Source: Candidatus Poribacteria bacterium (GTDB lineage: Bacteria > Poribacteria > WGA-4E > GCA-2687025). From it: a DNA stretch of 36,179 nt. The DNA lies in assembly GCA_016866785.1 (NCBI GenBank), contig VGLH01000027.1, forward strand, positions 1 to 36,179, read 5' to 3'. Made by a program: the position numbers and the translations under genes. Of this stretch, positions 1 through 36,179 are shown piece after piece (the stretch's first letter is position 1; the number at the start of each line of letters is the position of its first letter). The notes beneath the pieces were generated by a model that saw nothing but the letters and a program-made list of their open reading frames with translations, had not been told where the DNA came from and ran no database searches.

Positions 1-489
1 GTCCGAAGGCACGGTGAGGACGATGTCGCACAACTCGGCGAGCTTGCCGCCTGTGCGGCCGGTCATGCCAATGGCACGAGCGCCGCGCGCGCGCGCCGCC
101 TCGACGGCTCGCAGCACGTTGGGCGAGTTGCCGCTGGTCGAGATGGCGACGAGGACATCTCGCGCCTCGACCCAGGCTTCGACCTGTCGCGCGAACACGT
201 CGTCGTAGCCGTAGTCGTTGGCAATCGCTGTAACGGTCGAGCTGTTCGCTGTCAGCGCGATGGCTGGCAGCGCCCGCCTCTCTCGCAGGAACCGACCGAC
301 CAGTTCTCCGGCAAGGTGCTGCGCGTCCGCCGCGCTGCCGCCGTTTCCCAGGAACACCGTCTTGCCGCCGCTGGCATACGATTCGATCAGCATCCGCGCT
401 GCCGCTTCGATCTGCGGCAGGAGCTCCTGCGCGACCCGGCGCTTCACCTCCGCGCTGGCGAGAAGCTGCCGGAGAATGTCGGTCTGCAA
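1..489 (-). CDS. gmhA: GmhA-like SIS-domain sugar phosphate isomerase (3' end cut off)
   Basis: Reading the minus strand gives 163 codons with no stop before the window edge. The protein matches sedoheptulose 7-phosphate isomerase (GmhA), which makes D-glycero-D-manno-heptose 7-phosphate for lipopolysaccharide or S-layer heptose. Visible landmarks are GNGGSAADAQHLAGEL (residues 48-63), AIANDYGYDDVF (88-99), ISTSGNS (116-122) and GMTGRTGGKLAELCD (141-155). His58 and Glu62 align with the metal/catalytic His61 and Glu65 of E. coli GmhA; the C-terminal ligands lie outside the window. No ATG fits. The TTG at 489-487 gives a normal-length N-terminus and has AGGA about 8 nt upstream. It follows the aldehyde dehydrogenase stop by 32 nt, so it is probably the last gene seen of the BMC operon. 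The family call is firm; the exact substrate is less certain, since SIS isomerases vary. Confidence 0.88.
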   Translation of the reverse strand, partial: MQTDILRQLLASAEVKRRVAQELLPQIEAAARMLIESYASGGKTVFLGNGGSAADAQHLAGELVGRFLRERRALPAIALTANSSTVTAIANDYGYDDVFARQVEAWVEARDVLVAISTSGNSPNVLRAVEAARARGARAIGMTGRTGGKLAELCDIVLTVPSD

Positions 490-521
490 CGCCGTGTCCT
501 GTGCGGGTCGTCGAACCGCCG

Positions 522-1991
522 TCAGCCGCCGTGCGTATGGATCGAGAGGTTTGAGATGATGCTCATACGGCGTTCGATTGTGAAGTGGCGGGGTCGGGTG
601 AATCCTTCACCGGTCTTTCCCGCGACCGTCATCGCCAGGAAGCCCTCGCCGCCGAGCCCGCCGCAGGTGAACGAGGGCCCGTTGACGACGAAGATGGTGA
701 CCTGCGCCGCCTGAGCGAACGTCCGGATGCGATCCAATCGAGCCGTGTGCAGCATCGCCGTATGGTGTCTGCCGCCTTCCGCCTTCACAGCGAGCGCCAC
801 CGCCTCTTCGAACGTCTTGGCGCGGACGATGGGGAGGACGGGCATCAGGAACTCATCCATGACCAACAGATGGTCGTGCGGCGTTTCGAGGATGGCGACC
901 AGCGTATCCTTCGGCGCGCGAATCCCCGCAGCCTCCAAGATGACCCCTGCGTTCTTGCCGACCATTTCGGGGTTCGCATGACCGTCCTTCGCGACGACGC
1001 GCATCAGGAGAGGGATCTCGTGCGGCTTGACGAGGTAGCAGTCCGCATTGACGAGCTCGCGGATCAGCTTGTCCGCGACCGCCTCGACGACCATGCACTC
1101 CTTCTCGCCGATGCAGAGCAGGTCGTTGTCGAACGACGCCCCAGCGGCGATGTCCTTCGCCGCCTTCGCGATGTCCGCCGTCTCGTCGACGACCACCGGC
1201 GGGTTGCCCGGGCCGGCGGCAAACGCCTTCTTCCCGACGGAGAGCGCCGCCTTGACGACTCCCGCTCCACCCGTCGCGACGACGGCGTCGATGTCGGGAT
1301 GCTCCATGATCGCCTTCGCAGTGCGCATCGACGGAGCTCCGACGGATGTGAGGACGTTCCGCGGGCCCCCGGCATCGACGATGGCGTCGTTCAGGTAGAC
1401 CATCGTCTGAAGCGTGCACTTCGCGGCTCGTGGATGCGGGCTGAAGACGACCGTGTTCCCTGAAGCGACCATGATGATCGCGTTGTTGATGGCGGTCGAT
1501 GTGGGGTTGGTCGTCGGCGTGATCGCGTTGATCGTGCCAATCGGCGCGCGCTCGATGATGAGCGCCCCGTAGTCGCCCGTGAGAGCCTCCGACTTGAGGT
1601 CTTCGACGCCCGGGCTCAGGTCGGCAGCGCCGGTGTTCTTCATCACCTTGTGCTCGGCGCGTCCGATGCCGGTTTCGCTGACGGCGAGATCGGCAAGCTC
1701 CTTGGCGTGCTTGCGCGCCGTCACGCGGATTGCCTCGATGATCCGCTTGCGGTCATCGATGCTGAGAGCGATCAGCTCCCGTTGAGCGGCATTTGCCGCT
1801 TCGACCGCGCCATCGGCGGAGAGGAAGATCCCGTGACCCGAGAGCACCGGCGTCCCGGCTCTGGAGTCTTCGTCCGATTTCGCGCCTTCGGACGCGCCAG
1901 GAGCCGTGGGCTCGGCGGAACCCGAACCCGCCAGCTTACCGACCACCTGAGCGACGATCTCGCGGACCCTTGCCTCATCAATGGATGCCAT
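522..1991 (-). CDS. BMC-associated CoA-acylating aldehyde dehydrogenase (EutE/PduP type)
   Basis: The 489-residue protein belongs to the EutE/PduP family, which converts an aldehyde, CoA and NAD+ to acyl-CoA inside microcompartments. The catalytic Cys is Cys293 in NDLLCIGEKE; ITPTTNPTSTAINNAI (157-172) and AAGPGNPPVVVDE (268-280) are typical family segments. Residues 4-20 form a short amphipathic helix (IDEARVREIVAQVVGKL) followed by an Ala/Gly/Ser/Pro/Glu-rich linker to about residue 47, which is the layout of an N-terminal encapsulation peptide. The ATG at 1991 has a strong GAGGAG site 6 nt upstream. It lies 95 nt after the shell protein gene. The likely substrate is lactaldehyde given the adjacent class II aldolase, but propionaldehyde or acetaldehyde cannot be excluded from sequence. 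Confidence 0.93.
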   Translation of the reverse strand: MASIDEARVREIVAQVVGKLAGSGSAEPTAPGASEGAKSDEDSRAGTPVLSGHGIFLSADGAVEAANAAQRELIALSIDDRKRIIEAIRVTARKHAKELADLAVSETGIGRAEHKVMKNTGAADLSPGVEDLKSEALTGDYGALIIERAPIGTINAITPTTNPTSTAINNAIIMVASGNTVVFSPHPRAAKCTLQTMVYLNDAIVDAGGPRNVLTSVGAPSMRTAKAIMEHPDIDAVVATGGAGVVKAALSVGKKAFAAGPGNPPVVVDETADIAKAAKDIAAGASFDNDLLCIGEKECMVVEAVADKLIRELVNADCYLVKPHEIPLLMRVVAKDGHANPEMVGKNAGVILEAAGIRAPKDTLVAILETPHDHLLVMDEFLMPVLPIVRAKTFEEAVALAVKAEGGRHHTAMLHTARLDRIRTFAQAAQVTIFVVNGPSFTCGGLGGEGFLAMTVAGKTGEGFTRPRHFTIERRMSIISNLSIHTHGG

Positions 1992-2086
1992 GGTGTCTCC
2001 TCAGAAGAGGCATAGGCGGCATCGCACCGACACCGCGCCGTTGCCGACGCAGGATGCGGCCGCCTCACGGTCGCGGAGGTCTAGCT

Positions 2087-2365
2087 TCACGATACGGAGG
2101 GCAGGATCGCCTCGATCTCGGAGTGCGGCCGCGGGATGACGTGGACGGACACCAGTTCACCGACGGAGCGCGCGGCTTCCGCGCCTGCTTCGGTCGCAGC
2201 CTTGACGGCACCGACATCGCCACGAACCATCACGGTGACCAGCCCGCCGCCGATCTTCTCCAAGCCGACGAGATGGACGTTCGCCGCCTTCACCATGGCA
2301 TCCGCAGCCTCGATAGATCCCACAAGGCCCTTCGTCTCGATCAGACCCAGCGCTTCACCAGCCAT
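2087..2365 (-). CDS. BMC-H hexameric microcompartment shell protein (PduA/EutM type)
   Basis: A 92-residue single BMC-domain protein. It opens with [20 protein letters not shown], the typical start of PduA/EutM/CcmK-like proteins, and continues with [21 protein letters not shown] and the [15 protein letters not shown] helix. Such subunits form hexagonal tiles of the shell facet, with a central pore for small metabolites. A GTG at 2371 is in frame, but AAGGAG is only 3 nt from it and 9 nt from the ATG at 2365, so the ATG is chosen. The gene sits between the aldolase (90 nt upstream) and the aldehyde dehydrogenase (95 nt downstream). No pentameric BMC-P or trimeric BMC-T gene is visible in the window, and a closed shell normally needs a pentamer, so others must lie elsewhere. 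Confidence 0.95.
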
Positions 2366-2455
2366 CTGCACGTTCTCCTTGTTTCGGAACGCCGCCTCGC
2401 ATCATCGGAGGCAGACCTCACGCCGTCGGAATCGGTCCATGGGCGATCATCGGTG

Positions 2456-3259
2456 TCAGAGCAGCCCGCGCTCTTTCAGCACTTCCGTCGCCACGCGCGT
2501 GATGAGCGCCGTCAACTCCGCGTCGCCAGCGGGCTTCTGCGCTGCGGGAGCCGGGCGCTCACGCTCTGCCTGGAGCGCCTGCATACGCGGCGTCACGTCG
2601 CACAGGGGAACCTTCTTTCCGTATCCCAGCCGGTCTCGCAGCTCCAGCAACTGGTTCGCCTGATCCGCCGTCAGCTCTCGCTCGCCGCCGAGACTGCGGG
2701 CGACCCACGTGATGTGCGCCGTGTGCTCCATCGTCTCCATCTTGTAGTAAGCCGACATCGGATCGGCTCCGACGGTCACCGCGCCGTGGTTGGCGAGGAG
2801 GATCGCGTCGCACGTCTCGATGATGCCGTCGATGGAGTCCGGCAGCGCCTGCGATCCGGGCGTGCCGTACGGAGCCAGCGGGATGCAGCCGAACGACACG
2901 ATCGTCTCCGGCAGCGTCAGTTGGTCCAACGCGATGCCAGCGACCGCGAACCCCGTCGCGATGGGCGGATGCGCGTGAAGGACAGATCGCACGTCGGGTC
3001 GCTTGCGGTAGCAGTGGAGATGCAGCCGTATCTCGGACGATGCCTTGAGGTAGCCCTCGACCTGTTCGCCAACCAGGTTCACTTTGCAGAGCATGTCGGG
3101 CGTCAGAACGCCTTTGCTGACGCCGGTCGGAGTCGCGAGGATGATGTCGTCGGTCAGCCTTGCCGTGATATTGCCGTCGTTGGACGCGACATATCCCTTC
3201 GCATAGACACGACGACCGACCTCGCAGATCTCGTGCCTCAGCGCGCCTTCGTTGCTCAT
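2456..3259 (-). CDS. Class II aldolase (fuculose/rhamnulose 1-phosphate aldolase type) with C-terminal targeting tail
   Basis: A 267-residue zinc aldolase of the AraD/FucA fold. Glu76, His95, His97 (VLHAHPP) and His158 (ANHGAVTVG) match Glu73, His92, His94 and His155 of E. coli L-fuculose-1-phosphate aldolase, so the metal site and catalytic acid are intact. Family members of this kind split fuculose or rhamnulose 1-phosphate to DHAP and lactaldehyde. After the catalytic domain comes a Pro/Ala-rich linker (about 232-248) and a terminal amphipathic helix, ALITRVATEVLKERGLL (251-267), absent from plain FucA and fitting an encapsulation peptide. The start is the ATG at 3259; a longer frame opening at 3331 would begin on the -35 box of the promoter at 3303-3331, so it is rejected. 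First gene of the BMC operon. Confidence 0.92.
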   Translation of the reverse strand: MSNEGALRHEICEVGRRVYAKGYVASNDGNITARLTDDIILATPTGVSKGVLTPDMLCKVNLVGEQVEGYLKASSEIRLHLHCYRKRPDVRSVLHAHPPIATGFAVAGIALDQLTLPETIVSFGCIPLAPYGTPGSQALPDSIDGIIETCDAILLANHGAVTVGADPMSAYYKMETMEHTAHITWVARSLGGERELTADQANQLLELRDRLGYGKKVPLCDVTPRMQALQAERERPAPAAQKPAGDAELTALITRVATEVLKERGLL

Positions 3260-3302
3260 GGTGCTCTCTTGAGCGGTTGGGTGGCGGAGCTCGAACAGGC
3301 TC

Positions 3303-3331
3303 AGTCTAGCATGGGCGGCGGAACCGGTCAA
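3303..3331 (-). promoter_or_regulatory. Sigma70-type promoter of the BMC operon
   Basis: On the minus strand TTGACC (3331-3326) and TAGACT (3308-3303) are separated by exactly 17 nt. Transcription would begin near 3296, leaving a leader of about 37 nt before the aldolase ATG at 3259. The location between the aldolase and the divergent-from-nothing upstream gene end at 3369 fits an operon promoter. Confidence 0.72.
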
Positions 3332-3368
3332 GCAGGGGATCGCGCCGTCGCAGGCAAGAGCAGGACAC

Positions 3369-5327
3369 TCAGATCCAGAAGATCCGGTTCCCCTGAGTGC
3401 CGGTTAGGAAGTCGATCACGAGCCACGTCCCATTGCAGACGAACTGCCCCAGGATGAACCCCAGAAAGATGGGTCTGCCCCGGCGGTAGAGGCGGATGCC
3501 GCCGATGCGCAGTAGGCTCCACTTCGCCAGCCACGCCACGAACACGGTGAACCAGAGGTGGTCCATCATCCAGATCGGTCCGATGGCGAAGCCGATGGGA
3601 TGGAACGGGAACCACAGGAACCGTGTGCGGAGCCCCATCAGAAGCAGCATGCCTGCCGCCCCGACTCCCTTGAGCGCCCATCCCGCCATGTTGGGCGGCT
3701 CCGGGTTGAGCAGCTTGCCGATAACGAACTCGTACGGAGCCACTGCCCCGCCTCCGAAGAACCAGTCGTTGCCGTTCAAGCCGCCATGCTGATACGCCAG
3801 AGGCAGGTACGTCACGACCGACGACACGAACGCGACGACAATGGCGGCGACGATGCCCCAGAAGACCCGCCGTCGTCCGCCGGACACGCCTTCGACGATG
3901 CGGAGCCCGTTCGCCGTGGACGCCATGACGAAGGTGCGGATGTCGGCTCCCCATACGTACGTGAGCGCAAGCGACACGAGGCCTCGGGGCCCGATGGCGC
4001 GCGACCCGAATCCCGAGATGACGAACGACGATCCGATGGTGGATGCGACCGCCTCCGCCATCCCGCTCTCGGCGACGATGCGCGTCAGACCCAGGAAGAG
4101 CGCCATCGCCGCGCCGAGGAACGTCAGCGTAACCCACAGCGGCATTCCGGTCGCCGCGAGCCAACCCACCATGTAGAGAGTTCCGACGACGATACAGACG
4201 ATCGCGGCTCGGTACGACATGATCTCGCCGGAATCGCCAACGTCCGTCCCGCTGCGCAGCGCCTTGCGCAACACATCCGCCAGATGTCGCCGCGCCGACC
4301 ACAGCCCGCCCAAGACCAGGACGGTGATGGCTCCCATGCCCTGGTGGGCGAACACCGGTGAACGCGACCCGTAGATGCCGAGGTTCTCCGTCAGCCGCAG
4401 GTTGTAGACCTTCATCAGACCTCGTACGGCGAGGCTCAGCAGGTTGAAGAACCACATGCTGAACGCGACGTCGAGATGCACCAAGTAGAAGAAGCCCATG
4501 AGCGGCATCGAGACGCGGAAACGGAGATACTCGACGTTGCGGAAGATCGGGAACCCGATCTCCGGTTCGAGGTACGGAACTGTCGGCATGTAGTGGTGAA
4601 TGCCTGTCAGGCTGCCAAGCCCAAACGCGATTCCGAAGCCGACCCACATCGCCGTCTGTCGGTAGATCGCCGCGTAGCCCTTGCCGTCATCGGACCCCGA
4701 CATCTCCATCGGGAGCTGCGCCAACGGATACACGAGCCTTTCGTGTTCCATCCACTGCCGGCGCAGGATCACCATGAGCGAGATCGACACGACGTACAGC
4801 GCGGCGAGGAAGGTTCCCCAAGCCAAGAGCGGGCGAGCCCAGGCTCCCCATGGAACCTCGTGTTCCATGCCGGAGAAGCCTTCGTAGAAATCGCGGATCG
4901 TCTTGGTTCCCTCGGGAACCAACCACGATGGGATGTGCGGCTGGATCATCTCCGCCCAGCTGTTCTCCGCCGTGGCGAAGTAGAACGGCGACGTGATGAT
5001 CGGCAGAAGCTGCGCCACGACGCCCATCGTCGGGATCGCGCAGGCGACCAGCATCATGACGTACATGACGCGCAGTTCGTCGCGCCCGTAAGCCCACTGG
5101 CGGCGAACCCGACCCAGCAGCGGATTGACGCCGGCGGTCCACACGAAGAACAGGAACACGGCGGCGGCGGCGCTGAAGTCGATCGCCATGTACGAACCGT
5201 GAATGACCATCATGTTCGTCGCCGTGCCGACGCCGACGAACGCGCAGAGCGCTGCGCCGGTGATGTACGCCCGCAGACCGGGAGGATGGGGTGGCGAAGA
5301 AGCGCTCACGTCGAAATGGCTCAGCAT
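3369..5327 (-). CDS. Polytopic membrane protein, DUF6785/DUF6784-like
   Basis: A 652-residue integral membrane protein with about a dozen or more hydrophobic helices, starting near residues 20-40 and ending with a helix near the C-terminus (FLGFILGQFVCNGTWLVIDFL). It resembles the DUF6785/DUF6784 proteins common in poribacterial and planctomycete genomes; that is recognition by overall pattern, not a search. Cytoplasmic-looking segments such as RRQWMEHERLVYPLAQLPMEM recall oligopeptide-transporter (OPT) proteins, so transport is possible but unproven. The start is set at the ATG at 5327, which overlaps the stop of the debranching enzyme gene in an ATGCTGA junction, suggesting translational coupling. 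A frame opening 84 nt earlier would overlap the debranching enzyme deeply and is not used. Substrate unknown. Confidence 0.8.
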   Translation of the reverse strand: MLSHFDVSASSPPHPPGLRAYITGAALCAFVGVGTATNMMVIHGSYMAIDFSAAAAVFLFFVWTAGVNPLLGRVRRQWAYGRDELRVMYVMMLVACAIPTMGVVAQLLPIITSPFYFATAENSWAEMIQPHIPSWLVPEGTKTIRDFYEGFSGMEHEVPWGAWARPLLAWGTFLAALYVVSISLMVILRRQWMEHERLVYPLAQLPMEMSGSDDGKGYAAIYRQTAMWVGFGIAFGLGSLTGIHHYMPTVPYLEPEIGFPIFRNVEYLRFRVSMPLMGFFYLVHLDVAFSMWFFNLLSLAVRGLMKVYNLRLTENLGIYGSRSPVFAHQGMGAITVLVLGGLWSARRHLADVLRKALRSGTDVGDSGEIMSYRAAIVCIVVGTLYMVGWLAATGMPLWVTLTFLGAAMALFLGLTRIVAESGMAEAVASTIGSSFVISGFGSRAIGPRGLVSLALTYVWGADIRTFVMASTANGLRIVEGVSGGRRRVFWGIVAAIVVAFVSSVVTYLPLAYQHGGLNGNDWFFGGGAVAPYEFVIGKLLNPEPPNMAGWALKGVGAAGMLLLMGLRTRFLWFPFHPIGFAIGPIWMMDHLWFTVFVAWLAKWSLLRIGGIRLYRRGRPIFLGFILGQFVCNGTWLVIDFLTGTQGNRIFWI

Positions 5328-7342
5328 TCGCCGCCATGCTTCGGCGACGGTTGATAGGCGCCAGCGTCCCAAGCCGCGCGCAAGACCTCGGCAAGGCTCC
5401 AAGCCTGCCACGGACAGCCGCGTGCCCGGTGGGGCTCATGACCATCGTACAGCTCGGCGACGCCGCCGATACCGGGAGCGTCTCGATCCAGCGCCAGACG
5501 GTTCAGCCAGTCGGCGAGTTGGGCCCGGAACGCGTGTCCGTCGCCGAAGGCGTTGCGGTACGCCGTCACGTAGGGACCCCAGAGCCAACTCCACACCGGG
5601 CCCTGATGGTAGATCGAGTCGCGTCGTCGCGCGTCGCCGTCGTAAGTGGCAGCGTAGCCAGGATGGTTCGGCGGAAGGGTACGAAGCCCGAACGGCGTGT
5701 GCAGCGCGTCCGTAACGCGCCGCATGACCCGCTGCTCGTCGGCTCGATCCAGACACCGATAGTGCAGGCTGATCGCGATCACCTGATTGGGTCGCAGTGT
5801 GGGGTCGTCGCCGTCCGGACCGTCGATCACGTCGTAGAGCGCGCCGCTTCTGGGATTGGGGAACCGCGCTCGGAACGCGGCGCGGGCTCGGTCGGCGTCT
5901 TCGGCGCACATGTCCGCGTAGGAATCGTCGCCGTAGGTTCGCGCCAGGCGCTCCACGGTTCTCAACGCGCTGTGCCACAACGCGTTGATCTCGACCGGCT
6001 TGCCGACGCGCGGCGTTGCCACCCAATCGCCGATCTTGGCGTCCATCCAGGTGAGCTGCGATCCGGGGACGCCGGCATGGAGCAGACCGTCGTCGTCGAC
6101 GGCGATCCCATACCGCGTTCCGAACCGATGCGCCTCCAATATCGACTTCAGAGTCGGGTACCACGAATCTCGGACGACCGGATCGTCTGGCACGTCAACC
6201 GCGTAGCGGCGGATCGCCTCGACAAACCAGAGCGTGGCATCGGCGGTGTTGTAGGAAGGGGTCTCGCCGGTGTCGGGGAACCGGTTCGGGATCATCCCGC
6301 CGTCGCAATAGGAGGCGAAGGCGTCGAGCACTTCGCGGGCGAGCCATGCCTCGCCTCGGGCGATTGTCAGACCGGGCAGCGCGATCATCGTGTCCCTGCC
6401 CCAGTCGGTGAACCATGGGTAGCCGGCGAGTATCGTCCACTGCGAATCTCCCCGGCGGACGATGTAGTCTCCGCCTCGGCGCACGGACTCCCGCAGGAAG
6501 TCGGCGGCGGGGGGCGATACCCAGTCGGCGACGACGATGGGACGCGAAGCCGACTCACGGCGTTGGCGTTCCGATGCCAGAAGAGTGTCACCGTCTCCGC
6601 TGAGATCGCACCCAACGCCGGCGACGACCCAGAAAGACGGGCAGTCGGGAGTCAGGCGACCGATGAAGGAGCCCGGGCTCCAATGATCTTCGAGGTGGTC
6701 GAGACCCCGCTCATCGGCTTCGACAGCGTAGCGCTTCTGTCGGACCCACCACGAGTCGTGCGACACCGCTGCTCCTGAATGACGCATGGCGAGCGGCGGG
6801 TATCGGGCGGGCGGGCGGTACGTGACGAGGTCGGCGGCGGCGTCCAACGGGCGCGAGAGCGTCGCGTCCTCGCGCTGGAGGGCGTGATAGTCGCGCCATG
6901 CCAGGTGAGGTCGCGCCTCGAAAACCCCGCCTGCGCCTTCGAGCAGTCGGTAGACGACGACGACCAGGTTCCTGCCGTGGATCGATGCGACCGACTTCTC
7001 GATCCGCGTGCCGTCCGGCAGCGCGAAGTGCCACGTCGGATAGGGATATGCGTCGAACCGAACGATGTGCCGGTACCCATGCGGGTGAACGGCGCCTGGG
7101 TACGCGTGCGACGCTAGCGACCACGACGCACCGTCGGCGCTGTGCAGCGTTTCGTCCAAAGCCGCCAGTGTCACGGTTCGGTCTGTGGGTGGACGCAGCG
7201 ATGCGACGAGCAACGCGTGGTAGCGGCGTGTCGCGATGCCGGACACGGTTCCCGAGGCGAAACCCCCGATCCCGTTGGGCTCCAGCCATTCGAGTCGGGT
7301 CGCGCGGCGAAGGTCTTGGCAGACGTCGGCGCCGTAGGTCAT
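5321..7342 (-). CDS. Glycogen debranching enzyme (amylo-alpha-1,6-glucosidase family, GH133-like)
   Basis: A 673-residue cytoplasmic protein with the two-domain layout of bacterial/archaeal amylo-1,6-glucosidases: an N-terminal beta domain opening with WLEPNGIGGFASGTVSGI (19-36) and TRRYHALLVASL, and a C-terminal alpha/alpha barrel with GYPWFTDWGRDTMIALPGL and a final CPWQAWSLAEVLRA segment. It would hydrolyse alpha-1,6 branch glucose in glycogen or limit dextrins. No signal peptide is seen. GGAGG lies 5 nt before the ATG at 7342. The gene starts the minus-strand pair that continues into the membrane protein, and is divergent from tadA; the 145-nt gap between them also holds a tandem repeat of the 8-mer CGTCGGCG (7376-7391). 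Confidence 0.9.
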   Translation of the reverse strand: MTYGADVCQDLRRATRLEWLEPNGIGGFASGTVSGIATRRYHALLVASLRPPTDRTVTLAALDETLHSADGASWSLASHAYPGAVHPHGYRHIVRFDAYPYPTWHFALPDGTRIEKSVASIHGRNLVVVVYRLLEGAGGVFEARPHLAWRDYHALQREDATLSRPLDAAADLVTYRPPARYPPLAMRHSGAAVSHDSWWVRQKRYAVEADERGLDHLEDHWSPGSFIGRLTPDCPSFWVVAGVGCDLSGDGDTLLASERQRRESASRPIVVADWVSPPAADFLRESVRRGGDYIVRRGDSQWTILAGYPWFTDWGRDTMIALPGLTIARGEAWLAREVLDAFASYCDGGMIPNRFPDTGETPSYNTADATLWFVEAIRRYAVDVPDDPVVRDSWYPTLKSILEAHRFGTRYGIAVDDDGLLHAGVPGSQLTWMDAKIGDWVATPRVGKPVEINALWHSALRTVERLARTYGDDSYADMCAEDADRARAAFRARFPNPRSGALYDVIDGPDGDDPTLRPNQVIAISLHYRCLDRADEQRVMRRVTDALHTPFGLRTLPPNHPGYAATYDGDARRRDSIYHQGPVWSWLWGPYVTAYRNAFGDGHAFRAQLADWLNRLALDRDAPGIGGVAELYDGHEPHRARGCPWQAWSLAEVLRAAWDAGAYQPSPKHGGEC

Positions 7343-7410
7343 TCAGTCCTCCGCGGGGTGTCCGGAGCATGCCACCGTCGGCGCGTCGGCGCACGCCGTC
7401 GGAATCTGAC

Positions 7411-7439
7411 TTGAACGCGCGATGATTCCGCGACAGAAT
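7411..7439 (+). promoter_or_regulatory. Sigma70-type promoter of tadA
   Basis: TTGAAC (7411-7416) and CAGAAT (7434-7439) lie 17 nt apart. The predicted start of transcription near 7446 is upstream of the chosen GTG at 7488 but downstream of the alternative ATG at 7422, which lies within the spacer. This supports the shorter TadA. Confidence 0.6.
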
Positions 7440-7487
7440 ATCAGGGAGCTCGCCAGAAGGCGTGGGCACACGGTCTTGGAGGCGAGA

Positions 7488-7948
7488 GTGTTTTATCCCA
7501 CCGAACAGGACTCGGCGTGGATGCGCCTCGCCATCGAAGCCGCGCGGCGAACGACGGACGATGTGCCGGTGGGCGCCGTGATTGTGGTGAGCGGTCGCCT
7601 CGTCGGCGAGGGCTGGAACCGTCGGGAGTCGGATCGGGATCCGACGGCGCATGCCGAGATCGTGGCGCTCCGGCAAGCCGGACTCGCGCTGGGGCGGTGG
7701 AACCTTGAGGGTTCTACGCTCTACGTGACGGTCGAACCGTGCGCCATGTGCGCGGGCGCGATCTGGCAGGCGCGCGTATCGCGTGTCGTCTACGGCGTGC
7801 CCGAGCCGCAGGCCGGAGCGGTGCACTCGCGGTACGAGCTGTTGTCCGATGGTCGGTGCGGACGTACGGTTGCAGCGGTTGGCGGCTGCTGCGAAGATGA
7901 ATGCCGCGAGCTGTTGCGGGCGTTTTTTCGGGGTCGAAGGCTTCAAGC

Positions 7949-7970
<22 letters not shown>
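7488..7970 (+). CDS. tadA: tRNA-specific adenosine deaminase TadA
   Basis: A 160-residue zinc deaminase that converts A34 to inosine in tRNA-Arg(ACG). The zinc site is complete: His55 and Glu57 in AHAEIVAL, Cys85 and Cys88 in PCAMCAGAI. VPVGAVIV (27-34) is the usual substrate-site strand. The start is the GTG at 7488, with GGAGG 5 nt upstream; an in-frame ATG at 7422 would add 22 residues and lies inside the promoter. The length is normal for TadA. The final seven codons and the TGA stop (7968-7970) lie within the tRNA-Ser gene that begins at 7949, so the protein tail is encoded by tRNA acceptor and D-arm sequence. Confidence 0.93.
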
Positions 7971-8313
<343 letters not shown>

Positions 8314-10698
8314 ATGGGCAGCGGCTTTGGGAGCGTTTCCGTCATGCGGCGGGGCTCGTCCGTCACAGTGCGGAACAGCGACCTTCAGGTGTCCTACGAC
8401 CTGCTGACGGGCTTGTGGAGCTACGCCGACTCGAGCGGCTTCGAACTCATTCGCGGCGTCTGCGCGAAGTGGAGGCAGACCGACGGCAAGGTGCGAGCGA
8501 CGTCCGACGCGTGCCTTCGGAGCTTCCACGCCGCCGAAGCGACGTCTGACCGGTTCGGCGACGGAGCCGAAGTCGTCTTCTCGCACGCGGTGCAGGGCGA
8601 CTCCCTCCGAACCGAAGTGGTTCTGAACGTCTACTCCGACCTGCCGTTCGCAATCGTCTCCGTGCGGGTATGCAGCGAGGGCGACCGACCGGTGTCGGTG
8701 GACCGGCTCGCGATCGTGGAAGTGCCGAGAGCCGACGGCAAGCCCGTTGGTGGTCTCTACCTCGGCAGCGAACCCCCTGAGTGCCTGGTCTACCTGAATG
8801 GGTCGGGGCACGTCGCCCGAGGGTTCCAGACCATCCGCGACGGCGTCGTCTATCCAGACTCCCTTTCGACGGAATACATCTCAGACGGTATCGTTCTGCA
8901 CCCCAGAACGCAGCGCTCGATTGCGTTCGGGTTTCTCGCGGCAGAGCGTTGGTGGAGCGGAGCCACCGTCGGCTACGAGAGCACTTCCGAGGAGGACCGT
9001 TCTCAGCACGGAATCGGGACATGGAGCGTGTTCCAGACGTGCGATGGAGCCGTCTGCGAACCGGGTTCCGAACTGTCGTCGGAGCCGCTCTACATCAACG
9101 TGAGCACGCCTGCAGCCGAAGCGCAGCGCCACTATGCTGCCGTCGTCAGCGACCGCTTGGGCGAGCCGATCACCGAGCCACCAGCCGTCACGAACACGGT
9201 TCGGGTTGGCGAGGGCTCGCCGCCCGCCGCAGAGCGCGTCCATTCCGTGCTGACGTGGCTGGGCAGGCACGGGGGCGCGTTCGTCATCGGAGACGGAGGT
9301 TTGCGGCATCTGCGCTTGATGGGCGACTGGAGTGCCGGCGGGCAGAAAGAGCTGACGCGCAACTTCCCGGATGGCGTTCGACCCGTCGTGGAGGCGGCTC
9401 ACGGGCAAGGGCTGGGCATCGGCGCTGACCTGCACACGTTCCTGATCGACGGCGAGGTGGAGCCGGCGTTCAAGCCTGCGGTTCTCCAACTTCGGAACAG
9501 TCAACCGGCGACCTTCTCGTCCGGGGCATCGACCAACTGCGTCGCGCTCGATCCGACGCATCCGCTGACGCGCGACTATCTCAGGAAGCGCCTGTCGGTC
9601 GTCTATCGCGACTGGGGCTTCGACACGCTCCACACGTCGCTCTTCCCGTTCCGCGATCTGGCGGCTGACGATGTCTCCCGGTTCCGATGGCATGGACGAA
9701 GCCTGACGCGGATGCAGATCCTTCGCGCTGCGTGCGAGCTGCTTCTCGACGTCAAGGACGAAGTAGCTCCGGCGGGCCGTCTCGGACTGGCGGACATGCC
9801 CCAAGGAGTCATCCTGGGTGGATCGCACCACAGCAGCGCGGGTCTCGACCTCTACTACGAGGGTAGAGCGGCTCTCTGGGAAGGTCAGTGGGGACTGCGC
9901 GAGTTCCTGCGCGCCTACGCGGCGAAGTGGTACACGCAGGGCTACTGGTGGGATATGGAGCTGGGCCCCCTGCGCTTTATCGAAGGCAGACCGCGGAACG
10001 AGAGCCAGCTTCTGATGACGCTCGGCATCCTGTCCGGAGGTCATCTGTCGTTCGCGGACGATCTGGCGACGCTCGAAGCCGATGAGAGCGACCTTCTCGC
10101 CAAGTGTTTCCCGCTGATGGGGATGATGGCGCGACCCGTGCCGCTCCAGGAGGGCGTGCACACCTACGGATGGACGCAGTCGGTCGAGGCGTCGTTCGGG
10201 TCGTGGGAGGTGCTGGCGCTGCTCAACCTGTCCGACGTTTTCGAGGATGTCGATGTGCAGTTCAGCGATCTGAACCTGAACAAGTCGAAGAACTACTTGG
10301 CGTACGAGTTCTGGGACGGACAGTTCTTCGGCTCCTATCAGCGCACGTTCTCGGTTCAGGCGCTTCCTCCACGGTCGGCGAAGCTGTTCGTGCTCCGTGA
10401 GGAGACGGAAGCCCCCTGCCTGTTGGCAACCGACTTCCACGTGTCCCAGGGCAAGGTCGAGTTACAGACGCTCGGGTGGGACGAGCGCAGCGAGACACTG
10501 CTGGGCGTGTGCCAGGCGCTCAAGAAGGGGCGCGGGACGCTCTCGTTCCACGTTCCAGAGAACCGGGTGCCCGTCTCCGTCGCCGCTGCGGGCTCCAAGT
10601 ACTCCTATGAGTGGCGACCTCCGGTCTACGAGCTCCACCTCGCCTTTTCAGGGCAACCGGTTCCGTTCAGCATCCGGTTCGCCCGTTCATCGGGTTGA
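8314..10698 (+). CDS. GH36-like (alpha-galactosidase fold) protein with non-canonical active site
   Basis: A 794-residue protein with the layout of family 36 glycosidases: N-terminal beta-sandwich (about 1-300), a central barrel (about 310-620), and a C-terminal beta domain. The barrel segment GDWSAGG...NFPDGVRPVVEAAHGQGLGIG resembles the GH36 region after the DDGW motif, and YTQGYWWDMELGPL and GGHLSFADDL resemble later barrel strands. The DDGW motif itself reads GDGGLR, and the strand that normally carries the nucleophile Asp reads FDTLHTSLF (about 435-443), so the usual catalytic residues are not obvious. No signal peptide, so it probably acts in the cytoplasm. GGAGAGAG is 8 nt before the ATG. 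miaA follows after 12 nt. The substrate cannot be given. Confidence 0.72.
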   Translation: MGSGFGSVSVMRRGSSVTVRNSDLQVSYDLLTGLWSYADSSGFELIRGVCAKWRQTDGKVRATSDACLRSFHAAEATSDRFGDGAEVVFSHAVQGDSLRTEVVLNVYSDLPFAIVSVRVCSEGDRPVSVDRLAIVEVPRADGKPVGGLYLGSEPPECLVYLNGSGHVARGFQTIRDGVVYPDSLSTEYISDGIVLHPRTQRSIAFGFLAAERWWSGATVGYESTSEEDRSQHGIGTWSVFQTCDGAVCEPGSELSSEPLYINVSTPAAEAQRHYAAVVSDRLGEPITEPPAVTNTVRVGEGSPPAAERVHSVLTWLGRHGGAFVIGDGGLRHLRLMGDWSAGGQKELTRNFPDGVRPVVEAAHGQGLGIGADLHTFLIDGEVEPAFKPAVLQLRNSQPATFSSGASTNCVALDPTHPLTRDYLRKRLSVVYRDWGFDTLHTSLFPFRDLAADDVSRFRWHGRSLTRMQILRAACELLLDVKDEVAPAGRLGLADMPQGVILGGSHHSSAGLDLYYEGRAALWEGQWGLREFLRAYAAKWYTQGYWWDMELGPLRFIEGRPRNESQLLMTLGILSGGHLSFADDLATLEADESDLLAKCFPLMGMMARPVPLQEGVHTYGWTQSVEASFGSWEVLALLNLSDVFEDVDVQFSDLNLNKSKNYLAYEFWDGQFFGSYQRTFSVQALPPRSAKLFVLREETEAPCLLATDFHVSQGKVELQTLGWDERSETLLGVCQALKKGRGTLSFHVPENRVPVSVAAAGSKYSYEWRPPVYELHLAFSGQPVPFSIRFARSSG

Positions 10699-10710
10699 CG
10701 GATCGGCGTT

Positions 10711-11658
10711 ATGTCCGACCAGGGCTCGCTCCTGCTGGCGATCCTCGGACCGACCGCGGTGGGCAAGACCGCCGTAGGCATCTTCGTCGCGGAAGCGCTG
10801 GCGGGCGAGATCGTGTCGGTCGATTCACGCCAGGTCTATCGTGAGATGGACATCGGAACGGCGAAACCGACCCCCGATGAACAGAGCCGCGTCGCGCACC
10901 ATGTCATCGACTGTGTGCGCCCCGATGAGCCCTTCTCGGCGTCCAACTTCCAGCACCGAGCCGATGTGGCGATCTCCGATATCCGGTCGCGGGGCAAGGC
11001 TGCGATCCTCGTCGGCGGGGCTGGGCTGTATTTCAGGGCCCTGATGGACGGGCTGTTCGAGGGCCCGTCCGCCGATGCCGAGATACGCGCCCGGCTGAAC
11101 GCGGAAGCCGACGAGCAGGGCAGCGAGCACCTCCACCAACGGTTGACCGAGCTCGATCCCGAAGCCGCCGCCCGGATCCACCGAAACGACCGGATGCGCA
11201 TCGTTCGCGCTCTGGAGGTCTATGAACTGACCGGCACGCCGATCTCGGAGCTACGGTCCCAGTGGGACGGCGAGCCCCGATACCGGTGCGTCGCCGTTGG
11301 GCTGCGGCGACCCCGACCCGAGCTGAACCACCGAGCCAACGAACGCGTGCGGCAGATGGTCGCCGGAGGATTGGTCGACGAAGTGCGAGCGCTGCGGGAA
11401 CGATATCCACGGGGTTTGCGAGCGTTCCAGGGGTTCGGCTACCGAGAGCTCTGGGACTCCCTCGATGGGCGGATCACGCACGACAAGGCGGTCGAACTGC
11501 TGAAGCGGAATACGCATCAGTACGCGAAGCGCCAACTCACCTGGTTCCGGTCGGATCGGCGGATCCGCTGGCTCGACCTGGGCGAGCACGAAGCCCCGAC
11601 GGACACGGCGGATCGCGTGCTGGCGCTGCACCGGGAGGCGCTGTCAACGCTCACCTGA
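10711..11658 (+). CDS. miaA: tRNA dimethylallyltransferase MiaA
   Basis: A 315-residue enzyme that adds an isopentenyl group to A37 of tRNAs reading UNN codons. The P-loop GPTAVGKT is at 13-20, followed by the family-specific VDSRQVYREMDIGTAKP (37-53), VGGAGLYFRALMDGL, the RNDRMRIVRALEVYE segment, and GFGYRELWDSLDG with KRNTHQYAKRQLTWFR near the C-terminus. All main family blocks are present and the length is normal. It begins 12 nt after the GH36-like gene and is likely cotranscribed. The nearby tadA and tRNA-Ser(CGA), and mnmE further on, make tRNA maturation a recurring theme. Confidence 0.97.
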   Translation: MSDQGSLLLAILGPTAVGKTAVGIFVAEALAGEIVSVDSRQVYREMDIGTAKPTPDEQSRVAHHVIDCVRPDEPFSASNFQHRADVAISDIRSRGKAAILVGGAGLYFRALMDGLFEGPSADAEIRARLNAEADEQGSEHLHQRLTELDPEAAARIHRNDRMRIVRALEVYELTGTPISELRSQWDGEPRYRCVAVGLRRPRPELNHRANERVRQMVAGGLVDEVRALRERYPRGLRAFQGFGYRELWDSLDGRITHDKAVELLKRNTHQYAKRQLTWFRSDRRIRWLDLGEHEAPTDTADRVLALHREALSTLT

Positions 11659-11670
11659 CCGGCGACGTTC

Positions 11671-11699
11671 TTGACGCGACAGTGCGCTGACCGTATATT
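11671..11699 (+). promoter_or_regulatory. Sigma70-type promoter of the C25 peptidase gene
   Basis: TTGACG (11671-11676), a 17-nt spacer and TATATT (11694-11699) form the best consensus match in the window. Transcription would start near 11706, immediately before the leader hairpin at 11713-11732. Confidence 0.78.
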
Positions 11700-11712
11700 C
11701 CCGTCGCCAAGC

Positions 11713-11732
11713 CGCTTCGTCAGAACGAAGCG
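11713..11732 (+). promoter_or_regulatory. 5' leader stem-loop of the C25 peptidase mRNA
   Basis: CGCTTCGT (11713-11720) and ACGAAGCG (11725-11732) form a perfect 8-bp stem with a CAGA tetraloop. It lies near the predicted 5' end and ahead of the AAGGA site (11741-11745) and ATG (11751). A role in mRNA stability or translation is inference. Confidence 0.6.
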
Positions 11733-11750
11733 ACCCGCACAAGGACTGCC

Positions 11751-14700
11751 ATGTTCCGTTCACGTAGGATCGCGTCTGTACTGCTCGCCCTGTGCGCGAT
11801 CCTTGCGACGGCGACAGCCAGAACCGCGACGCGCGCTCAGAGCCCCCCAAGCGACGACGCCCTTCCCCAAGTCGAACTGATTCACACGACGGCATCCGAC
11901 CGCTCCGGCGTGACGGTGGAGTGGGTAACGCCGCAGCCGGTTCTGTCATCCCATCCGGCGGGCGACGCCTACGCGTCGGTTGGCTTCCGCGATGGGCAGC
12001 CGTCCGGGAAAGCCGGTGAGCCAGAGCTTCCCGTCGGTCGGATCATGGTCGGCGCTCCTCCCGGAGCCGCCGTGAGCGTTCGCGTCACTCCGGGCCCACC
12101 CCAGGACTTGGGCGTCCGCCGGATCGGACCCGTACCAGAGCTTCGGGTGGTCTCCGAGCGTGACGGCATCCAACGAGTCGAGCCGTCGTACCGAGAGGAT
12201 CGGGCTGTCTACGGACGCGCCGGGTACGCGCCCGCATCGCTGGCTGCCATGGTTCTGGACGGGACGATGCGCGACCGCCGTGTCGTGCAGGTCGAGGTTC
12301 GACCCGTGCAATACGAGGCGTCCACCGGCAGACTGCGCTACTTCCCGCGCATGACCGTCCGCGTCGATTTCGGACAATCAAGCGGCTCGGACACCGTCCG
12401 TAGTCGTGTCAGCGACTCTCCTGACTTCGACGACTACTTCGCTCGGTTGCTGGTGAACAACGACGCCGCGAAGGCGTGGCGTGCGACTCCAGCGCGCGTT
12501 GCGACCAGCCCAGCAGTCGAGACGGGCGCGGCGGTGAAGCTGTTCGTCTCGCGAGCCGGCATCTATCGCGTGACTGGGAAGGCGCTCGCGGCATACGGGT
12601 TTGATCTAAAGGGGGTGGTTCCCCACAACCTGCGGATGACGCGCGGCGGCAAGGAGATTCCGATCTACATCAGCGGCGACGCGGACGGACGGCTCGACGA
12701 AGGCGATAGCATCGACTTCCTGGCCGTTCGTCCGGCGAGCCCGTGGTCCAAGTACGACGTGTACCGTCTCAGCGTCGGAACCTCGCGCGGCTTGCGGGTT
12801 GGGGAGGCTGAGGGCGCGCCACGGAACCCGATCGCGAGCCTCATCCCGTCGTTCCGGTCGAAGATCCATTTCGAGCAGAACAAGCTCCACTCCATCCTCC
12901 AGCACGTGACGCCCGAGGAAATCGTTCCCAACGACCCGCACGCCTGGTTCGAGGCGCGCGATCACTGGTATTGGTTCGGCGTCAAGAACGGCGAGGATCG
13001 AAGCGAGGCGACTGAGCCCTTCGCTCTCTATGATGTCGCCAAGACCTTCGACGCGCCCCGCGTCGATCTGCTGCTTCAAGGCGGAACGCCCGTGAACCAC
13101 GACGCGCTCGTGACGGTGAACGAGGCGAAGATCGCCCGTGTGACGGGATGGGCGAAGCAGGACGAACGGCGCATCGGAAGATACCTGCAGCCGGACGCGC
13201 TCGTGGATGCCGTCCAGGGCGACAACACGATACGCCTGATGCGCGTCGATGCCAACGACGACGACGACCTGGACAACTATCCATATCACTTCTATGTCAA
13301 CTCGATGGACATCGAGTACACGCGGCTCTTCCGTGCGGTGACGGACGAGCTCTACTTCGCCTCGCCGGTGTCGGACAAGCCGTGGGAAACGCGCCGGCGC
13401 AACACGCTCGAATACGCGGTCACCGACTTTCTCGACAACGGCATCGCCGTCTACGAACACAACGGGCAGGCGCTCATCACACGGCTTCGCAACGTCGAAG
13501 TGGAGCGGCAGGCGGTCTCGCTCGAGATGCGACAGCGGCTGAACGCCATCCAGCGGCGGCGGAACGAGCGCGAGACGTCGCCAAGTGTCATGTACGCAGC
13601 TCGGTTCCAAGCAATGGATACCCACGACACCCAGTACGTGGCGGTGTCGGCGAAGGGCGTCTTGGAGCCCGATATCATCGAGCTCGACACGCCAGCGAAT
13701 CTGCGGGATCCCGGTCTCGGCGCAGACTATGTCGTCATCTACCACCCACGGTTCGTCGATGCGGCGCAGAAACTCGTCGATTGGCGCAGCAGTCGGGGCG
13801 GCGGAGGGCATCGCGCACTTAAGATAGACATCACGGACATCTATGACGAGTTCGGGCATGGGATGGTCAGTGACCGCGCGATCAAGGACTTCCTCACCTA
13901 CGCATTCGTGAACTGGCAGGCTCCGGCGTTGGCGTACGTGACCATCCTCGCGGACGGTACTTGGGACGTCTACGGGACGGATGCTCAACGCTATCCGGAG
14001 GCGCCGGAACGCATGGGCTTCGTTCCACCCCACTACGTCTGGTCGCTGTTCGGGCAGAGCGCGGCGGATCACTGGTACTCCACCGTGAGCGGAATCGACC
14101 CGCTGCCGGATTTCTTCATCGGCCGACTGCCGGTGGAGGCGGTGGACCAGGCGAACGCCGTCGTCGACAAGATCATCCGCTACGAGAGCGCGCCGCCGAA
14201 CGGCTCTTGGCGTCGGCGCATCCTGTCCGTGGCGGACGACGACACGACGAACTCGGGTGATTTCATCTTCCGACAGAGTCTGTCGGACATCAGCCAAAAC
14301 CACACGCTGCTGGGCTATGAGACAGTGAAGGTCTTCCTCGAAGACATCATCGACGAAGTGAAGTCCATCCCCGACAAGTTCAAGGGCAGGCGAGCCGCCC
14401 AAGTCGCCAGGGAGCGGATCGTCGACAGCCTCAGCGATGGAGCCATCATCTCGCAGTATGCGGGGCACGGAGGCAGACAGGTCTGGGCGCACGAGATCAT
14501 CTTCGACAATCCAGCCGTCCAGACCCTTCGCCCGACGGACCGCATCTCTTTGATGTTCGTTTTGAGCTGCTACAACGGCTACTTCGACGCGCCAGCGGAA
14601 CCCAGCCTAGCGGAGAGCCTGCTGCGGCTGCCCCAAGGCGGCATCATCGCCATGGTCTCGGCAACGCGCCTGACGTTCGGCAGCGGCAACGATGCTCTGA

Positions 14701-17700
14701 ACCGCATCGTCTTCGATGACATCTTCAAGCGGAACGCGCGCTCACTCGGAGAGATCGCCACGACATCCAAGAGCCGTCTGCTCGTCGAGCAGGGGCTGTC
14801 GCATCTGGAGACGATGCAGCAATACACGCTCTTCGGGGACCCAGCGACGCGACTGCACCTGGCGGACTACGACATCCAGCCCGCCATCGCCGAGCGGTCT
14901 GTACAACCAGGAGGGAAGCTGCGAATCGCAGCCGGCAACATTCTGCGATCCACCTACGACAGCGCGACCGACTCCCGGTCCTACTCACCGATCACGGACT
15001 TCGATGGTAGGCTCGTCGTCACGTCGCGGTTCACGCGCCAAGTGACCGGGGAGCCCATCGAAGTCGCGGCGGAGGGCACCGTTACGCGAGGCGCGTTCGC
15101 GGAGGTGGTCCTGACGGTTCCCCTGGATGCGCTGCCAGGCAAGGCGCAGGTGGAATACTACGCCGAGTCTGCCACGTCCCTTGCCGTCGGGGGCTCGACG
15201 TTCGCCGTGTCGGAGCCCGTCATCGAGCAGGTCGATATCGGTGTGGAGAGCGGCGCGATCCGTTTGGCGCTCCGCGTCGTCGACGACCGAGAGGTCGGTT
15301 CCGTCGAAGTCGAGTGGTACAGCCGCGGTGGGCGGGGGTGGACGATGACGCCTCTCCTACGCGACACGTCGCGCGGCAATGGCTGGTACGCCCTCGCAGT
15401 GAAGATACCGAAACCCGAGCCGGGCGAGTCGTTCGACTACATCCTGCACATCGCCGACACCGATGGTCACTCGACATCGACCGATATCGTCCGCTATACG
15501 CCCGTTGAGATACCCGACTGGCGCGTGCTGCCGTCGGAAGAGCGACGTGAGCCGCTGATCGGGTACGTGCTCGATCCGTCGCTGGGGTGGGCAGTCACGG
15601 TCAACATCGAGAACTTGAACGACATCTCCACGGACGTCCCGCTTCCGGTGGCTTTCTACTTGGGCAACCCGGACACCGACCGCGATGGACAACCAGACGG
15701 CGATGCCCGTCGGATAGGCGTCGCGACGATCTTTCCTACGTCATGGCGCAAAGGCGATCCTCTCGGTCCTCCCCCCGACCCTGTGACACGTCTGCGCACG
15801 TCGCAGGCGCCGCTCAACACGCGCTGGACAGCGCATGCCAGGTTGGCGGCTACTCTCGACACAGGAAACCATCTCATCTTCGCCTGGGTAAATCCGCCCG
15901 ACGTCGCCAACCGCGCCTCCGGTGAGCGCGACACGTCGAACAACATCAGCTCGAGGCTCATCGAGGTGAACTCGCGACTCGCGGGCGACAGCAGCATGTC
16001 CCTGGCGAGCCTCGACGATGCGTTCCGCATCGATCTGCCGTCTGATGCATTCCCACAGCCGAAGGTCGTGTCAATCACAGGAATGACGGCTGCGCCGACC
16101 GGGCAGCGCCTTCTGACAGCTCTGCCTCCGGTCTCCGGTTCCCATGCATACCGCGCGAGCGCTGACGGCGAAGAGCTGTCGTCACGAGCGCGTCTGGAAC
16201 TGCACTTCGACCTGTCCGCGTTCCGACGCAGCATCATCGAGCGGATCGGGCTCGCGGAGACGCCCGAAGAGGAGTGGACGGAACAGGACCGCCAGCTTCT
16301 GGCGGAAGCGACGAGATCGGCGCTGGCGACAGCCGCCATCTACCGATGGCTGCCAGATCAGGAGCGCTGGCGTCGGGTCGAGGACTCGGCTCTCATGCGT
16401 GAGGCGGACCAGACGCCTCGCGTCGCGATGCGGCTTGCGATCCAATCGTCGGGCGTATCAGCGGGTCCTCCGCCGGCGATCGTGCTGGACGGCACTCGCG
16501 TTCGGGAGGGCGATTGGGTCGCGCTCTTCCGAGGGCCCATGGTCTACGACCTCTACCACCGCTCCGGCTCCGAGGCGCTCGCGCGCGTCGCGCAGTCGGT
16601 CGCCGTTCTGAACTCGACGACGGCGCCGATCCCAGCCGAGCTCGCCGAGTTCCCAGCGTTGGTGCTGACATTCGAGCAGCGTCCGCGCAGATTCGGCGAT
16701 GTGGTGAAACTGCAGACGGCTCCAGCGCCGGACGGCTCTAGTCAAATGGTCGCGCGATCCATCTTCGAGGGCTCCATCGGCAACGGCGTGGTGCAGTCGC
16801 TGTCGGTCGATCCGAACGCCGGGAACGCGCTTGCTGGTTCAGACCCTTGGATCGTGTTCTTCGTCACCGATTCGGAGTACGAGGTGCGATCCGCGACCGG
16901 TGCGCTGATGAGCGGCGGGCAGCCACGGCGCGGCAAGACGGGCGAGGTGTTCTTCGACGCCACGACGGGTCTGCGCATGGCGCTGCTGGCGGGATCGATC
17001 CCCTACGAGGCAGGCGACGTCATCCGCATCACGTCGAAGGAGACGGGGGCAGTACGGGCGACGACTCCGTCACTCGGGGCGTTCGCCGTCTTCACGAGCC
17101 AAGACGTATCGGCGCCGACCATCGCCGTCAGTGTGACGGGTCAGGACTTCGCGGCGGGCGACCCGGTTCCCCCGGAGCCTCGGTTCCACGTGGTCGCGTC
17201 TGACGACAGCGGGATCGCCCTGACCGACCTCGCGCTGACGCTGAGCCACGACGGAAGCGAGTTTATGCCTGCGCCGCCGGACCAGACGCGCGTTCTCGCC
17301 GCGCCGGGAAGCGGGCAGGTGATGGTTGACTACACGCCCGACTTGGAGCCCGGCGACTACGTGCTGCGCATCGTCTGCCGCGATCTGGACGGTCGAGAGG
17401 CGACGAGCCAGACGCCGTTCCGGGTCGCCGCATCGTCTGAGCTGCGCAGCGCGCTGAACTACCCGAACCCGTTTCGCACCCACACCGATCTGGCGATCGA
17501 GGCAACCGGCGAGATCGACGAACTCACCGTGCGCGTCTACTCGCTCGCCGGGCGAGTTGTTCGCGACCTGTCGCATCCGCCGTCTGCCGGCTTCGTACGG
17601 ATCCGCTGGGATGGGCGCGATTCGGATGGGGCAGAGGTTGCCAACGGCGTCTACTATGCGCAGGTGCGCATGAAGGCGCGCGGCAAGTCGCACACGGAGA

Positions 17701-17726
17701 TCATCAAGCTCCTCAAGATGAAGTAG
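11751..17726 (+). CDS. Giant secreted C25-family (gingipain/PorU-type) cysteine peptidase
   Basis: A 1991-residue exported protein with a signal peptide (about 1-30; basic MFRSRR start, then a hydrophobic run). A propeptide-like beta region is followed by a C25 catalytic domain from about residue 658 (ADYVVIYHPRFVDAAQKLVDWR) to about 1045. The catalytic dyad is visible: His906 in SQYAGHGGRQVW and Cys940 in VLSCYNGYF. Further beta-rich modules fill 1050-1890. The C-terminus (about 1905-1991) is a FlgD-like sorting-type domain starting NYPNPFRTHTDLAIEA and ending in KSHTEIIKLLKMK, as in proteins exported by type IX secretion. The PorV-like gene 7 nt downstream supports a PorU/PorV-like pair. 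It could be the sortase itself or a secreted protease; the sequence does not decide. Confidence 0.9.
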   Translation: MFRSRRIASVLLALCAILATATARTATRAQSPPSDDALPQVELIHTTASDRSGVTVEWVTPQPVLSSHPAGDAYASVGFRDGQPSGKAGEPELPVGRIMVGAPPGAAVSVRVTPGPPQDLGVRRIGPVPELRVVSERDGIQRVEPSYREDRAVYGRAGYAPASLAAMVLDGTMRDRRVVQVEVRPVQYEASTGRLRYFPRMTVRVDFGQSSGSDTVRSRVSDSPDFDDYFARLLVNNDAAKAWRATPARVATSPAVETGAAVKLFVSRAGIYRVTGKALAAYGFDLKGVVPHNLRMTRGGKEIPIYISGDADGRLDEGDSIDFLAVRPASPWSKYDVYRLSVGTSRGLRVGEAEGAPRNPIASLIPSFRSKIHFEQNKLHSILQHVTPEEIVPNDPHAWFEARDHWYWFGVKNGEDRSEATEPFALYDVAKTFDAPRVDLLLQGGTPVNHDALVTVNEAKIARVTGWAKQDERRIGRYLQPDALVDAVQGDNTIRLMRVDANDDDDLDNYPYHFYVNSMDIEYTRLFRAVTDELYFASPVSDKPWETRRRNTLEYAVTDFLDNGIAVYEHNGQALITRLRNVEVERQAVSLEMRQRLNAIQRRRNERETSPSVMYAARFQAMDTHDTQYVAVSAKGVLEPDIIELDTPANLRDPGLGADYVVIYHPRFVDAAQKLVDWRSSRGGGGHRALKIDITDIYDEFGHGMVSDRAIKDFLTYAFVNWQAPALAYVTILADGTWDVYGTDAQRYPEAPERMGFVPPHYVWSLFGQSAADHWYSTVSGIDPLPDFFIGRLPVEAVDQANAVVDKIIRYESAPPNGSWRRRILSVADDDTTNSGDFIFRQSLSDISQNHTLLGYETVKVFLEDIIDEVKSIPDKFKGRRAAQVARERIVDSLSDGAIISQYAGHGGRQVWAHEIIFDNPAVQTLRPTDRISLMFVLSCYNGYFDAPAEPSLAESLLRLPQGGIIAMVSATRLTFGSGNDALNRIVFDDIFKRNARSLGEIATTSKSRLLVEQGLSHLETMQQYTLFGDPATRLHLADYDIQPAIAERSVQPGGKLRIAAGNILRSTYDSATDSRSYSPITDFDGRLVVTSRFTRQVTGEPIEVAAEGTVTRGAFAEVVLTVPLDALPGKAQVEYYAESATSLAVGGSTFAVSEPVIEQVDIGVESGAIRLALRVVDDREVGSVEVEWYSRGGRGWTMTPLLRDTSRGNGWYALAVKIPKPEPGESFDYILHIADTDGHSTSTDIVRYTPVEIPDWRVLPSEERREPLIGYVLDPSLGWAVTVNIENLNDISTDVPLPVAFYLGNPDTDRDGQPDGDARRIGVATIFPTSWRKGDPLGPPPDPVTRLRTSQAPLNTRWTAHARLAATLDTGNHLIFAWVNPPDVANRASGERDTSNNISSRLIEVNSRLAGDSSMSLASLDDAFRIDLPSDAFPQPKVVSITGMTAAPTGQRLLTALPPVSGSHAYRASADGEELSSRARLELHFDLSAFRRSIIERIGLAETPEEEWTEQDRQLLAEATRSALATAAIYRWLPDQERWRRVEDSALMREADQTPRVAMRLAIQSSGVSAGPPPAIVLDGTRVREGDWVALFRGPMVYDLYHRSGSEALARVAQSVAVLNSTTAPIPAELAEFPALVLTFEQRPRRFGDVVKLQTAPAPDGSSQMVARSIFEGSIGNGVVQSLSVDPNAGNALAGSDPWIVFFVTDSEYEVRSATGALMSGGQPRRGKTGEVFFDATTGLRMALLAGSIPYEAGDVIRITSKETGAVRATTPSLGAFAVFTSQDVSAPTIAVSVTGQDFAAGDPVPPEPRFHVVASDDSGIALTDLALTLSHDGSEFMPAPPDQTRVLAAPGSGQVMVDYTPDLEPGDYVLRIVCRDLDGREATSQTPFRVAASSELRSALNYPNPFRTHTDLAIEATGEIDELTVRVYSLAGRVVRDLSHPPSAGFVRIRWDGRDSDGAEVANGVYYAQVRMKARGKSHTEIIKLLKMK

Positions 17727-17733
17727 GGACAGC

Positions 17734-18792
17734 GTGGACTGGCATCGCGAGTTGCCTCGGAATCGCAGTCGAGCTACATGGCGGCGGATCGCCGCTGTCT
17801 GTCTGCTCGCCATCGGCGCCCTGGCTGGGCGCGCGCGTGGAGAGACGGCGTTTGCCGGCGAGTTCCTCACGATGGGCGTCGGGGCTCGTGCGCTGGCAAT
17901 GGGCGGCGGCTATGCGGCTCTGGCGACCGATGCGACCGCCGCCTACTGGAACCCGGCGGGACTCGGACAACTGAAACGCTCCGACGCGTCGTTCATGCAC
18001 TCGACGTTGTTCGGGCTGGACAGCTACGACTATCTCGCTGTCGCTCGACCGTTCGGCGACTCGGTATGGAGCGCCTCGCTGCTGCGCGTTGGCGTGGGCG
18101 ACATTATCCTGACGACGGTCAAGGACCCGACCAGCCCGGTGAGCTCGGTCAACCGCCCGTTGAAAAGCGGCACGGCATCGATCGCGAGCAACGCAGTCGG
18201 GATCGGCTGGGGTAAGCAGATCCTGGAAACAGGCGGCAATGCTCCGCGCGGCGTCGTCTACGCCGGAGCCTCAGGCAAGCTCCTGTTCATCTCGTCCGGC
18301 GTTCCCACAGGCACGAACGGCTTGGGTGTCGGCGGAGACGTGGGGTTCCTCGGCGTATGGAGAGCCGGGGACGGCACGCGCTTCCGCGCGGCGGTCAACG
18401 GACAGGATTTCTTCCGCACGAACATCTACTGGAACACGGTTCCGCGTCAGGGAGCGGCGTCCCACAAGGACACGATCCTCCAGAACGCGAAGATCGCCGC
18501 CGCCGTGTCGCAGAGCGCTCCGGGCGGCTCCGTCGTCACGATCAGCGCGGAGACGGATTCCCGCCAGGAGTTCGAGATGCACTATGGCGCGGAATGGGCG
18601 CTCGGCGAGGCGCTCGCCCTGCGAGCGGGCTTGCAGGAACGCAAGTCGTCCGCTGAGACGCTCCGCGATGTGACCGCCGGAGCGGGACTGCAGCTCGGGT
18701 TCGTCGGCGGCGAGTCGTTCCGTGTGGACTATGCGTTCACTGGCGGTGATCTCGGCGGCAGCCACCGCGTGTCACTCGGAGTGCGGTTCTGA
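17734..18792 (+). CDS. PorV/PorQ-like outer membrane beta-barrel protein
   Basis: A 352-residue protein with an N-terminal signal sequence (hydrophobic segment about 19-33) and the signature GVGARALAMGGGYAALATD and AAYWNPAGLGQL (about 48-83) found in PorV/PorQ and FadL-like barrels. The remainder alternates in the manner of a beta-barrel, and the protein ends in SHRVSLGVRF with a terminal Phe, typical of outer membrane proteins. PorV family members hold type IX cargo at the outer membrane for processing by PorU. The start is a GTG at 17734, 7 nt after the C25 peptidase stop, with AGGGA upstream, so the two genes are probably cotranscribed. Start choice is less secure than the family. Confidence 0.85.
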   Translation: MDWHRELPRNRSRATWRRIAAVCLLAIGALAGRARGETAFAGEFLTMGVGARALAMGGGYAALATDATAAYWNPAGLGQLKRSDASFMHSTLFGLDSYDYLAVARPFGDSVWSASLLRVGVGDIILTTVKDPTSPVSSVNRPLKSGTASIASNAVGIGWGKQILETGGNAPRGVVYAGASGKLLFISSGVPTGTNGLGVGGDVGFLGVWRAGDGTRFRAAVNGQDFFRTNIYWNTVPRQGAASHKDTILQNAKIAAAVSQSAPGGSVVTISAETDSRQEFEMHYGAEWALGEALALRAGLQERKSSAETLRDVTAGAGLQLGFVGGESFRVDYAFTGGDLGGSHRVSLGVRF

Positions 18793-18828
18793 CCATCCGC
18801 TCTCGATTCGGCTGCCGGTAGGTAGGCG

Positions 18829-19821
18829 ATGCCAGCCCTCTTGGAAGTCCGTGACCTCATCAAGCACTACCCGATCCGGCGCTCGCGGGGCGAGCGTCGA
18901 GGCGTCGTGCGAGCCGTCGATGGCGTCTCGTTCGAGGTGGGTCGAGGCGAGACGCTCGGACTCGTCGGCGAAAGCGGCTGCGGCAAGACGACCGCAGGCA
19001 GGACGCTGCTGCGATTGGTGGAACCCACCAGCGGCGACGCGCGCATCGTCTCGGATGGCGGCGAGCGCGTCTCGATCTTCGAGCTGCCGAAGTCAGACCT
19101 TCGAGTGCTTCGGCGGCGCGTCCAGATGGTGTTCCAGGACCCCTATGGGTCGCTGAACCCGCGCATGACGGTCGGCGGGATCATCGGGGAGCCGATCCGT
19201 ATCCACAAGCTGGTTCCCAAGGCTGAGATCGGTTCGCGCGTTCTCCATCTGCTTGAGGTCGTCGGTCTCGATCCCCGTCATGCGCTGAGGTATCCGCACG
19301 AGTTCAGCGGCGGGCAGCGTCAACGCATCGTGATCGCTCGCGCGCTGGCGGTCGAACCGGACATGATCGTCGCCGACGAGCCGGTATCGGCTCTGGATGT
19401 GTCCGTGCAGGCTCAGGTGATCAACCTGCTGCACGACTTGCAGGGGCAGTTCGGGCTCAGCTACCTGTTCATCTCGCACAATCTGAGCGTCGTGCGCCAT
19501 ATCGCGGATCGGGTCGCGGTGATGTACCTCGGCAGAATCGTCGAATCTGCCGCCAAGGGCGAGCTCTACGGGAACCCGCTCCACCCCTACACGCAAGCCT
19601 TGCTGTCCGCCGTGCCGGTGCCGGACCCGACGAGGCGACGCGATCGCATCCTGCTTCGGGGCGATCCGCCGAGCCCGGCGAACCCTCCGTCTGGATGCCC
19701 CTTCCACCCGCGATGTCCGATTGCCGTCGCCGAGTGCGCCAGCCGTGTCCAGCAGTTGGTGACAGTCGCCAACGGACATTCCGTCGCGTGCCATCGAGCG
19801 ACCAGTTCCGACTCAGCGTGA
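18829..19821 (+). CDS. ABC transporter ATP-binding protein, OppF/DppF type
   Basis: A 330-residue ATPase of the oligopeptide/dipeptide importer class. Walker [10 protein letters not shown] (47-55), Q-loop region [13 protein letters not shown] (101-113), signature FSGGQRQR (159-166), Walker B MIVADEP (179-185) and the switch His in FISHNLSVV are intact. The C-terminal [11 protein letters not shown] segment is the Cys-rich oligopeptide-transporter tail. No partner permease, binding protein or OppD gene is seen in this window, so this subunit must work with components coded elsewhere. It follows the PorV-like gene by 36 nt. Its stop overlaps the convergent cytochrome gene by 9 nt. Confidence 0.92.
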
Positions 19822-20808
19822 GAGCGATGCGGCAGCGATGACGGTTCCATCGTCGTCGCCGACCGTTCGGCGGAACCGGACGCTCGCCTCCAGGTTGCCG
19901 TCGGATGGAGTCGATAGCGTGCGCTCCCAGACGGCGCCGGACGCGAGGCGGTTCCCCGACTCAAAGCTGAAGACGACCGTGTGCAATGGCACACGCCCAT
20001 CGGTGATCGCCAAGACTGCCTCTCGGTAGGCTCCCCCCGGGAAGAAGTGACCCGCCTCGTTCGTCAGACGTACGGTGGCAGTGGAACTGTCTCCGAGGAC
20101 CTCCAAGCGGACAGCGCTGCGGATGACTTCGTCGTTGTGCGCGCCGGGGAATGAATGGTCGCCGACCCAGCGGACCGGGGGCAGCGGAGCGGTTTCCGCC
20201 AGCGACTTCTCGACGGGAGTCATGTGACACGCTTGACATGGAAACGCCGACTGACCGTACTCGCTGGTCTGCCAGGAGTGGTACTGGTCGAACTCCTCCT
20301 CCTGACCATGGCACGAGGCGCATATCTCCGCCGTCTGGAACGAGTCGTTGCGGACGGACACGTGCCCGGGCGAGTCTGCCTCGTAGGGCCCGTGCATCGT
20401 CCATTCCTCTGCCGTTGCGTCCTGGTGACAGACGATGCAGGAAACGCCGGCATCGCGGACGTCCGTCCGCAGCGCCGGTCGAGCGCCGATCCCGGTTCGC
20501 AGCACCAGGTCGGGCGCGTGGCACGGCAGACACTCCGCGCGCGAGTAGTTCTCGGACAGCTTGCGAAACGTCTGGCTGGTCCACGATTGGGCGTGGCGAG
20601 ACTTCAGCCAGGCGTCGTAGATGTCCTTGTGGCATGAGCCGCAGGTCTCGTTGTCGCCATGGAAGGAGACGGCGGGCTCCGATACGGCAGACACATCCGA
20701 CACGGCGACGGGCGCTGGTGGGGCTGGAATGGCTGTCGGACGTGCGCAGGATGCTGAGACGAGAGCCAATGCCAGTGTTCCGAGCGTTCGCGGAAGCCAG
20801 GTTACCAT
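19813..20808 (-). CDS. Pentahaem c-type cytochrome lipoprotein (cytochrome c554-like)
   Basis: A 331-residue protein with five CxxCH haem sites: CGSCH (56-60), CLPCH (93-97), CIVCH (124-128), CASCH (163-167) and CQACH (191-195). It starts with a signal sequence ending in SASC (Cys21), a weak lipobox, so it may be a lipoprotein in the periplasm. Residues 210-331 form a beta-rich domain without haem motifs ([16 protein letters not shown]). The layout recalls cytochrome c554 and related multihaem proteins; an electron-transfer role is inferred. The ATG at 20808 has GGAG about 8 nt upstream and is preferred to a frame opening 14 codons earlier that would bury the signal sequence. Convergent with the ABC ATPase, stops overlapping in TCAGCGTGA. 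Confidence 0.87.
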
Positions 20809-20882
20809 GCAGATGCTCCGGAGGGGTTCTTGGCGAATCGTCGGAACCATACTCCCGTGGCGCAGACCGCGCCCTTCATGGC

Positions 20883-20911
20883 TTGCGCGCTGGACGGGCG
20901 GCGGCTAGAAT
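20883..20911 (+). promoter_or_regulatory. Sigma70-type promoter of the DHH phosphoesterase gene
   Basis: TTGCGC (20883-20888) and TAGAAT (20906-20911) are 17 nt apart, giving a leader of about 75 nt before the ATG at 20993. Both hexamers are identical to those of the promoter at 29211-29239, while the spacers differ. Confidence 0.65.
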
Positions 20912-20992
20912 CAGATTGGGAGTTCATGCCGAGGGCTGCCGGTTCCCACCCGATGATCGCACGGATCGCTCGACCAAGGAAACCCTTGCCAC

Positions 20993-21955
20993 ATGGCGCA
21001 TACGCACGACGTAGGGATCGAGAACGCCGTCATCGTGACGCACTACGATCTGGACGGTTTCGTCTGCGCGCTTTGCCTGCTCGAAGCGCTGAACCTGCCA
21101 ACGAACCGCGTGCGGTTCCTGAGCTACGGCGTGCGTCGCGCCTCTGCCATCGAGTCGGCGCTTCGCCAGTCGAAGGCGGACACTCTGTTCGTGTGCGACA
21201 TCGGGCTGAGCGAGGAAGAGCTCGATGCCCCGTGGGCCCGCGACCCCAAAACCCATCGTGTGCTGTTCGATCACCACGAGACGACCGCGCACATGGAGTT
21301 GAGCGTATTCGACGAAGCTCACGTGGATTTCGAGGGCAGCGTCTGCTCGTCGGACCTCGTGCTCGACTACCTCAAGCGCCGTATGCCGACGCGAGTCGGA
21401 CCCAAGCTGATGCGCTGGGTCGCCATCGCTCATGACCGCGACCTGTGGATCAACAACGACCGCGAGACGGGTCGCCGCATCTCCTGGCTCCTGAAGGAGC
21501 AGATTCACGACCGTCTGGAGACGGCGATCCTCACGCCATCGCCGGAGGAGTTCCTCTGGAAACTGCAGGGGCAGTGGAAGCGCGGCGAATCGCTGTTCGA
21601 GGACGCCGTAGCGTGCGCCCACAACACGGCGTGCCTCTTCACCGACACGCCGCTGCCGATGAAGATCGCCTATGTGAAGCGCGACACGTCAGACGTGGCG
21701 GACGAGCTCCAAGAGGGTGGACAGGTGATCGTCCTGCTGAACGTCTTCGGACAGAACGTGGGAATCAGTCTGCGCACGGATCGCGTGGATGTGAACGTCG
21801 CGCAGATCGCGCGCCAGTGCTTTAACGGCGGTGGGCACCGGGCTGCCGCGTCAGGATTCGCGACGCGCGAACACCTGATGGGCGGATACCGGACGATCCG
21901 CGACGAGATCGCCGCCGCGCTCGCCGACCAACTCGCCCAGCGGTCCGCTACATGA
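20993..21955 (+). CDS. DHH/DHHA1-family phosphoesterase
   Basis: A 320-residue protein of the DHH superfamily, which includes oligoribonuclease NrnA and cyclic-dinucleotide phosphodiesterases. N-terminal metal motifs are seen: His17, Asp19 and Asp21 in THYDLDG, Asp69 in CDIGLSE, and the DHH triplet at 93-95 (LFDHHETT). The C-terminal DHHA1 domain ends with the substrate-binding FNGGGHRAAASGF. It would hydrolyse short RNA/DNA or pAp-like substrates in the cytoplasm; which one cannot be told from the sequence. The gene is divergent from the cytochrome and has its own promoter. Its stop overlaps the stop of the small regulator on the other strand by 8 nt. Confidence 0.88.
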   Translation: MAHTHDVGIENAVIVTHYDLDGFVCALCLLEALNLPTNRVRFLSYGVRRASAIESALRQSKADTLFVCDIGLSEEELDAPWARDPKTHRVLFDHHETTAHMELSVFDEAHVDFEGSVCSSDLVLDYLKRRMPTRVGPKLMRWVAIAHDRDLWINNDRETGRRISWLLKEQIHDRLETAILTPSPEEFLWKLQGQWKRGESLFEDAVACAHNTACLFTDTPLPMKIAYVKRDTSDVADELQEGGQVIVLLNVFGQNVGISLRTDRVDVNVAQIARQCFNGGGHRAAASGFATREHLMGGYRTIRDEIAAALADQLAQRSAT

Positions 21956-22214
21956 ACGTGCCGCCCGTTCCGTAGAGCCCGGGTCGCGTCCCGGGAACGC
22001 CGAGATCGAGCGCGTCGCGCGTGGTTCCCAGCGCGGCGCATAGCCGGTCGATCTGCTCGGGTGACGGCGTGTAGTGCCGTCGTTCGATCAGCCGCAGAAT
22101 CCTCTCCGGGATTCCTGCAAGGCGTGCCAACTCCTGAACGGTCAGCCCAAGCTCCGAGCGGACGTCGGCGACAGAGCGACGAGTCGGGTCTCGGTCATCG
22201 ACCTGGTCAGACAT
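21948..22214 (-). CDS. Small Xre-type helix-turn-helix protein
   Basis: An 88-residue protein that is almost entirely one Cro/C1-type HTH domain: VRSELGLTVQELARLAGIP, then RILRLIERRHYTPSPEQID and RLCAALGTTRDALDL. It probably binds DNA as a small regulator, target unknown. The ATG at 22214 has AGGAG 7 nt upstream; a frame reaching back to 22304 would overlap the MFS gene and is not used. It starts 28 nt after the MFS transporter stop and may be cotranscribed with it. The short tail after the HTH (PGTRPGLYGTGGTFM) has no recognised function. The gene converges on the DHH gene with an 8-nt overlap, CTACATGA. Confidence 0.82.
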   Translation of the reverse strand: MSDQVDDRDPTRRSVADVRSELGLTVQELARLAGIPERILRLIERRHYTPSPEQIDRLCAALGTTRDALDLGVPGTRPGLYGTGGTFM

Positions 22215-22242
22215 CAGCGGTCTCCTGGCGCTGCCACCGACA

Positions 22243-23547
22243 CTATGCGCCATCGGTCGCCGGTTCCGCCGTGTTTGTCGGTTCCAGTGAACCGGGATCG
22301 GCATCCGACAGCCTGCCGAACCGCCTCAATCGCGGGGATGCCCACGCAGCCGCCGCGACGACGATGAGCGTTCCGATGCCGCCGGAGACGACGCTGACCA
22401 CCGGCGTCGTCCACTTGGCGACGATTCCGGATTCGAACCCGCCGAGCTCGTTCGACGAGCCGATGAAGATCGCGCTCACGGCGGACACGCGACCGCGCAT
22501 CGGGTCGGGCGTCAGAAGCTGCATCAGCGTGTGCCGAACGACGACGCTGATGTTGTCGAACGCCCCCGTCAGGAAGAGCATCGCCATCGATAGCCAGAAC
22601 GACTTCGAGAACCCGAAGACGATGGTCGCCGCGCCGAATCCCGCGACGGCGAGCAGCAGGTTGCGTCCGGCGCGCTTCATCGGCGGCAGATGCGCCAGGA
22701 TGAGCGCCATCGCGAGGGCCCCAGCGGCGGGAGCCGCTCGCAGCCAGCCCAACCCCTTCTCGCCGACGCCGAGGATGTCCAACGCGAACACCGGCAGAAG
22801 GTACACGGCTCCCCCCAAGAGAACGGCGAAGAGGTCGAGCGCCATCGTCGTGAAGAGGAGCCGCGTCTTCCAGACGAACCGCAGCCCCGCGAGGATCACG
22901 GACGTCGAGAGCGGCTCCGACTGACGCCTCTCGCGCTTCTGCTCGATCCGCAGCAATGGAAGGATTGCGACCTGGCACATGGTGGTGACGGCACAGAAGA
23001 CGTAGGCAGAGGGGATGTGCCACGCGACCAGGAACCCCCCAAGCGCGGGCCCGACCACGCCGGACACCTGCTGGAGGCTCATCCTCCACGCGACGGAGTT
23101 CTCGAAGATATCCCGAGGCACGAGGAGTGGCAGCAACGCTGTCCGAGCTGGGCGTCCCAACGTAGCGGCGGTTGCGGAGACGAACATCACCAAGAACATC
23201 AGGCCCACCGACCCGCGCCGGTAGGAGATGTACGCGAGGCACAGCGAAGCCACTGCGAGCCCGGCGCCGCTGAGCATAATGACGCCCCGACGGTCGAAGG
23301 CATCCGCGATGTACCCCGCTGGCAGGATCAGCAGGATCATCGGGATCGCGGTAACGAGGCCCGTCAGTCCCAGCAGGAAGGGGTCGCTCGTGCGCTGGTA
23401 CACCTCCAAGCCGATCGCCAGGCTCTGCGCGCCGAACCCGACGCCGGATAGCATGGTTCCCGCCGTATAGAGGGCGAAGTTGCGGTTGCGGAGCGCCGCG
23501 TAGGGGTCGTGGCGTCGGGACGGACCGCGGGATTGGTCTTGGGGCAT
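22243..23547 (-). CDS. MFS transporter (EntS/DHA3-like exporter)
   Basis: A 434-residue major facilitator protein with about 12 hydrophobic helices. N-terminal FALYTAGTMLSGVGFGAQSLA and the loop between helices 2 and 3, PAGYIADAFDRRGVIML, match the MFS signature; RPARTALLPLLVP and SLQQVSGVVGPALGGFLVAW match the EntS/macrolide-exporter (DHA3) branch, where this segment is typical. Likely a proton-driven exporter of the inner membrane, substrate unknown. The ATG at 23547 has only a weak ribosome site. The small HTH gene follows immediately, which could be its regulator. Divergent from the monohaem protein gene with 296 nt between them. Confidence 0.9.
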   Translation of the reverse strand: MPQDQSRGPSRRHDPYAALRNRNFALYTAGTMLSGVGFGAQSLAIGLEVYQRTSDPFLLGLTGLVTAIPMILLILPAGYIADAFDRRGVIMLSGAGLAVASLCLAYISYRRGSVGLMFLVMFVSATAATLGRPARTALLPLLVPRDIFENSVAWRMSLQQVSGVVGPALGGFLVAWHIPSAYVFCAVTTMCQVAILPLLRIEQKRERRQSEPLSTSVILAGLRFVWKTRLLFTTMALDLFAVLLGGAVYLLPVFALDILGVGEKGLGWLRAAPAAGALAMALILAHLPPMKRAGRNLLLAVAGFGAATIVFGFSKSFWLSMAMLFLTGAFDNISVVVRHTLMQLLTPDPMRGRVSAVSAIFIGSSNELGGFESGIVAKWTTPVVSVVSGGIGTLIVVAAAAWASPRLRRFGRLSDADPGSLEPTNTAEPATDGA

Positions 23548-23843
23548 GGGGCTCGGTCGGTGTGAGGTATCGGACGGTACCCAGCGTGCGGCAGCAATGG
23601 TAGTCCGGTACGGGCGTCAGGTCTACCGGCGAGTGCATTCTGCAGTGTGCTCCAAGACCGTTGGTTGGCACGAGACACGGACGACGTTCGGGCCCTCGGC
23701 TGACCGAATCACGTCATGGTCGCGTTCGCGCAGAAACCCGCCTGAGCGCGGACGCCGCGACTGGCGAGGCACAGCTTGCCGCTGTGACATCGATATCACT
23801 GGTGACTGTCGGCTTCGATGTGGCTCCGATGTAAAGAGGTGCG
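23548..23843. promoter_or_regulatory. Divergent intergenic region with a palindromic operator candidate
   Basis: About 296 nt separate the MFS gene from the monohaem gene. The near-perfect palindrome GTGACATCGATATCAC (23784-23799; 7 of 8 pairs) is 45 nt before the plus-strand ATG and could bind a dimeric regulator. No promoter with good hexamers was found on either strand, and no additional gene. Confidence 0.45.
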
Positions 23844-24734
23844 ATGAATATCTGCGATCTCACGCGGCGATGGTTCGTCGTCTTGGCGGCTGTTTGCTTC
23901 GTTGGCACTGCTCAGGCTTTCCCGTGGAGACCGGATCGCCTCCCCAGCCTGCCGGACATGTCCGAGCCGGGCATGAACGGCGATGCGTGCAACGTCTGTC
24001 ATACGACCGGAGGAGGAACGCCGCGCAACCCATTCGGCGAACTCTGGGAACGCACCTATCCAGCGGCTGAGGACTTCGGTCTGACGGCACAGGCGGCGTT
24101 CGCGTCCGTCGCGGCGCAGGACCCCGACGGGGACGGATTCGCGAGCGCCGAGGAGCTCTCGCTGGGCACCCACCCAGGCAACGCGACATCGAAGCCGCTC
24201 CGGTTCGTGCGAGCCCTCGTGGCGGGCATCAACACGCTCAGCGTGCCGGCTGATCCCCGAAGACCGATGCGCGCCTCGGACGTGCTCGCCCTGCTGGGTC
24301 CGCGCGCGAACCACCTGATCCGCTGGAATGCGTCGGCTGGCAGCTTCGTCCGCATCGACGGCTCGACGCCGCCCGGCTTCCCGGACAACATCGCTATCAC
24401 CGGCTCGACGGCATTCCTCGTCGAAATGAGCGCGGCGGCGGACATCGCATTCGTCGGGCGTCCGTGGCAGTCGAGCCGGATCGCGTTGGAACCGGGGATC
24501 AACCTCGTGGCGGTTCCTAAGCGTCCGTTTGCCGGACGCCTGTCGGACATCGTCGGGCCGGGTGGGATCGGGATCGCCTACCTGTCGGATGAACGCCGGT
24601 TTGGGGCGTTCTCAGCCGAAGCCGCTGCGAGTTCGCGCTCGAACGTGCCGCTGGCAGGCGGCGAAGGCTATCTGATACTATCGCCGACGAAGCGTGACGT
24701 GGACCTCGGCGGCGTCGGATGGCAGACGCCATGA
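23844..24734 (+). CDS. Secreted monohaem protein with calcium-type motif and duplicated beta module
   Basis: A 296-residue exported protein. Signal peptide at 1-25 (AVCFVGTAQA), a single haem c site CNVCH (49-53), then DPDGDGFASAEEL (93-105), an EF-hand/thrombospondin-type-3 calcium motif. The rest (about 115-296) contains two copies of one module: GINTLSVPADP...AFLVEMSAAADIAFVGRPW and GINLVAVPKRP...GYLILSPTKRDVDLGGVGW, each ending in a similar strand. I do not recognise the module by name. A periplasmic or surface redox role is possible; nothing in the sequence names a partner. AGAGG is 6 nt before the ATG. The isomerase gene starts 12 nt downstream, its AAGGAG site beginning at this gene's stop, so the two are likely coupled. 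Confidence 0.75.
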   Translation: MNICDLTRRWFVVLAAVCFVGTAQAFPWRPDRLPSLPDMSEPGMNGDACNVCHTTGGGTPRNPFGELWERTYPAAEDFGLTAQAAFASVAAQDPDGDGFASAEELSLGTHPGNATSKPLRFVRALVAGINTLSVPADPRRPMRASDVLALLGPRANHLIRWNASAGSFVRIDGSTPPGFPDNIAITGSTAFLVEMSAAADIAFVGRPWQSSRIALEPGINLVAVPKRPFAGRLSDIVGPGGIGIAYLSDERRFGAFSAEAAASSRSNVPLAGGEGYLILSPTKRDVDLGGVGWQTP

Positions 24735-24746
24735 AGGAGCTCGGAG

Positions 24747-25544
24747 ATGAAATGGGCCCTCGGAGCGACGACCCGGCCTTGGGGCGCGTTCTCGTTCGAC
24801 CAGGCGTGCGCTTCCATCGCGGCGACGGGCTACAGCGACGTCGCGCTCTACGCCAATGAAGGCAGGATCGTCCTGCGCGCCGATTCGACGGACGAGGACG
24901 TGCGCAGCGCCGCCGCGTCGCTGACCAAGCACGGGCTCAAGGGTTCCATGCTCCTCGGTGGACCCGAGCTCGGCGGCGACGCCGGCGCGGCAGAGGAGGC
25001 TTTCCGTCGGCTAGTGGACGTCTCCGCCGCGGCGGGCATTCGCTATCTCATGAACGGCGGAACGGAGCGCCCCGACACCTTCGACAGGTACTTCGACCTG
25101 ATGCGCCGCGTGGCTCCGTATGCTGAGAAGAAAGGCGTCGAGCTCCAGCTCAAGCCTCACGGCGGCATCGGACTGACCGGAGCCGATCTGGCGCGCGCAG
25201 TCGAGCGCGTCGGCAGCCCCGCGTTCACCATCTGCTACGATCCCGGCAACATCATCTACTACACGCGCGGCGAGGTGCGCCCGGAGCCCGACGTTCACGA
25301 CGTGGCGAAGCATGTGACGACCTGCATCATCAAGGATTGCGTCGTCGTCGACGGCAAGCCCGACGTGTGGATTCAGCCCGGCAGCGGTCTCGTGGACTTC
25401 CGCAGCGTTCTCGGATCGCTCGCCGACGCGGGCTTCGACGGGCCCTTCTACATCGAATGCTTGGGCGGCAGCGAGCTCGCCGACATCGACCGCCGCTCGC
25501 AGGAGACGCACGACTGGCTGCGCGACTTACTCGCCAACCTGTAA
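24747..25544 (+). CDS. Sugar phosphate isomerase/epimerase-like TIM barrel protein
   Basis: A 265-residue protein of the xylose isomerase-like (AP endonuclease 2 fold) superfamily. Strand ends typical of the metal site are visible: GVELQLKPHGG (about 130-140), FTICYDPGNIIYY (about 153-165), CIIKDC (about 193-198) and FYIECLGGSE near the C-terminus. These enzymes act on sugars or inositols and are commonly cytoplasmic. There is no signal peptide. AAGGAG lies 7 nt upstream of the ATG. It is followed by a strong hairpin and a putative glycosidase, suggesting a carbohydrate role, but the substrate cannot be named. Confidence 0.85.
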   Translation: MKWALGATTRPWGAFSFDQACASIAATGYSDVALYANEGRIVLRADSTDEDVRSAAASLTKHGLKGSMLLGGPELGGDAGAAEEAFRRLVDVSAAAGIRYLMNGGTERPDTFDRYFDLMRRVAPYAEKKGVELQLKPHGGIGLTGADLARAVERVGSPAFTICYDPGNIIYYTRGEVRPEPDVHDVAKHVTTCIIKDCVVVDGKPDVWIQPGSGLVDFRSVLGSLADAGFDGPFYIECLGGSELADIDRRSQETHDWLRDLLANL

Positions 25545-25561
25545 CCAGCGCTACCCGGCAC

Positions 25562-25587
25562 TGGGCCCGACCGACGTGTCGGGCCCA
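25562..25587 (+). terminator. Strong GC-rich hairpin between isomerase and glycosidase genes
   Basis: TGGGCCCGAC (25562-25571) and GTCGGGCCCA (25578-25587) form a perfect 10-bp stem with a 6-nt loop. No T-tract follows, so it may be a weak or Rho-assisted terminator, or an RNA-processing/stability element within an operon. Confidence 0.5.
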
Positions 25588-25623
25588 TCCGTAACTCCCG
25601 ACGCCCTGGACAGGAGGCGCGCA

Positions 25624-27156
25624 ATGGCGGAGTTCCCTGTTCCCCAGCACTGCCCACACGACTACACGCTCGAGAGCGACACACCGCACGCCAACCCGTT
25701 CTTCATTCGGCTCGAAGCCACGTTCGTCCACGAGTCAGGCGCGACCATCGCGAGTCTGCCGGGGTTCTACGACGGCGATGGGGCGTGGAAGGTCCGGTTC
25801 ACGCCGACGCTCCTCGGTGTCTGGACGGGCATGACGAGCTCGGACGACCCGCAGCTCGACGGCATCGAACTGACGCCGCTGCAGTGTGTTCCCGGCTCCC
25901 ACATGCGCGTCCATGGTCGCGTGCGGATCGATCCCGACCATCCGCACCGGTTCCGGTTCGAGGACGGTACGCCGTTCGTGCCGCTGGGGTTCGAGTGCGA
26001 CTGGCTCTTCGCCCTGCACCAGGTCGATCCCGAGTCGTGCCGGACGCTCATCGATCTGATCGCCCGTCGTGGATTCAACGAGATCATCACGAACGTCTAC
26101 GCGCACACGGGGTTCTCGACCGCTGGCGACCCGCACGTCTACGGACCTCCCAAACTCTACGCCTTCGGGGGAACCAACGACGAGCCCGATCACTCCGCCA
26201 TGAACGTCGCGTTCTTCCGCGATTTCGACCGGATGATGGCGTATCTGCACGCGAAAGGGATCGTCGTCCACCTGATGATCCAGGTGCAGAACAAGAAGGT
26301 GCGGTGGGCGCAACGGCGGTCGCGCGAAGACGACCTGTTCTGGCGCTATGTCGTCGCCCGTTATCAGGCGTATGGGAACCTGGTGTGGGATGTCGGCAAG
26401 GAGAGCTACAACCTGTACCGCGAGACGGGCAGCCATGACTACACGCTGGACCGCATCGGTCTCATCCGAGAAGCCGATGCGTACCGCCATCTGGTCACCG
26501 TGCACGACGCGGTGGCGGGCTCCAACGCGCACAACTCCGTCGTGGATGACGCCTGCGACTTCGTCTCCGACCAGATCCATCTGCATGACACGGCGCTCTA
26601 CAACCGCGAAGCCGTGCGTCGCTGGCGGCTCCGCGACAAGCCCTACGTGAACATCGAGTACGGCTACGAGGAGGGCGCCGAGTCGCTCAAGACCTACCGA
26701 GGCGGCACGACGACCACGTGGGAGGATGTCCTGCTCTGGACGGTCGCCATCTACGTTGGCGGCGGGTATCCCGGGTACTACTACAGCAACACGTCGTGGG
26801 ATCTGATCGCTTACGAGCCTGAGCCTCCCGGATGGGCGCGCTACCAGCAACTGGTCGCGCTCCTGTCACAGGTGCAGATCAACCGCATGGTTCCCGACAA
26901 CGACTTCGTTGATCGCGGATTCTGCCTCGCGGAACCGGGCGAGCAGTACCTGGTCTTCCTGCCGGAGGGCGGCGACGTGCGACTCGACCTGACGGCTGTC
27001 CTGCCCGATGCGCCGCTCGAAGCCGAGTGGATGGCGCTCTACTCCGGCGAGCGTCGCGGCGAGCGCGTGGACGGGCGGGGGTTCACGACGCGCCTGACCA
27101 ACCCGCTGCCGGACGGGCAGACGCCATGCGTCGTCCTGGTGCGTCGCCAAGGCTGA
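25624..27156 (+). CDS. DUF5060/DUF4038 (apiosidase-like) glycoside hydrolase
   Basis: A 510-residue protein with an N-terminal Ig-like DUF5060 domain (about 1-90, with WKVRFTPTLLGVWTGM), a DUF4038-type TIM barrel (about 95-415; DGTPFVPLGFECDWLFAL, GFNEIITNVYAHTGF), and a small C-terminal beta domain (QYLVFLPEGGDVRLDL). Such proteins are related to GH140 apiosidases. Candidate catalytic acids are Glu in WDVGKESYN and Glu in PYVNIEYGYEEG. No signal peptide, so it may work in the cytoplasm. The ATG at 25624 has AGGAGG 6 nt upstream; an alternative start 48 nt earlier overlaps no better site. Converges on ackA with a 7-nt gap. Family call is good, substrate unknown. Confidence 0.85.
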   Translation: MAEFPVPQHCPHDYTLESDTPHANPFFIRLEATFVHESGATIASLPGFYDGDGAWKVRFTPTLLGVWTGMTSSDDPQLDGIELTPLQCVPGSHMRVHGRVRIDPDHPHRFRFEDGTPFVPLGFECDWLFALHQVDPESCRTLIDLIARRGFNEIITNVYAHTGFSTAGDPHVYGPPKLYAFGGTNDEPDHSAMNVAFFRDFDRMMAYLHAKGIVVHLMIQVQNKKVRWAQRRSREDDLFWRYVVARYQAYGNLVWDVGKESYNLYRETGSHDYTLDRIGLIREADAYRHLVTVHDAVAGSNAHNSVVDDACDFVSDQIHLHDTALYNREAVRRWRLRDKPYVNIEYGYEEGAESLKTYRGGTTTTWEDVLLWTVAIYVGGGYPGYYYSNTSWDLIAYEPEPPGWARYQQLVALLSQVQINRMVPDNDFVDRGFCLAEPGEQYLVFLPEGGDVRLDLTAVLPDAPLEAEWMALYSGERRGERVDGRGFTTRLTNPLPDGQTPCVVLVRRQG

Positions 27157-27163
27157 TCTGACA

Positions 27164-28354
27164 TCACTGTCTGGCGAGTGCTTCCACAGCGCGTCGGGCT
27201 TCGGTCGCAATCATCAGGTCTTCGCGCGAGCGGATCGTCAGGACGCGAACGCGGGAACCGTCGGCGCTGATCTCGGCATCGGGCGTGCACGAGGCGTTCG
27301 CCTCGACGTCCAGCCGCACGCCAAGGCATTCAATCCCCTGGCAGACGTCGGCTCGCAGGTTCGCCGCGTTCGCGCCGATTCCTCCGGTGAAGATCAGCGC
27401 GTCGATGCCTCCGAGCGATACGGCGAGCGATCCGATTGCCGAGCGCACGCGGGCGGCGTAGATGTCCAGCGCGAGACGCGCCCGGTCATTCCCTTGCACG
27501 GCGGCTTCCTCGACCTTCCGATAGTCCGAGGAAACTCCGGAAACGCCCAGCAAGCCTGAGCGACGGTTCAGGGCATCGTCGAGCTCGTCCACCGAGAGAC
27601 CGCGACGCCGCATGGCGTCGATCAGGATGCCCGGATCGACGTCGCCGCTACGCGTGCCCATCATCAGCCCTTCCATCGGCGTGAAGCCCATCGTCGTGTC
27701 GATGGCTCGTCCGCCGCGGATCGCAGCCGCCGACGCGCCGTTCCCCAGGTGGCAGCTTACCAACGACAGTTCCCCGACGTTGCGATCCAGCATCGCGGCA
27801 GCGCGTCGCGTGCAATACGCCTGGCTGATGCCGTGGAACCCGAAGCGGCGTATGCCCCAGTTCGCGTGCCATTCATAGGGCACGGCGTAGATCGTCGCGG
27901 CGGGAGGCATGTCGGCGTAGAACGCGGTGTCGAACACGGCGACATGGGTCGCGTCAGGCAGGGACTCCTGGGCGGCGTCGATGGCTTCCAGCGCAGGCGG
28001 ATTGTGGAGGGGAGCCAGCGAACAGAGCTCGGCGATGCGCGCCCTCACCGCCGTATCGACAATCGCGCTGTTGCGGAACCCGATGCCGCCGTGGACGACG
28101 CGGTGTCCGACGATCAGGTCCTTGCTTGCGGCGACTCCTAGGGCATCGACGGCGCACGCGGCCGCCTCGCGATGGTTCCGCGCGACGACCGCTTCGGCGC
28201 GTCGCGGGGTGTCACGCCATTCGAGCGACAGGACTGCCCGAGAACGGGCCCCAGCCCAGTCGACCAATCCCTCTGCGGTCGGCGTGGTCCCGAGGTCGTG
28301 GAACAGACTGAACTTCAGGCTGCTGGAACCGGCGTTCAGGACGAGGACGCGCAT
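27164..28354 (-). CDS. ackA: Acetate kinase
   Basis: A 396-residue kinase that interconverts acetyl phosphate plus ADP and acetate plus ATP. Signature 1 NAGSSSLKF (7-15), VGHRVVHGG (82-90), FDTAFY with catalytic Asp142, GFHG (172-175), HLGNGAS (202-208), GFTPMEGLMMGTRSGDVDPG (223-242) and FTGGIGAN are all present, with the family Glu in REDLMIA near the C-terminus. The ATG at 28354 gives the usual length and has GGAG about 9 nt upstream; the frame continues further 5' but without a better start. It is monocistronic here, divergent from a secreted protein gene. In related BMC pathways an acetate-kinase homologue regenerates ATP from acyl phosphate, so lactoyl or propionyl phosphate may be substrates; that is inference. 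Confidence 0.96.
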   Translation of the reverse strand: MRVLVLNAGSSSLKFSLFHDLGTTPTAEGLVDWAGARSRAVLSLEWRDTPRRAEAVVARNHREAAACAVDALGVAASKDLIVGHRVVHGGIGFRNSAIVDTAVRARIAELCSLAPLHNPPALEAIDAAQESLPDATHVAVFDTAFYADMPPAATIYAVPYEWHANWGIRRFGFHGISQAYCTRRAAAMLDRNVGELSLVSCHLGNGASAAAIRGGRAIDTTMGFTPMEGLMMGTRSGDVDPGILIDAMRRRGLSVDELDDALNRRSGLLGVSGVSSDYRKVEEAAVQGNDRARLALDIYAARVRSAIGSLAVSLGGIDALIFTGGIGANAANLRADVCQGIECLGVRLDVEANASCTPDAEISADGSRVRVLTIRSREDLMIATEARRAVEALARQ

Positions 28355-28474
28355 CGTTGTCGCTCCGAGAGAGTAGGCACTGGCTGAACAGAGTACCGCG
28401 AAACGGCGTTCCGCATCCAGCGAGGTGTTCCGAGTCGAGGAGCCGATCGGGTCCTTCGGCGAGATCGCCGGACG

Positions 28475-28503
28475 TTGACACAGCGGCGCGACGGAGCGAC
28501 ATT
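28475..28503 (+). promoter_or_regulatory. Probable sigma70-type promoter of the secreted CBM-like gene
   Basis: A perfect TTGACA (28475-28480) stands 17 nt before GACATT (28498-28503), which matches the -10 consensus at only three positions. The leader would be about 58 nt. The -35 box coincides with a TTG that would otherwise be an upstream start, favouring the later ATG. Confidence 0.5.
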
Positions 28504-28567
28504 CGGTATCGCCAGCACACGCGATGGGCGCGTCTCGCGGCGCGCTCGGAGAAGGGAGGCCATGTCG

Positions 28568-29188
28568 ATGAATCCGACTGCGATCTGCCGTCTTGTAGTC
28601 GTCGTGGCGGCATGTCTGTGTGTGTCGTCCGCTCAAGCCGTCGAAGTCGCGAATCTTCTACAGAACCCGGAGTTCGAGCTGGGCAAGCAGGGGTGGAGTA
28701 CGTGGGTGGAGGACGCCAATGCTGGCGCACTCGCCGAGCCCGACACGAACGAGAAGGTCAAGGGCAAGCAGAGCCTGTTGATCGACATCTTCGCCGCCGG
28801 TGGCGGAAAGCGCGTCGAACTGCATCAGAATCCGCTGAATCTCAAGGGCGGTTGGGCGCTCACCTACGCCATCTGGCTCAAGGGCGACAAGGTGCGCAAC
28901 GCGAAGATCATCTGCAACCACCGCGCTGATCCGTGGACGTCGTACGGGTCCAAGGACATTGTGATTCAGCAGGATTGGCAGGAGTTCTGGACGGCGGTCC
29001 AAGTGCCCGCCGACGATGCCATCGCCGGCATCTACCTGGAACTCCGAGACACGAAAGGCAAGGTGTGGGTCGACGCCGTCCGGCTGTTTCAGGGCGACTA
29101 CGTCGCGGATGGCACCATCGGGCAGAAGCCCCGAGCCGTCGAGCCGTCCTCGAAGCTAGCGACGACTTGGGCGGACGCCAAGAGGTAG
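28568..29188 (+). CDS. Secreted protein with a carbohydrate-binding-like beta-sandwich
   Basis: A 206-residue exported protein. The signal peptide (about 1-22) has a hydrophobic run VVVVAACLCVSS followed by AQA. The mature part is one domain resembling CBM4/9-type jelly rolls: ANLLQNPEFELGKQGWSTWV near its start, KGKQSLLIDIFAAGG, then TYAIWLKGDKVRNAKI and a closing GIYLELRDTKGKVWVDAVRLFQ strand. It probably binds a sugar or glycan outside the cytoplasm; no catalytic residues are apparent. GGAGG is 8 nt before the ATG at 28568 and only 2 nt before the ATG at 28562, so the later is chosen. The adjacent LamG protein has the same secreted, single-domain design. Confidence 0.75.
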   Translation: MNPTAICRLVVVVAACLCVSSAQAVEVANLLQNPEFELGKQGWSTWVEDANAGALAEPDTNEKVKGKQSLLIDIFAAGGGKRVELHQNPLNLKGGWALTYAIWLKGDKVRNAKIICNHRADPWTSYGSKDIVIQQDWQEFWTAVQVPADDAIAGIYLELRDTKGKVWVDAVRLFQGDYVADGTIGQKPRAVEPSSKLATTWADAKR

Positions 29189-29210
29189 CCCGCGCCGGAC
29201 AACCCCGACC

Positions 29211-29239
29211 TTGCGCGGCATGCGCGCATCCGATAGAAT
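29211..29239 (+). promoter_or_regulatory. Sigma70-type promoter of the LamG-domain gene
   Basis: TTGCGC (29211-29216) and TAGAAT (29234-29239) with a 17-nt spacer. The pair is identical to that at 20883-20911. Arms TGCGCG (29212-29217) and CGCGCA (29223-29228) form an inverted repeat across the -35 box and spacer, a position where a repressor could act. A 7-bp stem (GCGGACG 29258-29264 with CGTCCGC 29282-29288) lies in the leader. Confidence 0.65.
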
Positions 29240-29332
29240 GCGACCCGCCCGGCATGCGCGGACGACCGTCTCGCCCTGTTGCGTCCGCCAGCCTGCCGGC
29301 GTAGCCCGAAATGGACATGGAGGGTCCTTCCT

Positions 29333-30136
29333 ATGCAGATTCGTATCTCCAGGTTCTGTCTCGCAACGGCGTGCGTTGCCATCGCCATGTTCGTCGTGGC
29401 GGGTACGAGTCACGCCGTCATCGATCCCGCAACCGCCGTTGGCATCTGGCTCATGGACGAGGGTAAAGGCAACGACGTTGCCGACCTGTCCGCGATGAAG
29501 CTAGCCAGCAAGCTCGAAGGCGGGACGAAGTGGGTCGACGGTAAGTTCGACAAAGCCATCGAGTTCGACGGCAAGTCGGGACGCATGACGACTCCCGATC
29601 ACGAGAACCCCGCCGACGCCATCACCGTCTCGGTGTGGGCGAAGAGCCTGCTGCCTGCCTGGAACAACCACGGGTTTCTGGTCGAGAAGCGCGACGCGTA
29701 CATCCTTCACCCGAACCAGGGCGGTACGCTCGTCGCGTTCCCGGTCTGCAACGGCGGATGCTGGAACAAGCCGAACTCGTGGGATACTGGCGCCATCGGT
29801 CCCAAGGACATCACGCAGTGGCACATGTACACCGGCACGTTCGACAGCAAGACCGGGGAGTGGATCATCTACATCGATGCCGAACCGGCGAGCAAGCTGA
29901 ACCTCGACAAGGCGAAGATCACCGTAGAGAAGGGGCCCGTCCACATCGGCTATGATGAGTGCTGTGGCGGCCGGTTCGGTTCGGTCGTCATCGACGAAGT
30001 CGCCATCTTCAACATCGCCCTCAAGCAGGCAGACATCAAGTCGCTCTACGAGAAGGGCATCCACATGGCGGTCCTTGCCGTCGAGTCGAAAGACAAGGCG
30101 GCGGCGAAGTGGGGTGAGCTGAAGCTGGATCGCTAG
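29333..30136 (+). CDS. Secreted LamG/concanavalin-like domain protein
   Basis: A 267-residue exported protein with a signal peptide (about 1-27, ending TSHA) and one LamG_3-type beta-sandwich. Typical strands are AVGIWLMDEGKGNDVADLS (about 32-50), GGTKWVDGKFDKAIEFDGKSG, ITVSVWAKS, WHMYTGTFDSKTGEWIIYID and SVVIDEVAIFNIALKQADIKSLY. These domains bind glycans or proteins and are very abundant in poribacterial secretomes. No enzyme motif is present. The ATG at 29333 has GGAGG about 10 nt upstream; an earlier in-frame codon would precede the signal peptide by 18 residues and is not favoured. It has its own promoter and is followed by a hairpin. Confidence 0.85.
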   Translation: MQIRISRFCLATACVAIAMFVVAGTSHAVIDPATAVGIWLMDEGKGNDVADLSAMKLASKLEGGTKWVDGKFDKAIEFDGKSGRMTTPDHENPADAITVSVWAKSLLPAWNNHGFLVEKRDAYILHPNQGGTLVAFPVCNGGCWNKPNSWDTGAIGPKDITQWHMYTGTFDSKTGEWIIYIDAEPASKLNLDKAKITVEKGPVHIGYDECCGGRFGSVVIDEVAIFNIALKQADIKSLYEKGIHMAVLAVESKDKAAAKWGELKLDR

Positions 30137-30145
30137 CCAACCGCA

Positions 30146-30177
30146 GGAGCGCCCTCGAGTCCCGTCGCGGGCGCTCC
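30146..30177 (+). terminator. Hairpin after the LamG gene
   Basis: GGAGCGCCC (30146-30154) pairs perfectly with GGGCGCTCC (30169-30177) around a 14-nt loop, 10 nt after the LamG stop. There is no T-tract, so it may stop transcription weakly or protect the 3' end. Confidence 0.5.
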
Positions 30178-30317
30178 CGCAAACTCCCGCCACGTTGAAC
30201 CGACGCGAAGCCCACCTGTGTGCCAGCGACGTCTGCAGGCAGACCTCACGATGAACCGCCTCCGCGGCTGTTGAGCGAGTCTGTGGGTGCGACGCGTCGG
30301 GGGGATGTATAAACCTG

Positions 30318-30346
30318 TGGACACATAGGGCGTCGTGCTCTATGAT
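30318..30346 (+). promoter_or_regulatory. Sigma70-type promoter of the regulator-mqn-mnmE operon
   Basis: TGGACA (30318-30323) and TATGAT (30341-30346), each five of six to consensus, are separated by 17 nt. Transcription would start near 30353. Confidence 0.72.
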
Positions 30347-30497
30347 GGCGGCAGCATGTTGGAGAGACTGTACGTCCTGCGCGGTCCATGCGGTCCGCAT
30401 CCACGATCCGTTGGTGTCCATCGGTCGCGGCTGACGCAGATGTGTTCTGCGTCGGGACGGTTCGAGTAGCACGCCATTGCGCCCAAGCGGGATTCTG

Positions 30498-32078
30498 ATG
30501 AGCCGCACACGCAAGCCACCGGTCGTCGGTGGCACGAAAGCTCTTGCCAAGCGCGCTGACGGGATCACGGAGCAGGACTGGTACAAGCTCCTTGAGATCA
30601 GCCAGCGCGTCAACTCGTCGCTCGACGTGGAGGCGGTTCTTGAGCAGACGCTCGAGATGCTGACTCAGATCGTTCAGGCAGACGCAAGCTCCATCTGGTT
30701 GGTCGACGAGGACACCCGTGAGCTCTATTGCGCCATTGCGACGGGGAGTAAGGGCGAGCAGATCCGGCACATGCGCATCCCATGGGACGTGGGGATCGTG
30801 GGCTGGGTCGTGCAGAACGACAACTGGTACCTCACCACGGACGCCGTCCACGATGACCACCACGCTCGCGACGTAGCCGTCGAGGTCGGCTACGATGCCC
30901 ACACGCTGCTGTGCGTCCCGATGCACAGCCGCGGTCGGGTGGTCGGCTGTATCGAGGTCATCAACAAACTGATCGACGGCTCGTTCACCGACAAGGACAT
31001 GCTCCAGCTCTCGATCTTTGCGAACCTCGTCGGACTCGCCATCGATAACGCGCGGTTCTTCTCGCAGGTGCAGCAGGAGTACCTGAACCTTCGTCAGGAG
31101 CTCGGCGACCGGCGGATCGATCCACAGGCGATGGTGGCGACGAGCAGGAGCATGACCGAGGTCGTGGAGCTCGTCGAACGCGTTGCCCCGACCGACTCGA
31201 CCGTTCTGATCCGAGGCGAGAGCGGCACGGGGAAGGAAATCGTCGCCCAGACGATCCATTCGCTGAGCCTACGGGCGCGAGGTCCCTTCGTCGCGATCAA
31301 CTGCGGCGGCATCCCTGAGAATCTGCTGGAAAGCGAGCTCTTCGGTCACGAGAAGGGGGCGTTCACCGGGGCGACGGCGCGGCGGATCGGGCGGTTCGAG
31401 CTCGCCAAGTCGGGCACGCTCTTCCTGGACGAGATCGGCGACATGCCGCTGCCTCTGCAGACGAAGCTCCTGCGCGTGCTCCAGTCCCGGAAGTTCGAAC
31501 GACTCGGGGGGAACCAGGTTCTGGACGCCGATGTGCGGATCATCGCCGCCACGAACCAGGATCTGGAAGAGCTCATCCGTATGGATCGATTCCGCGAAGA
31601 CCTCTACTACCGGCTCAACGTCATCTCGATCTTCCTGCCGGCGCTCCGAGAGCGTCGCGACGACATCCTGCCCCTCGCTCACCACTTCATGTCACAGAGC
31701 GCTGCCAAGCTGCACCGCCATTCCGCCTCCCTGCACGCCGACACAGCGGCGGTTCTCATGAACCACGAATGGCCCGGCAACATCCGCGAGCTTGAGAACG
31801 CCATCGAGCATGCTCTCGTGCTGGCGCGAGCTCCGGAGATACGTCCGACAGACTTGCCGTTCAACGTCCGAAAGGGAAGCAACTCGGCGGGGCGCGATCA
31901 CGAGTACCCGGACTCCCTCGAGGAGGCGCAGCGCATCTTCCGGCGCGCTCACATTCGCGCCATGCTGGAACGGTTCAAAGGCAACCGCACGCGCGCCGCT
32001 GAGGCGCTGGACATCCAACGGACCTACCTATCGAGGCTCATCCGCGACCTCGAAATCGACAACGACGACGTCGACTGA
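30498..32078 (+). CDS. GAF-domain sigma54-dependent transcriptional activator
   Basis: A 526-residue bacterial enhancer-binding protein. An N-terminal GAF sensor domain (about 30-190; [20 protein letters not shown] start, [20 protein letters not shown]) precedes the AAA+ domain with Walker A GESGTGKE (240-247), the sigma54-contact loop GAFTGA (287-292) and Walker [10 protein letters not shown] (307-315). A C-terminal Fis-type HTH is seen in [20 protein letters not shown]. It would remodel sigma54 polymerase in response to a ligand bound by GAF. The ATG at 30498 is preferred to a TTG at 30477. No -24/-12 site was found in this window, so its targets are elsewhere. First gene of a run with 12-nt, 21-nt, 0-nt and overlapping junctions. 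Confidence 0.93.
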
Positions 32079-32090
32079 CTCAGGAACCCC

Positions 32091-32930
32091 ATGACACCGA
32101 AGACCGTGACGGTAGCCCACTCGCCGGATTCCGACGACGCGTTCATGTTCTACGCCCTCGCGACCGACCGGCTCGATACGGGCGGGCTCGAGTTCCAGCA
32201 CATCCTGAGCGATATCGAAACGCTGAACCAGCGAGCCCACGACGAGAGGTACGACGTCAGCGCCGTCTCGATTCACGCCTTCGCCTACCTGGCGGACAAG
32301 TACGCCCTGCTCGCCAGCGGCGCAAGCATGGGCGACCGGTACGGGCCCAAGGTGGTCGCCAAGGAAGCGTTCCGCCTGTCCGAGCTTCGGAACCGTCTCA
32401 TCGCCATTCCCGGCGAGCGAACGAGCGCCTATCTCGCGCTCCGCATGGTCGAGCCGTCGATGCGGACGACCGTGGTACCCTTCGACCAGATCATCGATCA
32501 CGTGCTCGACGGCAAGGCGGACGCTGGGCTCATCATCCACGAAGGACAGCTCACGTACGCCGACGCCGGTCTGACGCAGATCATCGATCTGGGCGAGTGG
32601 TGGTATCAGGAGACGGGCTTGCCGCTGCCGCTGGGCGGAAACGTCATCCGACGTGCGATGGGCCCCGACCGTATCCGCCAAGTTGCGCGGCTGCTCCGCG
32701 AGAGCATCCAGTACGCGCTAGACCATCGCGAAGAGGCGCTGGCGCACGCGATGCGCTACGCTCGCGACCTCGACACGAGCCGCGCAGATCGCTTCGTCGG
32801 CATGTATGTCAACGAACTGACGGTCGATTACGGCGAGCGTGGCAGGCGCGCCGTCAGAACGTTCCTCGATCGGGCGCACGCCCTCGGTCTGATTCCCCAT
32901 GCGGTTCCAGTCGAGTTCGTCGACGCGTGA
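32091..32930 (+). CDS. MqnA/MqnD-family protein (probable menaquinone biosynthesis, futalosine route)
   Basis: A 279-residue protein of the MqnA/MqnD periplasmic-binding-like fold. It begins VTVAHSPDSDDAFMFYAL, the counterpart of the MqnD SPCPND segment, and has DVSAVSIHAFAYLADKYALLASGASMG, IPGERTSAYLALRM, ADAGLIIHEGQLTYADAG and WWYQETGLPLPLGGNVIRR, all at usual places. MqnD (1,4-dihydroxy-6-naphthoate synthase) is cytoplasmic, which fits the lack of a signal peptide. The motif SPDSDDAF differs from the usual SPCPNDTF, so a related activity is possible. No other mqn gene is in the window. It follows the regulator by 12 nt and precedes mnmE by 21 nt. Confidence 0.8.
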   Translation: MTPKTVTVAHSPDSDDAFMFYALATDRLDTGGLEFQHILSDIETLNQRAHDERYDVSAVSIHAFAYLADKYALLASGASMGDRYGPKVVAKEAFRLSELRNRLIAIPGERTSAYLALRMVEPSMRTTVVPFDQIIDHVLDGKADAGLIIHEGQLTYADAGLTQIIDLGEWWYQETGLPLPLGGNVIRRAMGPDRIRQVARLLRESIQYALDHREEALAHAMRYARDLDTSRADRFVGMYVNELTVDYGERGRRAVRTFLDRAHALGLIPHAVPVEFVDA

Positions 32931-32951
32931 CATCGCTCGCGAGACGACCCG

Positions 32952-34346
32952 ATGACGCGCGCTGCGCCGACGACAGACACCATCGCCGCCATCGCGACGG
33001 GTCGAACGCAGGCAGGAGTCGCCGTCATCCGTGTCAGCGGCGCCGACGCCCTCGCTTGCGTCATGCGCGCGTTCTCGCCAGCAGGTTCCGAGCGTCCCTT
33101 CTCCCTAGTTCCGCGACGAGCGACCCTGGGTTTCATCGTCGATCCCGACGACGGACACAGGATCGACGAAGTCCTGGTCGTCCACTTTCCAGCGCCCCGG
33201 AGCTACACGGGCGAGGACGTCGTCGAGGTCCACGCACACGGCGGGGTCGTCGTCTCGACCGCGATCCTCGACCTGCTGTGCCGGCAGGGGGCTCGTCTGG
33301 CAGGACCGGGCGAGTTCACGCAGCGGGCTTTCCTGAACGGCAAGCTGGACCTCGCCCAAGCGGAAGCCGTCGCCGACCTGATCGCCGCCGAGACGCGCGA
33401 GAGCGTCCGCGTCGCAGCCGCGCAGCTCGGCGGCGCGCTGTCGGATGCCGTGCGACGACTCCGCGACGCGGCGATGGACGTGTTGGCGGAACTCGAGGCG
33501 AGTATCGACTTCCCGGACGAAGACATCAAGACGGCTTCCTCCGAGCGACTCGCAGCGCAACTGTCGGAGACGCTCGACGGCGTCCGCGCGATCCTGGCGA
33601 CTGCCGACCGGGGACAGGTTCTGCGCGAAGGGGTTCGCGTCGCGATCATTGGGAAGCCGAACGTCGGTAAGTCGAGCCTTCTGAACGCGCTCGTGGGACG
33701 CCACCGCGCCATCGTGACAGACACGCCCGGGACGACGCGCGACGTCATCGAAGACGTGATCAACCTGCGCGGCATCCCGGTGCGTCTATCCGATACGGCG
33801 GGAATCCGTGAATCGTCGGATCCCATCGAACGCGAGGGAATCGAGCGGGCTCGGGCGACGGCTGAGTCGTCACAGCGTGTTGTTGTCGTCCTCGATACGT
33901 CATCTCCTCTCAATAACGATGACGAGTCGTTGCTGCGGACGGCGGATCCGAGTCGGACGGTCATCGTCCTCAACAAATCGGACCTTCCGACGCAGTGGGG
34001 AACCCAGGACCTGGCACGCCACATCGAGGCGCAAACCCCCGTCGTCGAGCTCTCGTTGAAGACGATGGCTGGGTTCGAGGCGCTTGTCACGACGCTCGAA
34101 CAGAGCTCTTCTGGTGGTGCTGCAGATATGGAGCCGATGGTTTCGAACATCCGCCACCGGGAAGCCCTCGAAGCTGCGGCGACCGCGCTGAATCACGCCG
34201 TCGATACGCTGCGCCGAGCGCTTCCGCCGGAACTGGTCGCGGTCGATGTCCACGCGGCGATCCACGCATTTGGGCTGGTGCTGGGCGATACCGTCTCGGA
34301 AGACGTGCTCGACCGCATCTTCTCCCGCTTCTGCATTGGCAAGTAG
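32952..34346 (+). CDS. mnmE: tRNA modification GTPase MnmE
   Basis: A 464-residue GTPase that, with MnmG, makes 5-carboxymethylaminomethyl-uridine at U34 of certain tRNAs. N-terminal TIAAIATGRTQAGVAVIRVSG (10-30) and PGEFTQRAFLNGKLDLAQAEAVADLI (119-144) are the folate-binding and helical parts. The inserted G domain has G1 GKPNVGKS (234-241), DTPGTTRDVIED (257-268), G3 DTAG (281-284) and G4 NKSD. The C-terminal FCIGK (460-464) with its essential Cys is complete. Length is normal. The next gene's ATG follows the TAG stop directly. It is the third tRNA-modification gene in the window after tadA and miaA. Confidence 0.98.
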   Translation: MTRAAPTTDTIAAIATGRTQAGVAVIRVSGADALACVMRAFSPAGSERPFSLVPRRATLGFIVDPDDGHRIDEVLVVHFPAPRSYTGEDVVEVHAHGGVVVSTAILDLLCRQGARLAGPGEFTQRAFLNGKLDLAQAEAVADLIAAETRESVRVAAAQLGGALSDAVRRLRDAAMDVLAELEASIDFPDEDIKTASSERLAAQLSETLDGVRAILATADRGQVLREGVRVAIIGKPNVGKSSLLNALVGRHRAIVTDTPGTTRDVIEDVINLRGIPVRLSDTAGIRESSDPIEREGIERARATAESSQRVVVVLDTSSPLNNDDESLLRTADPSRTVIVLNKSDLPTQWGTQDLARHIEAQTPVVELSLKTMAGFEALVTTLEQSSSGGAADMEPMVSNIRHREALEAAATALNHAVDTLRRALPPELVAVDVHAAIHAFGLVLGDTVSEDVLDRIFSRFCIGK

Positions 34347-35966
34347 ATGTCAAGATGGCTTCGCATCGCGTCGCTCCTGACTCTCGCCGCAGTAGCCGGG
34401 TGCGGGCGGACAACGGTCGTCGCGCCTTCGCCAGCCATCCGCGCGACAGAACGTCCGCGCGCGCCGGAGGTCACCGGAGCCTACGTGACGCACAGCCGCG
34501 CCGCGCACGTCCTGACCGTCGGGAACGGCTACCTCAGCCGCCAACTGACGGTCGATCCCAACGGCTTGGGCATTGCGACACGGTCGGTACGAGCGCGTGA
34601 CACCGGCTTGGAGCTCATCGCAGGACCCTCGGAGGAGTTCCGAATCGGCATCGGTGGGCGAGATGTGGTCGGGTTCGGAGGCGATCTGCGCTACGCGAGC
34701 CATGTGGTCGAGAGCGATGGTCCGATCCAGCGGGTCCGTATCGCCACGGCAGCGAAGGCAGGGGCTGAAGACGCGCCAAACCTCGACGTGACGCTCGTCT
34801 ACGAGGTACGTCCCGACGCGCCGATGATCCGCAAATGGCTGGAAGTGCGGAACGCGGGACCGACGCCGATCCGTCTGGACGATGTATCCGTGGAGCGACT
34901 CCACCTCCAGCGGTTGTCACGAGCGTGGGTTTGGGGTCGCTCGGGGAACTCGCTCGACGCTCCGCTGCCGCTCGAACTCGGACCCGACTCCGGGCTCGCC
35001 TATGCGCAGACTGCCTCGCGTGGTGGCGGTTCCGCTGTAGTTGGCATCGTCAACGAGGCATTCGGCGATCTGAAGCGAGGCAGCCTGAGTCGCGACGGCG
35101 AGGTGGACTGCGGCGTGCAAGGAGCGCAGTCGGGCATCTGGGTGCGTCCCGAGGAGACGGTGTCGCTCCCTGCCGTCGAGCTGTGGCTCTTGCCCAGCCC
35201 GGAAGCGCTCGCGGAAAACGCCCTCGACCTGGCAAGTCTCGCCGACCCGCTGCGCGGCGTCGCCGTGGCTGCGGACGCCGCCGATTTCTATGCGCTTCCC
35301 GTCGATCAGATAACATCCGAACGCGTGGCGGCGTTGCCGGCTATGAGCGTCGTGTGTCCGGTTTACGCGTGGCAGGCTGACTGGCTCTTGCAGGGCCCGC
35401 CACCTGCGAATCTGCTGCGAGCGGTCGAGACGATCCGGTCATCCGGCAGGCGTGTGGGCTTGCTCGTGCCGATCGCATGGCTTCCCGATACGGATGACAT
35501 TCCGACGGACTGGCTCTTCGGTTCCGGCTCCGAAGCGCGCGTACCACTGACGTGGCGAGGCAGCATCGGGATCCAAGCCTCTCTCGCCTCTCGCTACGCG
35601 GTTGCTGCTGCGCTATCGCTGGCAGCTATCTGCGACGCGCTGGCGGTGGACGTGCTGCTGTTGGACGGACCCATTGCGCCGCAGGGAACGTCCGGCGGCT
35701 CCCCCGCCGCATCGAGATGGGAACTGATCGAAGGAACCGCGTGGCTCGGGTCCGCGATCCGGCGGTCGAAGTCCACGACGCTCGTCGGCATCCGAGGGGC
35801 GACGATCGGCGTCGTCAGCGGCTACGATCATGTTGCCGCCGCTCTCGGTTTCCTGTGGGACTATCGTACGGCAATCGATCCGGCGCGGGCTCGGAAGGAA
35901 GGCGGTATATGGCGGTTCGTCACCGACGCGACGGAGTCGCCCATGACGGAAGATGTGACACGATGA
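34347..35966 (+). CDS. Lipoprotein with GH36-like beta-sandwich, function unknown
   Basis: A 539-residue predicted lipoprotein: the signal sequence ends with a lipobox VAGC (Cys19). The N-terminal half (about 45-290) is beta-rich and resembles the N-terminal sandwich of GH36 enzymes (LTVGNGYLSRQLTVDPNGLGI; DVTLVYEVRPDAPMIRKWLEVRNAGPTPIRLDDV). The second half has a barrel-like pattern (VCPVYAWQADWLLQ, RRVGLLVPIAWLP, LAVDVLLLDGPIAP) without a clear catalytic pair. It may be a surface glycan-binding or degenerate hydrolase protein; I do not recognise a named family. The ATG immediately follows the mnmE TAG, and its own stop overlaps the next ATG, so it is coupled at both ends. Confidence 0.7.
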   Translation: MSRWLRIASLLTLAAVAGCGRTTVVAPSPAIRATERPRAPEVTGAYVTHSRAAHVLTVGNGYLSRQLTVDPNGLGIATRSVRARDTGLELIAGPSEEFRIGIGGRDVVGFGGDLRYASHVVESDGPIQRVRIATAAKAGAEDAPNLDVTLVYEVRPDAPMIRKWLEVRNAGPTPIRLDDVSVERLHLQRLSRAWVWGRSGNSLDAPLPLELGPDSGLAYAQTASRGGGSAVVGIVNEAFGDLKRGSLSRDGEVDCGVQGAQSGIWVRPEETVSLPAVELWLLPSPEALAENALDLASLADPLRGVAVAADAADFYALPVDQITSERVAALPAMSVVCPVYAWQADWLLQGPPPANLLRAVETIRSSGRRVGLLVPIAWLPDTDDIPTDWLFGSGSEARVPLTWRGSIGIQASLASRYAVAAALSLAAICDALAVDVLLLDGPIAPQGTSGGSPAASRWELIEGTAWLGSAIRRSKSTTLVGIRGATIGVVSGYDHVAAALGFLWDYRTAIDPARARKEGGIWRFVTDATESPMTEDVTR

Positions 35967-36179
35967 GATTGCGCGTCGCGCTGTTCTTGAGCTTGGCGTC
36001 GGCGATGACCGGTCTGCTCTTGTTCGTCGGATGCGAGGGATCCGTCTTGGATCTGGGCGATAGTTCGGGTCCCACCGGCGACTTCGTCGGCTTGCCCCCG
36101 CGATGGATCGGCTGGTCTCCGAAAGGCGATTCGATTGTCTATGAGCAGGCTGGGCAGCTCATCGTCGGGTCGGGCGCCG
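35963..36179 (+). CDS. Lipoprotein with start of a TolB-like beta-propeller (3' end cut off)
   Basis: 72 codons reach the window edge without a stop. The signal sequence MRLRVALFLSLASAMTG ends with a lipobox FVGC (Cys30). After a Gly/Ser/Asp-rich linker comes PRWIGWSPKGDSIVYEQAGQLIV, which matches the first blade of a PD40/TolB-type beta-propeller (WSPDG...IVY pattern). It is probably an outer-surface or periplasmic lipoprotein. The ATG overlaps the preceding stop as ATGA, so it belongs to the same operon. The rest of the gene is outside the window, and the family beyond the propeller is unknown. Confidence 0.78.
   Translation, partial: MRLRVALFLSLASAMTGLLLFVGCEGSVLDLGDSSGPTGDFVGLPPRWIGWSPKGDSIVYEQAGQLIVGSGA

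What the first reader, a model, noticed from the sequence alone, without database searches (positions are those of the whole stretch)
522..3259. Compact BMC locus with targeting peptides at opposite ends of its two enzymes
Seen: the aldehyde dehydrogenase has an N-terminal amphipathic helix plus low-complexity linker, the aldolase has a Pro/Ala linker plus C-terminal amphipathic helix, and a BMC-H gene lies between them. Established: encapsulation peptides of BMC cargo look like this, and fucose/rhamnose-type compartments pair a class II aldolase with a CoA-acylating dehydrogenase. Inference: this is a deoxysugar-degrading compartment. No pentamer, phosphotransacylase or alcohol/lactate dehydrogenase is present here, so the locus is either split across the genome or a reduced variant.
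Basis: partly seen in the sequence, partly recalled or inferred. Interest (0 to 1): 0.75.

Follow-up and report, generated by a model that had tools for sequence, protein, structure and literature searches.

The report
Scattered poribacterial microcompartment with tagged aldolase
This is one of about six scattered gene clusters that together encode a protein-shelled compartment in an uncultured bacterium (Candidatus Poribacteria), and it supplies a likely enzyme, an aldolase carrying a docking tail, that could make the aldehyde this previously unexplained compartment consumes.

Summary
On the minus strand lie a class II aldolase (2456-3259), a facet-type BMC-H (2087-2371) and a CoA-acylating aldehyde dehydrogenase (522-1991). 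The dehydrogenase has an N-terminal helix and the aldolase a C-terminal helix, each behind a hypervariable linker. Across relatives the helices are conserved and the linkers are not. A motif model built only from other cargo proteins ranks the aldolase tail first among untrained sequences. The locus is neither complete nor reduced. The same genome carries three BMC-P genes, PduL, a PduS/PduT-like pair and further BMC-T genes on other contigs, so this is a fragmented (FRAG-like) metabolosome. The organism is Candidatus Poribacteria, whose scattered BMC genes were known but of unclear function. BMC-P occurs in 84/85 phylum genomes. The tagged aldolase occurs only outside one clade of derived families and was probably lost once. 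The deoxysugar substrate is plausible but not shown: the aldolase scores below every FucA/RhaD/OtnC cut-off, and fucose isomerase is weak here and absent in close relatives. Also noticed: a shell protein with four BMC domains, and a DHDPS-family enzyme tagged in a relative.

The parts
2456..3259 (-). Class II aldolase (PF00596), 267 aa, ATG start at 3259
   Evidence: Pfam E 1e-45; catalytic SSE, HAH and NHG motifs conserved in all homologues; homologues in the same position in G008, G009, G004, G011, G005
2525..2593 (-). Aldolase linker, residues 223-245 (Pro/Ala-rich, hypervariable)
   Evidence: Pairwise identity 0.20 against 0.61 in the catalytic part; no PDB homologue's match extends past residue 227
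2471..2524 (-). Aldolase C-terminal encapsulation peptide, residues 246-263 (contains ELTALITRVATEVLKE)
   Evidence: Motif rank and shuffles; conservation; helix in model; absent from the aldolase of BMC-less G002
2087..2371 (-). BMC-H shell protein, facet type with KAAN and PRPH motifs; likely true start ATG 2365
   Evidence: PF00936 E 4e-31; close to PduA/EutM and the H. ochraceum BMC-H; next to AldDH in nearly all relatives
522..1991 (-). CoA-acylating aldehyde dehydrogenase (PduP/EutE family), 489 aa
   Evidence: NCBIfam NF011927 548 bits, cut-off 403; best PDB 4c3s E 4e-112; Cys293 invariant; in 73 of 85 genomes
1926..1976 (-). AldDH N-terminal encapsulation peptide, residues 6-22 (EARVREIVAQVVGKLAG)
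   Evidence: Present in all 32 homologues read; identity 0.61
1833..1925 (-). AldDH low-complexity linker, residues 23-53
   Evidence: Pairwise identity 0.20, 20% gapped

Best explanation
The locus is the enzyme-bearing core of a fragmented catabolic microcompartment (metabolosome) in a deep-branching member of Candidatus Poribacteria. Shown from sequence: the facet hexamer, the AldDH and an EP-tailed class II aldolase form one conserved cluster. Three pentamer genes (C3, C71 x2), PduL and a TIGR02536-like protein with N-terminal EPs (C68), a PduS/PduT-like pair (C20), and a BMC-T, a four-BMC-domain protein and a DHDPS-family enzyme (C155) lie elsewhere in the genome. Inferred: the two tails dock their enzymes to the inner face of BMC-H tiles. 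The aldolase splits a ketose-1-phosphate into DHAP and a short aldehyde (lactaldehyde if the sugar is a 6-deoxyhexose, acetaldehyde or glycolaldehyde otherwise). AldDH turns the aldehyde into acyl-CoA, PduL turns that into acyl-phosphate, and CoA is thereby recycled inside. NADH may be reoxidised through PduS/PduT across the shell, which would explain why no alcohol or lactate dehydrogenase sits with the BMC genes.
For: Own-genome shell and PduL genes. BMC-P in 84/85, PduL in 81/85, AldDH in 73/85 phylum genomes. Aldolase-BMC-H-AldDH cluster kept in G008, G009, G011, and with one or two inserted genes in G004 and G005. Tail conservation and motif test. Tailless aldolase in the only BMC-less genome, G002. 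AldDH closest to the 4c3s enzyme. The C. phytofermentans fucose/rhamnose BMC has the same neighbourhood of shell gene, FucA and PduP (PMC3557285). PduL and the TIGR02536-like protein carry matching N-terminal EPs in several genomes. Phylum named.
Against: No encapsulation has been measured. The aldolase is missing from the derived families f5-f8, which keep the rest of the core, so it is not essential to the compartment. Its chemistry is unproven: the best profile is OtnC, a decarboxylase, below cut-off. The genome is a 291-contig MAG with 3.4% contamination, so membership of each satellite contig rests on binning, although parallels in relatives support it. Hydrophobic moment alone does not single out the tails.
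Confidence: 0.75

Rival explanations
1. Specific deoxysugar version: the compartment degrades L-fucose or L-rhamnose; the aldolase makes L-lactaldehyde from fuculose-1-P or rhamnulose-1-P.
For: Same enzyme pairing as GRM5/PVM. A fuculokinase-like FGGY kinase at C5 scores 250 bits, best of all families. A three-domain fucose-isomerase-family protein occurs in the aldolase-bearing G004, with PF02952 hits in G003, G005 and G011; none in 10 derived genomes without the aldolase.
Against: Kinase below cut-off (471). Isomerase only 34 bits in the own genome and not found in G007, G008, G009. Aldolase FucA models score 66-103 bits against cut-offs of 250 or more. The isomerase/aldolase co-occurrence is confounded by phylogeny, and G001 and G002 have isomerase-family hits without a BMC-cluster aldolase.
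Confidence: 0.35
2. The PF00596 enzyme is not an aldolase in function but an OtnC-like decarboxylase or other class II family member, so the compartment handles a sugar-acid phosphate or another substrate.
For: Top NCBIfam hit is 3-oxo-tetronate-4-phosphate decarboxylase (134.6 bits); top PDB hits 6voq/6vop.
Against: Below the OtnC cut-off of 250. OtnC would yield DHAP, not an aldehyde for the adjacent AldDH (established biochemistry, from memory). The metabolosome pattern favours an aldehyde source.
Confidence: 0.2
3. The DHDPS-family enzyme, not the class II aldolase, is the main aldehyde source (a 2-keto-3-deoxy acid aldolase giving pyruvate and an aldehyde); the class II aldolase is accessory.
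For: In G011 the orthologue ends in a textbook EP (QISRIVAEVLKQL, 26.6 bits, the highest score of any untrained sequence) and lies next to a BMC-T gene. In the own genome it lies directly after the BMC-T genes on C155.
Against: Found in only 2 of 85 genomes at the threshold used. The own copy lacks the EP helix. No subfamily assignment passes a cut-off.
Confidence: 0.12
4. The compartment degrades 1,2-propanediol, as proposed for sponge Poribacteria from transcription of the PduL-BMC-H region.
For: Published proposal with PduL/BMC-H co-transcription and in situ localisation (PMC5087111). PduS and PduT-like genes here.
Against: No diol dehydratase was seen in any BMC locus read here, though the whole genome was not searched for it. 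It leaves the tailed aldolase unexplained in this genome.
Confidence: 0.1
5. The tails are not targeting signals and the aldolase is a cytosolic enzyme that happens to be encoded here.
For: Amphipathicity alone is unremarkable.
Against: Conserved helix behind an unconserved linker, motif match to other cargo, and no tail where BMC genes are absent.
Confidence: 0.06

Closest known systems
FRAG-type metabolosomes (Sutter et al. 2021, PMC8217296)
   Same: Shell genes at several genomic places, three BMC-P genes, an AldDH beside a shell gene
   Different: FRAG types are described as mostly remote from known enzymes and without an obvious aldehyde-generating enzyme; here a tagged class II aldolase is in the AldDH/BMC-H cluster
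Poribacterial BMC genes (Kamke 2014, PMC3909097; Jahn 2016, PMC5087111)
   Same: Same phylum, scattered BMC and EutN/CcmL genes, BMC-H beside PduL
   Different: Those sponge-derived genomes gave no similarity to known BMC enzymes and a 1,2-propanediol proposal; an aldolase cluster is not described in the text read
PVM and GRM5 fucose/rhamnose compartments
   Same: Class II aldolase, PduP-type AldDH and shell gene together
   Different: Single consolidated loci with alcohol or lactate dehydrogenase, regulator, kinase or glycyl radical enzyme; none of these is in the cluster here
ACI type (Acidobacteria)
   Same: pfam00596 aldolase with a C-terminal EP, BMC-P triplet
   Different: ACI keeps its AldDH on a satellite locus and has a hydroxyacid dehydrogenase; here AldDH is in the aldolase cluster; different phylum

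Membership tests
Functional BMC (metabolosome) | BMC-H plus BMC-P genes in the genome | tested here: met
   nine PF00936 domains, three PF03319 genes, all over cut-off
Functional BMC (metabolosome) | CoA-acylating AldDH and PduL phosphotransacylase | tested here: met
   AldDH over NF011927 cut-off; PduL over NF011652 cut-off
Functional BMC (metabolosome) | Encapsulation peptides on cargo | tested here: met
   By sequence only; encapsulation itself not testable
FRAG-type metabolosome | Shell genes dispersed over several genomic locations | tested here: met
   Five contigs C27, C20, C155, C3, C71, each with ordinary flanking genes; PduL on C68
FRAG-type metabolosome | BMC-P triplet (one member each of the gray and orange clades plus a third) | tested here: inconclusive
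   Three BMC-P present; clade identity not determined
FRAG-type metabolosome | Shell-protein subtype composition by the authors' HMMs | not testable with these tools
   Those HMMs are not held
PVM / GRM5 deoxysugar compartment | Class II aldolase with fuculose/rhamnulose-1-phosphate specificity | tested here: inconclusive
   Aldolase_II met; FucA and RhaD models below cut-off
PVM / GRM5 deoxysugar compartment | Deoxysugar isomerase and kinase in the genome | tested here: inconclusive
   FucK-like kinase below cut-off; fucose isomerase 34 bits; RhaA not searched
PVM / GRM5 deoxysugar compartment | Alcohol or lactate dehydrogenase, regulator and shell genes consolidated in one locus | tested here: not met
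   None in the clusters read
ACI type | pfam00596 aldolase with C-terminal EP | tested here: met
ACI type | AldDH consistently on a satellite locus, away from the aldolase; Acidobacteria only | tested here: not met
   AldDH in the aldolase cluster; Poribacteria
PDU (1,2-propanediol) compartment | Diol dehydratase PduCDE | not tested

The most novel reading that the evidence does not exclude
In deep-branching Poribacteria one shell is fed by two unrelated tagged aldolases (class II and DHDPS family) giving the same kind of short aldehyde, and in this genome its shell includes a natural four-BMC-domain protein, so that three chains would build two covalently linked pseudohexamers. Loss of the class II aldolase in the derived families then marks a switch of substrate with the shell and the AldDH/PduL core unchanged.
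Probability: 0.2. Interest if true: 0.7.

Novelty: new variant of a known kind. Interest (0 to 1): 0.5.

Why it matters
The poribacterial compartment has been seen by sequence and in situ for a decade without an agreed aldehyde source. A conserved cluster of shell hexamer, AldDH and a docking-tailed aldolase in the early-branching families gives a specific, testable candidate. It also shows a compartment whose signature enzyme can be dropped while the shell and AldDH/PduL core persist, which bears on how such organelles change function. The four-domain shell protein, if real, would be an unusual tile architecture; none was found in the held literature.

Tried and rejected
A scan of genome contigs with the AldDH gave only eight loci but fixed the phylum. 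The first AldDH tree used a wrong ORF for the outgroup G001 and was discarded, and one rebuild attempt failed; one search is the valid tree. Hydrophobic moment was tried as a test of the tails and found uninformative. A hidden C-terminal EP in the own DHDPS-family protein, in another frame, was looked for and not found. A chance or artefact reading of the finding was rejected on the conservation pattern. Literature searches found no report of a four-BMC-domain protein in the held library, which does not prove there is none.

Full report
What is there. On the minus strand of the window lie, in transcription order, a class II aldolase (3259-2456), a BMC-H shell protein (2371-2087, probably starting at ATG 2365) and an aldehyde dehydrogenase (1991-522). 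The dehydrogenase passes the curated cut-off of the PduP/EutE family (548 against 403 bits). Its best solved relative is 4c3s, which I recall as the enzyme of the Clostridium phytofermentans fucose compartment; that identity is from memory. The BMC-H has the KAAN and PRPH motifs that PMC8217296 gives for facet-forming 'basal' hexamers.

Are the tails real encapsulation peptides? Four lines of evidence agree. First, the conservation pattern. In 32 dehydrogenases the first 20 residues are 61% identical pairwise, the linker 20%, the catalytic part 66%. In seven aldolases the last helix is 42%, the linker 20%, the catalytic part 61%. Second, similarity to other cargo. A 13-residue motif model built only from N-termini of AldDH, PduL and a TIGR02536-like protein puts the aldolase C-terminus above every one of 52,517 windows in 153 own-genome ORFs except two training members. 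Only 21 of 10,000 shuffled tails reach that score. Relatives' aldolase tails score 9.5 to 22, except in G011, whose best window is internal; a C-terminal helix-like tail is visible in its alignment but not picked up by the model. Third, a natural control: the single genome of the phylum set with no BMC-P, no BMC domain, no PduL and no such AldDH is G002. Its aldolase, 53-54% identical, stops at residue 210 with no linker or helix. Fourth, the single-sequence model of the aldolase is poor overall (mean pLDDT 36) but its one confident stretch is the helix 246-263. Amphipathicity as such is not evidence here: 21-27% of 17-mers in the genome's ORFs are as amphipathic.

Where is the rest of the organelle? 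They are elsewhere in the same assembly (4.35 Mb, 291 contigs, 95% complete, 3.4% contamination). Three BMC-P genes: one alone on C3 between radA and a 5-formyl-THF cyclo-ligase gene (names by my reading of the translations), two in tandem on C71. A PduT-like BMC-T beside a PduS/RnfC-like protein on C20. A BMC-T, a four-BMC-domain protein and a DHDPS-family enzyme in a row on C155. PduL and a TIGR02536-like protein, both with N-terminal EPs, on C68. These contigs carry ordinary unrelated flanking genes. This matches the FRAG description of Sutter et al. (shell genes at up to six places, a BMC-P triplet, occasionally a neighbouring AldDH; PMC8217296).

Organism and evolution. Named relatives are Candidatus Poribacteria. 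Scattered poribacterial BMC genes were reported in 2014, with no similarity to known BMC functions (PMC3909097). In 2016 BMC-H and PduL were shown co-transcribed, BMC-H was localised in situ and a 1,2-propanediol role was proposed (PMC5087111). Across 85 held genomes of the phylum BMC-P is found in 84, PduL in 81 and the AldDH in 73, nearly always next to BMC-H. The aldolase is found in 10: the window's family (G000, G008, G009, partial G007), f2-f4 (G003, G004, G005, G011), tailless in G002, and a 31% paralogue in G001. The cluster is kept contiguous in G008, G009 and G011, and with one or two inserted genes in G004 and G005. On an AldDH tree the genomes without the aldolase (families f5-f8) form one clade with 100/99 support, and the aldolase-bearing ones lie outside it. 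One loss in the ancestor of f5-f8 is the simplest reading, although the position and state of G001 leave the root state open. The named loci include contigs matching G040 and G039 of family f8; the hosts of those records were not checked here.

How it most likely works. Inferred chain: ketose-1-phosphate enters; the docked aldolase releases DHAP and an aldehyde; AldDH makes acyl-CoA and NADH; PduL makes acyl-phosphate and frees CoA. NAD may be regenerated by PduS through the PduT-like shell protein, which would explain the absence of an alcohol or lactate dehydrogenase beside the BMC genes. Steps shown by sequence: presence and family of AldDH, PduL, PduS-like, PduT-like, and the tails. Not shown: substrate, activity, encapsulation.

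Which substrate? The deoxysugar reading has support: the same gene trio occurs in the C. phytofermentans fucose/rhamnose locus (PMC3557285). One of five FGGY kinases in the genome is best matched by L-fuculokinase (250 bits, cut-off 471). Fucose-isomerase family hits occur in aldolase-bearing G003, G004, G005 and G011 and in none of ten aldolase-less derived genomes. Against it: the isomerase hit in the own genome is only 34 bits, G007, G008 and G009 have none, and the association is confounded by descent. The aldolase itself is below all curated subfamily cut-offs and nearest to OtnC-type proteins. I hold deoxysugar use at about 0.35 and a generic ketose-phosphate aldolase role as more likely than not.

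A second possible signature enzyme. The DHDPS-family protein on C155 has a relative in G011 that is encoded beside a BMC-T gene and ends in an EP-like helix with the highest motif score of any untrained sequence (26.6 bits). The own copy lacks the helix and instead has an N-terminal extension ending in an 'LTPMAIDYLRARGVEL' motif resembling the C-terminal motif of the TIGR02536-like protein. At the threshold used it was found in only two genomes.

Novelty and verdict. Membership: metabolosome features are met by sequence; FRAG features are met as far as testable; ACI is not met on AldDH placement and phylum; PVM/GRM5 membership is not met on locus consolidation and undecided on substrate. It works like a PVM/GRM5-type aldolase metabolosome, but it is not filed as one. 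I call it a new variant of a known kind: a fragmented poribacterial metabolosome whose early-branching form carries a tagged class II aldolase. Interest 0.5. The system type and the phylum's BMCs are already published, while the candidate aldehyde source, its phylogenetic pattern and the four-domain shell protein are useful and testable.

Noticed in passing
L013:1332-2489 (-), own-genome contig C155: A single 385-aa ORF with four PF00936 domains (four hmmscan stretches), own start and ribosome site, coding GC3 pattern throughout, domains 22-47% identical to each other. The next best matches to it in the phylum set cover only one or two domains. Three chains would make two pseudohexamers.
   Followed up: partly
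L152:8313-8999 (-) (G011:C8) and L013:118-1291 (-): DHDPS-family enzyme next to BMC-T genes; the G011 copy ends in an EP-like helix QISRIVAEVLKQLK, the own copy has an N-terminal extension instead.
   Followed up: partly
L017:670-1410 and 3311-4063 (+), contig C68: PduL and a TIGR02536-like protein of unknown function, both with N-terminal EPs; the pair is adjacent in several relatives (L154, L155, L156, L158). A C-terminal 'ITPLARDLAKRSGI' motif recurs across BMC-linked proteins.
   Followed up: partly
L012:3594-4961 and the adjacent BMC-T (contig C20): PduS/RnfC-like protein beside a PduT-like BMC-T that keeps a cysteine at 'ARTICSGKYL', a possible FeS site; suggests NAD regeneration across the shell.
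   Followed up: partly
G008, G009: Close relatives of the window genome seem to have a very small shell set: one BMC-H, three BMC-P and no BMC-T found.
   Followed up: no
window 3369-5411 (-): DUF6785/DUF6784 membrane protein just upstream of the aldolase; a 31% homologue also flanks the aldolase in G003 (L093:1511-3535). Possibly a transporter.
   Followed up: no
window 24747-27156 (+): Xylose-isomerase-like TIM barrel followed by an apiosidase-like glycoside hydrolase (PF13204), a possible plant-sugar utilisation pair.
   Followed up: no
window 1-489 (-): SIS-domain protein (phosphoheptose-isomerase-like), cut by the contig end, directly downstream of the AldDH on the same strand.
   Followed up: no
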